NCBI RefSeq assembly: GCF_025370875.1
Contig: NZ_JAMXFD010000008.1
Span: forward strand, 62,001-126,000
Length of the DNA: 64,000 nucleotides
Direction of reading: 5' to 3'
Origin: Laspinema palackyanum D2c
GTDB lineage: Bacteria; Cyanobacteriota; Cyanobacteriia; Cyanobacteriales; Laspinemataceae
A program made the translations under genes and the position numbers. Shown here piece after piece: positions 1 to 64,000 of this stretch (its first letter is position 1; every line of letters starts with the position of its first letter). The notes below the pieces were generated by a model. The model saw only the letters and a list, made by a program, of their open reading frames with translations, was not told the origin of the DNA and made no database searches.

Positions 1-94
1 GTCTAGCCATTTCCCTGATGGAAGGGTTAGCATCTTTAGGGCGATCGGCGTAAGTCGCGACTTGCCACTGTACAATCATAAACGGGTACGCCAT
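1..94 (-). CDS. Partial unrecognised CDS at left edge
   Basis: An open frame on the minus strand starts with ATG at 94 and runs off the window. The first 31 residues read MAYPFMIVQWQV, ATYADRPKDANP, SIREMAR, a composition typical of a real soluble protein. A second in-frame ATG six codons in (at 79) could be the true start. An overlapping minus-strand frame (36-230) stops inside this stretch and looks less protein-like. It diverges from the acetyltransferase gene at 237. I do not recognise the family, and the call rests only on amino-acid composition in a short fragment. Confidence 0.3.
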   Translation of the reverse strand, partial: MAYPFMIVQWQVATYADRPKDANPSIREMAR

Positions 95-236
95 TCCGTT
101 GCACCGTCAGGCAGCAGTTTACCGTTTGTTCAACCTCGCGATCGCCCCAATTGGGTCGATCTCTTGGCATCATAAGCTTATCCTCGGTGGGGGATAGCGC
201 TTGTCCACCCCGTTCTCCTAACCTAACCAAACCTTC

Positions 237-767
237 ATGGGTTTTTGGAAAAATTTATTTAGCGGTTCTGATACGTCTTCTGTGCCGATCGCGGCGCAAA
301 TCGATGGATATCAATCTGCCGGGACGAGCGATCGCCCCGGCACCAATCCTCGTGTCTATTTCAGTACAGATCGAGATATCGACCTTTATGAACTAGAAGA
401 ACTCTGTGATGCAGTCGGCTGGTCTCGTCGCCCCCTGCGTAAGGTTAAAAAAGCCATTCAATACAGTTTTCTCGTGGTTTCTATGTGGGAAATGCGCGGA
501 AAAACCCGTCGCTTGATCGGCTTCTCCCGCGCCACCTCAGACCATGCTTTTAATGCCACCATCTGGGATGTCGTGGTTCATCCCGAATACCAAGGCAAAG
601 GGTTCGGTAAGTCCCTGATGAATTACACCATCAAGCGTCTGCGAAGTGAAGATATCAGTAATATCACCTTGTTTGCGGACCCTCATGTAGTCGAGTTCTA
701 CCGCACCTTGGGATTTATGTCCGATCCCGAAGGCATTAAAGGAATGTTTTGGTATCCCAATCGTTAG
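237..767 (+). CDS. GNAT-family N-acetyltransferase (Ycf52/NSI-like)
   Basis: This is a 176-residue protein of the GNAT fold, which transfers acetyl from acetyl-CoA to an amine. The acetyl-CoA-binding motif A is clear: [17 protein letters not shown] at about residues 112-128, with the Q-x-x-G-x-G/A pattern at 119-124. A C-terminal segment with [15 protein letters not shown] fits motif B. The N-terminal start MGFWKNLF is the usual one for the cyanobacterial/plastid Ycf52 group, whose plant relatives (NSI/GNAT1) acetylate proteins. The substrate here is unknown. It is monocistronic, with argC about 260 bp downstream. Confidence 0.85.
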
Positions 768-1026
768 AAAGTCCCCCCTAGGCCGCCGTTCGAGTATTTG
801 ATCCGTCGATGAACGCCCTAGATTTTCCGAATGGGAATTTTTGCCGATTCACCCGGAAAATATTCAGGATGAAAACGGGTTTCACCTCCTTTTGAGTCAG
901 GGCAACAGGTATCCTCACTGGAAAGTGGAAAAGCTGTAGGGATTTGTACGATCGCTTTTACCGTTTGGTACTAGAATGCAACAGCTAGAGCGATCAAGAT
1001 CTCTATATTTGGAGTGGATTAAGGTG

Positions 1027-2085
1027 ATGGGTGAATTAGAAACTATCCGGGTTGGTATTGTTGGGGCATCAGGATATGGTGGCGTCCAACTCGTTCGACT
1101 GATTAGAGATCATCCCCAACTGGATTTAGTGTACTTAGGTGGGGATAGCAGTGCGGGTAAACCCTTTTCCGATCTGTATCCCCATCTTTCTCATGCCACT
1201 GACCTGATCATTGAGTCAGTGGATGTTGACACGATCGCCGATCGCTGTCAAGTGGTCTTTCTCTCCTTGCCCAATGGGTTAGCCTACCAAATGGCCCCCC
1301 GGTTACTGGAAAAAGGCTGCAAGGTTCTCGACCTCTCTGCCGATTATCGATTTAGTAATTTAGAAACCTATAAAAATTGGTACGGTGGCGATCGCGCGGA
1401 TGCTGAAACCGCTGCGGTGGCTGTCTATGGCTTGCCGGAATTATATCGCGATCGCATCAAGGATGCCCAACTCGTCGGCTGTCCCGGTTGCTATCCCACC
1501 GCCAGCATTCTCGCCTTGGCCCCCCTGCTTAAACAAGGCATGATTGTCCCCAATAGCGCCATCATTGACGCTAAATCAGGCATTTCCGGTGCTGGACGCC
1601 AAGCGAAAACCAATCTCCTCCTCGCCGAAGCGGATAACTCCGTCTGTGCTTATGGGGTAGCGCGTCATCGCCACACCCCAGAAATCGAGTCTATTGGTAG
1701 CGATCTCGCCGGACAGGATATCCTCGTCCAGTTCACCCCCCACCTAATGCCGATGGTCCGGGGAATTCTCTCTACCGTCTATGCTACCTTGCGGGATCCC
1801 GGTCTCGTCCGGGAAGATTTGGTCACCATTTACACCGCATTTTATCGCAATAGTCCTTGGGTGCGGGTCCTCCCTGCGGGAGTCTTCCCTCAAACCAAGT
1901 GGGCGATGAACAGTAATATGTGTTACCTCGGGGTAGAAATTGACCAACGGACCGATCGCGCGATCGTGATTTCTGCCATTGATAACCTCCTCAAAGGTCA
2001 AGCGGGTCAAGCCATTCAATGTCTGAACATTATGATGGGTTGGGATGAAACTCTCGGATTGCCCGAACTCGGTTTTTATCCCTAG
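1027..2085 (+). CDS. argC: N-acetyl-gamma-glutamyl-phosphate reductase
   Basis: ArgC reduces N-acetylglutamyl phosphate to the semialdehyde with NADPH, the third step of arginine synthesis. The Rossmann motif [13 protein letters not shown] is near the N-terminus and the catalytic cysteine sits in [10 protein letters not shown] (about C155). The protein is 352 residues from ATG 1027, the family length. An upstream in-frame ATG at 976 would add 17 residues (MQQLERSRS...) outside the conserved fold. I prefer 1027, which has GGAG at 1011-1014, though the spacing is long. No other arginine genes are adjacent, as is normal in cyanobacteria. Confidence 0.93.
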
Positions 2086-2198
2086 GAATTAAAGCAAAAG
2101 GGCTAATGGGATTCTTTCACCAAGACGCGCTATCTATAGCTGTTCCTGGACTCATGAAGTACAGATACACAACTTAAGCATTTTGGGAAGACAGACCC

Positions 2199-2264
2199 TA
2201 TAATGTAGAGGCGATTCACGAATCGCCTCTACATTTTTAATCGAGTCCTCATCCCGATTAAAAA
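2199..2264. repeat. Two adjacent perfect inverted repeats
   Basis: Positions 2202-2217 (AATGTAGAGGCGATTC) pair perfectly with 2220-2235 across a 2-base loop. Immediately after, TTTTTAATCG at 2235-2244 pairs with CGATTAAAAA at 2255-2264. The first resembles the short dispersed palindromes common between cyanobacterial genes. A TATAAT hexamer at 2199-2204 overlaps its left arm and may be the -10 of the small gene at 2297, so the hairpin could lie in that gene's leader or end the argC transcript. Confidence 0.6.
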
Positions 2265-2296
2265 TCCGATACTATTGCCAAGGTAACCCAATTGCC

Positions 2297-2527
2297 ATGA
2301 ACGAGAAAAAAGAATTGCATCCCAATTCTCTAAAAAATTTGACTTACCATGAGGGTCGTCCGCAAAAATGGGGAGAACAGAAGAAAACCCGCAAACTCAC
2401 CGTCACAGAAACGGGTTGGGAAGGGGTAGTGGCGATCGCCCAAGAGCAAGGTCATAGTGTTAGCGAACTCTTAGAGATGCTAGGCCGAGGTCAACTGTCT
2501 TTGCAAGTCAAAGATATCCAGCAATAA
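2297..2527 (+). CDS. Small conserved cyanobacterial protein
   Basis: This is a 76-residue charged protein without signal peptide or membrane segment. The N-terminal third has HPNSLKNLTYHEGRPQKWGE. The rest (KLTVTETGWEGVVAIAQEQG, then SVSELLEMLGRGQL) looks like a strand followed by two helices, reminiscent of ribbon-helix-helix DNA-binding proteins. I recall this type as a recurrent cyanobacterial hypothetical protein of unknown function. The ATG at 2297 follows 60 bp of palindromic leader. A hairpin about 20 bp after the stop probably terminates it. The regulatory or antitoxin-like role is inference from shape only. Confidence 0.7.
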   Translation: MNEKKELHPNSLKNLTYHEGRPQKWGEQKKTRKLTVTETGWEGVVAIAQEQGHSVSELLEMLGRGQLSLQVKDIQQ

Positions 2528-2545
2528 AAGGCAATTTCAAAAAAT

Positions 2546-2570
2546 AAACGGGAGTGACAAACCCCCGTTT
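2546..2570 (+). terminator. Hairpin after the 76-residue gene
   Basis: AAACGGG (2546-2552) pairs with CCCGTTT (2564-2570), 18 bp after the stop codon at 2527. There is no strong T-run, so it may be a weak terminator or may serve the convergent eno transcript as well. Confidence 0.4.
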
Positions 2571-2628
2571 CATGGCTCAATTTAAAACAATCAAACTGCT
2601 GGCGACACTACCAACAAAACCCTCGATT

Positions 2629-2645
2629 AAAAACCCAGGGGTTTG
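2629..2645 (-). terminator. Possible eno terminator
   Basis: On the minus strand, AAACCC and GGGTTT form a short hairpin followed by a T-rich stretch, 13 bp after the enolase stop codon (stop codon at 2658-2660). The stem is short, so confidence is moderate. Confidence 0.4.
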
Positions 2646-2657
2646 TTGTTTTAACGA

Positions 2658-3959
<1,302 letters not shown>

Positions 3960-4204
3960 TCAGTCTTTCCTGAAATTTCAGATATCTTTGGGCTGAACCT
4001 CGGTGAGTTTTTGAGTGGGGCCTCACCGTCAAACCCGAAAAGCAAATCATTGCCTCAACGTTTTACGATACAGCCAACTTCGGGATTGAGGCGCAGATTT
4101 AATAAAGTTTCCGGATCCGGAACTGAGGCCCTCATCCCCTCTATCTAAATCAGCAAACCCTTACCCCCAGAGAATGCCAACTCGTTTCGGACCGTCACTC
4201 AAGC

Positions 4205-4245
4205 GCCCCTTACAATAAGAGAAAGTCAGGAAACTTGGAGAAAGC
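4205..4245 (+). promoter_or_regulatory. Candidate gloA promoter
   Basis: TACAAT at 4211-4216 matches a sigma-70 -10 hexamer, 30 bp before the gloA ATG. A ribosome-binding GGAG lies at 4237-4240. No convincing -35 was found. Confidence 0.35.
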
Positions 4246-4635
4246 ATGAGAATTTTACACACGATGTTGCGAGTCGGCAACCTGGAAAAATCCCTAGATT
4301 TTTACTGCAACGTTCTCAACATGAAGCTATTGCGGCAAAAAGACTATCCCGGGGGAAAATTCACCTTGGCATTCGTGGGGTATCGCGATGAATCGGAAGA
4401 AGCGGCGATCGAACTGACTTACAACTGGGATACGGACCATTATGATATTGGGACCGGGTATGGTCATATTGCCCTAGGCGTCGATGACATTTACGCCACC
4501 TGCGATCGCATTAAAGCCCAAGGCGGCAAAGTCACCCGGGAACCGGGTCCCATGAAACATGGTTCCACGGTGATCGCCTTCGTGGAAGACCCCAATGGTT
4601 ATAAAATCGAACTGATTCAAACCAAAGCTGCCTAA
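4246..4635 (+). CDS. gloA: Lactoylglutathione lyase (glyoxalase I)
   Basis: Glyoxalase I converts the methylglyoxal-glutathione hemithioacetal to S-lactoylglutathione, detoxifying a by-product of glycolysis. The 129-residue protein has two VOC modules. The four metal ligands fall at H5 ([16 protein letters not shown]), E56 (AAIELTYN), H74 (GYGHIALGV) and E122 (GYKIELIQ), the positions used in the well-studied Ni-dependent bacterial enzyme. It is divergent from eno. A long repeat block begins 12 bp after its stop codon. Confidence 0.93.
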
Positions 4636-4647
4636 TCAACCCCTTCA

Positions 4648-4785
4648 GTTTCCGATGTTCGTAGTAACGACTGAAGTCGTTTCCGATGTTCGTAGTAACG
4701 ACTGAAGTCGTTTCCGATGTTCGTAGTAATGACTTCAGTCGTTCTCTTCGTTCGTAGTAACGACTTCAGTCGTTTCCGATGTTCG
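4648..4785. repeat. Tandem array, 31-bp unit
   Basis: Four complete 31-bp units start at 4648, 4679, 4710 and 4741, and a partial fifth starts at 4772. Each carries TTCGTAGTAA followed by the palindrome AACGACT(GA or TC)AGTCGTT. The centre of the palindrome is GA in some units and TC in others, and one unit has AATGACT. The leading half varies between TTTCCGATG and TTCTCTTCG. There are no unique spacers, so this is not a CRISPR array. Confidence 0.9.
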
Positions 4786-5015
4786 TAGTTGCAACAACCG
4801 GCGGGGGTTAAAACCCCCGCCTCATAGCTAAAGTCGTCTAAAGACGACTGCAAGCCTGATACAGTGGTGTTTTCAGTCGGTTTCAACCGACTTGAGCTGT
4901 TAGGCGGGGGATTTAACCCCCGCCGGTTGTTGCAACTACTTTAGCTGTTAGGCGGGGGATTTATCCCCCGCCGGTTGTTGCAACTACGAACGAAGAGAAC
5001 GACTAAAGTCGTTAC
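4786..5015. repeat. Nested palindromic repeat, copy A
   Basis: An imperfect inverted repeat starts with GTTGCAACAACC and ends with GGTTGTTGCAAC. Inside lie self-complementary blocks: GGCGGGGGTT/AACCCCCGCC at 4800-4822, AAGTCG/CGACT at about 4830-4850, AGTCGG/CCGACT at about 4875-4892, and GGCGGGGG/CCCCCGCC twice on the right. The right half is partly duplicated (4903-4940 and 4949-4985). After the right end, ACTACGAACGAAGAGAACGA is the inverse of the tandem unit on the left, so the whole block is symmetrical. Confidence 0.88.
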
Positions 5016-5183
5016 TACAAACTAAGAACCCGCACAGAATCTTCTCCATTCCTCATTCCTCGGAACGGTGACCGCAGCGAAAAACTCCGATAAGATACCA
5101 TAGCTATAGAGTCCGGATATTATTTAAACCCGGTTAACTTTTTAAATTAAAGACTACCTTTGGAGGCAAACAGCACTTAAAAG

Positions 5184-7973
5184 ATGCAGCCTACTGACGC
5201 CAGCAAATTTACAGACCGCGCTTGGGAAGGGATTGTCAAGTCCCAAGATGTCGCCCGTCGCTACAAACATCAGCAACTCGAAGTCGAACATTTAGCGATC
5301 GCCCTTTTAGAACAACCGGAAGGACTCGCCCAGCGGATCCTCAGCAAAGCCGGAATCCTCCCAGAGAAACTCATACAACAAATTAGTACCTTTGCCTCGC
5401 GTCAAGCTAAAGTCGGCAATACCAGCCAACTTTACCTCGGTCGCGGGTTAGATCAGTTATTAGATAAAGCCGAAACCGCAAGGCAAAATCTCGAAGATGA
5501 GTTTATCTCCATCGAGCATATTTTACTGGCCTTTGCCGAGGACGATCGCCTCGGACGTCGCGCCCTGAAAGCCTCTACGGTGGATGCCCGCACCCCGTTT
5601 GAGCAACAACAACTGGATTTGGCTATTAAAGAAATTCGAGGAAGTGCCAAAGTCAAGGACCAAAGTCCAGAAAACGAATATGCAGCCTTAGAACGCTATG
5701 GTAGGGACCTCACCGAACAGGCCAAACAAGGCAAACTTGACCCGGTAATTGGCCGAGATGAAGAAATTCGCCGAGTGATTCAGGTCCTCTCGCGCCGGAC
5801 CAAAAATAATCCCGTGTTAATCGGAGAACCGGGGGTGGGTAAAACTGCCATTGCTGAGGCTTTGGCCCAACGGATTGTGAATGGCGATGTCCCCGAATCC
5901 CTGAAAAATCGGCAACTGATTTCCCTGGATATGGGCAGTCTGATTGCTGGGGCCAAGTTTCGCGGGGAATTTGAGGCCCGACTGCGGGCGGTTCTGCGGG
6001 AAGTCATCGACTCCGATGGTCAAATTGTCCTGTTTATCGATGAATTGCATACCGTGGTCGGAACGGGTGCAGGACAAGGGACGATGGATGCGGGAAATCT
6101 GCTTAAACCGATGTTAGCCCGGGGGGAATTGCGCTGTATTGGGGCGAGTACCCTGGATGAATATCGCAAATATATTGAAAAAGATGCGGCTTTAGAACGG
6201 CGCTTCCAGCAGGTGATGGTGGATCAACCCACGGTGGATGATACGATTTCCATTTTGCGGGGGTTGAAGGAACGTTATGAGGTGCATCATGGGGTAAAAA
6301 TCCTGGATGCAGCATTGGTGGCAGCGGCGAGTTTATCGAATCGGTATATCAGCGATCGCTTTTTGCCGGATAAGGCGATCGACTTGGTAGATGAAGCTGC
6401 CGCCAAGCTGAAAATGGAGATTACCTCCAAACCCACGGAATTAGAAGCGGCAGATCGCCGGTTGATGCAGTTAGAAATGGAAAAACTCTCCTTGGAAGGG
6501 GAAGGTGCAGGGGTCGTGGGAACCAGTGCCTATCGCGCTTCTCAGGAACGCTTAGGCCGGATTACCCAGGAGATTGGCACCCTGACGGGGAAACAGCAGC
6601 AACTGAGCAATCAATGGCAGATGGAGAAGGATTTGCTCAATGCTATTAATGCCCTCAAGGAACAGGAAGATGGGTTGCGGGTGGAGATTGAAAAGGCCGA
6701 ACGCAACTATGACTTGAACAAGGCGGCACAGTTGAAATATGGCAAGTTGGAGGTGTTACAGCGCGATCGCGAAGCCAAGGAAGCCGAACTGCTGAAATTA
6801 CAAGCCAGTGGCTCTACTTTACTGCGCGAACAAGTCACCGAAGCGGATATTGCCGAAATTGTTGCCAAATGGACAGGGATTCCCATTAACCGCCTCTTGG
6901 AATCGGAACGGCAAAAATTGCTGCAAATGGAATCATTCCTCCATCAGCGTGTGATTGGACAACAAGAAGCGGTTTCAGCGGTTTCAGCAGCCATTCGGCG
7001 GGCAAGGGCGGGGATGAAGGACCCTGGACGCCCGATCGGGTCGTTCCTGTTCATGGGACCCACTGGGGTTGGGAAAACGGAACTGGCGAGGGCTCTGTCT
7101 CAGGTGTTGTTTGACACCGAGGAGTCCCTGGTGCGTCTGGATATGTCCGAGTACATGGAGAAACACTCGGTTTCTCGGTTAGTCGGTGCGCCTCCGGGAT
7201 ATGTCGGTTATGACGAAGGGGGCCAACTCTCGGAAGTGGTGCGCCGGAATCCTTATTCGGTGGTGTTGTTGGATGAGGTGGAAAAGGCTCATCCCGATGT
7301 GTTTAATATTTTGTTGCAAGTGCTCGATGACGGTCGAATCACTGACTCCCAAGGGCGGTTGGTGGATTTTAGAAATACAGTCATCGTGATGACGAGCAAT
7401 ATCGGCAGTGACCACATTTTGGATTTGGCGGGGGATGATACGCGCTATGAGGAAATGCGCAAACGGGTGATGATGGCCCTGCGGAAGCATTTTCGTCCGG
7501 AGTTTTTGAACCGGGTGGATGAGATTATTTTGTTCCATGCTTTGACGCGATCGCAATTGAGCGGAATTGTCAAGATTCAAGTCAAGCGGTTGGATAAGCT
7601 GTTGGCAGAGCAAAAAATCTCCCTGCATCTGATGGAGGAGGCGTTGGATTATGTCACCGAAGTTGGATACGATCCGGTTTATGGGGCAAGGCCCCTCAAG
7701 CGGGCGATTCAACGGGAGTTGGAAAACCCGATCGCCACGCTGTTATTAGAGGGTAAATTTGTGGCGGGGGATACGATTTATATTGACCGAGGGCCGACAA
7801 AATTGGTGTTTGATACCAAACCGCCCGTTCCCCGGGAAGAAGAAAAGCCCGTGATCCCCGTGTCTGAACCGCCAGAACCGATTGAAGAATCCGTGGAAGA
7901 GGTGAAGACTGAACCGATACGGAGTCTATTTGTGGATGAGGCGATCGATGTTAAGGGGGAGAGGATTCCCTAG
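5184..7973 (+). CDS. clpB: ATP-dependent disaggregase ClpB
   Basis: ClpB is a hexameric AAA+ unfoldase that rescues aggregated proteins with DnaK. Domains in order: Clp N-terminal repeats (1-145), AAA1 with Walker A GEPGVGKT at 214-221, the coiled-coil middle domain (about 410-530), AAA2 with Walker A GPTGVGKT at 625-632 and Walker [12 protein letters not shown], then the C-terminal small domain. At 929 residues it is about 55 longer than usual because of a Pro/Glu/Val-rich tail after residue 870 ([15 protein letters not shown]...). GGAGG at 5161 lies rather far from the ATG. No CIRCE is visible upstream. Confidence 0.96.
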
Positions 7974-8363
7974 AACAATGTAGGGGAAGGAGTCAATTCT
8001 CTGACCCAATTGGGGTACGATCCAGGATAGGGGGTAAGACCCTGCAACCGGACCATTCACCGAAAAATTGGAAATCCCCTCGCCACTTGCTTGATGAGAA
8101 TTCATCGGCCAATGGTGGCAGGGGATACAATTTACCCGGACTCAAAACCCACTTAATAGGTATTTGATACCCAACCCCCGGTTCCGGTTACAGGAACCTC
8201 GGGAATCTGGATATCTGAACCACCGGAATCGCTCAAAATGAGGGAATTCCACGATAGCAAATCAGTCAAGTCATTGAGGAGGTAATTCCGATCCAAAATA
8301 AGAGGATTTCATAAAACTCTCAGATAAAAATTAATATTTTAACCGAAAGAGAGGATCGAAAAT
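7974..8363. other. Intergenic, no gene recognised
   Basis: This 390-bp stretch between clpB and the first glycosyltransferase has no convincing frame, RNA or repeat. It probably holds the promoter of the glycosyltransferase operon. The last 60 bp are AT-rich. Confidence 0.6.
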
Positions 8364-9380
8364 ATGGGCGTCGATCTAACAGTCGTGATTTGCACTTATA
8401 ACGGGGGAACGCGATTTCCTGAAGTGTTAGATGCACTTTTGGCTCAAGTCAACACCGAAGATTTTTCTTGGGAAATTCTGTTAGTGGATAACAACAGTAC
8501 CGATAACACGGCTCAAATCGTTAGAGACTATCAAAACAAATTTCAGGGAATTGCACCTCTACAGTATTGTTTTGAACCTCGACAAGGGGCGGCTCATGCC
8601 CGTCACCGGGCGGTAAAAGAGGTGAACAGTCCATTAATTGGGTTTTTGGATGATGATAATATCCCGGCCAAAGATTGGGTATCCGCTGCCTACAAATTTG
8701 CCCAAGAACATCCGAAAGCCGGGGCTTATGGGAGTTTAAGTTCTCCGGAGTTTGAAAGTGAACCGCCGCCGAATTTTAAGCGGTTGATACCTTTTTTAGC
8801 GATTACCCAACGGGGTTCAAAACCGTTACTTTATAAGAAGGATAAGAACCTGTTGCCGCCCTCTGCCGGATTGGTGGTCCGAACTCAAGTCTGGCGGGAC
8901 AGCGTTCCAGAACACTGCATTCTCAGTGGCAGAACTCCCGGGAGTATGCTCACTGGAGAAGATATCGAGGCCCTCTCCTATATTCAAATGCAAGATTGGG
9001 AAATTTGGTATAATCCGGCGATGCAAATTGTCCATAAAATCCCCCGTCACCGCTTGGAAATGGAGTATTTAATTCCCTTCTTTCGCGGGATTGGTTTAGG
9101 TCGGTATGTGACGCGGATGGTGAGGGTTAAACCGATATTCAGGCCGTTTTTTACCTGCGGGTATTTCGCCAACGACTTGAAGAAACTGATTCGGCACATT
9201 TGGAAATATGGGATTGAAACACCCGATGCGATCGCCGCTTGCGAACGGGAGTTGTTGCTCAGTAGTTTGAACAGTTTTTTCTATCTGTGGCGGAACGGCT
9301 ATTTGAAGCGGGATAAAAGCACTCAGCAAGAATTGCCTAAAAATGCGTCCTTAGCTGTCAAAGAGCAACAAAATTTTTGA
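8364..9380 (+). CDS. Family 2 glycosyltransferase, HpsE-like
   Basis: This 338-residue GT-A enzyme should add a sugar from a nucleotide donor to a growing polysaccharide. The N-terminal LTVVICTYNGGTRFPEVLDA and the VDNNSTDNTAQIV segment are the nucleotide-binding core. The metal-binding DXD-type motif is FLDDDNIPA. EVNSPLIGFLDD, LPPSAGLVVRTQVW, SGRTPGSMLTGEDIEAL and WEIWYNPAMQIVHKIPRHRL match the HpsE type from the hormogonium polysaccharide locus. It heads a run of four co-directional genes with little or no spacing. It is 40-50 percent alike by eye to the next gene, so the pair is a tandem duplication. Confidence 0.85.
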   Translation: MGVDLTVVICTYNGGTRFPEVLDALLAQVNTEDFSWEILLVDNNSTDNTAQIVRDYQNKFQGIAPLQYCFEPRQGAAHARHRAVKEVNSPLIGFLDDDNIPAKDWVSAAYKFAQEHPKAGAYGSLSSPEFESEPPPNFKRLIPFLAITQRGSKPLLYKKDKNLLPPSAGLVVRTQVWRDSVPEHCILSGRTPGSMLTGEDIEALSYIQMQDWEIWYNPAMQIVHKIPRHRLEMEYLIPFFRGIGLGRYVTRMVRVKPIFRPFFTCGYFANDLKKLIRHIWKYGIETPDAIAACERELLLSSLNSFFYLWRNGYLKRDKSTQQELPKNASLAVKEQQNF

Positions 9381-9424
9381 ACAAAATTACCCCATTAAAT
9401 CTTGGATTCGGGGATGTTACCAAC

Positions 9425-10408
9425 ATGAATAACAGTTTATTCAACTTGACCGTAGCCATTCCAACCTATAACGGAGCGCCTCGCTTACCCCAAGTTTTAG
9501 AGGCACTCCGCCATCAAATCAATCCAGAGAAAATCCGGTGGGAAGTTATCATAATTGATAACAACAGCAGCGACGAAACGGCTCAAGTGATTAAAGATTA
9601 CCAAAGCAACTGGCCGGAAGATTTTCCCCTAACCTACTACTTTGAAGGACAACAAGGACTGGCCTTTGCCAGAGAACGAGCCATCCAAGAAGCCAACGGA
9701 ACTTATGTGGCCTTTTTAGATGATGATAACATCCCCGCCCCAGACTGGATAGCCGCTGCTCATGAGTTTGGGAAAACCCATCCCAAATCGGGCGCATTCA
9801 GCGGCCAAATTCATGGAGAGTTTGAAGTAGAACCGCCGGAAAACTTCAAAAAAATCGCCGCATTTTTAGCGATTCGTGAACATGGTTCTAAACCTTTCCT
9901 TTTTGACCCCGATAACTTGCGATTACCTCCCGGTGCCGGATTAGTCGTGCGCAAACAAGCATGGAGAGAAGCGGTCCCCAAGACTCCTAAAGTGGTGGGA
10001 AATCAAGGAGATGCCTTAGCACGCGGCGATGATTATGCACCGTTGCTATATCTGCACAAATCTGGGTGGGAAATTTGGTACAATCCTGCCATGCATATCA
10101 ATCATCAAATTCCCCATTGGCGACTCGAACGCGATTATTTGTTATCCTTAGCCCAGGCCTGTGGGTTAGCTACTTGTCAGTTACGGATGATTAATGCTAG
10201 GACAAGGGAAAAGCCAGTAATTTGGGTGAGGACAATTTTGGGGAATCTGCGCCGCATGGTGAAGCACCGCCTCAAGTATGGAGACAAGCTCAAACAGGAG
10301 CTAATTCCAGCCTTTGAAATGGAGTTTTATCGGGGAAGTTTGATGAGTTCTATGGTTTGGCTCAACCAGGAACGAAGTGGTAAAATAGAAAATGATAAAA
10401 AGAAATAA
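9425..10408 (+). CDS. hpsE: Family 2 glycosyltransferase, HpsE-like (second copy)
   Basis: A paralogue of the preceding gene with the same landmarks: LTVAIPTYNGAPRLPQVLEAL, IIDNNSSDETAQVI, FLDDDNIPAPDWIAAAHEFG, LPPGAGLVVRKQAW, GDDYAPLLYLHKSGWEIWYNPAMHI. It fits HpsE better than the first copy. A TTG at 9377 overlapping the previous stop would give 16 more residues (343 in total). I prefer ATG 9425, because the conserved fold begins right after it and GGGG lies upstream. Its 3' end comes within about 10 bp of the next gene's start, which indicates an operon. The acceptor sugar is unknown. Confidence 0.85.
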   Translation: MNNSLFNLTVAIPTYNGAPRLPQVLEALRHQINPEKIRWEVIIIDNNSSDETAQVIKDYQSNWPEDFPLTYYFEGQQGLAFARERAIQEANGTYVAFLDDDNIPAPDWIAAAHEFGKTHPKSGAFSGQIHGEFEVEPPENFKKIAAFLAIREHGSKPFLFDPDNLRLPPGAGLVVRKQAWREAVPKTPKVVGNQGDALARGDDYAPLLYLHKSGWEIWYNPAMHINHQIPHWRLERDYLLSLAQACGLATCQLRMINARTREKPVIWVRTILGNLRRMVKHRLKYGDKLKQELIPAFEMEFYRGSLMSSMVWLNQERSGKIENDKKK

Positions 10409-10418
10409 GGGGAATAAA

Positions 10419-11384
10419 ATGCCAACTATTTCTGTGATTATTCCCGCTTATAATGCGGAAAAATTTATTAAGGGAACCATCATTTCGGTTTTGAATCAGA
10501 CCTTTCGAGACCTGGAGTTGATTGTAATTAATGATGGGTCTACCGATGGAACCCTAGAGGTGGTTTCCAGCTTCGATGATGCGCGGGTTCAAGTTTTTTC
10601 TTATCCCAATTCTGGCCCGCAAAAAAGCCGAAATCGAGGAATTGACAAGGCTAGGGGTGAATATTTATCCTTTCTGGATGCAGATGATTTATGGACGCCT
10701 GATAAGTTAGAACGGCAACTGCAAGCACTCCAAGACAATCCTGATGCCGCAGTCGCCTATAGTTGGACGGATTTTATCAATGAATCCGGCGAACGGTTAC
10801 CGGGGGGTCAGCATTTTAAATTTACTAAAGATGTCTATGAACGACTTTTACTCGGTGACTTTATTGGCAGTGGTTCTAATCCTTTGATTCGTAGAGAGGC
10901 ACTGTTGAGTGTGGGTCCGTTTGATGAATCCTTAGTGGGAGGACAAGATTGGGAAATGTGGCTCAGATTAGCTGCACAGTATCAGTTTGTTGTCGTCCCT
11001 TCATCGCAGGTTTTTTATAGACAATCGGCAAATTCCTGGTCTTCTTATCTAAAAAGGCAAGAGCAAGGATATAACCAAGTTATCGAAAAATGTCTGGCGA
11101 ATGCTCCGGAAAAAATTAAAAAGCTTAGACCAAAAATTATTGGCAATCGCTATAAGTTCTTGACGTTCGATGCGTTGCAATATGGTAAAAATCGCCAAGA
11201 TAGTATGATGGCGGCTAGATTTCTTTGGATTGCGTTGAAAAACCAACCTGGGTTTCTGAAAAATAAAATGATTTGGATTGTTTCCCTAAAAATTATCCTG
11301 GGATTAATTTTTACCAATGAAGGATTTAAAGCCTTGCAGGCTTCCCTTAAACAAATTAAATTGAGTACAAATAATCAAGCCTAG
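10419..11384 (+). CDS. Family 2 glycosyltransferase
   Basis: This is a GT-A enzyme of a different subgroup from the two preceding ones: ISVIIPAYNAEKFIKGTIISV, VINDGSTDGTLEVV, SFLDADDLWTPDKLERQL (DXD metal site) and GGQDWEMWLRLA (likely catalytic-base region). The ATG at 10419 has AAGGGG about six bases upstream. An ATG at 10392 inside the previous gene would only add a basic leader. There is no membrane segment of the processive type, so it probably transfers single sugars onto a lipid-linked acceptor. It is in an operon with its neighbours, and codon use becomes more AT-rich here than in the first gene of the run. Confidence 0.88.
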   Translation: MPTISVIIPAYNAEKFIKGTIISVLNQTFRDLELIVINDGSTDGTLEVVSSFDDARVQVFSYPNSGPQKSRNRGIDKARGEYLSFLDADDLWTPDKLERQLQALQDNPDAAVAYSWTDFINESGERLPGGQHFKFTKDVYERLLLGDFIGSGSNPLIRREALLSVGPFDESLVGGQDWEMWLRLAAQYQFVVVPSSQVFYRQSANSWSSYLKRQEQGYNQVIEKCLANAPEKIKKLRPKIIGNRYKFLTFDALQYGKNRQDSMMAARFLWIALKNQPGFLKNKMIWIVSLKIILGLIFTNEGFKALQASLKQIKLSTNNQA

Positions 11385-11390
11385 ACAGCT

Positions 11391-12251
11391 ATGAAATATA
11401 AAAATTCAGTGGTTTTCTTAGTGGGTTGTGCCAGGTCAGGAACTACCTTGTTGCAGAGTATCTTAGCCGCTAACTCCCAAATCCAATCCTTCCCTGAATC
11501 GAAATTTTTTCTCTATGCAGTTCCGGAACAACAATCTAAAAGGCATAAATTTGGATTGATTTCTCCGCGACTGCATTCTCACCTGAAAAATTTTTTTAGT
11601 GAAGTTGGCTATCCTGATATAAGCAATCAACTACCTAAGCTTCCTTTGATTGGGCAATATAGTCAGTTTTTTATCCAAAAATTATATCAAATCACTCGGG
11701 GAAATGGGAAAACTATTGTTTTAGAAAAAACTCCTGAACACTTGCACTCTATTGATTATATTGAAAAGTTTGTGCCTGAGTCGAAGCTCTTGCATATTAT
11801 CCGAAATGGCTCAGATGTAGTAGCTTCGTTATATGAGGTGGGTCACAAAAATCCTAAAATTTGGGGGAAGGAGTATCAAAACATTGATGTTTGCATCGAT
11901 CGCTGGATTGGTGATATCGAAATCACTCGCCGCCATCTCCACAAACCGAATCATTTCTTGGTCCGGTATGAACATCTCGTCGAAGACCCCAAAGCGGTTA
12001 TCCAACAAGTCTGTACCTTTATTGGCGTGGAGTTCACCGAGACTATGTTGGAAGATTACCGGCAGGCGTCTCAGGACTTGATTCGCGATCGCGAAAGTTG
12101 GAAAGCAACCGTGAGTGGAGACATCAAAAACGCCAATTCCCAGAAATTTTACAAAGTATTTGATGCCGCGCAACAGCAATATATCCTCGATCGCCTTTCT
12201 TCGGTCAATCTCGACGAACTCAGTCCCCTCTCCACCCCAGGCGATCGCTGA
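11391..12251 (+). CDS. PAPS-dependent sulfotransferase
   Basis: This 286-residue enzyme should move sulfate from PAPS to a hydroxyl, most likely on a sugar. The 5'-phosphosulfate loop is VVFLVGCARSGTTLLQSIL at residues 6-24. The 3'-phosphate site is LLHIIRNGSDVVASLYE, and a lysine-rich VLEKTPEHLHSIDYIEKF segment precedes it, as in the bacterial/heparan-type Sulfotransfer family. It starts 6 bp after the glycosyltransferase stop, so it is co-transcribed. The context suggests that the polymer made here is sulfated. A nested palindrome begins directly at its stop codon. Confidence 0.87.
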   Translation: MKYKNSVVFLVGCARSGTTLLQSILAANSQIQSFPESKFFLYAVPEQQSKRHKFGLISPRLHSHLKNFFSEVGYPDISNQLPKLPLIGQYSQFFIQKLYQITRGNGKTIVLEKTPEHLHSIDYIEKFVPESKLLHIIRNGSDVVASLYEVGHKNPKIWGKEYQNIDVCIDRWIGDIEITRRHLHKPNHFLVRYEHLVEDPKAVIQQVCTFIGVEFTETMLEDYRQASQDLIRDRESWKATVSGDIKNANSQKFYKVFDAAQQQYILDRLSSVNLDELSPLSTPGDR

Positions 12252-12404
12252 GTTGCAACAACCGGCGGGGGATAAATCGATTGGCGGCCTCATAGCTAAA
12301 GTCGTCTAAAGACGACTGCAAGCCTGATACAGTGGTGTTTTCAGTCGGTTTCAACCGACTTCAGCTGTTAGGCGGGGGATTTATCCCCCGCCGGTTGTTG
12401 CTGC
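12252..12404. repeat. Nested palindromic repeat, copy B
   Basis: It starts at the base after the sulfotransferase stop (GTTGCAACAACCGGCGGGGG) and ends with CCCCCGCCGGTTGTTGC. It is very close to copy A, including CTGCAAGCCTGATACAGTGG in the centre. The left GC block is degenerate (ATAAATCGATTGGCGGCC replaces the usual CCCCCGCC), so the left small hairpin is broken while the right one is intact. Confidence 0.88.
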
Positions 12405-12526
12405 TCCTCCTCTGCCAAAAGTAGGGAGATCCGAATCCTTTGCGGGGGGTTCCCCTGATCTGCAACCACCGCGCGATCGCCCAAAATCAAGACTGAACTA
12501 AACTTTACCCTTAAACTGAGAACACT

Positions 12527-14503
12527 ATGACCGTACTGGAACAAGGCCAAATCACGATCCATACCGAGAATATCTTTCCCATTATCAAGAAGTCTCTATA
12601 CTCCGACCATGAAATCTTCTTGCGGGAACTCGTCTCCAACGCCGTCGATGCCATTGAAAAACTCAAAATGGTCTCCTACGCCGGAGAATTTAGCGGCGAC
12701 ACCAGCAACCCCGAAATTACCATCGCCGTTGATGCCGAAAAAAACACCCTCTCCATCACCGACACCGGCATCGGCATGACCGCCGACGAAGTTAAACAAT
12801 ACATCAACCAAGTCGCCTTTTCCAGCGCCGAAGAATTCATCAGTAAATATCAATCCGCCAGCGATCGCCAAATCATCGGTCACTTTGGACTCGGCTTTTA
12901 CTCCGCCTTCATGGTCGCCAAAACCGTCGAAATCGACACCCTCTCCTACAAAGAAGGAGCCCAAGCCGTCCATTGGAGTTGTGATGGGTCCCCCTCCTTC
13001 AAACTCGAAGACTCCAGCCGAACCACCCACGGCACCACCATCACCCTCACCCTCCAGGACGAAGAAAAAGAATACGCCGAAACCTCTCGCATCAAGCAAC
13101 TCGTCAAAACTTACTGTGACTTTATGCCAGTTCCCATCAAAATGGATGGCGAACAAATCAACCGGCAAAAAGCCCTGTGGCGCGAATCTCCCAGCAGCCT
13201 CACCGACGAAGATTACCTCGACTTCTACCGCTACCTCTACCCCTTCCAAGAAGAACCCCTGTTGTGGGTCCACCTCAACACCGACTATCCTTTCCTCGTC
13301 AAAGGCATCCTCTACTTCCCCAAACTGCGTCCCGATGTCGATGTCACCAAAGGACAAATCAAACTGTTCTGCAATCAAGTCTTCGTCTCGGACCACTGCG
13401 AGGAAATCATCCCCAAATTCCTCCTCCCCATGCGCGGCGTCCTAGACAGTCCCGACATTCCCCTGAACGTCTCCCGTAGCGCCTTGCAGATGGACCGAAC
13501 CGTCCGCAAGATAGCAGACTTCATCGCCAAAAAAGTCGCGGACCGACTCAAAGACCAGTACAACAACAACCGCCAAGACTATATCCGAAGCTGGCAAGAT
13601 ATCGGCACCTTCGTCAAATTCGGCTGCCTCAACGATGATAAATTCAAAAAACAACTGGAAGATATCATCATCTACCGCACCACAGCGGACCTGAAACCCG
13701 CCGAATCGGACCAACCTGCCGTAGAAGTGCAAGCGGAAGAAGGAGACGCCTGGAAACAAGTCTCATCGGACAGCAAAACTGAGGGTCCCTCTTACACCAC
13801 CCTAGACGAGTATTTAGAACGCAACAAAGCGCGCCACGAGAACCAGGCATTTTACTGTACTGACCCCGTAGCGCAAGCCACTTATGTGCAACTGCACAAG
13901 AGTCAGGGGTTAGAAGTTCTGTTTATGGACTCCTTCATTGACCCCCACTTCATCAGCTTCCTGGAACGGGAACATACCGAAGTCAAATTCTCCCGGGTGG
14001 ATGCGGAGATTGATGACAAACTCATCGAACAAGACAAAGCCGCAGAAATCGTTGATCCCAGTACCAACAAGACCCGCAGCGAACAAATCAAAGAAATCTT
14101 TGAGAAAGCGCTGAACCAACCCAAACTGACCATCCGCACCGAGGCCCTCAAATCCGAGGACCCCCAAGGTACCCCACCGGCAATGGTCCTCCTCCCCGAG
14201 TTTCTGCGCCGCCTCCGGGATATGAACGCCTTAGTCTCCCAGGAATCCGCGAAATTCCCCGACGAGCATATCTTGCTGGTGAACACCGCGCATCCCCTGA
14301 TTCAACATCTGACCGAACTCTCCCAAAGCGGCATCATCCAAGGGGAAGGCAAATCCCCCTCCGCAGAACTGGCGGACATGATTTGTCACCATGTCTATGA
14401 TTTAGCACTGATGGCGCAAAAAGGCTTTGATGCCGAAGGCATGACTACCTTCGTGGAACGGTCCAATCGTCTGCTGACCCGTTTAACGGAACAACGGTCC
14501 TAG
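12527..14503 (+). CDS. htpG: Chaperone HtpG (Hsp90)
   Basis: HtpG is the bacterial Hsp90, an ATP-driven dimeric chaperone. In cyanobacteria it is needed for heat tolerance and helps assemble phycobilisome linkers and tetrapyrrole enzymes. The GHKL ATPase motifs are all here: ELVSNAVDAIEKL (N-box), ITDTGIGMTADEV (G1), and GHFGLGFYSAFMVA (G2). The 658 residues equal the family length, with middle and C-terminal dimerisation domains intact. ATG 12527 follows AACACT with no clear Shine-Dalgarno. It is monocistronic between two repeat blocks, and no CIRCE is seen upstream. Confidence 0.96.
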   Translation: MTVLEQGQITIHTENIFPIIKKSLYSDHEIFLRELVSNAVDAIEKLKMVSYAGEFSGDTSNPEITIAVDAEKNTLSITDTGIGMTADEVKQYINQVAFSSAEEFISKYQSASDRQIIGHFGLGFYSAFMVAKTVEIDTLSYKEGAQAVHWSCDGSPSFKLEDSSRTTHGTTITLTLQDEEKEYAETSRIKQLVKTYCDFMPVPIKMDGEQINRQKALWRESPSSLTDEDYLDFYRYLYPFQEEPLLWVHLNTDYPFLVKGILYFPKLRPDVDVTKGQIKLFCNQVFVSDHCEEIIPKFLLPMRGVLDSPDIPLNVSRSALQMDRTVRKIADFIAKKVADRLKDQYNNNRQDYIRSWQDIGTFVKFGCLNDDKFKKQLEDIIIYRTTADLKPAESDQPAVEVQAEEGDAWKQVSSDSKTEGPSYTTLDEYLERNKARHENQAFYCTDPVAQATYVQLHKSQGLEVLFMDSFIDPHFISFLEREHTEVKFSRVDAEIDDKLIEQDKAAEIVDPSTNKTRSEQIKEIFEKALNQPKLTIRTEALKSEDPQGTPPAMVLLPEFLRRLRDMNALVSQESAKFPDEHILLVNTAHPLIQHLTELSQSGIIQGEGKSPSAELADMICHHVYDLALMAQKGFDAEGMTTFVERSNRLLTRLTEQRS

Positions 14504-14506
14504 TAG

Positions 14507-14570
14507 GCAACAACCGGCGGGGGTTAAAACCCCCGCCTAATAGCTAAAGTCGGTTAAAACCGACTGCTGC
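14507..14570. repeat. Nested palindromic repeat, half copy C
   Basis: The left half of the large palindrome starts 4 bp after the htpG stop: GCAACAACCGGCGGGGGTT, AACCCCCGCC, TAATAGCTAAAGTCGG, TTAAAACCGACTGC. It breaks off at CCAATATTTGG and is followed by a tandem array. Confidence 0.8.
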
Positions 14571-14586
14571 CAATATTTGGGCCTTC

Positions 14587-14697
14587 CCCCGTTCGTAGTA
14601 ACGCCTGAAGGCGTTATCCCCCGTTCGTAGTAACGACTTCAGGCGTTATCCCCGGTTCTTAGTAACGACTTCAGTCGTTATCCCCGGTTCTTAGTCA
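14587..14697. repeat. Tandem array, 32-bp unit
   Basis: Units start at GTTCGTAGTAA or GGTTCTTAGTAA (14591, 14623, 14655, 14687), a spacing of exactly 32 bp, with TATCCCCC between palindromes. The palindromic core is AACGCCTGAAGGCGTT in unit 1, the hybrid AACGACTTCAGGCGTT in unit 2 and AACGACTTCAGTCGTT in unit 3. Both arms have therefore changed together between units 1 and 3. Confidence 0.88.
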
Positions 14698-14700
14698 AGA

Positions 14701-14838
14701 CCCGGCGGGGGTTCAAACCCCCGCCTAACAGCTAAAGTCGGTTGAAAACCGACTAAAAACACCACTGTATCAGCCTTGCAGTCGGTTTTAACCGACTTTA
14801 GCTATGAGGCGGGGGTTTGAACCCCCGCCGGTTGTTGC
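14701..14838. repeat. Nested palindromic repeat, copy D
   Basis: A complete copy: CCGGCGGGGG/CCCCCGCC, AGCTAAAGTCGG/CCGACT, AAAACACCACTGTATCAGCC, GTCGG/CCGAC, TTTAGCTATGAGGC, GGGGG/CCCCCGCCGGTTGTTGC. The centre is inverted relative to copies A and B. Its right end is about 70 bp before the rpmB start. Confidence 0.86.
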
Positions 14839-14854
14839 TTCATCCTTACCCAAA

Positions 14855-14910
14855 ACTCGGTACAATAGAAGATCGCGTTTCAACATAGCCCAACTATCCA
14901 AGGAGAAACC
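14855..14910 (+). promoter_or_regulatory. Candidate rpmB promoter and leader
   Basis: TACAAT at 14861-14866 is a possible -10 hexamer. AAGGAGAAACC at about 14899-14909 is a strong ribosome-binding site for rpmB. No good -35 was found. Confidence 0.35.
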
Positions 14911-15147
14911 ATGTCCCGCAAATGTCAACTCACCGGCAAAAAAGCGAATAACGCAATGGCCGTTTCCCACTCCCACCGCCGGACCCATAAGCTGCAAGAA
15001 GCCAACCTGCAATGGAAACGAGTCTGGTGGCCCCAAGGAAACCGCTGGGTGAGACTGCGCCTATCCACTACCGCTATCAAAACCCTCAATAACAAGGGGT
15101 TGCAAGCTTACGCCAAGGAAGCTGGAATCAACCTGTCCAAATACTAA
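14911..15147 (+). CDS. rpmB: 50S ribosomal protein L28
   Basis: A 78-residue basic protein starting [20 protein letters not shown]. The segment [17 protein letters not shown] is the conserved L28 core, and the C-terminus ends [10 protein letters not shown] as in cyanobacteria. L28 sits near the E site of the large subunit and acts late in assembly. It is a single-gene unit with a strong ribosome-binding site and a textbook terminator 30 bp downstream. Confidence 0.96.
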
Positions 15148-15177
15148 GATTTCCAGCCCTCACGAACCTGTACGATT

Positions 15178-15207
15178 AAGAGGCGCGGCAATGCCGCGCC
15201 TCTTTTC
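15178..15207 (+). terminator. rpmB terminator
   Basis: GAGGCGCGGCA pairs with TGCCGCGCCTC around a one- to three-base loop and is followed by TTTT. An A pair precedes the stem, so it could act in both directions, but rpmB is the clear upstream gene. Confidence 0.85.
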
Positions 15208-15431
15208 ATTTTTGGGGTCCCAAAACCCCTTTCCTCGGTCCCTCTTGACAAACTTTCTAACCCAGGGATGATAGATTTTTTTCTCCCTCTGGGTAACCTA
15301 AAAACTAGATAATACAATGATTTGAGAACAATCTCCGGAAATATACGGAGGGTCGCTTCCGAGATTTTTAAGTGACCACAGAAAAAACACCTTCCAGTTC
15401 TATTCATCGCACCTGCACCCACGGAGCAGCT

Positions 15432-18400
15432 ATGGCTACAAAGCACAAGATCCAAAAAGCGCTAACACGCCTCGTGCAAGCAATCACTCGATTTGCTCAA
15501 AAGCTAACAAGTCGAAATACTTATCGTTTTCTGCGCATGGCTTTCGTCAGTTATCGACGGCGAGTGCAGGGGGGTTTTGTGTTGCCCACTACAGTTTTAC
15601 TGGTGTTGGTGGTAACTTTAGTTATTGGTTCGTTATTATTTAGAACCTTTCAGCGGACTGAACAGGTAGCAATTCAGCGCCAACAACAGGTGATTTATAA
15701 TGCGGCTACTCCAGTTTTAGATCGCGCTAGAGCCAAGCTAGAGTATCTCTTTACAGGGAGTGAATATCGTTTAGGAGGTGTCCCTGGCCAAGATATCTTA
15801 GCGGAGTTTCTCCAAGACGCTCGATTTAATTTAAACGGGGAAACTCGGATTGATATCAATGGCGGCGGTGTAGATAATGCTTGGTTTTATGAAGACGAAC
15901 AAGGAAACCGGGTTGCTTACTCAATTATATTGCAATCTCCCGAAGACAAAGCTTCATTGGAAGACCTTACTGAAGCGGCAGTAGCTGGAAGAGCGAATAG
16001 CCTCCAAGTTCGCACAGGTCCGATGATTGGGCCAGCAAAACTGAAAGCGGGATGCGAAAATGTGGCCGGTGCCGCCGATTCCAGTGCCGTTGAAGCGGGA
16101 TGGTTTGAGGCTCAACAAAGTACAGCTTTTCTTTATAAGAATTTTCAAATTAACGTCGTCGTTATTAATAATGAGGGTGGGCGACGGAATATCACCACAT
16201 TAGAACTGGAACAAGATAGAGAAGCCGAACGAGGCAACAAATGGGGGGCTTGGTTTAACAGCGACCTCGAAATCCATCCAGGGGATACCTTCCGATGGAA
16301 TGGAGCAATGCACAGTCAAGGTAATATTATTGCGGCTAATAACTTTACTGCGTACTTAATTAGTTCTCCAAATTCCTGCCTTTATGATGAAACCGCTTCG
16401 GATATTTCGGTTGCTGATAATAGCAGCGATCCAAAAAACCGAAGCTACCCGTTTAAAGGACAGTTTCTCGCTGGATTGACGGCAACGAATGCAGCAACAG
16501 GTAACTCAATATTTAATCTTTATGATCCGACCAATCCTTCTGCGACAACAGAACAACTGACTCCTTCTAGCGACTCAGTTGAAAGTGGTTTACCGAGTAA
16601 TATAGCGATCAAGCCGGATAGACTATTTACCGAAGGAATTCATACAAGAGTAGAAGGAGGAGTCACAGGCGACCCCGACCCGGTGTTTACTTCTGCTAAC
16701 TGGGAGGATAATAGCCCCTTAAAAGAAGGACGCCTTAAACACAAAAAAGAAGCGTCGCCTTCCATCGATGATAGCTATCGGGCTGATGACCGTTTGGGTC
16801 CTCAACCCCCTGAGGTTGGAGAAGTGGGAACGCCTATTGTCGGACAACTGGACTTAACTAAGACTAAGAAGGAAGCGCTTGATGACGGTGATACTCGATT
16901 TCAAACCCTGGGGTTAGATGGGTACTGGGAACGCCGTGCTGATGCAGAAGGTCTCCGCTTGATTGTGGGGGAACGCTTGGAACTCGGCAATCCTTTCGGC
17001 TGGCAAAAGCCGACTGATCCAGATCCTGACCCACTTTTCCCGGCTGCAAGCTGCTGGGGTACACGCTGCCATGAGTCACTACAATACAAAACGCTGAGAG
17101 ATAATCTAGCTGCTGTACAAGGTATGGTGGTTTACCATGCTGCAGATGGGAGTGCTGTTGCTCAGGACCAAGAGCCACTGGCTTGTATGGCAATGACAGC
17201 TCACCCCGGAACAAAAATTACGATTGAGAACAGTACCGACTTTTCAAATCCTATCGATTCAACTGCCCCCAATATTAACTTTTTCACCGGACGGGGAACC
17301 AATGGATGGGAGTTTACACCTCCACCAGCAGAACCGTTGAATAATACTCCGTTGGAGAAAGCATTAAAGAATTTGGCCTATTTTGCTGGAGATCCTAAGG
17401 GTGCGTTTCCAGCTATACAAGATGGGCAAATCCATCCTTATCCCAATATGACGATGTGGGGGAACTTCTCTAACCTGCGTCGGGCGATTGAGAATGGAAA
17501 TGGTAGTCTGGCCGATCGCTCCTACATCGATTCAGCAGCTTGTACCGTGGGAATGTTAGCCTCCAACATTAAACAACTAGATGCGGCCCCAGCAGCAGCC
17601 GATCTCACCTCGTTGGAGACTCGACTTTCGGATATCAAGGCTAATCCTGCTGACAATAATGGTAAAGGGGTGGTTCAGCTTGAAACCGTTAATGCAACGA
17701 CTAAACAGATCAAAATCTGGTTCAGTGGGAATACTAATACGGCCTCACCGAATATTACACTTCCTGTGCCTGCATCTACCATAACTGCACCGGCAGAAGC
17801 TTATCTGCAGGTACTGGATGCAGCGGCTGAGGCATCCGGTGCTACTCCCGACCAGAAAAAACTAGCTCAATTAGCTTGGCGGCTTCATCTGAAAGAGCAA
17901 GTAAAACGCGATCGCAGCAATGGAACTGGTTATACCTGTTCATTTCCCGCTACTGCAACCCCCACTTATGCCAATCTTGCGCCCCTGTGTGCCACTCAGA
18001 CCAAATTTCCGGCACTTCATTATATTTTTCCCACAGTGAATCATGGAGAACCTCCCAATGCAGCCGCTGATACTATTGGGAATCGGGATGCCTACATCAC
18101 AGGTACCGTTAACTCAGGCCAAACCTATAGCCAAGTAACCGATGCGGACATCACAGCGATCGCAGACCTGATTAAGCCTCGGGCATTAACCGCCTGGAAA
18201 GTACCTCGAACAAAATTCAATACGAGTTTATCCACCGTAAACGAAATTAAAGCACCAGGCGGTGCTAGCGAACCCGTACCTTTCCTAGATAAAGGAATGT
18301 ACGATGGTCGCCAAGCGATGGGGGTCCGGGTTTTGGACATTGACCTCAACCTGCTGAAAACTGGGAATGGCCTAACGAATAATTTGTGGTTACCCAACAG

Positions 18401-19688
18401 CGGGATTGTCTATGCGTTCCGTGAAGATGCGGTGCGGGAAGATGGGATTGCTCGCCCTGCTGGTAGCACTCCTCTTGAAACTAGCATGAAGGCAAATCCC
18501 GCTAATCCACAAACAGATCCAGCGGTGGCAGCTAATGGGATTAGTCCCAAACCTGTAGATTATCATGCAGATCCAGCCCGACGACCTCACGGGTTCCGCC
18601 TCAAGAATGGCCGAGATTTAAGTCGTCCTGCTCCAGCTAATGCTCCGGCGCGGGGTCTGTCCTTTATTTCGGATAACCCGGTTTATATCCAGGGAGACTT
18701 TAACCTGCACAGCACCAACGGCACGACGAATGATTTGGAAGAATTTGAAAATACATTGGATCGGCCAGGTTGGGGAGATTTTTATACTCGCGATCGTCCC
18801 TTTAAGGCCGAATTTGCAAAATCGGGAGACAAACAGGATCGCTGGCGTCCCAGTGAAATTTTTGCTGATGCAATTACCCTGCTTTCGAGTAACTTCTGCG
18901 ATGGCAGCATTGAAGACGGGCTCCGCTATTACCCAACGAATCACGGTAATCCAACAGGAGTGCCCGCTCTTTATGGTTGCGCGGGCACGCCAGAGTACAC
19001 CTCCTACATGGGTATGAACCGGCTCAAAGTACAAACGGATCTTCCCTTTGTTCTGCGAGAAAATGGCGTTCGAGCGCAACCTACTACGCCTCTTGCACCA
19101 GGACGCTACCCCATTAAAATCAATCGCAATGGCAGCCCTCTAATTTTTGCGAATGCTACAAGTACCCCTGAGCTAGGTGCTGGACAATATCAAACTTTCA
19201 CTGACCAAGATTGTTCAAGATTTGATAACCGTAAGTGTATTGGGACCCCGGTTGATAATCAATACAACGCGATTCTGATTCAAGGGATTGTTCCTTCTCG
19301 TCAAAATCAGCCTTATGGGGGTTTACACAACTTCCCCCGAACTCTGGAGCTATGGCAAAATCGCACCCTGTCGATTTCCGGCTCGTTCCTCCAGTTTAAC
19401 TTCAGTACCTATGCCACTGGGCCTTTTGACCAAGATACCTGGGAACCGGCAACCAGCTCACCCCCAAATACTTCCATCCGCTATTACTACCCGCCACTGC
19501 GGAACTGGGGTTATGATGTGGGACTACAACTGGCACCAGTTCCCCCAATTTCTGAACGTTTAACGGCGATGGGCAGCAACCGTAGCGAGTTCTATTATGA
19601 ACCGGATATCAAGGACCCTTACATCAAAAACTTAAGGTGTGCTTCAGCAGACGGTGGCCTTGTAGATCCCAGTGCGGAATGTAATTAA
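15432..19688 (+). CDS. hpsA: Hormogonium polysaccharide protein HpsA
   Basis: A very large secreted or membrane-anchored protein, about 1418 residues. HpsA is known from Nostoc, where the hps locus is needed for polysaccharide secretion and gliding. The N-terminus is basic, then RRRVQGGFVLPTTVLLVLVV (about 43-62) is a class III prepilin-like cleavage/membrane segment, followed by AATPVLDRARAKLEYLF, typical of HpsA. The rest is a long extracellular region rich in Asn, Pro and Thr. GTG 15372 is an alternative start. I chose ATG 15432, which has GGAG five bases upstream. It heads the pseudopilin operon. Confidence 0.9.
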   Translation: MATKHKIQKALTRLVQAITRFAQKLTSRNTYRFLRMAFVSYRRRVQGGFVLPTTVLLVLVVTLVIGSLLFRTFQRTEQVAIQRQQQVIYNAATPVLDRARAKLEYLFTGSEYRLGGVPGQDILAEFLQDARFNLNGETRIDINGGGVDNAWFYEDEQGNRVAYSIILQSPEDKASLEDLTEAAVAGRANSLQVRTGPMIGPAKLKAGCENVAGAADSSAVEAGWFEAQQSTAFLYKNFQINVVVINNEGGRRNITTLELEQDREAERGNKWGAWFNSDLEIHPGDTFRWNGAMHSQGNIIAANNFTAYLISSPNSCLYDETASDISVADNSSDPKNRSYPFKGQFLAGLTATNAATGNSIFNLYDPTNPSATTEQLTPSSDSVESGLPSNIAIKPDRLFTEGIHTRVEGGVTGDPDPVFTSANWEDNSPLKEGRLKHKKEASPSIDDSYRADDRLGPQPPEVGEVGTPIVGQLDLTKTKKEALDDGDTRFQTLGLDGYWERRADAEGLRLIVGERLELGNPFGWQKPTDPDPDPLFPAASCWGTRCHESLQYKTLRDNLAAVQGMVVYHAADGSAVAQDQEPLACMAMTAHPGTKITIENSTDFSNPIDSTAPNINFFTGRGTNGWEFTPPPAEPLNNTPLEKALKNLAYFAGDPKGAFPAIQDGQIHPYPNMTMWGNFSNLRRAIENGNGSLADRSYIDSAACTVGMLASNIKQLDAAPAAADLTSLETRLSDIKANPADNNGKGVVQLETVNATTKQIKIWFSGNTNTASPNITLPVPASTITAPAEAYLQVLDAAAEASGATPDQKKLAQLAWRLHLKEQVKRDRSNGTGYTCSFPATATPTYANLAPLCATQTKFPALHYIFPTVNHGEPPNAAADTIGNRDAYITGTVNSGQTYSQVTDADITAIADLIKPRALTAWKVPRTKFNTSLSTVNEIKAPGGASEPVPFLDKGMYDGRQAMGVRVLDIDLNLLKTGNGLTNNLWLPNSGIVYAFREDAVREDGIARPAGSTPLETSMKANPANPQTDPAVAANGISPKPVDYHADPARRPHGFRLKNGRDLSRPAPANAPARGLSFISDNPVYIQGDFNLHSTNGTTNDLEEFENTLDRPGWGDFYTRDRPFKAEFAKSGDKQDRWRPSEIFADAITLLSSNFCDGSIEDGLRYYPTNHGNPTGVPALYGCAGTPEYTSYMGMNRLKVQTDLPFVLRENGVRAQPTTPLAPGRYPIKINRNGSPLIFANATSTPELGAGQYQTFTDQDCSRFDNRKCIGTPVDNQYNAILIQGIVPSRQNQPYGGLHNFPRTLELWQNRTLSISGSFLQFNFSTYATGPFDQDTWEPATSSPPNTSIRYYYPPLRNWGYDVGLQLAPVPPISERLTAMGSNRSEFYYEPDIKDPYIKNLRCASADGGLVDPSAECN

Positions 19689-19711
19689 GTCAATCACACA
19701 AGGAGGTAAAG

Positions 19712-20383
19712 ATGCGGTTACAGCTATTTCTATTAGAAAGGGCCAAATCAAAGGAGCAAGGGTTGACCTTAATTGAATGCTTGATGGGAATCCTACTTCT
19801 GACAAGCATATTAATCGGCATTGCTCCGCCTCTGGCAATTGTGGTAGCGACGCGAGTCCAAAATCGGCGTGCAGAACAAGCCCAGCAGTTAGCCCAAGCA
19901 GAGATAGACCGAATTCGAGTCTTAGTGGCTCAAAGTGGTTATACCAAAGCTCATTTACCGGGAGTAGAGACGGGTAGTCCTGAAACGGTCAATATGACAA
20001 TTCGCAATCAACTGAGTTCTCCCGTATCTTGTTCAGGTAAAACACCAGAAGATAACCAAAATCTTAGACCCACTGAGTTGGTGAAGGTCGATGTCGATGG
20101 CAACTGTGAGACTGATTTTTTGGTGCAAAGCGTTCGCAGCCAAGGGCAGAGTATCAATAGCAACAGACCTCCCGGGCGTTTTACGATGACCGTTCGGGTC
20201 TATGCCGCATTAGGCAGGGAGCAAGGGGGTCTAACCTTAAACACTAAACAAGCTGCATTGAAACTAGCAGGGGGCCAAGGCAGTCAAAACACTAACCCTT
20301 TAGCTGTGGTTCAAACCGAAATTTTTGCCCTCGATAGTGATAATACAGGTTGCATTCTCAACGCTAGTTTATGTGTAGAATAA
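19712..20383 (+). CDS. hpsB: Pseudopilin HpsB
   Basis: A 223-residue type IV pilin-like protein. The prepilin motif QG|LTLIECLMGILLLTSILIGI at about residues 18-38 has the cleaved glycine, the +5 glutamate and the hydrophobic helix, so it should be processed by PilD and inserted in the inner membrane. AATRVQ-like helix residues (QNRRAEQAQQLAQAEIDRI) follow, as in HpsB. It lies 23 bp after hpsA with AAGGAGG at 19700-19706. It is probably part of a pseudopilus that assists polysaccharide secretion. The C-terminal pair of cysteines (NTGCILNASLC) may form a disulfide. Confidence 0.87.
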   Translation: MRLQLFLLERAKSKEQGLTLIECLMGILLLTSILIGIAPPLAIVVATRVQNRRAEQAQQLAQAEIDRIRVLVAQSGYTKAHLPGVETGSPETVNMTIRNQLSSPVSCSGKTPEDNQNLRPTELVKVDVDGNCETDFLVQSVRSQGQSINSNRPPGRFTMTVRVYAALGREQGGLTLNTKQAALKLAGGQGSQNTNPLAVVQTEIFALDSDNTGCILNASLCVE

Positions 20384-20441
20384 CCTGGGGTGTAAACGTT
20401 TTAAGTTGCTAAAAAATCCTATTAAATTAGGCAGGATAACA

Positions 20442-21422
20442 ATGGCTAAAAAGCTTTTTCAATTATTACTTAATCGGTGGAGACTTTCGCATCCTAAGCA
20501 TTCCCAAGATGGGTTTACTTTGTTAGAGCTTTTGGCTTCTATGATGATAGTAACCGTTATTATCACGACCATCTTGGCTTTGGTTGTAGATTTGCTAAAG
20601 ACCGACCAACAAGAAACCGCCCAGAGCGAAACTCAGCAGGAAATGCAAAGAGCTATAGATTATATTAGCTCTGAACTCCGCGAAGCCATCTACATTTATG
20701 ATAATCGATGTTTCCAAGGTAATTCACCACCCCCCAATTCACCAGATCCCAAATGTAGAGGGATTTTTAATTACCTAACGATTCCAGAAAGTAGTGTTCC
20801 CGTGTTAGCATTTTGGAAGCTTGAGCCTTTACCTGAGAATTGTCAAGCGCCTTCTGAAAATCCAAATGATCCTTGCAACGATTTGCGAATCGGCGGGAGG
20901 ACATATTCTTTAGTGGTTTACTACTTAACCACCCATAACCCTAATAATACCTGGACCGGAAAAGCCCGGATTGCCCGCTATCAGCTTGATAAATTCCAAT
21001 CTAATACCGCCGCTCCTGCACTGTTTACTGGGTATATTGATCCTAAACCTGAAAAATTTATCGACTGGCCTTATCAACCCGGGACTCATACTGTTAGCCA
21101 CGCCGCTCTTGATGTCTTAGTAGATTTTGTAGATCTTAATAACGAAGACCGAAATCCTCAGTGTCCTAATAATAATTATGAATTAACCCCAAGCCCGCAG
21201 TTGGCACAGAGTAAATTGGGCCAGAAAAATCTAGGGTTTTATGCCTGTATCAGAAAACCCGAGGATAAAAAAGCTCAAGATGCCTTAATTTTTATCCGAG
21301 GTAATGCAAATGGAAAGCTTGGAGTTACTAGCGATGCCTATCTACCTGCTCTCCAAGCTCAAGTGATGAGAAGAAGCGTATTTGGTCTTTCGGGTAATGA
21401 CTCAAGCACTTCTGAGCCATAA
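20442..21422 (+). CDS. hpsC: Pseudopilin HpsC
   Basis: A prepilin-like protein of about 326 residues. The basic leader is followed by DG|FTLLELLASMMIVTVIITTI with +5 glutamate, then a helix with DQQETAQSETQQEMQRAIDYI and ELREAIYIYDNRCF, characteristic of the larger PilW/HpsC type. I chose ATG 20442 (AGGA about seven bases upstream) over TTG 20406. It follows hpsB by about 60 bp in the same direction. It probably forms the pseudopilus tip with HpsB. Several cysteines in the globular part may pair. Confidence 0.86.
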   Translation: MAKKLFQLLLNRWRLSHPKHSQDGFTLLELLASMMIVTVIITTILALVVDLLKTDQQETAQSETQQEMQRAIDYISSELREAIYIYDNRCFQGNSPPPNSPDPKCRGIFNYLTIPESSVPVLAFWKLEPLPENCQAPSENPNDPCNDLRIGGRTYSLVVYYLTTHNPNNTWTGKARIARYQLDKFQSNTAAPALFTGYIDPKPEKFIDWPYQPGTHTVSHAALDVLVDFVDLNNEDRNPQCPNNNYELTPSPQLAQSKLGQKNLGFYACIRKPEDKKAQDALIFIRGNANGKLGVTSDAYLPALQAQVMRRSVFGLSGNDSSTSEP

Positions 21423-21485
21423 AGTTAACAGACTAAAGTCATTACCGCCACTACAAAATCTGAGGTTAGATTCGGGAGAAATGGC

Positions 21486-21986
21486 ATGAAAAAACAGAGT
21501 CGTTCTAAAAATACTACTACATCCGGTTTTACCCTCTTAGAGCTCCTGGTTGTTGTCTTTATTATCGGTATCTTAGCAGCAATGGGGATACCGAGCTGGT
21601 TGTCTGTGATCAACCGGCAGCGAGTGAATACGGCTCAAGCTCAAGTAGTTCAAGCTTTAAGGGCTGCTCAATCTACTGCAAAGCAAACCCGCTCTTCACA
21701 AGAAGTTACTTTTTTAAATCCCCCCGATCAGGTTCCTACCATTCAAATAACTGGTAAACCAGACCAAAAACTAGGAAATGGCAACTTAGAACAGGGAATG
21801 ATTCAACTGAAGCTTCCCACGGGAAGTGATTCAATTACATTTAATGGTGATGGGAATGTAGATGCAGCCAGTTTGCCCTTCACCGTCGAAGTGGCGGGAG
21901 CGAACAATAACCCTAGGCGTTGTGTTGTTGTTCGCACTATCTTAGGAGCCATGACCCAAGGAGCGGATGAAGAATGTAATCCTTAG
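21486..21986 (+). CDS. GspH/FimT-family pseudopilin
   Basis: A 166-residue protein with SG|FTLLELLVVVFIIGILAAMG (residues about 13-32), the canonical prepilin cleavage site and membrane helix, then PSWLSVINRQRVNTAQAQVV and a beta-rich globular domain. It ends with RRCVVVRTILGAMTQG and a near-terminal cysteine, probably a disulfide loop. Its spacing from hpsC (63 bp) suggests the same transcript. Nostoc has a third pseudopilin (HpsD) at this place, but I do not assign that name with certainty. Confidence 0.85.
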   Translation: MKKQSRSKNTTTSGFTLLELLVVVFIIGILAAMGIPSWLSVINRQRVNTAQAQVVQALRAAQSTAKQTRSSQEVTFLNPPDQVPTIQITGKPDQKLGNGNLEQGMIQLKLPTGSDSITFNGDGNVDAASLPFTVEVAGANNNPRRCVVVRTILGAMTQGADEECNP

Positions 21987-22028
21987 CTGAATTAAAACAT
22001 CCATCCTGAAGTTTGTAAAAAAATATTA

Positions 22029-22070
22029 AAAATCCTCGAAATTTCTCCCGTGAGGATTTATTTTATTTTC
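22029..22070 (+). terminator. Hairpin between the two FimT-like genes
   Basis: AATCCTC (22031-22037) pairs with GAGGATT (22052-22058) and is followed by the T-rich TTATTTTATTTTC. It looks like a terminator for hpsA-hpsB-hpsC-FimT, which would leave the second FimT-like gene with its own promoter or with read-through. Confidence 0.55.
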
Positions 22071-22092
22071 AAACAATAATTCAGGGTGCTGA

Positions 22093-22626
22093 ATGATGAA
22101 ATTATCCTCTCACATCAGACATCGGTTTCACCCGTCACCGGCGAACGGATTCACACTGCTTGAAGTTTTAATCGTTGTTTTTATTCTCGCCATTCTAGCC
22201 GGTATCGGCATTCCTAGCTGGCTGAATTGGGTGAATACTCTCCGCCTTAATTCCGGCCAAAATCAAATTTATTCGGCCCTACGTCAAGCACAAAGTCAAG
22301 CCACTTCCAATAAAGACATCTATCAAGTCAGTTTCCGAGAAATGAATGATAGGGCTCAATGGGCGGTTCATCCCTCCTCTGCTACTCCCACAGCCCAGGA
22401 CTGGCAAAATTTCAACTCTTTTGTAAAAATTGACGAGAGCAAAACCACTCTTTATAAATACGCTTCAACGGGAGTGTGGCGAATGCAATTTAATCCAAAG
22501 GGACACGCGAATGGTCGCCTGGGACGGGTGACTGTTCGCCTTCGCAATAGTAACAGCAATAAACAGCGCTGTGTCTTTGTTTCTACCCTGTTAGGGGCGA
22601 TGCGAAAGACGGAAAAGTGTGGTTGA
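22093..22626 (+). CDS. GspH/FimT-family pseudopilin (second copy)
   Basis: A 177-residue paralogue of the preceding gene. NG|FTLLEVLIVVFILAILAGIG is the prepilin signal, and PSWLNWVNTLRLNSGQNQIY parallels the same part of the neighbour. It ends QRCVFVSTLLGAMRKTEKCG, again with two C-terminal cysteines. The ATG pair at 22093/22096 follows GGGTGCTGA without a clear Shine-Dalgarno. A terminator-like hairpin separates it from the rest of the hps operon. The family assembles into type II secretion or type IV pilus-like filaments. Confidence 0.84.
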   Translation: MMKLSSHIRHRFHPSPANGFTLLEVLIVVFILAILAGIGIPSWLNWVNTLRLNSGQNQIYSALRQAQSQATSNKDIYQVSFREMNDRAQWAVHPSSATPTAQDWQNFNSFVKIDESKTTLYKYASTGVWRMQFNPKGHANGRLGRVTVRLRNSNSNKQRCVFVSTLLGAMRKTEKCG

Positions 22627-22651
22627 GGTTGGGTTGAGGACCAACCGCTGA

Positions 22652-22862
22652 TCCGGCGGGGGTTCAAACCCCCGCCTCATAGCTTAAGTCGGTTAAAACC
22701 GACTGCAAGTCTTATCCCGTGGTGTTTTTAGTCGGTTTTAACCGACTTGAGCTGTTAGGCGGGGGTTTGAACCCCCGCCGGGTGTTGCCACCGCTGCTCC
22801 GCCGGGGTTAAAACCCCCGGCGGGTTGCCACCCGCCGGGTGTTGCCACCCGCCGGGTGCCAC
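22652..22862. repeat. Nested palindromic repeat, copy E, with extra GC palindromes
   Basis: A full copy (CCGGCGGGGG ... CCCCCGCCGGGTGTTGCC) lies between the pseudopilin stop and the convergent glgB stop. The right side carries further small palindromes, CCGGGGTTAAAACCCCCGG and repeated ACCCGCCGGGTG units, up to 4 bp before the glgB stop codon. It could terminate both convergent transcripts. Confidence 0.86.
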
Positions 22863-22865
22863 TCC

Positions 22866-25175
22866 TCAAGTCTGAGACATCCAGGCTTTACGCGCTTCTT
22901 CCGTCTTCTCTTTATCTAACTTAAACACCAACACGGATAACGGCGGTAAGCACAAATCCATTGAGTAAGCATGACTATGGAACCACCATTCATCGGCCCA
23001 TTTACCGCCTAGATTCCCCATGTTGCTGCCGCCATATTTGCCGGAGTCGCTGTTAAAAATTTCGCTGTAGAATCCATGTACCGGAACCCCAACGCGATAG
23101 TGACTGTGCGGTTGCGGGGTGAAGTTACAAACCACGACCACAAAATCTTCTTTATTTTTATCCCAGCGGATAAACGACACGACACTATGGCGATTGTCGG
23201 AACAATCAATCCATTCAAACCCTTCTTGTCCGAAATCTTGGGTATAAAGTTCAGGGGTTGAACAATATAAGTGATTCAGGTCGGTCATGAAGGTTTTGAG
23301 TTGTTGGTGTGGCTCAAATTGCAGCAGTTCCCACTCCAAATCGCCCCAGACATTCCACTCACTCCATTGGCCGAATTCCATGCTCATAAACAGGGTTTTC
23401 TTGCCCGGGTGAGCAAACATATAGGTAAACAAACAGCGGACATTGGCTAATTTCTGCCAACGGTCCCCGGGCATTTTACCGATGATGTTGCTCTTACCAT
23501 GCACCACCTCATCATGGGACAAGGCCAACATGAAATTCTCGCTGTGGTGATACCACATACTAAAGGTGATGTTGTTCTGGTGGAACTGGCGGAACCAGGG
23601 GTCCATGCTGAAGTAATCCAGCATATCGTGCATCCAGCCCATGTTCCATTTCAAGTTAAACCCTAATCCGCCCACATAAGTCGGCCAGGAGACCATCGGC
23701 CAAGAGGTAGACTCTTCCGCAATGGAAAGCACGCCGGGATAGTAAGAAAACAGCAGATGATTCGCTTGGCGCAGGAAGTCTGCCGCTTCTAGGTTTTCCC
23801 GTCCGCCATATTGGTTGGTCACCCATTCCCCATCTTTGCGGCAGTAGTCTAAATACAACATGGAGGCGACGGCATCGACGCGGATGCCGTCAATGTGGAA
23901 TTTATCAAACCAGAATAAGACGTTGGAAACGAGGAAGTTGCGGACTTCGTTGCGGTTGTAGTTAAAGACGAGGGTTCCCCATTCCTTATGTTCGCCTTTG
24001 CGGGGGTCGGCGTGTTCGTAGAGGTGGGTCCCATCAAAGAAGGCCAATCCATGTCCATCTTTGGGGAAATGTCCGGGAACCCAGTCTACCAAGACGCCAA
24101 TTCCCTCTTTGTGACAGCAATCCACAAAATACATGAAGTCTTCCGGGGTGCCAAAACGGGAGGTGGGGGCGTAGTAGCCGGTGACTTGATAACCCCAGGA
24201 CCCATCAAAGGGATGTTCGGCGATGGGGAGTAGTTCAATGTGGGTGTAGCCGAGTTCTTTGACGTAGGGAATCAGTTTCTCGGCGAGTTCGCGGTAGGTG
24301 AGGAATCTGGCCCCGGGTTTGAGTTCGGAGACGATGACGACGGGTTCGGTGTCTCCGTTGGGGAGTTTGGCGGGTTCGGAGGCGGAGGCATGGAGCCAGG
24401 AGCCTAAATGACATTCGTAGACGGAGATGGGTTTGGTGAGGGGGTCGCTGTTGCGACGTTCTTCCATCCAGTCTTGGTCGGTCCAGGCGTAGGTGTCAAG
24501 GTCGGTGACGATGGAGGCGGTTTTGGGCCGGGGTTCTTGTTGGAAACCGTAGGGGTCAGATTTTTCGTAAATGTGACCGGCGGAGTTTTTAATTTCATAT
24601 TTGTAATGTTCGCCGACTCCGAGGTCCGGGATGAAGAGTTCCCAGACGCCGTTACCGCGTTTAGCCATTTGATGTTTGCGTCCATCCCAGTGGTTGAAGT
24701 CGCCGAGAACGGAGATGTTACGGGCGTTGGGGGCCCAGACGGCAAAGTAAACGCCTTTAACGCCGTTGACTTCTAGGGTGTGTGCACCGAGTTTTTCGTA
24801 GATGCGATGGTGGTTGCCTTCGGCGAAGAGGTGGATGTCGAGGTCGGTGAGTTTGGGGGACCGGAAGGCGTAGGGGTCGTAGATGACTCGTTCATGGTCG
24901 CCTTCTTTGATGCGGAATTGGTAGTTGGCGAGTTCAGCGGTTTCGATGACGCATTCAAAGAAGTGGGGGTTATGCACGGACTGCATGGGATATTCTTGGC
25001 GCTGTTCCGGGACGATGACGGAAACGCTGTCGGCGTTGGGGAGGTAGGCGCGGACGGCCCAATGGGAGATTTTTCCGTTGTCCTGGATGGGATGAGCGCC
25101 GAGGATTTCAAAGGGGTCTTGATGTTGATTTCCAACTATTTGATGGACTTGATCCGGGGCGATTGTTATGGTCAT
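22866..25175 (-). CDS. glgB: 1,4-alpha-glucan branching enzyme
   Basis: GlgB makes alpha-1,6 branches in glycogen, the main carbon store of cyanobacteria. The 769-residue protein has two N-terminal beta-sandwich (CBM48-like) domains and a GH13 barrel. Catalytic motifs: [12 protein letters not shown] (nucleophile Asp), [12 protein letters not shown] (acid/base Glu), [14 protein letters not shown] (third acid), and [19 protein letters not shown] (region I). The C-terminal beta domain ends with VLVFKLDKE. It is monocistronic. A palindromic repeat block abuts its stop codon. Confidence 0.97.
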
Positions 25176-25690
25176 GTTTTGTTGCCTAAATGCAGTTCAT
25201 GAATGGGTTTCGATATCTGTGCGGTTGATTAACCCTGGATGAGGGTTAGGGCACAAGGATTATACGGAATCCGGTTGTGATAGGTCTATAAAAACCGGCA
25301 CCTTGAAGGGTGGAGGCTCACAGGACGAAGCCTGCCTAAGCGCTGCCGCGCAGGCTGTGCCAAACGCAGGCTAAGAGAGAACAGGGATTTTTGAGAACCG
25401 GATTTGGGGTTAGATATTGCGATCGCCTCGGGTAGGGGTGTTGATGATGGCTTCATCCTAGAGATTTTTGGGTCTCTGGGATCAAGGGTGCTGGTTGGCT
25501 CACCCATCGGCTCCCTAATGCCCTGGCGATCGCCTCCTTTAGAGGGAGCAACTCTTTTACAGAACTGACGCTTGTTCAAGGGATTGAACCCGATAGGGTT
25601 GATGCTTTTGATGAAAAGCACCTACTCTTTACTTCAGGTGATGGGTCGGTCCTGTTCTATCAATACACCATAAATATTAAGGATTGTAAA
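25176..25690. other. Intergenic with a palindromic repeat; no gene
   Basis: Upstream of glgB. At about 25316-25375 there is AAGCCTGCCTAAGCG, then GCAGGCTGTG and CGCAGGCTAAGAG, related to the palindromic element at 45661-45803. A plus-strand GCGATCGC cluster follows. The minus-strand frame 25286-25621 overlaps the repeat and has poor composition, so I do not call it. The TnpB element begins at about 25691. Confidence 0.55.
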
Positions 25691-25698
25691 GTGAACTA

Positions 25699-25733
25699 CC
25701 CAGCGATGAATCTCAGATTACAGCGTGGGCTTC
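25699..25733 (-). ncRNA. Putative omega-RNA scaffold at tnpB 3' end
   Basis: Right after the tnpB stop, on the minus strand, GAAGCCCACGCTGTAATCTG and AGATTCATCGCTGGG lead to TAGTTCAC. AATCT-C-AGATT (25709-25719) is a small palindrome inside. In TnpB systems this region gives the guide RNA scaffold and the guide is the adjoining flank (plus strand positions below 25691). Confidence 0.5.
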
Positions 25734-26906
25734 CTACCCAGAGACAAGCGTAGTAGTAGATTTCTTTCGTCCTCTATTACTACGTCTTACTGTCTGGCGA
25801 TAGGCTTTATCCCCGGTTCCCGAGGTCAATATTCGTAGACCCTCATCTCTGAGGTTGATTGCTGCATTGACATCCCGATCATGTTTCGACCCACAGTTGG
25901 TACAAGTCCAATGTCTTATGTCCAGGGGTAGACTCCCAACTTGGTTTTTGCAGACATGACAAGTTTTTGAACTCGGGAAAAACCTATCAACCTCTTGATA
26001 AACCTTGCCCTCTTGTTCAGCCTTGTACTTGAGCATGGTACAAAATTGACCCCAGCCTACCTGACTTATAGCCTTGGATAGACTGCGGTTTTTTACCATG
26101 TTCTTGACTGCTAGATCTTCAACCACAATCACTTGGTTTTCGTTAACTATCCTACGCGATAGCTTGTGATGAAAATCTTCTCGACATCGGGATATCTTAT
26201 GGTGAACTCTAGCTACTTTCTTTCTAGCCTTATGGCGGTTATTTGAGCCTTGGGGCTTACGAGAAAGTTGTTGTTGTTTGCACTTTAAGTTTCGTTCGTA
26301 TTTATCTAGCCATCTAGGGTTGTCAAATTTTGAACCATCAGAGGTGATAGCAAAATGAGTTAACCCGAGGTCTATACCTACTGCTTTGCCTTCAGCATTA
26401 GATTCAGACTTTTCTTTACCATCCTCAAATAACACTGAAGCAAAGTATTGGTCACCACGGTTTTTGGAGACAGTAACAGTCTTTACTTTCCCATTTATAG
26501 GACGGTGAATAATTGCGTTTACTTCTCCAATAGATGGGAGATTCAATGAACCATCCAACACCTTAACATTCTGAGGGTACTGGATAGATTGTTTTCCATG
26601 CTTCGACTTAAAGCTAGGATAACCCGCTCTCCTTTCAAAGAAATTGTTGAAGGCTACACCCAGATTGAGGCAGACTTGCTGTAGGCATTGGGAGTAGGTT
26701 AGCTTCAACCATTCATACTCTTTTTTGAGTGAGGGTATTTGCTTTTTAACCTCATACCCAGACAATCCTTTACCTGTCTCCTTATAGGTTTTATTCATCA
26801 AGTCAAGACAGTAGTTCCACAGAAAACGGCAATTGCCAAAGGACTGCTCTAGCAACTGCTTCTGTTCTCTATTGGGATATAGTCTTACCTTGACGACCTT
26901 TAACAT
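25734..26906 (-). CDS. tnpB: TnpB, RNA-guided endonuclease of an IS605-type element
   Basis: TnpB is the ancestor-like relative of Cas12, cutting DNA next to the transposon end under guidance of an RNA made from its own 3' end. The 390-residue protein is complete. The RuvC acids are visible: D179 in AVGIDLGLTHFAIT, E263 in VVVEDLAVKNM and D345 in HDRDVNAAINL. The zinc finger is CHVCKNQ ... CTNCGS (about 318-340). The N-terminal helix-turn-helix (VKVRLYPNREQKQLLEQSFG) is intact. The stop codon overlaps the start of the putative omega-RNA hairpin. All key residues are present, so it may be active. Confidence 0.9.
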   Translation of the reverse strand: MLKVVKVRLYPNREQKQLLEQSFGNCRFLWNYCLDLMNKTYKETGKGLSGYEVKKQIPSLKKEYEWLKLTYSQCLQQVCLNLGVAFNNFFERRAGYPSFKSKHGKQSIQYPQNVKVLDGSLNLPSIGEVNAIIHRPINGKVKTVTVSKNRGDQYFASVLFEDGKEKSESNAEGKAVGIDLGLTHFAITSDGSKFDNPRWLDKYERNLKCKQQQLSRKPQGSNNRHKARKKVARVHHKISRCREDFHHKLSRRIVNENQVIVVEDLAVKNMVKNRSLSKAISQVGWGQFCTMLKYKAEQEGKVYQEVDRFFPSSKTCHVCKNQVGSLPLDIRHWTCTNCGSKHDRDVNAAINLRDEGLRILTSGTGDKAYRQTVRRSNRGRKKSTTTLVSG

Positions 26907-26964
26907 TAGAGTAAATTAAATATCCGAGACGCTATTATAACATAAGTAAAGAAAAACGATTCAT

Positions 26965-27000
26965 CCCACGCTAAATCTGAAATTATGGACGTGGGGCTTC
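26965..27000 (-). repeat. Second copy of the tnpB end sequence
   Basis: CCCACG (26965-26970) pairs with CGTGGG (26990-26995). Aligned directly with 25699-25733 it shares CCCA, AATCT, ATTA and GTGGG.CTTC in the same order and direction. It may be the left end of the element or a leftover right end of another copy. Confidence 0.5.
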
Positions 27001-27027
27001 TCGTTCAATCAAACTAAAATGGTCCGT

Positions 27028-27390
27028 TCAAAACGGAAAAATCACCCGGAGGAATTCTCTGACGGGTAAGCGATTAATCATGATCTGCCCGGGAGGGATG
27101 GGCCCGATCGCCGTGGTTGGACTGCCATCGTAGGGGGCGATCGTCGCTTGAAATGCCGGATCTTCGAGCAATGTGGCATATTCAGCCGGGCTCAGCGGTG
27201 TTCCATCAACGGGCGATCGGCCTTGGGTAATAATTTCAGTTCGCAAAATTTCCTCGGGAACATCCGAGGCAGGAGGTAAAGCGGTCGCCAGTGGGGTGAT
27301 CCCCAGCAGGATTCCCCCGACTAAAATCAACTGAATTAAAGGGGTGTGACCCGAGAGTTTAGGACCGATAGGTTGGTGGCGATCGCGCAT
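27028..27390 (-). CDS. Small exported protein of unknown function
   Basis: A 120-residue protein. The N-terminal PLIQLILVGGILLGITPLATA (about 17-37) is a signal peptide or single membrane anchor ending near ALPPASD. The mature part has VDGTPLSPAEYATLLEDP, PPGQIMINRLPVREFLRVIF and a terminal FPF. I recall this pattern (LSPAEYA..L, INRLPVRE, terminal FPF) from conserved cyanobacterial hypothetical proteins. No function is known to me. It lies between the TnpB element and the RNase III fusion gene, on the same strand as both. Confidence 0.65.
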   Translation of the reverse strand: MRDRHQPIGPKLSGHTPLIQLILVGGILLGITPLATALPPASDVPEEILRTEIITQGRSPVDGTPLSPAEYATLLEDPAFQATIAPYDGSPTTAIGPIPPGQIMINRLPVREFLRVIFPF

Positions 27391-27466
27391 ACAAATTAAA
27401 AGATGATTTTCTTAACTTTTACTAGCATATTTTCAGCCATTTTCTATCAGTCTAAGGTGATAAATA

Positions 27467-27535
27467 AGTCGCAACACCTGGCGGGGGATTAATCGATTGG
27501 CTGCCTCATAGCTTAAGTCGGTTAAAACCCGACTA
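27467..27535. repeat. Nested palindromic repeat, half copy F
   Basis: GTCGCAACACCTGGCGGGGG, ATTAATCGATTGGCTGCC, TCATAGCTTAAGTCGG and TTAAAACCCGACT form the left half of the family. The GC hairpin has the same ATCGATTGG disruption as copy B. It lies 73 bp downstream of the stop of the minus-strand RNase III fusion gene. Confidence 0.75.
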
Positions 27536-27607
27536 ACGACATGAAACCGTAAGACGCGCAGTTTCAACCCTTGGTAGGGGCGCTTAGCCTGATAACGAGG
27601 TTCAAAA

Positions 27608-28768
27608 CTATAATGCGCCAACCTGTTTTAAGGCTAACTCAGCCGCCCGTTTTTCCGCTTCTTTTTTACTCCGTCCTTTACCCACTCCATACACTTGATT
27701 TCCCACCTTCACCTCCACGGTAAAATCTGGTGCATGATCCGGTCCCGATTGGGCGATCGTTTCATATTTGGGTTGAGTCGGACCGAGATTTCCTTGGACC
27801 CATTCCTGAAAGCGATTTTTGGCATCTAAAAGAATACTAGATTCAGCGGTCAACTTGCGATCTAGAAGACCTTCCGCTGCCGATTCAAATAAAGGTTCGA
27901 CAAAATTGCGGACCGCATCAATCCCAGAGTCCAAGAAATATGCCCCGATAATCGCTTCAAAGGTATCACTCAACAACGAATCATTTTTGCGAGCTTTATC
28001 TTTAATTGCACCTTTCCCCAACTTCATGTTTTTACCCACCTCTAAATAATTGGCAAAATCAGCCAGTTGAGTTTCATCCACTAAAGCCGATCGCAATCGA
28101 GTCAATTGGGATTCATTCAAATCCGGATAAAGCCGGTAAATAAAATGGGTACTTAAAAAATTGAGAACCGAATCGCCTAAAAACTCCAGGGTTTCATTAT
28201 TCTGACCCACCTCGGGATGTTCATTGGCATAAGACCGATGAATTAAAGCCAAATTCAGCAAAGCAGGGTCGCGAAAAGCAGGCAACCTGGGGATATCATC
28301 CAAACTTTCGATAATATGAGATTCATCAGCCACCTCCAGAAGGTCAGGACTAAATCCCCCCCGTTGGACAAAAACAATGACCTTCTTTTTCCGGCTTTTT
28401 AAAACCTGACCTAAACTCGTCAACTCTCCATTCCCCGATACAATAATAAAAATATCAGCCGAATCAGGTTCCACCGCATAATTGACGGAATCGACAATTA
28501 ACTTGTGGTCTACACTATTTCTGTCACCGGAAGGAACATCAACCCGATTAAACCCCAGTTCCGTTAAATATTCGGTATGATTGGGACTTTCATGTTGCCA
28601 ATTAGAGTAAGCATGACACAGCGCCAAATCTCCCTGGGTTGCGGAAAACTCTACTAAAAAATCGGCTCGTTCTGGACTAATTTTGACATTTTGACAATCC
28701 CAATAGAGCGCGACTCGCTTAGAGTTGGTATTGGTTGTTGATTTTGACAATTGGTTGTTAGAAGGCAT
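27608..28768 (-). CDS. NYN-RNase III-dsRBD fusion nuclease
   Basis: A 386-residue protein joining two nucleases. Residues about 15-145 are a NYN/PIN-like domain (ALYWDCQNV, SVDHKLIVDSVNYA, then VSGNGELTSLG). About 150-300 is RNase III with NETLEFLGDSVL and SDTFEAIIGAYFLDSG, so both metal-binding pairs are present. The end (KYETIAQSGPDHAPDF ... GKGRSKKEAEKRAAELAL) is a double-stranded RNA-binding domain. In the NYN part the usual SGDGDF reads SGNGEL, so one acid is lost and one is Glu. I chose ATG 28768 over TTG 28810. Ordinary bacterial RNase III lacks the NYN part. It should cleave structured RNA in the cytosol. Confidence 0.9.
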   Translation of the reverse strand: MPSNNQLSKSTTNTNSKRVALYWDCQNVKISPERADFLVEFSATQGDLALCHAYSNWQHESPNHTEYLTELGFNRVDVPSGDRNSVDHKLIVDSVNYAVEPDSADIFIIVSGNGELTSLGQVLKSRKKKVIVFVQRGGFSPDLLEVADESHIIESLDDIPRLPAFRDPALLNLALIHRSYANEHPEVGQNNETLEFLGDSVLNFLSTHFIYRLYPDLNESQLTRLRSALVDETQLADFANYLEVGKNMKLGKGAIKDKARKNDSLLSDTFEAIIGAYFLDSGIDAVRNFVEPLFESAAEGLLDRKLTAESSILLDAKNRFQEWVQGNLGPTQPKYETIAQSGPDHAPDFTVEVKVGNQVYGVGKGRSKKEAEKRAAELALKQVGAL

Positions 28769-29397
28769 AAGCGTTAGGATTTTGTCTTGATTATATTTTA
28801 AACCACTCAATAAATCAGGTTTAAGGATGAAAGGTATTTAATCCTTAACCCTGACTTTTAATTAACTTATGCTGAATTTGTGGTGTAGTTACACAGTCTG
28901 ACGAGAAAAATTTCCTCTATCCGCCTGTCATTTTGATTATGTAACTACAGCACAGATCCAACAAGAGGGACAACGCAGTTGCCTCGGTGGTTTGGTAAGG
29001 GATGGGGTCAAATTGAGTAGCGATCGCACCTCAGCCGCTTCTCAACGTGAGAACTTAGACCTCAAGAGGGCCAGAAACTCATCAACCACGCTTGAGGAGA
29101 CTCATGCCGCCACTTTAACAAGTGACCCATGCTCTCTCTCCCCTTTAAAATGCGTTAATTGACCAAATTTATAATATCATAAAATTCCGTCCCTTGCTAT
29201 TTCTTCTTTTATATAGATTGTTGCGGTATTCACAATTTTTGGATAAATGCTTATAATGAGTTCAACCATAGTTGATGGCTATAAAAAAGCTTAAGTAGTT
29301 AAAACGAAAATAATAGAGACTCGATATAAATCTAATTTGTTGCCGAATTTCTAAATTTCTGCCACAATAAGAGGGATAAAATTTTAGCCAAACACTT
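28769..29397. other. Intergenic with a 76-bp inverted-repeat element
   Basis: The region divides the RNase III fusion from the methyltransferase (divergent). TGTGGTGTAGTTACA (28879-28893) and its inverse TGTAACTACAGCACA (28940-28954) match at 14 of 15 positions, 46 bp apart. Nothing else is recognised. The last 200 bp are AT-rich and must hold the methyltransferase promoter. Confidence 0.55.
28879..28954. repeat. Inverted-repeat element, 15-bp arms
   Basis: The two arms (see the intergenic entry) enclose 46 bp with no coding sequence. It could be a small non-autonomous element or a binding site for a dimeric regulator; only the symmetry is seen. Confidence 0.55.
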
Positions 29398-30249
29398 ATG
29401 ACCCTCCTCTCTAATTTGATTCACCAGTTAGGCAAGCCCTATTTTCAGACTGATCAATGCTTAATTTATCATAGAGACTGCTTAGAAGGGTTTGCGTTGC
29501 TTCCTGACCAAAGCATTCATCTAACCCTAACCAGTCCACCTTATAATATTGGGAAAGAATATGAAAAGCAACTTCCCCTAGATAAATATTTGGACTGGTG
29601 TGAACAGTGGATTGCTGAAATTTACCGGATTGCTTATCCCAGTGGGTCATTTTGGCTCAACTTAGGCTATCTGTCCATCCGAGATCGAGCCAAAGCGATT
29701 CCTATTCCCTATTTACTATGGAATAGAGTCCCCTTTTATCTTATCCAGGAAATTATTTGGCACTATGGCGCGGGAGTAGCCGGAAGCAAGTTTTTTTCTC
29801 CCCGTAATGAAAAGTTTCTCTGGTACGTTAAGAACCCCGAAAATTATACGTTTAATCTTGATGAAGTTAGGGACCCTAATGTGAAATATCCGAATCAAAA
29901 AAAGAATGGTAAGATAAAAGTCAACTTAAAAGGAAAAAATCCGACCGATGTTTGGGATTTTCCCAAAGTCACCTCGGGAAAAAATCGGTCATCAAAAGAA
30001 CGCACCTCTCATCCGGCTCAATTCCCCATTGCGGTTATTGAAAGAATTATTAAGGCATCATCTAACCCCAACGAAATCATTTTAGATCCCTTCATGGGTT
30101 CAGGAACTACCGGACTTGTTGCTTTGGATTTAGGGCGTCCAGTTATTGGATTTGAGATGCGGGAAGATTACTGCGAAATAGCCGCTAACAGAATTGAAGA
30201 TTTTCTCCGTAAAAAAGCAGAATGTAATGCTCAATTATCTTTATTTTAA
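29398..30249 (+). CDS. DNA methyltransferase of ScaI-type system (probably N4-cytosine)
   Basis: A 283-residue beta-class enzyme. The catalytic motif IV comes first (TSPPYNIG, S46-P-P-Y49), and the AdoMet-binding motif I comes last (DPFMGSGTTGLVALDLG from D230, then VIGFEMREDYCEIA). SPPY rather than DPPY favours N4-cytosine methylation. Its stop is 17 bp from the convergent stop of a ScaI-type endonuclease, so the two form a restriction-modification pair. ScaI recognises AGTACT and its partner makes N4-methylcytosine, which fits. ATG 29398 lies in an AT-rich leader. The pair is AT-richer than its surroundings, as in transferred modules. Confidence 0.9.
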   Translation: MTLLSNLIHQLGKPYFQTDQCLIYHRDCLEGFALLPDQSIHLTLTSPPYNIGKEYEKQLPLDKYLDWCEQWIAEIYRIAYPSGSFWLNLGYLSIRDRAKAIPIPYLLWNRVPFYLIQEIIWHYGAGVAGSKFFSPRNEKFLWYVKNPENYTFNLDEVRDPNVKYPNQKKNGKIKVNLKGKNPTDVWDFPKVTSGKNRSSKERTSHPAQFPIAVIERIIKASSNPNEIILDPFMGSGTTGLVALDLGRPVIGFEMREDYCEIAANRIEDFLRKKAECNAQLSLF

Positions 30250-30266
30250 TTGTAGAAATAACTAAA

Positions 30267-30878
30267 TTATAAGGGTAATGTTAAGAGTTTATATCGTTCA
30301 ACATCAGGACTTAATTTGGCTTGCTGACCCGTGGCTGCCGCTTGTCCTTTCCAATCGTCCCCATCTATCCATCCAAAACGGACTAATGTAATTTGAGGTT
30401 TTTGGATTTGGGTAATATTTTTGTCGAACTTTTGAAAGTTAATGACTAAATAATATCCTGATTTATCTTTTTTCTTTACAGTTCGGCCCGTTGTGCTAGT
30501 CTGTGCGTAACTTCGATTCCCGTAAGTGCTGCGAGCGCTTGAAGATGTTTTGATTTCAATGGAAAATCGAGGAGCGGGAATATAGACTAAATCCTTCTCT
30601 CCATCATTTTGTTCACGACGCCAAAAATTAGGGTAGCGACGACTAAATTCTAAAGGAATCAATTCATGTAAAAAGTAGCCCATTATCTGGGGACGTGGAA
30701 AAAAATCAACTCCAATCCTATATCCTCCACTGGTGATGTTTGATTCAAATATTTCCGCCCATACTTTGAGGACAACTTCATAAATTTCCGGCGAATTGAT
30801 GGGATGTTGTTCTATCAATTCTTTCGTCTTGTTTTCCCAAGCGCTGATCGGAAGTTCATGATACGGGGAAGTATTCAT
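30267..30878 (-). CDS. ScaI-family restriction endonuclease
   Basis: A 203-residue protein. The PD-(D/E)XK core is EKDLVYIPAPRFSIEIKTSS with D96, E108 and K110. Other features I associate with the ScaI family are FFPRPQIMGYFLHELIPLE, GNRSYAQTST, KSGYYLVINFQKF, VRFGWIDGDDWKGQ and TGQQAKL. It should cut unmodified double-stranded DNA, probably at AGTACT. Its start overlaps the stop of the controller gene upstream by 4 bases (ATGA), so translation is coupled, the standard arrangement for delayed endonuclease expression. All catalytic residues are present. Confidence 0.88.
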   Translation of the reverse strand: MNTSPYHELPISAWENKTKELIEQHPINSPEIYEVVLKVWAEIFESNITSGGYRIGVDFFPRPQIMGYFLHELIPLEFSRRYPNFWRREQNDGEKDLVYIPAPRFSIEIKTSSSARSTYGNRSYAQTSTTGRTVKKKDKSGYYLVINFQKFDKNITQIQKPQITLVRFGWIDGDDWKGQAAATGQQAKLSPDVERYKLLTLPL

Positions 30879-31096
30879 TCAATCTCCTTCATCAGTTCAC
30901 TGGGGGTAACTCCGAGTGCCTTGGCTAACCGCAAAATATTTAACAGCGCCATGTTTCTCTCGCCCCGCTCAATTCCGCCAATATAGTTACGATGCAGCCC
31001 TGATCGCTCGGCTAACTGTTCCTGAGAAAGATTTTGTGATTTTCTCAGCATCCGCACGCGATCGCCAAATTTTTGGAGTTCAGGATTTACGCTCAC
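30875..31096 (-). CDS. Restriction-modification controller protein (XRE HTH)
   Basis: A 73-residue helix-turn-helix protein: RVRMLRKSQNLSQEQLAERSG then LHRNYIGGIERGERNMALLN and ILRLAKALGVTPSELM. The RxYIxxIERGxRN pattern is that of C proteins, which bind C-boxes upstream of their own gene. They first repress, then activate, the C-R operon so that methylation precedes restriction. The overlap with the endonuclease gene and a perfect inverted repeat 36-50 bp upstream support this role. It could be a generic XRE regulator, but position and size favour the controller. Confidence 0.88.
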   Translation of the reverse strand: MSVNPELQKFGDRVRMLRKSQNLSQEQLAERSGLHRNYIGGIERGERNMALLNILRLAKALGVTPSELMKEIE

Positions 31097-31131
31097 TCTT
31101 TGAGCTTAGGACGCGCGAACACTTCTATCTA

Positions 31132-31146
31132 CACACTATGAGTGTG
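31132..31146 (-). promoter_or_regulatory. Candidate C-box operator
   Basis: CACACT-ATG-AGTGTG is a perfect 6-bp inverted repeat with a 3-bp centre, ending 36 bp before the controller start. C-boxes are short symmetrical sites of this kind placed at the -35/-10 region. A second half-related site was not clearly found. Confidence 0.45.
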
Positions 31147-31326
31147 ATTTTAGAGACATTCATTTAGGCAGAAGTTTGAACCTCCGACAGACTGCTGGGG
31201 ATCTGATATCTTAGATGGGGTATTGCTTCCAGTCCAAGGCGCTTCAACCTTTGAGCGATATTCCCCGGGTTTCCGCTGAGGATTCCCTCCATAAAGTTAT
31301 CTACCCATAAATCTAAGGACCCTATT

Positions 31327-33402
31327 ATGGCAAATCATTTGGCAGAGACTCAAAGTTTGTATCTTCGGAAACACGCGGAGAACCCGATCGATTGGTGGCC
31401 CTGGTGTGACGAAGCATTAGCAACCGCCAAGGCACAGAATAAACCAATTTTTCTGTCCATTGGGTATTCCAGTTGCCACTGGTGTACCGTCATGGAAGGA
31501 GAAGCGTTCTCCAGTGAGGCGATCGCCTCCTATATGAACGCCAACTTTCTGCCGATTAAAGTCGATCGCGAGGAACGACCCGATATCGACAGTATCTATA
31601 TGCAAGCCTTGCAAATGATGACCGGCCAAGGCGGTTGGCCCTTGAATATTTTTCTCACCCCCGATGACCTTGTACCCTTTTATGGCGGAACTTACTTCCC
31701 CGTGGAACCCCGCTATGGTCGTCCTGGTTTCCTAGAATTGCTGCAAGCCATTCGCCGCTACTATGACCTCGAAAAAGGCAAACTCGAAGCCTTCAAAGAA
31801 GAAATTATGGGTCATCTCCAACAGGCAGCGACCCTACCAGGAACCGAGGACCTCCCCGAAGAACTCCTCTGGAAAGGATTGGAAACCAGTGTCACGGTGA
31901 TTGCTCATCGGGAATATGGACCGAGCTTTCCCATGATGCCTTATGCCCAACTGGTCCTGCAATCAACTCGGTTTGACCGAGAATCGGAATATGACCCGAG
32001 GAGTGCGATCGCCCAACGGGGTTTTGACCTCGCCTCTGGTGGCATTTATGACGCCGTTGCCGGTGGTTTTCATCGCTACACCGTCGATCCCACCTGGACG
32101 GTCCCCCACTTTGAAAAAATGCTTTATGATAACGGTCAGATTGTCGAATTTTTAGCCAATCTCTGGAGTGAAGGCATCCAAGAACCGGGATTTGAATGGG
32201 CCGTTGCTGGAACAATCCAATGGCTTAAGCGAGAAATGACTGCCCCGGAAGGCTATTTTTACGCCGCCCAAGATGCTGATAGTTTCATCACTCCCCAGGA
32301 CAAAGAACCAGAAGAAGGCGCATTTTATGTTTGGACCTATCAGGAATTAGAAAGTCTCTTAACACCCGAAGAATTCACCGCACTCAACCAACAATTTTTC
32401 CTCACTTCCGAGGGCAATTTTGAAGGAAAAATTGTCTTAAAACGGACTAATCTCCAGACCCTCAGTTCCACGGTAGAAACGGCTTTAACCAAGCTATTTA
32501 AGGTGCGTTATGGGGCCTTACCCGAAGCCGTTCAAACCTTTTCTCCGGCTTGTAACAATGACGAAGCTAAAACCCGCAATTGGCCTGGTCGGATTCCTCC
32601 AGTCACTGACCCGAAAATGATTGTCGCTTGGAATAGTTTGATGATTTCTGGACTGGCAAGAGCAGCGGTGGTGTTTGACAATCGGGAATATGCCACCTTA
32701 GCTACCACTGCCGCTAATTTTATTCTGGAGCATCAATGGGTTCAAGGTCGTTTGCATCGCCTCAATTATGAGGGTCAAGCCGCAGTGCTCGCCCAATCGG
32801 AAGATTATGCTTTGTTGATTAAAGCCTTATTGGATTTAGAACAAATGAAACAGGTTCATGCTTCTGATTCCAATTGGTTAGAAAAAGCAATTCAGGTTCA
32901 GGAAGAGTTTGATGAGTTTCTCTGGAGTGTGGAATTGGGGGGATATTTTAATACGGCGAAAGATAGCAGTAGTGATTTGATTGTCCGGGAACGCAGTTAT
33001 ACGGATAATGCGACCCCGGCAGCTAATGGGGTGGCGATCGCCTCTTTAATTCGGTTATCTATGCTTACCGAAGACTTGACCTATCTCGATCGCGCCTTTA
33101 ATGCTCTCAAATCCTTTGGGGCCATTATGGACCGCGCACCTTCCGCCTGTCCGAGTCTGTTTGGTGCCTTGGATTGGTATCGTCATCACACCCTAGTTCG
33201 CACGTCTGGCAGTCGCATTCCCGGGTTAATGGCTCAATATTTTCCTACTTGCATTTTTGAGGATAAGTCAGACCTCCCCCCGGAGGCGATCGGCTTAGTC
33301 TGTGAGGGCCTCTCCTGTAAAGAACCCGCCACCACAGCCGAACAACTATTAGAACAGATGCAAGGGGCTCAAGTCAGACTCTCCCAGCGATCGGGCGGTT
33401 AG
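31327..33402 (+). CDS. DUF255/YyaL-type thioredoxin-domain protein
   Basis: A 691-residue protein. The N-terminal thioredoxin-like domain has SIGYSSCHWCTVME with C50-H-W-C53, and TGQGGWPLNIFLTPD and GGTYFPVEPRYGRPGF follow. The rest is an alpha/alpha barrel like six-hairpin glycosidases and epimerases (GIYDAVAGGFHRY, HFEKMLYDNGQ, AQDADS, MIVAWNSLMISGLARAA). The family (YyaL, SPATA20 in animals) is widespread but its reaction is unknown. ATG 31327 matches the usual start MANHLAETQSLYL. It is monocistronic and followed by a repeat block. Confidence 0.9.
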   Translation: MANHLAETQSLYLRKHAENPIDWWPWCDEALATAKAQNKPIFLSIGYSSCHWCTVMEGEAFSSEAIASYMNANFLPIKVDREERPDIDSIYMQALQMMTGQGGWPLNIFLTPDDLVPFYGGTYFPVEPRYGRPGFLELLQAIRRYYDLEKGKLEAFKEEIMGHLQQAATLPGTEDLPEELLWKGLETSVTVIAHREYGPSFPMMPYAQLVLQSTRFDRESEYDPRSAIAQRGFDLASGGIYDAVAGGFHRYTVDPTWTVPHFEKMLYDNGQIVEFLANLWSEGIQEPGFEWAVAGTIQWLKREMTAPEGYFYAAQDADSFITPQDKEPEEGAFYVWTYQELESLLTPEEFTALNQQFFLTSEGNFEGKIVLKRTNLQTLSSTVETALTKLFKVRYGALPEAVQTFSPACNNDEAKTRNWPGRIPPVTDPKMIVAWNSLMISGLARAAVVFDNREYATLATTAANFILEHQWVQGRLHRLNYEGQAAVLAQSEDYALLIKALLDLEQMKQVHASDSNWLEKAIQVQEEFDEFLWSVELGGYFNTAKDSSSDLIVRERSYTDNATPAANGVAIASLIRLSMLTEDLTYLDRAFNALKSFGAIMDRAPSACPSLFGALDWYRHHTLVRTSGSRIPGLMAQYFPTCIFEDKSDLPPEAIGLVCEGLSCKEPATTAEQLLEQMQGAQVRLSQRSGG

Positions 33403-33417
33403 TCTTCCTTTGTCCCG

Positions 33418-33700
33418 CAGCAACACCCGACGGGGGATAAATCCCCCGTCTAACAGCTTAAGTCGGTTGAAACCGACTGAAAACACCACTGGATCAGACT
33501 TTCAGTCGGTTTCAACGGAAATCTTCTATCTGTGGCAACAACCGTTGGGGGTTAAAAACTTTTAGCTGAATAGCTCAAGTCGGTTAAAAACCGACTAAAA
33601 ACACCACTGGATAAGACTTTCAGTCGGTTTTTAACCGACTTGAGCTGTTAGGCGGGGGTTTAAACCCCCGCCTGGTGTTGCCACTTTACCGGGTATCGCC
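33418..33700. repeat. Nested palindromic repeats, copies G1 and G2
   Basis: Two copies in tandem fill the space between the stop codons of the DUF255 gene and ftsI. G1 (33418-33535) begins CAACACCCGACGGGGGATAA, pairing with ATCCCCCGTC, but its right arm is lost after TTTCAACGG. G2 (33535-33690) has a damaged left GC block (CGTTGGGGGTTAAAAAC) and an intact right end, GGCGGGGGTT/AACCCCCGCC. In G1 the stem is GACGGGGG/CCCCCGTC, a paired change from GGCGGGGG/CCCCCGCC. Confidence 0.86.
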
Positions 33701-33703
33701 ACT

Positions 33704-35653
33704 TTACTCCCCAGACTCCTCAACCTCGGGGGTTTCAACCTGTGAAGAAGGGGGGATACCCTCAATTTGAATCAGGGATTCCATGATTTCTTTGACAATG
33801 GGCGCAGCGACGGTTCCCCCATAGCCGCCTACAGGTTCATCCACGGCGGCGAGGACGACATAGCGGGGATTATCGGCGGGTAAAATGGCCACAAAACTGG
33901 CGATGCGGGCGTAGTCGGAGTAACCCGTGCCATCATCGGATGCTTTTTGAGAGGTCCCGGTTTTTCCGGCAATTCGATATCCGGGAATTTGGGCGGCGCT
34001 GCCGGTGCCGTCAGTGATGGCATCCTCCATCATCGCCACGACTGCTTGAGTGGTGGCGGGGGAAAAGACTTGGCGCTTGGGACGGAGGTCCGGTTCCCAA
34101 TACTGGCGTCCTTGACTATCAAAGAGTCCCCGGACGACATGGGGGGTGACGAGATAGCCTTCATTGGCTAAAGCGCCGTTAATTTGGACCAGTTGGAGGG
34201 GGGTCAGGGAAAGACCTTGGCCGAAGGAGGCGGTGGCAGCATTAACCGGGGAGGCCATAAATTCGGCTCGCGATCGCAGTTGACTGGCAGTTTCAAAGGG
34301 TAAGTCTGCGCCGATGATGTCCCCGATGCCTAGGCGTTGTAACCAACTGTAAAAGACCCGCGATCGCATCTGTTCGATAATATGCACCATCCCCACATTA
34401 CTGGAATAGCGGATGATTTCGGTCACGGTGAGATTGCCTCGACCGGCCCCATCGGAGTTAGAAATGGGCCATTCATCCACATAAATCCGCCCTTCATCAT
34501 AAAAGACGCTGTTGGGTTCAATGGCACCGGCTTCTAAGGCGATCGCCACCGTAATCGGTTTAAAGGTTGATCCCGGTTCATATAAATCCGTCAGCGCCCA
34601 GTTTTTAAATAACTCCACATCGGCTTTAAAATATTGGTTCGGGTCGTAGGAGGGGTCGCAAACTAGGGCTAAGATTTCTCCGGTTTTGGCATCCATAACG
34701 ATCGCCGTGCCCCGTTTGGCATTCCACTGTTTCCGATGTTTTTCTAAAGCGACCCTTGCCGCTTGTTGCAACCGGGAATCTAGGGTGATTTGCAAATGCA
34801 AATCGTCCAGGCGCATAAATTCCGCCGGTACCGGGTCGGGGATCAGCGAACCCCATAAGCGACGGTCCAGTTCTAAGGAGGCTTCCCGGGCGAGTAGGTG
34901 CTGGTGGCTGGCTTCTATCCCGGCTTGACCGTTGCCTTCTGTATCCACATATCCCACCACATCTGCGGCTAAGTTTTCCTGGGGATAGTAGCGGGCGCTA
35001 TTTTGCTCTAATTCCAGTCCATCCAGGAAGATATCTCGGATGCGATCGGCATTTTCCTCCGAGATGCCGATCGCCACCGCCACTCCACTTTCGGATTGAT
35101 TAAATTTTCCAAAGAGTTCCGCACTGGTTTGATTCAGAATTGGGGCAAGGGTAACTGCCATCTCTTCTTTAGAGATTTTAAACAGTTTGGGATGAGCATA
35201 TAGGGTATAAACTGGGCGATCCAGAGCTAAAACGTTGCCACTGCGATCGACGATCGCCCGTCGGGGAATAAACGGTTGCAATTTCACATCTTGCTGCTGT
35301 CGGGCTTGTTCTTGTAAGTCCTGCCCGTTCACAATTTGCAATCGATACAAATTCCCACTCAATCCCAACATTCCAGCCATTAAAACCCCCCAGACTACCG
35401 CAAATCTCATGCGCGGATTTCCCAATCGCGTCAGGGCGCGGACACCTCGCCTCATGCGCGGCGAACTGTTCAAATTCTCCAGAATTAATAATAAAAATGC
35501 CAGGGGTAACAGTAAGAGCAAGTTTTTACCGCTCTCTTTTCCTCGCTTATTCCGAGCAGTCCCCCGGTTGTTTTTTTTCGCGCGTTTAGATTGGGTTTGG
35601 GGATGAGAGTTCCGCTGCAAACTTCCCCCAGGGTGTGGAATCCTTGATGCCAT
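33704..35653 (-). CDS. ftsI: Peptidoglycan transpeptidase FtsI (PBP3/PBP2-type)
   Basis: FtsI crosslinks septal peptidoglycan. The 649-residue protein has a long basic cytoplasmic tail, a membrane segment (FAVVWGVLMAGMLGLSGNL, about 84-102), a pedestal domain and a transpeptidase domain. The penicillin-binding motifs are S362-T-F-K365 in EPGSTFKPI, SSN in YSSNVGMVH, and K564-T-G-T in AGKTGTSQK. The cytoplasmic tail of roughly 80 residues (KRAKKNNRGTARNKRGKES) is longer than in E. coli. It lies 122 bp downstream of an FtsL-like gene on the same strand, the classical order. Confidence 0.93.
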   Translation of the reverse strand: MASRIPHPGGSLQRNSHPQTQSKRAKKNNRGTARNKRGKESGKNLLLLLPLAFLLLILENLNSSPRMRRGVRALTRLGNPRMRFAVVWGVLMAGMLGLSGNLYRLQIVNGQDLQEQARQQQDVKLQPFIPRRAIVDRSGNVLALDRPVYTLYAHPKLFKISKEEMAVTLAPILNQTSAELFGKFNQSESGVAVAIGISEENADRIRDIFLDGLELEQNSARYYPQENLAADVVGYVDTEGNGQAGIEASHQHLLAREASLELDRRLWGSLIPDPVPAEFMRLDDLHLQITLDSRLQQAARVALEKHRKQWNAKRGTAIVMDAKTGEILALVCDPSYDPNQYFKADVELFKNWALTDLYEPGSTFKPITVAIALEAGAIEPNSVFYDEGRIYVDEWPISNSDGAGRGNLTVTEIIRYSSNVGMVHIIEQMRSRVFYSWLQRLGIGDIIGADLPFETASQLRSRAEFMASPVNAATASFGQGLSLTPLQLVQINGALANEGYLVTPHVVRGLFDSQGRQYWEPDLRPKRQVFSPATTQAVVAMMEDAITDGTGSAAQIPGYRIAGKTGTSQKASDDGTGYSDYARIASFVAILPADNPRYVVLAAVDEPVGGYGGTVAAPIVKEIMESLIQIEGIPPSSQVETPEVEESGE

Positions 35654-35775
35654 ATTCCGCTCGTACAGTGTAATCAGGTTGGAGAATTTGAAGGCTTTTC
35701 TTCCAGAATTAATTCAGGCGATATTCCCCGGTTTAGGTCAGACATGAGTCGGGTTTAATCCCGGACTTTTGGAGG

Positions 35776-36423
35776 TTAATATCCCACGGGTCGGGTATCA
35801 GAAGTTGGGGGTTCTTCCCCGATTATTTCTTCTGTTGCTGGGGGTTCTACTGGGGTGGGTTTTAAAAATATCATTTGTTTTAAGTTGGGGGTTACTAAAC
35901 CGCTTCCCGGTTCTTCCGCTTGTTTGGAAAATTGGGTTTTTAAACTTTCGTTGGTTGTGGTCAGTTTTCGCTCTTGGCGGCGCAGACTTTCCAACTCTCG
36001 GAAGGAATTACCCCACTGTTGCTGATAGTAAACAGTGCTGCCATAGATGAATAAGGCGGCACTGACGAGGAGGAAGGTGGCAAAGGATGAAACGGTTTGT
36101 GCTTTCACGAGCGATCGCAACCAAAAGGGAATAGCCCAAGGATTTGAGGTAGACTGATTTCTCGTTACTTTGTTCTTTCTGGATTCGCTTGTCTTCGGGT
36201 TAGGGGTTAATCCTTCTCGGACTCGGGGACTGGATTGAGCCGATCGCAAAGGGGTGACTTGAGCAGGGGTGGGGGAGGCGATCGCTAGGTTTTCTTTCGC
36301 TTTTCTTTGGCGAGTTGCGATCGAGGTTACTTTATTACTGGATGTGCCTGCCGAAGTTGGACGGGACCTGATTTTTCTCGGAGCATTTGAGGGTCTGAAC
36401 GCAACTGTCATAACTTTAACCAA
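35776..36423 (-). CDS. FtsL-like bitopic division protein
   Basis: A 215-residue protein with a basic, disordered cytoplasmic part (residues 1-110), one membrane helix (SFATFLLVSAALFIYGSTVY, about 116-135) and a coiled coil (SFRELESLRRQERKLTTTN, ESLKTQFSKQ) followed by a Pro-rich tail. This layout and its place directly upstream of ftsI fit FtsL, which recruits FtsW/FtsI to the septum. Sequence similarity to FtsL is always weak, so the name is an inference. It could also be a generic septum-formation-initiator-like protein. The cytoplasmic part is unusually long for FtsL. Confidence 0.65.
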   Translation of the reverse strand: MVKVMTVAFRPSNAPRKIRSRPTSAGTSSNKVTSIATRQRKAKENLAIASPTPAQVTPLRSAQSSPRVREGLTPNPKTSESRKNKVTRNQSTSNPWAIPFWLRSLVKAQTVSSFATFLLVSAALFIYGSTVYYQQQWGNSFRELESLRRQERKLTTTNESLKTQFSKQAEEPGSGLVTPNLKQMIFLKPTPVEPPATEEIIGEEPPTSDTRPVGY

Positions 36424-37091
36424 TATTAGGCTGTTGTTGTTAATAGATCTATTTATATCGGTTCCCTTCTCAGGGGCAGGGAGGATTGAATCCCTGGATC
36501 AATTGAGTTGAGAATTCCGATGTTCCTAGTCTTGTGGATTCCACGGAGACTCCCCCATCCTAGCACCGGCTTGTCTGTAAGTCTTTTGCAGTTGGGGAAC
36601 TCTGATTTCAGGAGGGCGATCGCTCCGGTTCCCCCGGTTTCCCTCTCCTTGGGGAGTTGTTGAATTGCCTCAATTGAGATAAAAAGCACCTCTTCCCCAG
36701 TCCCGAAGTCAACGGATAGGCTCCATCCGTACCCACTCTCTCCCTGGATTGTAACAACTAGCACCCTGGTGCAAACTCAGGCTGATTTCCCCGACTTGCT
36801 CCCCAGGGTCTAAGATTTCAGGGTCAATCCACCCCAGGATCTGGGAGGGTTTCTTCAAGAATCTATAAAAAATTTTTAAGATAGATGAAAATTTGTAACT
36901 TTTTTCGTAAAAATGCCCTATCCTATACTACTAGCAGATTTTAAGGTAGTTTTCCCTGGGTAGGTCCAGGAGAAACCACCCCGAAAAACTGCCCTAGATT
37001 GGGTTCCTTAGCAGTTGTTCATTTTGTAGAAACGACTGAGGCAGTCTGGGTCCTTGGTCATGGCTGATTCATTCACTCCCAAATATCCCAA
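36424..37091. other. Intergenic, no gene recognised
   Basis: The stretch lies between the divergent FtsL-like and lipoprotein genes. The minus-strand frame 36453-36764 is Pro/Gly-rich without family features and is not called. TATACT at 36924-36929 may be a -10 for the lipoprotein gene, which would give a leader of about 155 bases. Confidence 0.45.
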
Positions 37092-37367
37092 ATGAAAAAC
37101 AAAATCGCAAGTTTAGCTGTTTTACTCGCTTTATCCACCTCTGTTGTAGCCTGCAATACCAATGAACCGGAAACCCCTGCTACGACTACCCCCACAGAGG
37201 AAGTTCCTGTAGACCAGACAGCCCCCGAAGCTGTAGAGACCCCGGCAACGACCCCCGAAGCGACTCCGACAACTCCGGCAACGACCCCCGAAGCGACTCC
37301 GACAACTCCGGAAACGACCCCCGAAGCAACTCCGACGACTCCGGAAACCGCTCCTTCTGCTCCTTAA
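37092..37367 (+). CDS. Small repeat-rich lipoprotein
   Basis: A 91-residue protein. The signal peptide KNKIASLAVLLALSTSVVAC ends in a lipobox with C21, so the mature protein should be lipid-anchored. The remainder has almost no hydrophobic residues and consists of Pro/Thr/Glu repeats, with the 10-residue unit TTPEATPTTP repeated about three times after PEAVETPATT. The DNA is correspondingly a 30-bp tandem repeat (37250-37345), so copy number may vary between strains. It is probably a flexible, unstructured surface spacer. Function unknown. A good terminator follows about 107 bp after the stop. Confidence 0.75.
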   Translation: MKNKIASLAVLLALSTSVVACNTNEPETPATTTPTEEVPVDQTAPEAVETPATTPEATPTTPATTPEATPTTPETTPEATPTTPETAPSAP

Positions 37368-37473
37368 AACAGACCAGCGACGGCTGTAGGAATTGGAATA
37401 ACAACAACTACAAACGATTAACTTGCAGTAAGGGCCTCAACCTCGCGCCCTTGCTCAAGTCATTGGAGTCATA

Positions 37474-37506
37474 AACCCTTGACATTTGTCGAGGGTTATT
37501 TTTTGA
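37474..37506 (+). terminator. Terminator after the lipoprotein gene
   Basis: AACCCTTGAC (37474-37483) pairs with GTCGAGGGTT (37488-37497) through one T-G pair, with loop ATTT, and is followed by ATTTTTTG. A strong intrinsic terminator. Confidence 0.8.
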
Positions 37507-38157
37507 GGATCCAGGACTGTGGGGAATTCTGCACCCTCCTTTCAAGCTAACTTCTGAAACTCAAATCTGATCAGGATTTGGGGCCATTTTGCCAGTCCAG
37601 GTCCGGGAGGAATGGCTCCCAAGTGGCCCCTAAAGCTAGAGGCTATATGCTCATGGAATTGAGGAATTTTTAAAATTTTCTAAAAAAATAGACAGGGCCA
37701 GCATTTTGACTTTAAAATACCACCTTCTCATCTAGGTCCTCAAAAGTCAAAAATCGTGATGAATTCAACTAAACTATCCGAAAACCTCCCGGCCATTTCA
37801 GAAAAAATTAAGAGCTGATTTGACTCAGATAAATTAAATAAAATATCTAAATAAACGAGGGTTATTAAAAGAAAAAGTGCCAAATTAACTCGCCAGGATT
37901 TTTGCAGTTGATGACCACAGAACTCTGAAAAAACCCCACTTGGTCTGATGGGGCATGATGCGAATGCTTGGAAACCTTAAACCCCGAGGCGTCTTTAACT
38001 TCTCAGGGTTTAGAAAATTGCGCCGAATTTTTGAAAAGCCCATTCTGCTAACTATCCAAGCAGTTTACAAAACTATATCCCCCGAACTCTTCAATCATTT
38101 TTCCAAAACTTTTCTTCAATATACTCTCCAATTCACTCCCCCTGAAAAATTAGCACC
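37507..38157. other. Intergenic, no gene recognised
   Basis: This 650-bp AT-rich stretch has one plus-strand frame (37955-38161, 68 codons) with a basic composition but no recognised motif and no clear ribosome-binding site. It ends against the convergent rluD-like stop codon. I do not call it a gene. Confidence 0.4.
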
Positions 38158-39093
38158 TTAGTTCGATCGCCGTCGCAGGACTTCTAATAACTTATGCAAA
38201 TAATCCGGCAAGGGGGCGATCGCCTGAATAGTTTCCCCGGTTTCGGGATGTTCTAGGGTCAGACTCCAGGCGTGTAGCGCTTGTCCGGGCAGATTCACCC
38301 CCAGCGATCGCCCACTGGAATACACCGGATCACCGACGATGGGATGTCCAATATAGGCACTATGGAGGCGGATTTGATGAGTCCGTCCGGTTTCGAGTTG
38401 AAAATGAATTAAGGTATAATTCCCCAAGCGTTCTTTAATCTGCCAATGAGTCACCGCCAGTCTCCCGCCTTTTTCAACGGGAACGATCGCCATTTTCTTG
38501 CGATCGTGGGGATGTCGGGCGATCGGTGCATCGATGGTTCCGCTTTCGGTTTTCGGAACCCCATAAATAATCCCCAGATAGTCGCGACGGGCAGTTTTAG
38601 CTTGAATTTGACCTTGTAAATGTTGATGCGCGTGATCGGTTTTAGCAACAACGATCGCCCCACTGGTATCTTTATCCAAGCGATGAACAATCCCCGGACG
38701 CTGTACGCCGCCAATCCCGGACAAGTTCTCACAGTGCGCTAACAAGGCATTGACTAAGGTATCATCGGAATGTCCCGGTGCCGGATGAACCACTAAACCG
38801 GCGGGTTTATTGATGATAATCAGGCAGTCATCTTCATAGAGAATATCCAAGGGGATCTCGGTTGCGCCGATCTCCAAGGGTTCTGCGGGGGGAATCTCGA
38901 TGCAGAGGCGATCGCCGGGTTCCACCATCATCTTTTTCGAGGTGCAAACCTGCCCATTGACTTTTACGCAATTTTGTGATATCAATTGCTGTATTCGCGA
39001 CCGGGAGAGGTCCGGGAGTTGGGACGCCAAGTAGCGATCGAGGCGATCGGTTACCTCATTGACTTCTAAATTAATTTCTCTGATTGCCATCAT
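38158..39093 (-). CDS. RluA-family pseudouridine synthase (RluD-like)
   Basis: It converts specific uridines in rRNA (RluD: helix 69 of 23S) to pseudouridine. The 311-residue protein has an N-terminal S4 RNA-binding domain (RLDRYLASQLPDLSRSRIQQ, then VKVNGQVCTSKKMMVEPGD) and a catalytic domain with GIVHRLDKDTSGAIVVAKT, in which D140 is the nucleophile. ETGRTHQIRLH and LHAWSLTLEHPET are the later family motifs. ATG at either 39093 or 39090 is possible. It lies downstream of tRNA-His on the same strand. The exact target uridines cannot be read from sequence. Confidence 0.92.
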   Translation of the reverse strand: MMAIREINLEVNEVTDRLDRYLASQLPDLSRSRIQQLISQNCVKVNGQVCTSKKMMVEPGDRLCIEIPPAEPLEIGATEIPLDILYEDDCLIIINKPAGLVVHPAPGHSDDTLVNALLAHCENLSGIGGVQRPGIVHRLDKDTSGAIVVAKTDHAHQHLQGQIQAKTARRDYLGIIYGVPKTESGTIDAPIARHPHDRKKMAIVPVEKGGRLAVTHWQIKERLGNYTLIHFQLETGRTHQIRLHSAYIGHPIVGDPVYSSGRSLGVNLPGQALHAWSLTLEHPETGETIQAIAPLPDYLHKLLEVLRRRSN

Positions 39094-39172
39094 GCCCGGT
39101 TAAGTCCCTATTTTTGAGGGCATTTCTCCCGGTTTGGAAAACCCCTGGTCTAAAATTCGACTAAAATAAGAG

Positions 39173-39207
39173 AAGTCAGGCAGACAGCACTGCTGCCTAC
39201 CTGACTT
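39173..39207 (-). terminator. Hairpin downstream of tRNA-His
   Basis: AAGTCAGGCAGACAGCA (39173-39189) pairs with TGCTGCCTACCTGACTT (39191-39207) with two mismatches. On the minus strand it starts 9 bases after the tRNA 3' end and is followed by CTCTTATTTT. It probably ends the tRNA transcript, and it resembles dispersed GCAGCACTGCTG palindromes. Confidence 0.6.
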
Positions 39208-39215
39208 AATCTGAG

Positions 39216-39289
39216 GGCGAACGACCGGGATTGAACCGGCGAATGGTGGAATCACAATCCACTGCCTTAACCACTTGGCTACGCCCGCC
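39216..39289 (-). tRNA. tRNA-His(GTG)
   Basis: On the minus strand the gene reads GGCGGGCGTAGCCAAGTGG ... GGATTGTGATTCC ... GGTTCAATCC ... CGTTCGCC. The acceptor stem GCGGGCG pairs with CGTTCGC (two G-U pairs), the extra 5' G opposes C73 as in all tRNA-His, the anticodon is GTG, and the T loop is GGTTCAATCC. No CCA is encoded. Length is 74 bases including G-1. Confidence 0.95.
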
Positions 39290-39439
39290 ACCACGTTTTT
39301 TACTATAACACACCCTTGTGGATTTGATCTACCCTTTTTCAAAAAAAATCAAAAATTTTGGAAAATTGCAGGGAAGGGGTGCTGAACTCAGGGGGGAAAT
39401 GGGGAAGTCTAAACAAAGAAATGGGTACGTTGAGTTCTG

Positions 39440-39808
39440 ATGAAGAAAATAAATGCGATCGCGGCGGTCACGGGTACAGTATTAGTTGGGCTGGGGGTAG
39501 CAATGGCGGTGACCAACCCGGGTCCGGAGTCTTATCATGACTATGCCAGTCAACGACTGATGGAGTATGCCCAAGAAAATGCCTGTGATAGATTACCCAT
39601 TGCTAAAGGGGCCTGTGTTTCAGCCATTGGATCCGTCCAGAGTGACATCGAGGACATCATCCGCCGCAACACTCAGCGACAAAACTTTCTGTTGTGGAGC
39701 GTTTATAAAACTGACCTGTCTTTGCCCCTGCCCTTAATTCCCGCTTATCAGTTTGAAACCGTAGGGGCCTTCCAAAGCTTCTACACCTACGAATATAAAA
39801 AACAGTAG
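39440..39808 (+). CDS. DUF4359 exported protein
   Basis: A 122-residue protein. INAIAAVTGTVLVGLGVAMAV is a signal peptide or anchor. The rest has NPGPESYHDYASQRLMEYAQ, two cysteines in NACDRLPIAKGACVSAIG, RNTQRQNFLLWSVYKTDLSL and the C-terminal YQFETVGAFQSFYTYEYKKQ, which I recognise as DUF4359, a cyanobacterial family of unknown function. The two cysteines could form a disulfide in the periplasm. It lies 93 bp before the kinase-GUN4 gene, possibly in one transcript. Confidence 0.82.
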   Translation: MKKINAIAAVTGTVLVGLGVAMAVTNPGPESYHDYASQRLMEYAQENACDRLPIAKGACVSAIGSVQSDIEDIIRRNTQRQNFLLWSVYKTDLSLPLPLIPAYQFETVGAFQSFYTYEYKKQ

Positions 39809-39901
39809 CCAAATTTGGGGGTAAATCCTCAAGACCATGTTATACCGGGAATGACACCCTGTGGAGTCTAAACTTTACCCGATCGCCCCCTGGTCAAAGT
39901 C

Positions 39902-41488
39902 ATGAGCTACTGCGTTATTCCCGGATGCGTCCAACCCCAAAATCTTGAGTCGGCGAAGACTTGCCAAAGCTGTGGCAGTAAATTAATCCTAAAAGCGCGC
40001 TACCGCCCCATTCAGGCCCTAGGGCATGGGGGATTTGGGCGGACCTTTTTGGCGGTGGATGAAGATATCCCCTCTAAACCCCGATGTGTTGTCAAGCAAC
40101 TGTTTTTTCAGAAAGGGGAAACCCAGCACATCCATAAGGTGAAAGACCTGTTTTATCATGAGGCAGTGCGCTTAGACGATCTGGGACATCATCCCCAAAT
40201 TCCCTCCCTCCTGGCCCATTTTGAGCAAAATCAACGGTTGTATCTGGTTCAGGAGTTTATCGAGGGACCGACTCTCTCCTCGGAACTGAAACAAAAGGGG
40301 GCTTATCAGGAAGCCGAAATCCGCGCATTGCTCAATGATTTACTCCCGGTCCTAACGTTTATTCACGATCGCCAGATTGTCCATCGAGATATCAAACCGG
40401 CTAATATCATTCGCCGTGTATGGAGCGATCGGCCCTCTTTCACGGAACATCAAGCAGGACAAATTGTGCTCATTGATTTTGGCATTGCCAAACTGTTAAG
40501 TGCGACAGCGATGATGCAAACCGGGACAATTATCGGGTCTCCCGAATATATGGCCCCCGAACAAAACCGTGGCAAGGTCGTTCCGGCCACGGATTTGTAT
40601 AGCTTGGGGGTAACTTGCCTGTATTTACTCACAGGAATGTCTCCGGGTCATTTATATGATGCCAACCAAGACCGCTGGAGGTGGCGGGATTTTGTCCGGA
40701 CAGATAAACTGGTCAGTGCTGATTTAGGGCGGATATTAGATAAGATGCTGGAAAATGCTCTCACGAAGCGCTATCAGTCGGCTGCTGAAGTGCTACAAGA
40801 CCTGAATCCCACTCCCGCCGCCTCACTGGCCGTATCGCCTTCTGCGCCTCCCCCACAAAAGCGAATTGCCTCTGTCAAGGCTCCTCAACAATCGCCGGTT
40901 CAGTCCAAAGCTACCCCAGTTCCACCCCGGACAACGAATTGGCGAGATGCCTTTGGTCAATTCTGGTCTGGAGTAGTCCCCTCTTCCAATTCAGTCCATG
41001 AACCGAATATCCTCACTTCAAGCCTCGGCATTGATTATAGTCGATTGCGAGAGTTACTGGCCGCTAAAAAGTGGAAACAAGCCGATGAAGAAACCCGGAC
41101 CTTGTTATGTCAGGCTGCTGGGAAATACCCGAGAGCTTATTTATTTGAAGATGATATTGCGAAAATGCCCTGTGAAGATTTGCAGATGATTGATCTGTTG
41201 TGGGTGAACTATAGTGATGCAAGGTTTGGATTTAGCATTCAATCGCGAATTTATGAAGGGGTGGGGAAAGATTATGGGGCATTTTGCGATCGCATTGGGT
41301 GGAAAACTTACAATCCAACGCTCCCTTATGAAGGGATTCAATTTAATTTAAAAGCACCGATTGGTCATTTACCGTCTCGCAGTTGGTCCGCTGGTTCTAA
41401 ATGGTGGAGACACGCTGGGGCGATCGCGGCTAAATTGCAACAGTGCGAGACCAAAAACAACGATGAAAGAGAATTGTCCGCCGGATAA
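39902..41488 (+). CDS. Serine/threonine kinase with C-terminal GUN4 domain
   Basis: A 528-residue fusion. An N-terminal zinc ribbon (YCVIPGCVQPQNLESAKTCQ, CGSK; 3-26) precedes a Hanks-type kinase: P-loop LGHGGFGRTFLA, catalytic lysine in CVVKQLF, HRDIKPAN at 161-168, LIDFGIAKL, and GSPEYMAPEQ. A Pro/Ala linker (about 300-370) leads to GUN4 (from about 374: GIDYSRLRELLAAKKWKQAD ... WVNYSDARFGFSIQSRIYE). Stand-alone GUN4 binds Mg-protoporphyrin and activates Mg-chelatase. As kinase fusions these domains may sense tetrapyrroles, which is inference. No membrane segment is seen, so it is cytosolic. Confidence 0.92.
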   Translation: MSYCVIPGCVQPQNLESAKTCQSCGSKLILKARYRPIQALGHGGFGRTFLAVDEDIPSKPRCVVKQLFFQKGETQHIHKVKDLFYHEAVRLDDLGHHPQIPSLLAHFEQNQRLYLVQEFIEGPTLSSELKQKGAYQEAEIRALLNDLLPVLTFIHDRQIVHRDIKPANIIRRVWSDRPSFTEHQAGQIVLIDFGIAKLLSATAMMQTGTIIGSPEYMAPEQNRGKVVPATDLYSLGVTCLYLLTGMSPGHLYDANQDRWRWRDFVRTDKLVSADLGRILDKMLENALTKRYQSAAEVLQDLNPTPAASLAVSPSAPPPQKRIASVKAPQQSPVQSKATPVPPRTTNWRDAFGQFWSGVVPSSNSVHEPNILTSSLGIDYSRLRELLAAKKWKQADEETRTLLCQAAGKYPRAYLFEDDIAKMPCEDLQMIDLLWVNYSDARFGFSIQSRIYEGVGKDYGAFCDRIGWKTYNPTLPYEGIQFNLKAPIGHLPSRSWSAGSKWWRHAGAIAAKLQQCETKNNDERELSAG

Positions 41489-41637
41489 ACGGTTGTTGAT
41501 TTAAGTTGTACCCTGGTATAGAGAGGAGGCAGAGCCTCCCATTTGAGACGGGTGATTGTAGCCAAATCCAACCCAAACAAGGCACAATTTGAGTGAGAAC
41601 GTTGTTTGGTCAGTCTGGTACAGACTATTAGAATCTC

Positions 41638-41997
41638 ATGACTCAATCGAATCCGCGTCCATCCCTGGCTCAAATCTCTGTCCAAGAACTCGCCGATCGC
41701 CTTGCCAGCGCACCCACCGAGTTGCAACTGATTGATGTCCGCGAACTCCACGAGGTGGAAATCGCGGCGATCGCCGGGTTTACCATCCTTCCCCTGAGCG
41801 AGTTTTCTCAATGGTCCGGGGAGATTTACACCCACTTGGATCCGGAGAGGGAAACCCTGGTGTTATGCCATCATGGTATCCGATCGGCTCAGATGTGCCA
41901 GTGGTTACAAACCCAGGGATTCACCCAGGTTAAAAATATTAGTGGGGGCATCGATGCCTATTCCCAACTTGTAGATCCTGCTGTGCCACGGTATTAA
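41638..41997 (+). CDS. Rhodanese-domain protein
   Basis: A 119-residue single rhodanese domain that carries persulfide sulfur on a cysteine. LQLIDVRELHEVEIAAIAGF is the N-terminal CH2A-like segment, and the active-site loop is C77-H-H-G-I-R-S in TLVLCHHGIRSAQMC. It ends VKNISGGIDAYSQLVDP as usual. The donor or acceptor is unknown. Short rhodaneses feed sulfur into thiolation pathways or cyanide detoxification. Its neighbour downstream is a sirohydrochlorin chelatase, another sulfur-metabolism gene, about 200 bp away. Confidence 0.9.
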   Translation: MTQSNPRPSLAQISVQELADRLASAPTELQLIDVRELHEVEIAAIAGFTILPLSEFSQWSGEIYTHLDPERETLVLCHHGIRSAQMCQWLQTQGFTQVKNISGGIDAYSQLVDPAVPRY

Positions 41998-42194
41998 TTT
42001 TCCCCGGGTTTCCCGCAGACTCCCCCTTGACTCCCTAAATCTGGATTCCCTAAATTCAGGAATCTGAGGCAGTCGTCCGATGGGAATAGGACCCGGAGGG
42101 ATTTTTTCCCGCATTTAAGGGCATCAATTTGATTAAAATAGGAACCCTGTCATGATAATTTAATGACATTTCAAACGAGTCCCGATCGCATACT

Positions 42195-42959
42195 TTGGAT
42201 AAAACAATTTTGAAATTCACCACGGCTTATTTACTGGTTTCCCACGGCAGTCGCGATCCTCGTCCAGAAGTGGCGATGCAAGCGTTAGCCGGTTTATTGC
42301 GCGATCGCTTGCAGCAACAGCAGGGTCAGTCCACTTTACCAATGGTGGGAACAGCACAATTAGAATTGCATCCCTTGCCTTTACACCAACAAATCACCGC
42401 GTTTGCCGATGGTGCCCGTGCGGTGGGTTGCGATCGCCTCCAAATTTTACCCCTCTTTCTCCTAGAAGGGGTTCATGTCATGGAAGATATTCCAGCGGAA
42501 ATTGCCCAAGCTCACCAAATCCTGGGGACAACCATGCAGTTAGATTTACGCCCGCATTTAGGCAGTCAAATCAGCGGATTGAGCCACTTATTACAATCGG
42601 CAATTCAACCCGTTCAGGACAGCAATTCTGGCGATCAACAGTGGATTGTTTTATCTCACGGATCGCGGCGTGTGGGTAGCAATCAAGTGGTGGAGGAGAT
42701 GGCCAATCGACTGCAAGCACTCCCCGCCTATTGGTCCATTTCTCCTAATTTAGAAGAAAGGATAGACCAGTTAATTCAAACGGGACATCGCCATCTGGGT
42801 ATCCTTCCTTACTTTCTGTTTTCTGGGGGGATCACCGATGCGATCGGCAAACTTACCCGAGAAATTTCTCAACGCCAACCCGAACTCCAGATCCAGTTAG
42901 CTGATCCCATTGGCGCAACACCAGAATTAGCCGAATTAATTTTAGAACTGACTGCTTAA
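42195..42959 (+). CDS. Sirohydrochlorin chelatase (CbiX/SirB type)
   Basis: A 254-residue class II chelatase that puts Fe or Co into sirohydrochlorin on the way to siroheme or cobalamin. The fold is duplicated: the N half begins AYLLVSHGSRDPRPEVAMQAL (His17) and the C half begins QWIVLSHGSRRVGSNQVVEE (near residue 150). The metal-binding stretch LPLFLLEGVHVMEDIP lies in the first half, and LGILPYFLFSGGITDAIG is its equivalent in the second. No ATG is available; the start is TTG at 42195 or 42210. The choice between SirB (iron) and CbiX (cobalt) cannot be made from sequence. Confidence 0.87.
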   Translation: MDKTILKFTTAYLLVSHGSRDPRPEVAMQALAGLLRDRLQQQQGQSTLPMVGTAQLELHPLPLHQQITAFADGARAVGCDRLQILPLFLLEGVHVMEDIPAEIAQAHQILGTTMQLDLRPHLGSQISGLSHLLQSAIQPVQDSNSGDQQWIVLSHGSRRVGSNQVVEEMANRLQALPAYWSISPNLEERIDQLIQTGHRHLGILPYFLFSGGITDAIGKLTREISQRQPELQIQLADPIGATPELAELILELTA

Positions 42960-43005
42960 ATAAGAGCTAACTTTTCTTTGTTAATCAATCCAGAGGTTTC
43001 GATTG

Positions 43006-43491
43006 ATGCAAGTAACCGCAACTGAATCCATCCAAGCACTCGTAGCACCGGCTGTCATGATTTCATCGAGCTCTCTCTTTTTTTTGGGATTAAATGCTCG
43101 GCACTCTTCCCTCTTGAGCCGAATTCGACTTCTAACCGATGAACGCCGAAAACTGATCCGAGAAATTAGCCATAATCAAGAAGTAGAGCGGGAAGAAGAA
43201 ATCCGATTGATGAGTGTTAGAAGTCAACTTAGATTCTTGCTCCGCCGCGCTAAATATGTTAGAAACTCAGTTTTTTGCAATATTGTTGCTGCCACGTTAT
43301 TTATTCTAAGTTCCTTGGCGATCGGGCTAGATTACTTGTTAGAAAATCCCGTAAATCAGCATTTTCCTCTATCCCTCTTTGTCCTAGGAATGTTAATGTT
43401 TTTAGGAGGAGTTACCTTTACCGGAGTCGATGAACTCATCTCCTATTCCGTCATTCTCATGGAAATGAAAGATGAGCAAGACCCCAAATAG
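43006..43491 (+). CDS. DUF2721 membrane protein
   Basis: A 161-residue protein with three hydrophobic segments: an N-terminal one (ALVAPAVMISSSSLFFLGLN), then after a charged stretch (SRIRLLTDERRKLIREI, and a coiled region to RRAKYVRN) two more (FCNIVAATLFILSSLAIGL and FPLSLFVLGMLMFLGGVTF). This layout is DUF2721, found across cyanobacteria without known function. ATG 43006 has AGAGG about 12 bases upstream. The one-codon-longer TTG start is unlikely. Tandem palindromes start right at its stop codon. Confidence 0.82.
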   Translation: MQVTATESIQALVAPAVMISSSSLFFLGLNARHSSLLSRIRLLTDERRKLIREISHNQEVEREEEIRLMSVRSQLRFLLRRAKYVRNSVFCNIVAATLFILSSLAIGLDYLLENPVNQHFPLSLFVLGMLMFLGGVTFTGVDELISYSVILMEMKDEQDPK

Positions 43492-43634
43492 TAACGACTT
43501 CAGTCGTTCTCTTAAGTTCGTAGTAACGACTTCAGTCGTTCTCTTAAGTTCTCCATGTTCGTAGTAACGACTGAAGTCGTTCTCTTAAGTAACGACTGAA
43601 GTCGTTCTCTTAAGTAACGACTGAAGTCGTTATC
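43492..43634. repeat. Tandem palindrome array
   Basis: Five copies of AACGACT(TC or GA)AGTCGTT start at 43493, 43525, 43566, 43591 and 43616, spaced 32, 41, 25 and 25 bp. CTCTTAAGT links them. The first palindrome starts 2 bases after the DUF2721 stop codon. The same unit occurs at 4648-4785 and 14587-14697. Confidence 0.9.
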
Positions 43635-43727
43635 ATCCGGCGGGGGTTAAAACCCCCGCCTAATAGCTAAAGTCGGTTAAAAACCGACTAAAAACACCAC
43701 TGTGTCAGATTTTCAGTCGGTTTCAAC
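43635..43727. repeat. Nested palindromic repeat, copy H (right end lost)
   Basis: TCCGGCGGGGGTTA, TAACCCCCGCC-type pairing, TAATAGCTAAAGTCGG, TTAAAAACCGACT, AAAACACCACTGTGTCAG, TTTTCAGTCGG. The element stops at TTTCAACC, where the right GC hairpin should begin. Confidence 0.82.
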
Positions 43728-43730
43728 CAC

Positions 43731-43800
43731 AAAGAAACCGGGTTTATGACCTAACTTTCCTGCTAATTACAACCGTTTTTCTCAAGAGGCCCGGTTTCTA
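43731..43800. repeat. AGAAACCGGG inverted repeat
   Basis: AGAAACCGGG (43733-43742) has its exact inverse CCCGGTTTCT at 43790-43799, 47 bp apart. It may be a small dispersed element. It lies before the response regulator stop codon, on the far side from its start. Confidence 0.5.
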
Positions 43801-43856
43801 AACTCTACTAAACCAACACCTAACCATGAAAAGTTTCTCCTAAAATTCACCCCAAA

Positions 43857-44228
43857 TTACCCCAGAGAACGCAATAAACTTTTCACCGTTTCAATCAACT
43901 CCGATGGATGAAAAGGCTTGGCCAAATAGGCATCTGCGCCTTGCTTAATCCCCCAATAGCGGTCAAACTGTTCCGCCTTGCTCGAACACATTAACACCGG
44001 AATATTTTGACCAGTGGGAGTTTTCTTCAGCCACCGACATAAATCATACCCATTCATGCGAGGCATAATAATATCCAATACCACGATATCCGGAGGACTG
44101 TCTACAATTTTTTCTTGAGCCTCGACCCCATCCCGGGCTTCAATGACCTTCATTCCCACATTTTGGAGGATAGATGAAAGCATTTCCCGCGCTGTAGCAC
44201 TATCGTCCACAATCAATACCGTACTCAT
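43857..44228 (-). CDS. Single-domain response regulator (CheY/PilH-like)
   Basis: A 123-residue receiver domain without output domain. The phosphorylation pocket is D8-D9 (VLIVDDSATAREML), the phosphoacceptor is D52 (IVVLDIIMPRMNG), and the conserved lysine lies in YLAKPFHPSEL. DDSATAREML and the GYDLCRWLKK segment resemble cyanobacterial PilH/PixH/TaxY-type regulators of type IV pilus motility, but no che-like genes are adjacent, so the role is an inference. It is monocistronic, and its start is 776 bp from the next gene on the plus strand. Confidence 0.88.
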   Translation of the reverse strand: MSTVLIVDDSATAREMLSSILQNVGMKVIEARDGVEAQEKIVDSPPDIVVLDIIMPRMNGYDLCRWLKKTPTGQNIPVLMCSSKAEQFDRYWGIKQGADAYLAKPFHPSELIETVKSLLRSLG

Positions 44229-45006
44229 AATGACCTTTCTATATGCTGGGTTTCAAACCTTGACTGAATAGGAACACGAGCTATCTTAATCTTACTTCCT
44301 GGAAGCAGAATTGCTCCAGTGAGTTCCCCTCAACCCACCCTTCAAGTTTCAACCCGTTCCTTCAAAGAGAATTGCACCGCCAGCATTCCTGTTTCTCATG
44401 AATTCTGGGACGGTTAGATTGAACGCAAACGGGTTTGGCGGGTGTGGGAAGCATCTCTCCTAAATCCCCTTTTTATCGAGGGAGTAGCTGCTTGAGAAGT
44501 TGATCCACCCTCAAACCGGAACGGTTTGAGGGGAGGGGGATAAACGGGGCATCACGGGTGTAATATCATAACCTCTAAGTGGGGATAATCAACGGACTGT
44601 TTGGCTGTTTTCTCAATTCTAAAAAAGCAGGGGAGAAATAGCATCCGGCAAAAGGCACAACTTCTTCTATGACAAAAGTGCGAAGGCAAACAATGACTTT
44701 TGTCACAATCTTCGGAGACACTCACCCTGTTGCCTGTTGCCATGAGTCAACTCAAGTGCTTACCCTGATTGAGAAAAAGTAGCACGGCGACAGAGGGAAT
44801 AGGGTGCTACTGGGCGGAAAAGAGGGGGATATTTCTGGCGATCGCGACAATTCTGGGGGTGCGATCGCCTCGCGAAATCCAAGATTTCATCGTAATATCG
44901 GCTAAATGCCAGTTTTCCGCCTACCCCCTTATGAAGTCCTTCGCCTCCAACCGAAGCGACGGGTTGTCGGATCACGGCTGATATCTGCATTTGTGAAGGG
45001 GTCCCA
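44229..45006. other. Intergenic with one perfect hairpin; no gene
   Basis: CCCTCAAACCG (44508-44518) and CGGTTTGAGGG (44522-44532) form a perfect 11-bp stem with a 3-base loop. The minus-strand frame 44552-44743 is Cys/His-rich but has no family features. The region separates two divergent response regulators and must hold both promoters. Confidence 0.5.
44508..44532. repeat. Perfect 11-bp hairpin
   Basis: CCCTCAAACCG and its inverse with loop GAA. It has no T-run, so it is probably not a simple terminator. Confidence 0.6.
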
Positions 45007-45660
45007 ATGATTCGCATTTTATTGGTAGACGATCAGAATCTGATTCGTCGGGGGTTGATGGCATTGCTGGAAGCAGAAACGGATTTGCAGGTGGTGGGAG
45101 AGGCGGAAAATGGACAACTGGCGATCGAACAGGTGCACCATCTCCAACCCGATGTGGTGCTGATGGATATTTATATGCCGGTGATGGATGGGGTACAGGC
45201 AACCCAGGCAATTTGCCAACAATTCCCCGAGGTGAAAGTCTTGGTGCTCACCACGGTGGATGATGATGAGTCAGTAGCGGAGGCGCTGCGCGGGGGTGCG
45301 CGAGGATACTTACTCAAAGATACACCATCGGAAGAGTTAGCCCATGCAATTCGCACGGTTCACAAGGGTTATACTCAAATTGGACCCGGTTTAGTCACCA
45401 AAGTGATGGCAAAAGTCCAGGCAACACCCCTTCGCAAACCGAATGTTCCCCTGGGATGGCAAGAACTAACCCCCAGGGAATTGGAAGTGTTGCGGTTCAT
45501 TGCTCAAGGTGCGAGTAATCGGGAAATTGCTAAACAATTGTATATTACCGAGGGAACGGTGAAAAATCATGTCACTCATATTTTAAATCGGTTGAATTTA
45601 CGCGATCGCACTCAAGCAGCGATCGTTGCTCATGCTGTATTTTTTGAGGAAAACTCGTAA
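45007..45660 (+). CDS. NarL/FixJ-type response regulator
   Basis: A 217-residue regulator. The receiver has D8-D9, D54 (VVLMDIYMPVMDG) and a lysine in YLLKDTPSEEL. The LuxR-type helix-turn-helix follows: LTPRELEVLRFIAQGASNRE, then IAKQLYITEGTVKNHVTHIL. It is a typical NarL-type transcription factor activated by an unlinked histidine kinase. GAAGGGG about 9 bases before the ATG is the ribosome-binding site. No kinase gene is adjacent, and its targets are unknown. Confidence 0.9.
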   Translation: MIRILLVDDQNLIRRGLMALLEAETDLQVVGEAENGQLAIEQVHHLQPDVVLMDIYMPVMDGVQATQAICQQFPEVKVLVLTTVDDDESVAEALRGGARGYLLKDTPSEELAHAIRTVHKGYTQIGPGLVTKVMAKVQATPLRKPNVPLGWQELTPRELEVLRFIAQGASNREIAKQLYITEGTVKNHVTHILNRLNLRDRTQAAIVAHAVFFEENS

Positions 45661-45803
45661 CTGAGGGAACTCCAAAAAATAAAATCCCCAAAAACCCACA
45701 GGCTCAAGCCTGGGGCTATACGGACAAAGCCTGCCTACGCAGGCTGAAGAGTCAAGTTTTTTACCGCAAAACTTGGATGATTTATTTTTTTGAACTCCCT
45801 GAG
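45661..45803. repeat. Palindromic element of about 143 bp
   Basis: The outer arms CTGAGGGAACTCCAAAAAAT and ATTTTTTTGAACTCCCTGAG are inverted with a few mismatches. Inside lies the perfect hairpin AGCCTGCCTACGCAGGCT (45728-45745). The element starts immediately after the response regulator stop codon. A related core occurs at about 25316-25375. Confidence 0.7.
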
Positions 45804-45861
45804 AACTGTTGCCAACGCCAACTATTTAACTGCTGATTATTTTTAAAGGAACCGACTGATT

Positions 45862-46740
45862 ATGCCGGAGAATCATCACCTCGAAGAGACAACCCGAGAG
45901 TTGAAAGCGAACTTGCAGTCCCATCTTGTCCAAGTTGTTCGCGATCGCGACCCTTACTTTGCCACAGGCGGCTATTTCTATGTCCGAGAATACATCCGCC
46001 AACAGTTCCAAAAATATGGCACTGTAGAAACCCATGCTTTTGAAATCAGTGGCAGAACCCATGAAAACTTAGTGTTAGATATTCCAGGAGGCGATCGCAC
46101 CAGCAAACCCAAACCCCCCATCTTAATTGGCGCACATTATGACGCCGTACCCGGTTCTCCCGGTGCCGACGACAACGCCACCGGCATCGCCGTCTTACTA
46201 GAAATAGGCCGCATTTTCGCCACCGAAACCCCCCGCTATCCTCTGCGTCTCATCGCCTTTGATATGGAAGAATATGGCTTATGTGGCAGTACCGCCTACG
46301 CTACCGAACTCGCCGCCAAACGAGAACCTCTGCGCCTGATGATTTCCCTAGAAATGCTCGGCTACTGCAATCCTCAACCCCATTCTCAAAAGTATCCCCC
46401 AGGATTACAATACATCTACCCCAATCAGGGAAATTATATCGCTTTAATCGGCAATATTTCCACCCTAATCGACCTGATTAGAATCAGCCGAATTATCAAA
46501 AAAACCGGACTCCCTTGCCAATGGTTACCCGCCGGTAAAAAAGGCCACATCGTCCCCGATACCCGACGCAGTGATCACGCTCCATTCTGGGATTTAGGAT
46601 ATCCAGCCATCATGATTACTGATACCGCAAATCTCAGAAATCCCCACTATCATCAACCCAGCGATACCATAGAAACCTTAGACTTAGACTTTTTAACGGG
46701 CGTTTGCCAGGGATTAATTGCCACTATTCGGAAGTTATAA
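45862..46740 (+). CDS. M28-family zinc metallopeptidase
   Basis: A 292-residue aminopeptidase-like enzyme. The two-zinc site is visible: H92 in LIGAHYDAVPGSPG, D103-D104 in GADDNATGIAVLLE, E136-E137 in DMEEYGLCGS (catalytic Glu and ligand), an acidic residue near LMISLEMLGYC, and a final His near HYHQPSDT. The N-terminal part (LKANLQSHLVQVV, YVREYIRQQFQKYG) is the usual M28 preface. No signal peptide, so it is probably cytosolic. The peptide substrate is unknown. A hairpin terminator lies about 100 bp downstream. Confidence 0.9.
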   Translation: MPENHHLEETTRELKANLQSHLVQVVRDRDPYFATGGYFYVREYIRQQFQKYGTVETHAFEISGRTHENLVLDIPGGDRTSKPKPPILIGAHYDAVPGSPGADDNATGIAVLLEIGRIFATETPRYPLRLIAFDMEEYGLCGSTAYATELAAKREPLRLMISLEMLGYCNPQPHSQKYPPGLQYIYPNQGNYIALIGNISTLIDLIRISRIIKKTGLPCQWLPAGKKGHIVPDTRRSDHAPFWDLGYPAIMITDTANLRNPHYHQPSDTIETLDLDFLTGVCQGLIATIRKL

Positions 46741-46842
46741 CTGATACCGTTTGTCAGATGACAGGGGATTGAGTAAATTACAGATTATGAGAATCCAATT
46801 GTTTAAATTTATGTTATCATAGCCATTAATACCAAATCCACG

Positions 46843-46876
46843 AAACCCCGCACACTGAAGGGTGGGGGGTTTTTAC
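46843..46876 (+). terminator. Terminator after the M28 peptidase
   Basis: AAACCCC-G-CAC pairs with GTG-G-GGGGTTT, with one G-G mismatch and loop ACTGAAGG, followed by TTTTT. It stands between the peptidase and the Uma2 gene. Confidence 0.65.
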
Positions 46877-46930
46877 CCGATTCCGTATCAATCGGCTCAA
46901 TTAAGACCATTTAATAGCTAGGAAGTTCTT

Positions 46931-47467
46931 ATGGTACTGACTACCGACACTGAACAGTTCACCCTAGACGACTTCATGAAAAATCCGCCCGAAAATATGG
47001 AATGGGTGGATGAAAAACTGGTGGAGAAAACAGGAATGACACTCAGACATAGCGAAATTCAAGCTAGGCTGTCTCGTTACTGGGGCAATTATAAGACCGA
47101 ATCTGGACAAGGAGGCGAAGTTTATGTAGAAATGCCTTGCCGTACCCAAAAACAGGGACGCCGACCCGATGTTTCCTACCTCACCCCAGAACTGCTAGAA
47201 CGCTATAGAAATGAGCCTACTTTACCTCAGAGTCCGCCGTTAGTTGCTGAGATTGCCTCTCCCACCGATGTGGCGGAGGAATTGTTAGCAAAAGCTCAAG
47301 AATATTTAGAATCCAATTGTCAAGAAGTCTGGCTAGTCTTTCCCGAAGGACTGAGAATTTTCATCCTGACTCACCATCAGACCCTCGCTTTTCAAGTCGG
47401 AGATATTGTCAGCACTCAAGTGGTTTTAGAGGGATTTAAGATTGCCTTGGACGAATTGTTGGGATAG
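46931..47467 (+). CDS. Uma2-family protein (DUF820 nuclease fold)
   Basis: A 178-residue protein of the PD-(D/E)XK superfamily. FTLDDFMKNPPENMEWVDEK is the N-terminal LxxFL-type element. HSEIQARLSRYW, GGEVYVEMPCRTQKQGRRPD (with PD), PPLVAEIASPTD (E-x-x-S) and AKAQEYLESNCQEVWLVFPE are the family landmarks. Uma2 genes are multiplied in many cyanobacteria and their role is not established; they may be mobile-element related. The conserved acids are present, so nuclease activity is possible. Confidence 0.88.
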   Translation: MVLTTDTEQFTLDDFMKNPPENMEWVDEKLVEKTGMTLRHSEIQARLSRYWGNYKTESGQGGEVYVEMPCRTQKQGRRPDVSYLTPELLERYRNEPTLPQSPPLVAEIASPTDVAEELLAKAQEYLESNCQEVWLVFPEGLRIFILTHHQTLAFQVGDIVSTQVVLEGFKIALDELLG

Positions 47468-47584
47468 TCAAGAGTAACGAACCGATTTTAAAAATCAGAA
47501 AATCCCTTTTTTCCTAGAATGAAACAACTAATTTAGAGGAAATTATCAGTCCATTTATTATCCCCAATTATTTCATTCTTATTA

Positions 47585-47616
47585 AAAAAACAGCCTGCTT
47601 GTGCGGGCTGTTTTTC
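47585..47616. terminator. Bidirectional terminator (Uma2/leuA)
   Basis: AACAGCC-T-GC (47589-47598) pairs with GC-G-GGCTGTT (47603-47612), with loop TTGT, an A-run before and TTTTT after. It lies between convergent genes and can end both transcripts. Confidence 0.82.
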
Positions 47617-47668
47617 TCTTCCTATCAATTAATAGCGAGCAAGCAACTCACACTCCTGAAATTCAAGG

Positions 47669-49276
47669 TTAAAGTGTTGCGGTTGCGGGTTCTGGAGTTG
47701 CTTCCTGTTGCTTCTCTAAAAACGCATACAAGCGATTTAGAGCATTGACATAAGCGTGAGCGGAGGCGACAATGATATCCGTATTCGCGGAATGACCGGA
47801 GAAAATGCGATCGCCATGACGTAAGCGAATCGTCACCTCTCCTAAAGCATCAATTCCGGCGGTTACCGATTGTACCGAAAACTCAATTAACTGATTCGGT
47901 ACATTCACCACCCGATTAATCGCTTTATACACCGCATCCACGGGACCCGTCCCGATCGCAGCATCCGTAAGTTCTTCCCCTGTCGGAGTGCGTAACGTCA
48001 CCGTTGCCGTTGGACGGGCGCGATCGCCACAGGATACCTGCACCAACTCCAAACGGAAAATTTCCGGGGGTTGCTGGATCTCAGCATTGACAATCGATTC
48101 GAGATCCCAATCCGTAACCTCTTTCTTCTTGTCTGCTACCGTCTTAAACTTGAGAAAAGCATTATTTAACTCCGTATCCGAGAGGTCAAATCCTAACTCT
48201 TTCAAGCGACTCGCAAACGCATGACGTCCCGAGAGTTTTCCTAAGACAATTTGATTGTCGGTTAACCCAATGGATTGAGCATCCATAATCTCATAAGTTT
48301 GCTTATGCTTAAGCACACCATCTTGGTGAATTCCCGACTCGTGGGCGAAGGCATTGGCACCAACGATCGCCTTATTCGGTTGCACAAACATCCCGGTCAA
48401 ATTCGACACCAACCGCGAGGTTTTGTAGATTTGTCGGGTGTCAATATTCGTTAACGGTTCTTGAGACTCCACCGGACGTCCGAGGAAGGGATTAAAATAC
48501 TGACGACGGACGTGCAATGCCATGACTAATTCTTCCAAGGCGGCATTTCCTGCGCGTTCGCCGATGCCATTAATGGTGCATTCCAATTGTCTTGCCCCAT
48601 TTTTGACCGCTTCTAGGAAGTTCGCAACGGCCAAACCGAGGTCATTATGACCATGAACCGAGATGATAGCATCATCAATGTTGGGGACATTTTCTTTGAT
48701 ACCGCGAATAATCGCCCCAAATTCTCCGGGGGTGGTGTAACCGACGGTATCGGGAATATTAATGGTGGTGGCCCCAGCGGCGATCGCCTTCGTCAACACT
48801 TCATAGAGAAATTCGGGGTCCGAACGTCCCGCATCTTCTGGGGAGAATTCCACATCATCCACAAAAGACTTGGCATAGGCGACCATTTCCTCAGCGATCG
48901 CCACCACTTCGGGACGAGTCTTTTTGAGTTTGTACTCTAGGTGAATATCCGAGGTGGCGATAAAGGTGTGAATTCGTGCTTTGGCAGCGGGTTTGAGGGC
49001 CTTTGCTGCCGCTTCAATATCCGCCCGAGTCGCCCGCGCTAATCCGCAAATCGTGGGGCCTCCTTCGACTCCGACTAATTCGGCGATTTTTTGGACCGCT
49101 TCAAAGTCTCCGGGACTGGCGTAGGGAAATCCAGCTTCGATGACATCCACACCCAGTCGCGCTAACTGCCGCGCTATGGTCAGTTTTTCCTCTCCATTCA
49201 GACTGGCCCCTGGCGATTGTTCACCATCGCGAAGGGTCGTGTCAAAAATAATGATGCGATCGGGTTGATTTGTCAT
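47669..49276 (-). CDS. leuA: 2-isopropylmalate synthase
   Basis: LeuA condenses acetyl-CoA with 2-oxoisovalerate, the first step of leucine synthesis. The 535-residue protein has the TIM barrel ([18 protein letters not shown]; metal-binding [24 protein letters not shown]) and the C-terminal regulatory domain that binds leucine (about 390-520, ending [20 protein letters not shown]). The length matches the usual leucine-inhibited type. GGAGG lies a few bases before the ATG at 49276 (minus strand). It is monocistronic. Confidence 0.96.
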
Positions 49277-49401
49277 GGAATGTACCTCCTAGTCCATGTT
49301 GAGCTAATGTTTGTCCGTTGACTAACGAAAGCGGGCGGTTAGGGGTGCGTTTGTTGCACTGCCGTATTTTGATTCTAACCGCCCATCTTGAGTTCTGACT
49401 T

Positions 49402-49911
49402 CTAATAATCGATTTTTTCTATGTGGTCGCGAATATCATTCAAGTCAATATAGCGATCGGTGGCATTTCTCAACTCTCGGGCAATCATTCCTTCGGTTGA
49501 AACGACGGTGATATGAGTATTTTTAGACCGTAAGAGTTCGATCGCCCGCTCGAAATCTCCATCCCCACTAAATAGCACCACTCGGTCATACTGTTCTACG
49601 GTATTAAACATATCGACGACAATTTCGATGTCTAAATTAGCTTTTTGAGAATAGCGCCCCGAGGTGTCGTCATAATATTCTTTGAGAATTTTGGTGCGAA
49701 CCGTATATCCCAAACTAATCAGGGCATCTCTAAAACCTCGTTGGTCCTGCGGATCTTTGAGTCCGGTGTACCAAAAGGCATTAATTAACATAATCCCAGG
49801 CTGCTCTTGGGTAAAATATTCTAGCACCCTTCTGGGATCGAAAAACCAACCATTCTTTTGTTGAGCGTAGAACATATTGTTCCCGTCTACAAAAATAGAC
49901 AGACGGTTCAT
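49402..49911 (-). CDS. LabA/DUF88-type NYN domain protein
   Basis: A protein of about 169 residues made of one NYN (PIN-like) domain. The acids are canonical: SIFVDGNNMFYAQ, KANLDIEIVVDMFN and VVLFSGDGDFERAI. LabA in Synechococcus damps expression of clock-controlled genes, and the domain is thought to be an RNase. ATG 49911 gives the usual start MNRLSIFVDG. ATG 49923 would add four residues. It is monocistronic, with a 950-bp gene-free region upstream. In contrast to the NYN domain fused to RNase III at 27.6 kb, the catalytic pattern is intact. Confidence 0.88.
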   Translation of the reverse strand: MNRLSIFVDGNNMFYAQQKNGWFFDPRRVLEYFTQEQPGIMLINAFWYTGLKDPQDQRGFRDALISLGYTVRTKILKEYYDDTSGRYSQKANLDIEIVVDMFNTVEQYDRVVLFSGDGDFERAIELLRSKNTHITVVSTEGMIARELRNATDRYIDLNDIRDHIEKIDY

Positions 49912-49923
49912 TAAAAAACCCAT

Positions 49924-50878
49924 AGAAACTTAGACCTAATATTAGTAGAAAATAATTAACCATGAAATGTGAATCCCTGTCGGTTTATCAAAATAAACCG
50001 CTTTGGAAGGGGTTACCAAAAGAGCAGAGCGTTGGTTGGCTAACATCAGCGAACCAGACGGAATCCCCTGAGCCAGCAATTGACTACTATTCAGGAGGTT
50101 TCATCCTGAATGCTGGGGGTTGGTGAGCTTTGGTACTCCTGTTAATCTTCAGCAGTGATTCCAATATGAGAGTCCCACGCCAATCTAGGTAATACCGTAT
50201 TTTTTGCGCTACCCATCGAGGGTTAAAACGGGTCGAACTAAGAAGTTTGAATGCTTAAGACAGTAGTTGTGAATAGGTTAGAGTTTTTTCTATCATAAGT
50301 CTGTTTAGGAAATAGCATCATTCTACTGCATTGCCCGTTATAAAATCGCGATATGGATATTTTTTGTGATGTGGGATTAAATAAATATATGCTGGGTTGA
50401 GTTTGGCCCTATCACCTCCGGTCACTGATTCAGGGGAGTCCGTATCTCATTAACAACTTGAGGAATTCGGGGAGGCCCAAATCCTTCTTTATCACTTTAC
50501 CGCTAAAACCGAGTTCCGGATTGACCAATTTTAAATAGGAGGGGGCGACTGCCTCTGAATAACCCCAGTAGCCGCCTTGTTGCTGCGTCTAGGGACAGAA
50601 CAGCGGCTGCTCGATTGTCAGGAATTAGCATCCATCTCCACTCGTCCTAGCAGGCTCAAAGAACCCTGATTTTGGGATAATCGATGGGGGTACGACTCGG
50701 GTCGCCGCTGATGCCTCCGGGCCAGATAAAGTGGAGAATCACCACCCCCTAGGGCTGGTCAGTTCGGGATTCGACCCAGGGGACAAGAAACAGGGTTTTT
50801 GGGGCTTAAGAACCTGGAGTGCTGAGTAGAGATGAGGTCAAAAAACCCAGTTGCTCTCCCCTCGTCTGTACCGAGGCC
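49924..50878. other. Long gene-free region with structured segments
   Basis: No credible frame in 950 bp. At 50073-50116 two nested stems are seen: CCAGCA (50073-50078) with TGCTGG (50111-50116), enclosing ATTCAGGA (50089-50096) with TCCTGAAT (50104-50111). Between about 50550 and 50780 the sequence is GC-richer with short complementary blocks. It holds the labA promoter and may encode a non-coding RNA. I could not match tmRNA, RNase P RNA, SRP RNA or a known riboswitch. Confidence 0.4.
50068..50120. ncRNA. Candidate structured RNA (two stacked stems)
   Basis: ATTCAGGA/TCCTGAAT is a perfect 8-bp stem with a 7-base loop. CCAGCA/TGCTGG encloses it on both sides. No family is recognised and the strand is not determined. 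Confidence 0.3.
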
Positions 50879-51526
50879 CTAGGCCCTTTTACTTTCAATG
50901 GCCCACCGTGCTAACTCGGTCCGGTTGTGCAGACCCGTTTTCGCCAGCATATTGGAAACATGACTTTCAATGGTGCGCTGAGAGACTTTCATCGCCTCCG
51001 CAATTTCCCGATTTGCCATTCCCCGGGCGACTAACTGCACCACCTTCGTTTCCGTCGGCGTCAGTTCCACATCAAAGGGAACTTGAATTTTCGGCCCATT
51101 CGTACCCAGTTTGAGTTGATGCTGAAGCAATCTACCGGCTTGCTTGAGGGACGCTTCGACTTGAGAGACCAGTTCTTCCGGTTCAAAGGGCTTGACCATA
51201 TAAACATCAGCCCCAGTATTCAACCCTTTGACCCGATCTTGACTTTGACCCTTAGCGGAGAGGAACAGGACCGGAATCCAATTGGTGCGGGGGTCTTTTC
51301 TAACCTGTTCCACAAAGGCATAGCCATCCATTTCTGGCATCATGACATCGCAGATAATCATGTCTGGCATTTCTTTTTCTAATATTTCGAGGGCTTCGCG
51401 GCCATTTTCTGCGGTGGTGACCTCGTACCCCCGAAATTCCAGATAGTCTTTAACTAACAGGATTAAGTTGGGGTCATCGTCAATCAGCAGAAGTCTCTTT
51501 TGAGCGCCTATACTGGGTTCAGTCAT
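50879..51526 (-). CDS. NarL-family response regulator (Ycf29/Rre1-like)
   Basis: A 215-residue regulator. The receiver has LLLIDDDPNLILLVKDYLEF, D60 in MIICDVMMPEMDGYAF and K in YMVKPFEPEEL. A LuxR-type helix-turn-helix follows (LTPTETKVVQLVARGMANRE, IAEAMKVSQRTIESHVSNML). Its FRGYEVTTAENGREAL and KGLNTGADVYMVKPFEPEEL segments resemble the cyanobacterial/red-algal plastid Ycf29 group, which includes Rre1, reported to control stress genes including chaperones. That assignment is from memory of the family and is moderate. Confidence 0.85.
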   Translation of the reverse strand: MTEPSIGAQKRLLLIDDDPNLILLVKDYLEFRGYEVTTAENGREALEILEKEMPDMIICDVMMPEMDGYAFVEQVRKDPRTNWIPVLFLSAKGQSQDRVKGLNTGADVYMVKPFEPEELVSQVEASLKQAGRLLQHQLKLGTNGPKIQVPFDVELTPTETKVVQLVARGMANREIAEAMKVSQRTIESHVSNMLAKTGLHNRTELARWAIESKRA

Positions 51527-52100
51527 GTGTTATTTAGTACCAAATTTTGAATGGATTCAATGTAGATGGTTCGAGCGTTACCCTGGAAATTGGATGAAAT
51601 CCGGTGGGGACTTCCCATCGCAGTGGTAGAGACAGAATTCCTCGGTTGGCGATCGCGTTAGCTTGATTCCCTGCCATCCGGTGATTTTCAGTCTTTAACC
51701 GATCGCCTCGAAACTATCCGTTGCGAGCGCTTTACTCCAAAGAGTAATCCGGTTAGTGGGTATCTACAAAACTAATGTATTAATAAATATTACTCGCCAT
51801 ACAGGTTTAGCTCGCTATCGATTATAACGGATTGTCCTACGGTTGAAAGGGTTTTCAACCCGGGCATCCCTAGGATGAACTTCACCCCGAGAAATCGATG
51901 GGAAAAAACCGGGATAGAACGAGGCGATCGCCCCTCTGAAACCCTCGGACCAATTCTACCCTTGAGGTGGGATATTTGTTGCCACCCCATCCGGTTTTAA
52001 TCCCGAGGGGAGTGGACCCCACCCTAACCCTCCCCCAGACACAGGGGAGGGGACCGGAAGTGGACTTACTCTTAAGGCAAAGCACCATGCATGAACTCAT
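51527..52100. other. Intergenic with one hairpin repeat; no gene
   Basis: CCCTCCCCC (about 52028) and GGGGAGGG (about 52044) form a hairpin of the ACCCTAACCCTCCCC type, common between cyanobacterial genes. No frame with protein-like composition is seen. Confidence 0.5.
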
Positions 52101-52553
52101 TCAGTCTGCCAGCGCCGTCCCTTCAGCATCGGGAGTGGGTAATGGATGAGTCAGAAATGCATACTCCTGCACCACCTGGTTGCCAATTAAATGCTCTTGG
52201 ATAATCCGTTCAATCACCTCGGGAGTGGCAGAACGATACCAGACCCCATCGGGATACACCACCAAAATCGGCCCATCACAGCAGACGCGCAGACAGTTGG
52301 CTTTCGTGCGAAACACACAATCGGGGCGAGTTGGCGTGACGCGATCGAGCTTTAACGCTTTCAACCGTTGTTTCAAATAATTCCAAGCCACCAGACCCTC
52401 CTCTTTCGAGCAACACTTCGCCAGAGTCTGATCCGCGCAGATAAAAACGTGCCGTTGAATCTGCTTTAATCCCAAAGCCTCAACACAAGACTCCAAAAGA
52501 CTCTCATCCCCAGGTTGACAAGTAACTTGCTCCGGAATTGATTGTTCTATCAT
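52101..52553 (-). CDS. Thioredoxin-like [2Fe-2S] ferredoxin protein
   Basis: A protein of about 150 residues that should bind a [2Fe-2S] cluster with four cysteines: [19 protein letters not shown] (two ligands) and [20 protein letters not shown] (two ligands). The ending [20 protein letters not shown] is typical of this family (NuoE-like fold). An electron-transfer role is likely; the partner is unknown. A longer frame to 52673 would add 40 low-complexity residues and run to within 10 bp of the groE operator. I chose ATG 52553, which has GGAGA about 8 bases upstream. Confidence 0.85.
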
Positions 52554-52682
52554 CCTCTGCTCTCCGTGAAAATCTGTGCAATCTGTGGTTCCCATCCCCA
52601 CCCCTACCCAAAGGTCCCCTCCAAAAAGTTCGGGAACCCGTACAGAAAGAATAGTTGCGTTCAGTACAAACATTCCGCTAAA

Positions 52683-52709
52683 TTAGCACTCATAGGTCGA
52701 GAGTGCTAA
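52683..52709 (+). promoter_or_regulatory. CIRCE operator of groESL
   Basis: TTAGCACTC-N9-GAGTGCTAA is a perfect match to the CIRCE consensus, bound by the repressor HrcA, which loses activity at high temperature. It lies 120 bp upstream of groES. The same 27 bp is near the divergent ferredoxin gene start (130 bp). Confidence 0.95.
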
Positions 52710-52828
52710 ACCTACTCCTCAAAGAAAGACTGAAAAGAGATAAAACTCAAGCCAGTCAAGACTTTCGAGAGTAAAGTGCCAGCGCTTTCACCCGAATCGA
52801 CTATAGATATGGATAAGGAGGATTTTAC

Positions 52829-53140
52829 ATGGCTGCTGTTTCTTTAAGTGTTTCTACCGTTAAACCCTTGGGCGATCGCGTGTTTGTCAAGGTCAGTGCT
52901 TCTGAAGAAAAAACTGCCGGTGGCATTCTGCTCCCCGACACCGCCAAAGAAAAGCCCCAGGTTGGTGAAATTGCAGCAATTGGTCCTGGCAAGCGCAACG
53001 ACGATGGCTCTCGCCAAGAATTAGAAGTCAAAGTCGGCGACAAAGTGCTCTACTCCAAATATGCAGGCACCGACATCAAACTCGGCACCGATGAGTTTGT
53101 GTTGTTAGCCGAAAAAGACATCCTGGCGATCGTTGGCTAA
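52829..53140 (+). CDS. groES: Co-chaperonin GroES
   Basis: A 103-residue subunit of the heptameric lid of Gro[22 protein letters not shown] and [16 protein letters not shown] (mobile loop) and the C-terminal [16 protein letters not shown] are typical. AAGGAGG about 7 bases before the ATG is a strong ribosome-binding site. It heads the groESL operon, regulated by CIRCE. Confidence 0.97.
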
Positions 53141-53231
53141 ACCGGGTAACCCCCTCAACAAGTTTTACCCTTCCCTCTGATTTCAATTTCATCTGAAATA
53201 GTACACCTCATACAAACTGCAAAGGACACCT

Positions 53232-54866
53232 ATGGCTAAACGTATTATCTACAACGAAAACGCTCGTCGCGCTCTGGAACGAGGCATGGACATCCTGGCA
53301 GAAGCAGTTGCCGTCACCCTAGGACCCAAAGGCCGTAACGTGGTGCTAGAAAAGAAATTCGGCGCACCTCAGATCGTCAATGATGGGGTCACCATTGCCA
53401 AAGAAATCGAACTGGAGGACCACGTTGAGAATACCGGGGTAGCTCTGATTCGCCAAGCCGCTTCCAAAACCAACGATACCGCTGGGGATGGAACCACCAC
53501 CGCAACGGTTTTGGCCCATGCAATGGTCAAAGAAGGACTCCGCAACGTCGCCGCTGGTGCGAATGCGATCGCCCTCAAACGCGGAATTGACAAAGCAACT
53601 GCATTCTTAGTCGAAAAGATTGCTGCTCATGCTCGTCAGGTCGAAGATACCAAATCCATCGCCCAAGTCGGAACCATCTCTGCCGGTAACGATGAAGAAG
53701 TCGGCAACATGATCGCCGAAGCAATGGATAAAGTCGGTAAAGAAGGTGTGATTTCCTTGGAAGAAGGGAAATCCATGACCACCGAACTGGAAATCACCGA
53801 AGGGATGCGCTTCGATAAGGGTTATATCTCCCCTTACTTCGTCACCGACACCGAGCGCATGGAAGCCGTGTTTGACGAGCCTTTCATCCTGATCACCGAC
53901 AAGAAAATCAACCTCGTCCAAGATTTGGTGCCCGTGTTAGAGCAAGTTGCTCGTGCCGGTCGTCCTTTGGTGATTATTGCTGAAGATATCGAGAAAGAAG
54001 CTTTAGCAACCTTGGTGGTGAACCGCCTGCGGGGTGTGCTGAATGTGGCTGCTGTGAAAGCGCCTGGATTTGGCGATCGCCGTAAAGCGATGCTCGAAGA
54101 TATCTCCGTGCTCACCGGCGGTCAACTGATCACCGAAGATGCCGGTCTGAAACTGGACAATACCAAGCTGGATATGCTCGGTAAAGCCCGCCGCATCACC
54201 ATCACCAAAGACAGCACCACCATCGTTGCTGAAGGTAACGAAGAAGCCGTCAAGTCTCGCTGCGAGCAAATCCGTCGTCAGATGGAAGAAAGCGAATCTT
54301 CCTACGACCAAGAGAAGCTGCAAGAACGGTTAGCTAAACTCGCCGGTGGCGTTGCCGTCATCAAAGTGGGTGCTGCAACCGAAACCGAAATGAAGGACCG
54401 CAAACTGCGCTTAGAAGATGCCATCAACGCCACCAAAGCGGCAGTTGAAGAAGGTATCGTTCCTGGCGGTGGTACCACCTTGGCTCACCTCACCCCAGCT
54501 TTAGAAGAATGGGCCAATGGTAACTTAACCGGAGAAGCCTTAACCGGAGCTTTGATTGTCGCTCGTGCGATCGCTGCTCCCCTGAAGCGGATTGCTGAAA
54601 ACGCCGGACAAAACGGTGCTGTTATTGCCGAACGTGTGAAAGAGAAAGAATTCAACGTCGGTTACAACGCTGCCACGAATGAATTTGTGGATATGTTTGA
54701 AGCCGGTATTGTTGACCCTGCCAAAGTGACTCGTTCTGCTCTGCAAAACGCAGCTTCCATCGCCGGAATGGTGTTAACCACCGAGTGTATTGTGGTTGAC
54801 AAACCCGAACCCAAAGAAGGCGCTCCCGCAGGTGCCGGAATGGGCGGCGGTGACTTCGACTACTAA
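53232..54866 (+). CDS. groEL: Chaperonin GroEL (GroEL1 type)
   Basis: The 544-residue subunit of the double-ring chaperonin. ATP-binding [17 protein letters not shown] and [17 protein letters not shown] are intact, as is the apical domain with PYFVTD. The C-terminus ends [11 protein letters not shown], not the GGM repeat of the second cyanobacterial GroEL, and it is paired with groES, so it is the operon-encoded GroEL1 that folds Rubisco and other clients. It follows groES by 91 bp. A hairpin terminator lies 48 bp after the stop. Confidence 0.97.
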
Positions 54867-54914
54867 GGTTTAAATTTGTAGGGGTAGATAAATTGCCCCT
54901 AGCATAGATAAATC

Positions 54915-54948
54915 GTAGGGACACAGCACTGCTGTGTCCCTACATTTT
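54915..54948 (+). terminator. groESL terminator
   Basis: GTAGGGACACAGCA (54915-54928) and TGCTGTGTCCCTAC (54930-54943) form a perfect 14-bp stem with a one-base loop, followed by ATTTTTA. A dispersed relative is at 59910-59938. Confidence 0.8.
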
Positions 54949-54965
54949 TATGGGTGCGATCGCCT

Positions 54966-55388
54966 TCAAGGTAAATCCTCGACCCACAACAGATGGGCAG
55001 CTAAAAAGTCGTTTTGAAGTGCATTAAAAAAACGTTTATCTGCTGTCACCATTTGACATTCCTTGCGAACAGCCAAAGCTAAGTAAACGCAGTCATAAAC
55101 CGCTTGCTGAATTCGCACGGCAATTTCTAAAGCCTCTGACATCAGCGGAAAAGATGGATGCACCTGTAACGGCAATCCCATTAAAGCATCTAAATCCTCT
55201 AGTACATTTTCAAGAGTTGTTTCTCCACGCCGAACCCGCTTCCAAAGGATGTTTCCAATTTCAGGAAAGAAAAAGTCGGGAATCAGAAGAATGGAATCGA
55301 GATTCAGCAACCGCAGTGCTGCTTCGGAATGGATTTCAGGTATTATCCACTTGATGGCTACGTTAGCATCTACAACAAATTGGGTCAC
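54966..55388 (-). CDS. PIN-domain toxin, VapC-type
   Basis: A 140-residue PIN domain, probably a Mg-dependent ribonuclease of a toxin-antitoxin pair. FVVDANVAIKWIIPEIHS has the first acid, IPDFFFPEIGNILWKRV the second, VYDCVYLALAVRK the third and MVTADKRFFNAL the fourth. Its start overlaps the antitoxin stop by 4 bases. RNA target unknown. Chromosomal VapBC-like pairs are common in filamentous cyanobacteria. Confidence 0.86.
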   Translation of the reverse strand: MTQFVVDANVAIKWIIPEIHSEAALRLLNLDSILLIPDFFFPEIGNILWKRVRRGETTLENVLEDLDALMGLPLQVHPSFPLMSEALEIAVRIQQAVYDCVYLALAVRKECQMVTADKRFFNALQNDFLAAHLLWVEDLP

Positions 55389-55636
55389 CGGGTTCGGTCC
55401 TCTCGCAAAAGTTCTGCACTATCGCTAAAGATGCGTCCTGCATATTTTGCTCTAGCGCGATCAATTTTTTCCCAGGCTTGTGCTGCGATCGCCTGCTGTT
55501 TGGCTGCTTCGGCTTCGGTTGCCGCTTCTAAAATTGCTTTGACTTCTGCTTCTACAGTGCGATCGTGTTGTCGTGCGAGACGTTGGAGCTTTTCTATCAC
55601 TTTTGGATCGAGATTTTCTATGATTAACTGATTCAT
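55385..55636 (-). CDS. FitA/VapB-type antitoxin
   Basis: An 83-residue protein. The N-terminal LIIENLDPKVIEKLQRLARQ and HDRTVEAEVKAILEAA form a ribbon-helix-helix DNA-binding domain. The rest is a charged, probably flexible helix (AWEKIDRARAKYAGRIFSDS) that should wrap the toxin. It is upstream of and overlaps the PIN gene, as expected for antitoxin-first operons that self-repress. Confidence 0.85.
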   Translation of the reverse strand: MNQLIIENLDPKVIEKLQRLARQHDRTVEAEVKAILEAATEAEAAKQQAIAAQAWEKIDRARAKYAGRIFSDSAELLREDRTR

Positions 55637-55683
55637 GGGTCGCTATTCACTAAGACTTTTATCGGAAGGTAAAGGTTACTCTA

Positions 55684-55832
55684 CCCAGTGGCAACACCCG
55701 CCGAGGGTTAAAACCCCCGGCTAATAGCTCAAGTCGGATAAATCCGACTGGAAACCTGGGATTATAAGAATTTCAGTCGGTTTTTAACCGACTTTAGCTA
55801 TGAGGCGTGGGATTAATCCCACGCCGGATGAT
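55684..55832. repeat. Nested palindromic repeat, copy I
   Basis: CAACACCCGCCGAGGGTTAA and ACCCCCGGC on the left are mispaired in one place. The right end is GGCGTGGGATTAATCCCACGCC-like: GGCGTGGG pairs with CCCACGCC, a compensated change from GGCGGGGG/CCCCCGCC. The two AAGTCGG-type stems are also present (AAGTCGGATAAATCCGACT). It lies about 105 bp after the stop of the minus-strand ROCO gene. Confidence 0.85.
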
Positions 55833-55937
55833 CGGGAAGATCCAGAAGGGTGCAAGATTTCAGATGCGACAATTTTAGCGAATTGTGGCGCGAGTAGGGA
55901 AAAAGCACTGCCTTCTCCTCACCCTGTTTTCCCCCAA

Positions 55938-58838
55938 TTACCTCCGATACTCTCTTGCATGATGTTCGCACAACCACAAATAATGTCCCTCCGGCGTCAA
56001 AACCTTCCGCAAGCCGCCCCAATGGTGATGCGGGTCTTTTTCGTCCAAAAGTTGCCGCAATACTCGTAGTGCAGCAAGCTGTAGCTGTTCTGGATTGAAA
56101 TTTTCCTCGGTTCCTATCCCCAAAGACTTTAACAATTCTGTCGCTTCCCAACCGTTAAGGGGAGGAAATTCTTCCGCGAGAGTTTGCATTTCCATCGCTA
56201 TATTGTTTTGCGATTCAACAGTATATTTCCAACTTGCAGCCAACTGTTGAATATAGGGGGCCATGATGTGAAACCATTCGTTATCCCCTGACAGGGAATA
56301 CACAGCACCATCAACAGGATGCCATTTTCCAGGTGCTTCGCAGCACAGTTGCAATTCAGATTGTTGCCCGAAAATCCTATTTTGCCAGTTGCCTCGTTCG
56401 GGTGAATGCACTACAAATACACAGGGGGATTCTGCCTCGATACTCTGTTGTTTGAGGCGAACAATTTTAATAAATTCCCCTTGATAGAGTTGTGCAACTT
56501 TCCTCAAGTCTTCTTGATGGAGTTGTGCGACTTCTGTCAAAGCTGACTGGATATAGGTTTTTCCCCTGTCAATCTGTCGTTCCAGTTCTTCAAACCGTGA
56601 CAAACCCGAGAAGGTTGGAATTGATAAGGTTGGACTCGATACAGTTGGGGGGTTAGATGGGGGTGGAATTTCTACACCAAATAAGAGTGCGATCGCCGAG
56701 AGATTTTCCTGGCATTCTGGACATTCGAGGGTGAGTTGATGGGTGGCATAACATTGTTTGACATATTCCTCTTCAAATTCGTGGGAACAGGTTTTATCCG
56801 GTCCACCGGGACAAGGAATGGTGCATTTTGCCTCTAAATCGCTAAATCGGGAAAGCATGATATCAAGGCGATCGCGCAGCAAGGTAAAGAAGTGAATCGG
56901 CATGGGACCGCGCACGGCTAATTGTAGAGCATTTTTTTCTGGAAATGCCTCAAATAACCCTAAATGTTTTTCCGGTTTGCTGTCGGCGAGTAAGGCCCCG
57001 TTGCGCCAGTGGATGCCGGTGGAGAAGCGATGAGAATCAGCAATCAACCTAGTGGGAAGTCCGGCAGGAAGGCGATCGAGTTGCCATTTCCTCTCCAGAC
57101 GATGACAATTTTCGGTTTCGAGAATGGCATCCCATTGATGTTGATAGGGTGGCGGATTCAGTGGGACAAACTCCAGGATTAAGCTGACCTCTTCGGGAAG
57201 AAATTCTGCCTCGTTGCGAAGGGGATACGCCAGGTCAAAATGCTCCAGCAAGCGGAGGAAATACGGGCGGATGAAAGAGTCGATATCTTCCCAAAGTTGG
57301 TTCATTTCCCCGCGAGTGAGAATACCCTGACGCTGTTTGACGGGTTCACTGCTGAAAACTTTGCCGATCTGTTCCGCGATCCATTTGGGTTTGAGTATAA
57401 CAATTTCGCTGAGTGCGGGATTATCTTGGAAATAGACAATTTTGCCAATGTCGTGGAGATATTGTGCCAGACTGGCTACCTGATTCGGGTCAACCCCTCG
57501 CCTTGTCATCCGCCTTGCCAATTGTTGTGGCGTGATATATTGTTCCGAGAGGGAACGGATATCATGAGCCGCATTGAGGCAAGTTTTCGGCCAACGTTTG
57601 CCCATTAACGGCAATTGGGCAGCAGTGTTGACGATACTCTGATACAGATTGTCCAGCCCTTGTCCGGTTTGGCTGTCAATTTCGTAATGTCCCTCAATTT
57701 TGGGATATTGGCCCTGGAGTTGGGCGAAGGGAAGATCAGAATTTTGTTCGTCGATGTGGGTGGCAACCAGGAGAATCGAAGACTCGGGCGCAAGGGAGGA
57801 GAGGGTATCAAGCCAATTATAGATTTTACCCTGTTCGTAGCCATCACCAGCATTCCAGACGAGGAGGAACAAAGAGCGGTTGGTGAGGAAAAATTGATGG
57901 GTGGCATGAGAGATTTCCTGTTCGCCAAAGTCCCATGCGTTCAGTTGCATCGTGACGTCGGGTTCCCTGGGATGGGGGAATTCCAAGGTGCGGATATCGA
58001 TGCCATGAGTAGTGAATTCCTGGGGGTTGAAGGATTCCCCCCGCAGGACCTTTAATAAAGAAGTTTTGCCCACTCCCCCATCACCCACAACCATGAGTTT
58101 GGATATCCATTGGACTTGGGGTTGTGGGCTCTGGAGTTGTTCGCGCAGGTAGGCTAAGGTGGCACCGATGCCTTGGTTTAAGATTTCGGGTGGTAGTGAG
58201 ATGAGGGGATTGCTACTGAGGTCTAATTCTGTCAGATTGGAAAGTTGCCCTATTTCTGGGGGCAGCACACTCAGTTGATTGTCCGCGAGGTCTAATTCTG
58301 TCAGATTGAAGAGTTGCCCTATTTCTGGAGGCAACGCAGTCAGTTGATTGTCCGCGAGGTCTAGCACGGTCAGATTGGAGAGTTGCCCTATTTCCGGGGG
58401 CAGCACACTCAGTTGATTTCGCCAGAGGTATAGCACTGTTAGATTGGAGAGTTGCCCTATTTCCGGGGGCAGCGCAGTCAGTTTATTGCCCGCGAGGTCT
58501 AATTCTGTCAGATTGGAGAGTTGCCCAATTTCCTGCGGCAACGCAGTCAGTTTATTGCCCGCGAGACCTAATTCTGTGAGATTGGAGAGTTGCCCTATTT
58601 CTGGGTGCAGCGCACTCAGTTGATTACTCCAGAGGTCTAAGTTGATCAGATTGGAGAGTTGCCCAATTTCCTGCGGCAGATCTCTCAAGTAATTGTAGCT
58701 GAGGTTTAGCTCGGTCAGATTGGAGAGTTCACCAATTTCCTGCGGCAGCGCACTCAGTTGAGTGTTAGAAAGGTCGAGGGATGTTACCTTGTCCTCGGCA
58801 GCTTGTTGGATAATTTGCAGCAGTTCTTCCTCTGTCAT
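55938..58838 (-). CDS. ROCO protein (LRR-Roc-COR)
   Basis: A 966-residue protein. Residues 15-225 are about nine leucine-rich repeats of 23 residues (consensus LSNLTELDLAGNKLTALPQE plus IGQ). The Roc GTPase begins KLMVVGDGGVGKTSLLKVLR (P-loop Lys258), with FNPQEFTTHGIDI, DFGEQEISH (switch II, AWDFGEQ) and VATHIDEQ (NKxD-like, degenerate). The COR region follows (about 420-640). Then comes a cysteine cluster (AKCTIPCPGGPDKTC ... LECPECQ; about 680-735) that looks zinc-binding, and an unrecognised C-terminal part. Bacterial ROCOs act as GTP-controlled dimers; the cellular role here is unknown. Confidence 0.9.
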   Translation of the reverse strand: MTEEELLQIIQQAAEDKVTSLDLSNTQLSALPQEIGELSNLTELNLSYNYLRDLPQEIGQLSNLINLDLWSNQLSALHPEIGQLSNLTELGLAGNKLTALPQEIGQLSNLTELDLAGNKLTALPPEIGQLSNLTVLYLWRNQLSVLPPEIGQLSNLTVLDLADNQLTALPPEIGQLFNLTELDLADNQLSVLPPEIGQLSNLTELDLSSNPLISLPPEILNQGIGATLAYLREQLQSPQPQVQWISKLMVVGDGGVGKTSLLKVLRGESFNPQEFTTHGIDIRTLEFPHPREPDVTMQLNAWDFGEQEISHATHQFFLTNRSLFLLVWNAGDGYEQGKIYNWLDTLSSLAPESSILLVATHIDEQNSDLPFAQLQGQYPKIEGHYEIDSQTGQGLDNLYQSIVNTAAQLPLMGKRWPKTCLNAAHDIRSLSEQYITPQQLARRMTRRGVDPNQVASLAQYLHDIGKIVYFQDNPALSEIVILKPKWIAEQIGKVFSSEPVKQRQGILTRGEMNQLWEDIDSFIRPYFLRLLEHFDLAYPLRNEAEFLPEEVSLILEFVPLNPPPYQHQWDAILETENCHRLERKWQLDRLPAGLPTRLIADSHRFSTGIHWRNGALLADSKPEKHLGLFEAFPEKNALQLAVRGPMPIHFFTLLRDRLDIMLSRFSDLEAKCTIPCPGGPDKTCSHEFEEEYVKQCYATHQLTLECPECQENLSAIALLFGVEIPPPSNPPTVSSPTLSIPTFSGLSRFEELERQIDRGKTYIQSALTEVAQLHQEDLRKVAQLYQGEFIKIVRLKQQSIEAESPCVFVVHSPERGNWQNRIFGQQSELQLCCEAPGKWHPVDGAVYSLSGDNEWFHIMAPYIQQLAASWKYTVESQNNIAMEMQTLAEEFPPLNGWEATELLKSLGIGTEENFNPEQLQLAALRVLRQLLDEKDPHHHWGGLRKVLTPEGHYLWLCEHHAREYRR

Positions 58839-59240
58839 CGCTTAACCTCAGCGTTGCTTGTTGGACTTTTTTCGACTTAGGCGGATGGGGAATGGTGGGT
58901 GGCGGTTGGTTTGCCGGGGGAGGGGTGGCATTCGGGGGGTGCTTTTTCGGTCAATTGTCCGATTCATGGGGGAATGCTTCGCCTCTAGGGGGGTTCGCCG
59001 CTGGGGGATATCCGCTCTGGTTGTTATTGTAAGGCATTCCCCGGGCGGGTTTGGTTGGGTTTACAGATTGTTAGAAATTTATAAGATTTGGCGGTTGGGG
59101 GAAGATGGGGGGATGCGCTGACTAGGGGACTGGGAGGAAGGAAGGCGCGCTCTTGCTGTCAATCAGGCCGATCGCACGTTACGAGACTCCAACGGGTTAA
59201 TTCACTACAACTTTAGAACAGAACGTTTTTACAATCCCAA
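58839..59240. other. Intergenic, no gene recognised
   Basis: The frame 58858-59121 (plus) is Gly/Arg-rich and is most likely chance. No repeat or RNA signature is seen. It contains the ROCO promoter. Confidence 0.5.
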
Positions 59241-59660
59241 TTAGTTATCGATGTTATTTTCATTCGGCTTTTGGGCAATCTCCTCTTGTAACGAACGAGA
59301 TAAGCGATTAATATTGGCTAAGAGATACCAGCAAATTAATACTCCTATCCCAGGTTTAACAATACTAGCAACCCCGTTGTCCCCTACCAGGCTAAATACT
59401 ACAGATATAATTTGAAATCCTGCACTCACCAAGATTACTCTGCTCACAAATTGGGGGGATTTGATGAGCAACTTCTTTAAATAAAAGCTGAAGTATAAAA
59501 AAAGACAGGATAGCCCCAATCCAATGAGTGTTAAAAGAATCCCGAATAAATTTCCCGGTTGGAATGATAAATATAGAGAAAGTTCAGCTAGGGTACTCAG
59601 TACACTAAGCAGGCCAACTAAACCAAAATATGCTCTTAAGGAACCAACTGTTTCTTTCAT
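59241..59660 (-). CDS. Small four-helix membrane protein
   Basis: A 139-residue protein with four hydrophobic segments: YFGLVGLLSVLSTLAELSLY, LFGILLTLIGLGLSCLFLYF, VILVSAGFQIISVVFSLV and GIGVLICWYLLANI. The tail (SLQEEIAQKPNENN) is charged and probably cytosolic. I do not recognise a family. Transcribed toward the ROCO gene, about 400 bp away, so the two are unlikely to be one operon. Confidence 0.65.
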   Translation of the reverse strand: MKETVGSLRAYFGLVGLLSVLSTLAELSLYLSFQPGNLFGILLTLIGLGLSCLFLYFSFYLKKLLIKSPQFVSRVILVSAGFQIISVVFSLVGDNGVASIVKPGIGVLICWYLLANINRLSRSLQEEIAQKPNENNIDN

Positions 59661-59997
59661 GGATTTTTTTTGATTGCTATTTTACTGTAGTTAGCCCGAA
59701 AAGTCAAGTCGCTAAATAGGGTTTTTTCCCTAAAATCTCCTACTGCTCTAACGAAGTGATCCATGCGATCGCCGATCGCTTCCCCTCAGTCTGTGAGGAG
59801 ATTTTCCATTGCTTCCCTTGAAGGGGTCATCACTGGCAGGGATTTGATTGAGATGGTCCTGAAAGTTTTAGGGCGATCGCCTATCAATCAGCGGGAGGTA
59901 AATATTAACGTAGGGACAAGGCAGTACCCTGTCCCTACAGTTAGATTATCTCTGGGGAAATTATACCGGCCTTTTATCTAACCGGCTGGATTTCTGA
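59661..59997. other. Intergenic with a GTAGGGACA palindrome
   Basis: GTAGGGACAAGGCA pairs with TACCCTGTCCCTAC (59910-59938) with two mismatches, a relative of the groESL terminator repeat. The 72-codon plus-strand frame 59763-59981 overlaps it and is not credible. Confidence 0.5.
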
Positions 59998-60990
59998 CTA
60001 CTCGTAAATTCGGTCATCTTGCATCTCGCGAGTATCCGGCAGGGACATCCCCTCCCAATGTGAGGGTTCAAAATATGCGCCTCGCAAATCTGCCTCACTT
60101 AAATTAGCTCCTCGCAATTCGGCTACATTAAAATTTGAACCACATAAACAAGCGCCTTGCAAGCTCACTTCTGCTAAATTCGCTTGGAACAAATTGGATT
60201 GTACCAAAAGCGCTCCGGTCAAATCTGCATTTTGGAGGTTGGCATGGGATAAATCTGCTTTACTCAAATTTGCCTCACATAAATCACTTCGAGTCAAGTT
60301 CGCGCCATTCAATGAGGCAGCGTGAAGGTTGGCCCGAAACAAAAATGAGACCCGCATCTGGGCTGAACTGAGGTTCGTAGCGCTTAAATTGGCTAAGGAG
60401 AGATTGGCACCGCTGAGTTTTGCCCCACTGAGGTTGACTCCTTCCAACTGGACACTATTGAGGTCTACCCCATTCAGATAAGCTTGTGTGAGATTAACTC
60501 CGCTTAAGGATGCTCCCCGCAACAATGCGCCGCTCAATCTAGCACCGCTGAGGTTGGCCCAATTCAGGTTAGCATTGACTAAGTTAGCCGATCGCAAATT
60601 AATCCCTCGCAAATCCGCCCCGCAAAAGTTCACACCGCCTAAATTCGCTAACCGCAAATTCACTCCGGAGAGGATTGCCCCACTCAGTCGCGCAGCGGTG
60701 AGAATAGACTTAACCAGATATGCACCTTTTAAGTTGGCTTTGGTTAAATCTGCATGAGTCAGTCGCACTTCATTTAATTTAGCAAAACTTAGGTCAGCGC
60801 GATGTAAAAAAGCTAGGTGTAAATTGGCCCCAGTCAAGACGGCCCGAGACAAGTTGGCTCCAACAAAATAAGCCCCAGAAAAATCGCATCCGGCTAGGTT
60901 AGCTCGTTCCAGGTTGGCTCCGTTTAAATTAACATCTTTAAACGATCTCTCTCCTGCTGCATACCGTTCGAGGAGTTCATTAGTATTCAT
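59998..60990 (-). CDS. Pentapeptide-repeat protein
   Basis: A 330-residue protein made almost wholly of A(D/N)LXX repeats (for example NLNGANLERANLAGCD, ANLSGARLSGALLRGAS) that fold into a right-handed beta-helix. The start MNTNELLERYAAGERSFKDV is a short non-repeat cap, and the end (HWEGMSLPDTREMQDDRIYE) is acidic. Some family members mimic DNA and inhibit gyrase; most cyanobacterial ones have no known role. No signal peptide or transmembrane segment. A paralogue lies 600 bp upstream on the same strand. Confidence 0.93.
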   Translation of the reverse strand: MNTNELLERYAAGERSFKDVNLNGANLERANLAGCDFSGAYFVGANLSRAVLTGANLHLAFLHRADLSFAKLNEVRLTHADLTKANLKGAYLVKSILTAARLSGAILSGVNLRLANLGGVNFCGADLRGINLRSANLVNANLNWANLSGARLSGALLRGASLSGVNLTQAYLNGVDLNSVQLEGVNLSGAKLSGANLSLANLSATNLSSAQMRVSFLFRANLHAASLNGANLTRSDLCEANLSKADLSHANLQNADLTGALLVQSNLFQANLAEVSLQGACLCGSNFNVAELRGANLSEADLRGAYFEPSHWEGMSLPDTREMQDDRIYE

Positions 60991-61603
60991 TTTACGTTAC
61001 TCTCCTTATGGCTTAAAAGCCCCTTATTCTTTACTGGAGTCCGTTGCCCCCTAAGCACTGAATTCAATTTGGGCATCGCTGGGGCTTGCCGTCCCGGGTT
61101 TTTTTTATGGAAAAAATGGGATTTTTTTTGAAATAACCTATTCCTATCTCTATTAAAGCATTAGCAGGGAGAAAAAACAAGAGTATGAAGCAATTTAGTG
61201 GGTATGCTAACGGGGGTAAAACGTTGAGAATAGAGGATGAATGAATGAGCCGCTTTTTGCACCCCGTTGGTTGTTAATCTCCAGTTTTTCTCCCCCTCAA
61301 ACCGATGAGGTATTTTCTGTACTGGATTGAGGAGAAACTAAAGTGTTTTAGGTGGGATTGGCGAAGAGGCAGAATAGGTATTTTTAGACCGATAGTTTTT
61401 AAATCCGTTAAACGTGCGATCGCATAGAGTGCCGCAATAGCATCACAGAAAGAGAATCACCGGATTGCACCCCCCCACACAGAGATTTACAGGCGTGCGA
61501 GCAAGATGCTCGCACTCCAAAAGAATGTACGCCAATAACTCTGGGAAACGCTAGATCTCATGAGTAGTTTTCAGCACCCTGTTTTATCCTCTTGTCAAGG
61601 GGT
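60991..61603. other. Intergenic with a hairpin; no gene
   Basis: GTGCGAGCA-AGA-TGCTCGCAC (61495-61515) is a perfect 9-bp hairpin of a type common in cyanobacterial spacers. Apart from HIP1-type sites nothing else is recognised. Confidence 0.5.
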
Positions 61604-62608
61604 TTAGGAATGCAGGCTCCCATCGGGCATCACTGCACCCGTGAAATCCGCATCCTGCAAATCTGCACCCACTAGGGCCGCATCCCGCAGACTGGCTCCC
61701 CGGAGATTGGCACCGCGTAAGCAAGCACCATCGAGGTCAGCCCCCCATAAATAGGCCCCTTCTAAGTTAGCATTAGTCAGATCTGCGCCGGTTAATTTGG
61801 CTAAATTGAGGTTAGCATCCCGGAGATCAGCATTCCGCAAGTCCGCTTCCATTAGGTCCGTTTTCATTAAATTAGCCCGACTGAAATGGCCTCCTTTAAG
61901 AATACTGCCATGTAGATTGGCTTGCTTGAGATTCCCGCCTTCAAAGTCGGTAAATCGCATTTGAGAATCGCGCAAATCTGCTCCCATAAAGTTAGAATCG
62001 CGCAGGTTTGCTCCGCTTAATTTAGCCTCGTTGAGTTCGAGTCCGCTAAAATTAATTCCTTCTAAATTGAGGCCATTTAAAAATGCTCCAGTGAGTTTCA
62101 CTCCGTTTAAGAGTGCGCCTTTGAGACAAGCGCCGCTGAGTCTCGCCCCACTGAGGTTGCTCCAATTCAAGTTAGCCTGAGTCAGATTTGCCCCTCGGAA
62201 GTTAATTCCATTGAGGTTAGCACCTGAAAGGTTAACTCCCATTAAATTGGAACGATAAAAATTGACCCATTTGAGAATTGCCCCACTGAGTTTGGCCCCG
62301 GTTAAATCGGTATTGGCTAACTGAGCACCTTGGAGATTCGCTTTGGTTAAATCTGCCTCAATCAGTCGGCTGCCTTTGAGTTTAACGAAGGTTAAATCAG
62401 CGGCGTAGAGAAATGCACCGGATAGTTGGACTTCCATCATTAAGGAGCGACTTAAATTAGCCCGCGCCAAGGATGCGTCAATGAGATTTGCCCCGAAAAG
62501 GTTTACCTGTTGCAGGGTTGCGCCAATTAAGTTGGCTAAATTGAGATTCCACCCGCGAAAATCCCGATCGCCCGCAGTGTAGCGTTTTAGTAATTCATAC
62601 CCATCCAT
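61604..62608 (-). CDS. Pentapeptide-repeat protein (paralogue)
   Basis: A 334-residue paralogue of the next gene. The cap is MDGYELLKRYTAGDRDFRG, parallel to MNTNELLERYAAGERSFKD. It is followed by A(D/N)LXX repeats from NLNLANLIGATLQQVNL to DADFTGAVMPDGSLHS. The cap and repeat phase match between the two, so they arose by duplication. The C-terminus lacks the acidic tail of the neighbour. Function unknown. Confidence 0.93.
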   Translation of the reverse strand: MDGYELLKRYTAGDRDFRGWNLNLANLIGATLQQVNLFGANLIDASLARANLSRSLMMEVQLSGAFLYAADLTFVKLKGSRLIEADLTKANLQGAQLANTDLTGAKLSGAILKWVNFYRSNLMGVNLSGANLNGINFRGANLTQANLNWSNLSGARLSGACLKGALLNGVKLTGAFLNGLNLEGINFSGLELNEAKLSGANLRDSNFMGADLRDSQMRFTDFEGGNLKQANLHGSILKGGHFSRANLMKTDLMEADLRNADLRDANLNLAKLTGADLTNANLEGAYLWGADLDGACLRGANLRGASLRDAALVGADLQDADFTGAVMPDGSLHS

Positions 62609-62932
62609 ATTGCCCTCGCCCTATTTTGCCTGAGATATCTATAATTTAGAATGCCCAGGTGATGAGGCAATATCATACGATGCGAAACATTTCGTAAAAT
62701 AACAGGTTTGTTTTAAGGTTGCGGTATTGGGTATCAACAATGCCGGTTGCACTGCGCACTTAAATGGGCAAGCAAAAACAACTGTGCGATCGCCAACCCA
62801 TGCGATCGCACAGTTTAAAAATTGCTACAGTTTGATCTGAGTACATCCGAGGGATTGTCATCAGCGATCGGCTTGAATCCCTGAACTCCTGCGGATGTTA
62901 TCAAATCAAGCCGTCCTCACCGCACGGGACAG
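62609..62932. other. Intergenic with a HIP1-containing hairpin
   Basis: ACTGTGCGATCGC (62781-62793) pairs perfectly with GCGATCGCACAGT (62802-62814) over an 8-base loop. Both arms contain a HIP1 octamer (GCGATCGC). It lies about 120 bp after the CBS-CP12 stop on the minus strand. Confidence 0.6.
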
Positions 62933-63547
62933 TTAAACGTCATACACCCGGGCTTCATCTGCCTCGGGGTTTTCTTCGCAGTATTCCTCAAAAGCACTCT
63001 TAACGGGTTTCATCGCCCGTTGATGAGACGCTTCCGCTTGCAGTTCTTCCACTGCATCCCAAGCTGCCGCACATTCTTTAGAAGTTGGGCCTTTTTCTGC
63101 ACAGATGGCGCGGGCTTCCTGAACTGCTTTTTCCAGTTCACTCTCGAACAGTTTAGCTTTCGGTTTCTCGACGAAATCACCCTTCATGAGAATATCGCTC
63201 ACGGAAATAATTCCGAGCAAGTCTCCTTTGATAACCGGAGCACGACGGATGCCGGTATTGGCAAATAACCGCGCCACATATTCTACACCGAGGTCTGGAT
63301 TGACGACGATACAGGGTTTGGTCATAATTTCATACACCCGCATCTGCTTCGGGTCATGTCCAAACGCTGCTACTTTGTAAACGATGTCCGTTTCGGTCAC
63401 AATGCCATAGGCATCTTCATCATGGCGACGGGATACGACTAAAGCACGCAAGCCCTTTTCTTTCATGAGCTTAACGGCTTCTGCAACAGTGGCGGAGCCG
63501 CGAATGCTCACCACCTCTTTGGTCATGATATCTTGAGCTTTCATCAT
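62933..63547 (-). CDS. CBS-CP12 fusion protein
   Basis: A 204-residue protein. Two CBS motifs (residues 1-125: DIMTKEVVSIRGSATVAEAV and EIMTKPCIVVNPDLGVEYVA) bind adenine nucleotides. From about 138 a CP12 domain follows: C149-AEKGPTSKE-C159, AAAWDAVEELQAEASHQ and FEEYC190EENPEADEARVYDV. Classical CP12 joins GAPDH and phosphoribulokinase into an inactive complex under oxidising (dark) conditions. The C-terminal cysteine pair is broken here: residue 199 is Ala. GAGGGGAAGTAAGA precedes ATG 63547 (ATG 63544 also possible). Confidence 0.93.
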   Translation of the reverse strand: MMKAQDIMTKEVVSIRGSATVAEAVKLMKEKGLRALVVSRRHDEDAYGIVTETDIVYKVAAFGHDPKQMRVYEIMTKPCIVVNPDLGVEYVARLFANTGIRRAPVIKGDLLGIISVSDILMKGDFVEKPKAKLFESELEKAVQEARAICAEKGPTSKECAAAWDAVEELQAEASHQRAMKPVKSAFEEYCEENPEADEARVYDV

Positions 63548-63643
63548 TCTTACTTCCCCTCGGGACCAATTATTTTTAGGGTTCTAGATCGATCGTATAA
63601 TAAAATGGGGCATCCGCAGCGAGGAGGGCGCAAATTGACGCCG

Positions 63644-64000
63644 TTAGCGGTGTAAGCCGTCTTGCCAAATCCCAATGTAAACGCGCTGTGCCGGTTGATT
63701 ATTTCCCGAGGCGGTGGGACGGATTTCCCATTCGATCGCCCCTTTGAGGTTACCCAGGGCAAACCGATACCGGCGCACCTGACCCCGCCATACTTGTTGA
63801 AATCCGGAGGCGATTTCTTCATTAAGCTGGCAGCCTAACATACTGTTTAAGGTACCGAGAATAATTTCCGTGTTGACGGTTTGAGCAAAGGAGGCTTCGG
63901 TTTGCTGCAAGAGGAGGGATTGGCGATCGAACAGAAATCCGAGACTCACCTGATGGGGAATCAGGTCATAACTGACCGCATGAGTATTCGGCCAATATCC
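63644..64000 (-). CDS. Unrecognised CDS cut by the right edge
   Basis: The minus-strand frame is open to the window end. Beyond a possible GTG at 63949 the reading continues as PNTHAVSYDLIPHQVSL, so the true start lies outside and the listed 101 residues are only the C-terminal part. Visible features: LLLQQTEASFAQTVNTEI, LGTLNSMLGCQLNEEIASGF, WRGQVRRYRFALGNLKGAIE. No membrane segment or known motif is seen. It is likely the gene preceding CBS-CP12, about 95 bp away. Confidence 0.65.
   Translation of the reverse strand, partial: GYWPNTHAVSYDLIPHQVSLGFLFDRQSLLLQQTEASFAQTVNTEIILGTLNSMLGCQLNEEIASGFQQVWRGQVRRYRFALGNLKGAIEWEIRPTASGNNQPAQRVYIGIWQDGLHR

Follow-up and report, generated by a model that had tools for sequence, protein, structure and literature searches.

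The window analysed here, a 64,000-nucleotide stretch of the genome of the cyanobacterium Laspinema palackyanum D2c, carries a gene in which a NYN nuclease domain, an RNase III catalytic domain and a double-stranded RNA-binding domain (dsRBD) are joined in a single open frame of 386 amino acids from its ATG (27608..28768, minus strand). Judged by gene order in related genomes, this fusion belongs to a wider pattern of pairing, since many relatives have a separate NYN gene immediately 5' of an RNase III gene. The protein has about an even chance of being an accessory two-nuclease RNase III, derived from a joined gene pair, that would both cut and clear duplex RNA. The fusion, its inheritance, the gene pairing and the state of both active sites are read from sequence comparison, and the fusion, which is confined to a small set of filamentous cyanobacteria among the matches listed, points together with the pairing to a two-enzyme RNA-processing unit.

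Architecture and setting of the fusion gene

The NYN domain, which is of the LK-nuclease/MARF1 type, occupies residues 17-152 (28313..28720, minus strand; Pfam, AF2 model and Foldseek) and matches PF01936 at E 9.3e-20, with 72 bits against a cut-off of 24.2. It is followed by a linker of about 13 residues without methionine (residues 153-165; 28274..28312, minus strand, from the Pfam domain limits), by the RNase III catalytic domain (residues 166-290; 27899..28273, minus strand), identified by Pfam and NCBIfam, and by a C-terminal dsRBD (residues 315-381; 27626..27826, minus strand; Pfam dsrm, PF00035, E 7.3e-21). Within the RNase III half, Pfam Ribonucleas_3_3 matches residues 166-290 (E 1.3e-30) and Ribonuclease_3 matches residues 191-281 (E 1.6e-21), and the protein scores 224.2 bits against the NCBIfam RNase III equivalog TIGR02191, for which the cut-off is 166.25. 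The Pfam curated cut-offs are exceeded by the NYN, RNase III and dsRBD domains. No HEPN match was found in the fusion protein by Pfam at E<=0.01, and its NYN matches PF01936 and not the YacP-type family PF05991. Methionine codons occur in the frame only at positions 1 and 248, and therefore a free RNase III cannot be made from an internal ATG; the start ATG is common to the other Laspinema-group copies. An earlier sequence-only reading of this DNA had described the same three-domain frame without assigning its strand, and the Pfam and NCBIfam matches confirm it.

The RNase III half contains E192, E195, D199, D268 and E271, which we take to be the catalytic set. The NYN motifs, re-read from the sequence and found to be as the sequence-only reading had described them, are WDCQN (D24), NSVDHKLIVD (D87, D93) and SGNGEL (N113, E115). 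D24, D87 and D93 are retained, and with N113 and E115 replacing aspartate the window protein does not possess a complete acidic NYN active site.

An AF2 model of the NYN domain has a pLDDT of 86.7 and a pTM of 0.85, and its best solved matches in Foldseek are VPA0982 (2qip, 1.4e-8) and the NYN of MARF1 (5.8e-7; 6fdl, 5yaa), with TMq values of 0.79 to 2qip and 0.79-0.83 to MARF1. The fold is thus of the MARF1 type, although a sequence search of the PDB with the NYN alone returned nothing at E<=1. VPA0982 is the structure named for the LK-nuclease in the relevant passages of PMC2848206. Solved RNase III structures are matched by the full-length model (pLDDT 81.7); the pTM of that model is 0.48, and therefore the NYN cannot be placed reliably relative to RNase III.

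In the genus, the seven loci besides that of the window include six in which the fusion adjoins a DUF255 gene and one (L075) with too little flanking sequence, and no DUF255 neighbour occurs in the loci of the two more distant carriers described below, G393 and Symplocastrum. In the window, a DNA methylase (PF01555) and a ScaI-type restriction endonuclease (PF09569) lie at 29398-30878 by Pfam. These genes were matched in none of nine related stretches searched; a link between the fusion and this restriction-modification (R-M) pair was rejected for that reason, and the pair was probably inserted, in this strain specifically, between the DUF255 gene and the fusion. On the downstream side, an IS605 OrfB/TnpB-type gene with a Cas12f1-like TNB domain (25734-26906, minus strand) lies close to the fusion, and just downstream is a 120-aa frame (27028-27390, minus strand) that has no Pfam match at E<=0.01 and is present in one of the nine related stretches (L073, 92.5%). 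Scans for promoters (four found, 4.6 expected) and terminators (three found, 1.9 expected) gave no useful signal, and the one Rfam match between 20000 and 40000 is a tRNA (39216-39288).

Inheritance of the fusion and its relation to separate gene pairs

A search of 59 related genomes recovered the full-length fusion in all eight genomes of the window's genus (the Laspinema group), in which the other seven copies are 86-93% identical to that of the window, and in one genome of another genus of the same family (G393, 57% identity); among the matches listed it is absent at full length from five other members of the family. A scan of named genomes found the fusion in Symplocastrum torsivum (56% identity over query residues 5-366) and in six Laspinema-group records (Laspinema palackyanum D2a, L. 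olomoucense D3b, Laspinema sp. D2d, Oscillatoria sp. HE19RPO, Phormidium pseudopriestleyi FRX01 and an Oscillatoria MAG), most of which are the same sequences as the genus genomes of the 59-genome search. The ten fused proteins compared here are those of the eight genus strains, G393 and Symplocastrum. Among the matches listed for 386 genomes of the phylum there was no further full-length match, and the cyanobacteria-wide search for the architecture that the sequence-only reading had proposed thus places it, among the matches listed, in the genus, G393 and Symplocastrum. The idea that the frame is a standard cyanobacterial RNase III was rejected on this distribution and because the genome encodes three further members of the RNase III family. 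A mobile-element gene was likewise rejected, since none of 62 matching plasmid records and none of 12 matching phage records covers 80% of the fusion protein.

An assembly or sequencing error that fused two genes might be suspected, as NYN and RNase III are separate neighbouring genes in relatives, but the same joined frame recurs in G393, in Symplocastrum and in seven other strains of the genus, nine further genomes in all; the probability of such an error is very small, and this explanation was rejected.

In many cyanobacteria without the fusion, a separate NYN frame often ends shortly upstream of RNase III on the same strand, with 33-396 nt between the NYN end and the candidate RNase III start methionine in the subset of pairs measured. 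The genomes in all of the following counts are related, and the cases are not independent. The less selected of the RNase III counts comprises 63 matches at E<=1e-40 in 59 genomes, with rows assigned by hand; 26 of these RNase IIIs are linked to a NYN (nine fused, 15 with an upstream NYN, and two with an upstream NYN before a HEPN-RNase III), three are HEPN-fused only, and 34 have neither partner, which means that RNase III needs no partner. Among 104 distinct RNase IIIs from fetched loci that were partly score-selected, 10 are NYN-fused, 19 have an upstream NYN (in L029 a partial 115-aa frame), two are HEPN-RNase IIIs that also follow a NYN gene, HEPN fusion by itself accounts for 13, and 60 have neither.

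The association was also counted from the NYN side. Pfam identified 78 NYN matches in 19 genomes, eight of which are from one genus and therefore not independent, and at least 19 of the matches are linked to RNase III (nine fused, ten adjacent); chance adjacency is expected at well below one, by a rough estimate from about four NYN and about four RNase III-family genes per genome of several thousand. A profile built from 17 linked NYNs, which favours the linked subfamily, was run against 120 genomes of the order and gave 31 matches at E<=1e-22, spread over 25 genomes. Thirty of these were inspected, and 25 proved to be linked (three fused, 22 upstream) and five not, the linked count including L164, with a gap of about 0.9 kb, and L153 and L154, which contain the HEPN start of a HEPN-RNase III that L086 and L087 show at full length. 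Fifteen of the genomes were outside the profile, and a linked match is present in 11 of them and in none of the other four (G407, G413, G451, G455); ten of the 15 have NYN genes new to the analysis, which are linked in eight, though some share a genus with profile genomes. The linked cases cover nine family codes (f1, f6, f7, f15, f17, f43, f46, f54, f58).

Several of the separate NYN genes have additional features. An approximately 80-residue C-terminal repeat, conserved with the consensus FPNYQGVxSIxKPDG, is present in one or three copies on upstream NYN frames (for example L008:544-1368, L085:1756-3291); it has no Pfam name and no match by sequence in the PDB. In L085 (G397:C77:11000-18500), L086 and L087, a HEPN-RNase III and a NYN with three such repeats adjoin on one strand, and L085 bears a further RNase III, which brings both partner types into one cluster. 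A LOTUS/OST-HTH identity for the repeats was considered and dropped, as neither Pfam (14 members) nor a PDB profile search supported it; matches to the WH_eIF2D winged helix were weak and non-significant (three of 14 members, best 0.044).

The relationship among these NYNs was examined with a quick, unrooted tree of 52 domains, drawn from 70 frames after removal of duplicates and two partial domains, in which some long branches meet. A branch with an SH-aLRT of 96 separates all 29 linked NYN rows, and three unlinked ones with them, from the remaining 20 rows. Those 20 are all unlinked and include the stand-alone LabA-like genes of the same genomes; the RNase III matches of the 59-genome search are either on different contigs from them or far away. 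By this placement the linked NYNs form a subfamily of their own that is associated with RNase III. The ten fused NYNs cluster with one another (support 98) and sit apart from the stand-alone LabA-like NYNs, in a tree without any named LabA sequence; LabA is a clock output protein. The window itself has a stand-alone LabA-like NYN gene (49402-49923, minus strand; PF01936, 5.8e-34) that is nearly identical in the other genomes of the tree.

A quick tree of RNase III domains groups nine of the fused domains and places that of Symplocastrum elsewhere. For AU tests the set was cut from 102 rows to 89 by dropping 13 that were long or remote; a single clade of all ten fused RNase IIIs was not rejected (p 0.50), and grouping the 19 upstream-NYN RNase IIIs into one clade was strongly rejected. 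Two independent fusions are not claimed, given the AU result and the position of the Symplocastrum NYN with the other fused NYNs. The simplest reading of the trees is that the fusion would have arisen by the joining of a NYN|rnc gene pair, and that this probably happened once. Rejection of a single clade for the upstream-NYN RNase IIIs implies that the association itself has been gained, lost or exchanged repeatedly.

The genome of this strain has four RNase III-family genes: the fusion, one at C1:61.6k, one of dsRBD length at C2:41.7k, and a Mini-III-sized short gene (C22:8.4k, a 179-aa frame). The second RNase III of the genome (L002) has a separate NYN gene upstream on the same strand, and a YacP-type NYN gene is located separately at C3:237560, on a different contig from the short RNase III. 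Cyanobacteria usually have one to three RNase III genes besides Mini-III, and the action of the extra ones is described in parts of PMC10989914 as largely unclear; the recurrent NYN is a likely co-worker for some of them.

State of the NYN active site and readings of function

Alignment of the NYN acids, which the sequence-only reading had suggested, showed that, among the ten fused proteins, SGNGEL is confined to this strain. Seven of the ten retain SGDGDF (five of the eight genus strains and both outside relatives), and the remaining two strains of the genus have SGDGNF with CQT for CQN (L077) and SGKGDF with GQT (L078). Every one of the ten fused NYNs has D24, D87 and D93, and the five RNase III acids are intact in all ten, in agreement with the complete RNase III signatures noted earlier for this protein. 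No frameshift, stop or large NYN deletion was found in the ten copies. That earlier reading had also proposed that SGNGEL might mark conversion of the NYN into a binding domain: the altered site stands for the window protein, but the proposal does not extend to the family.

Pooled over all pairs of the eight strains, which are not independent, the Nei-Gojobori dN/dS is 0.28 for the NYN and 0.07 for RNase III and dsRBD. Taken with the altered sites, these values indicate that the NYN is under selection group-wide, less tightly than RNase III, and is probably damaged in three strains; a roughly fourfold higher ratio and an altered active site in three of eight strains would also fit a domain on its way out.

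Eukaryotic NYNs serve as a comparison. According to PMC6294520, the MARF1 NYN has an acidic patch (D358, D426, D427, D452) and cuts single-stranded RNA, and mutation of D426/D427 removes most of its activity. From motif order, these residues would correspond to D24, D87, H88 and N113 of the fusion. Loss of catalytic residues need not end function, as NYN-1 and NYN-2 of Caenorhabditis elegans are described in sections of a preprint (PMC12265681) as being without them and still redundantly needed for RNAi.

The position equivalent to D268, presumably a metal-site residue, varies among the RNase IIIs compared (loci such as L002, L008, L020, L034 and L086). All ten NYN-fused proteins have Asp there, 17 of the 19 that follow a separate NYN gene have Ser, and 12 of the 15 HEPN-fused proteins have Asn; 58 partnerless RNase IIIs have 38 Asp and 18 Ser. 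The change may follow partner type or may simply follow clade. With Ser in 17 of the 19 NYN-adjacent RNase IIIs, the pair and the fusion need not work alike.

The mechanism proposed for the accessory two-nuclease RNase III is as follows. The protein is predicted to dimerize through RNase III, and the RNase III half would cut double-stranded RNA. The tethered NYN would cut or hold single-stranded flanks or products of the same RNA, so that duplex RNA could be both cut and cleared in one step. The NYN site of this strain and two others of the genus has lost at least one conserved residue, and for that reason the NYN of those three strains is probably mainly an RNA-holding or RNA-shaping part, with cutting left to RNase III. 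In the cell the protein probably serves to control duplex RNA of antisense or foreign origin, and not to mature rRNA.

Other readings are less probable. It is conceivable, if rather unlikely, that in Laspinema the NYN half is a decaying passenger from the ancestral pair and that the protein acts as a plain extra RNase III. The SGNGEL, SGDGNF/CQT and SGKGDF/GQT motifs and the difference in dN/dS are consistent with such decay, as is the observation that the three strains with an altered fused NYN (G000, G387, G392) all keep a second NYN|rnc pair, compared with two of the five with an intact one (G386, G388, G389, G390, G391), a comparison of too few strains in which G386 and G391 are 92 and 87% complete. 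Decay is opposed by a NYN dN/dS still well below 1, by retention of SGDGDF in five of eight strains and both outside relatives, and by the uninterrupted frame of all ten copies. Ordinary maturation of stable RNA (rRNA, tRNA), in the manner of YacP/Rae1-type NYN and Mini-III, is improbable. Maturation of 23S rRNA is a task of Mini-III, and in Synechococcus 7002 an RNase III acts in the maturation of both tRNA and rRNA (PMC10989914, in part); YacP is possibly involved in rRNA maturation, as a passage of PMC3814617 has it, but the genome already has the dsRBD-length RNase III on C2, the Mini-III-size enzyme on C22 and a YacP-type NYN, and most related RNase IIIs have no NYN.

A two-headed RNase directed against foreign duplex transcripts, with an anti-phage or anti-plasmid role, is also unlikely. 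Cyanobacterial HEPN-RNase III-dsRBD proteins have been discussed under RNA-based defence (PMC3710099, in the section concerned) and HEPN fusions recur on related RNase IIIs, and in Synechococcus 7002, which has two RNase IIIs, disrupting one (A2542) causes a large rise in the copy number of a plasmid (PMC10989914, in part). A defence gene fits less well with the DUF255 neighbour in six of the seven other genus loci, though this neighbour is not shared by the two outside relatives, with the unmatched ScaI-like R-M genes, with the lack of plasmid or phage records covering the protein, and with PADLOC, in which the fusion protein gives only a weak LabA-like NYN match (20.7 bits).

The accessory two-nuclease RNase III could itself belong to something broader, a modular duplex-RNA silencing unit of cyanobacteria in which an accessory RNase III works with a second RNase, neighbouring or fused, which is either HEPN or a NYN of the linked subfamily, the latter often bearing additional C-terminal repeats; this suggestion is tentative and its truth doubtful. 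RNase III would open duplex transcripts and the partner would destroy or hold the single-stranded parts, and partner modules would have been swapped repeatedly, with catalytically dead NYNs kept as scaffolds. If true, the unit would be a bacterial working analogue of Dicer and a NYN nuclease.

Comparison with known systems

The RNase III-linked NYN genes presumably belong to the same Pfam family as the LK-nuclease (formerly DUF88). For bacterial LK-nuclease genes with OST-HTH domains, passages of PMC2848206 report no conserved neighbourhood link to known RNA-processing systems; the present results touch on that statement in that NYN genes adjoin RNase III in nine family codes, with an OST-HTH identity of the repeats not supported. 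MARF1/Limkain b1 and VPA0982 share with the fusion the Pfam NYN domain and its PIN-like fold. In MARF1, however, the NYN is paired with RRM and LOTUS domains and not with RNase III (PMC6294520, in part), and the fusion has N113 where an acid equivalent to D452 would be expected from motif order.

Bacterial RNase III (TIGR02191; Thermotoga maritima 1o0w) resembles the fusion in its complete RNase III and dsRBD with all catalytic acids. The fusion differs in its extra N-terminal NYN and in being one of four RNase III-family genes in its genome; the earlier statement that ordinary bacterial RNase III has no NYN holds. Bacillus YacP/Rae1 and Mini-III, the genes for which are close together, likewise bring a NYN nuclease and an RNase III-type enzyme into one RNA-processing context, but YacP belongs to PF05991 and Mini-III has no dsRBD. 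In C. elegans, RDE-8, NYN-1 and NYN-2 act after Dicer, so that here too a single silencing pathway employs both an RNase III and a NYN nuclease; this system is eukaryotic, made of separate proteins and Argonaute-guided (PMC12265681, preprint, in part), and no homology of the systems is claimed.

Among the closest known systems are also the HEPN-RNase III proteins, which account for 15 of the 104 distinct RNase IIIs; one is Pfam-confirmed (HEPN_Swt1, 1.9e-36, in L006) and the others were identified by an in-house profile. HEPN is a fold unrelated to NYN. The HEPN-RNase III-dsRBD proteins of cyanobacteria are published as 'two-headed RNases' (PMC3710099), and like the fusion they have a second RNase domain N-terminal to a cyanobacterial RNase III-dsRBD; unlike the fusion, that domain is a Swt1-like HEPN, and the NYN version is not named in the relevant part of that paper. 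No report of a NYN-RNase III fusion or pairing was found in the open-access literature; Anantharaman and Aravind 2006, on NYN domains, lies outside that scope and may mention such links. With the HEPN form published and the NYN form unreported in that literature, the fusion is therefore classed as a variant of the two-headed RNase, a two-nuclease RNase III with NYN in the place of HEPN.
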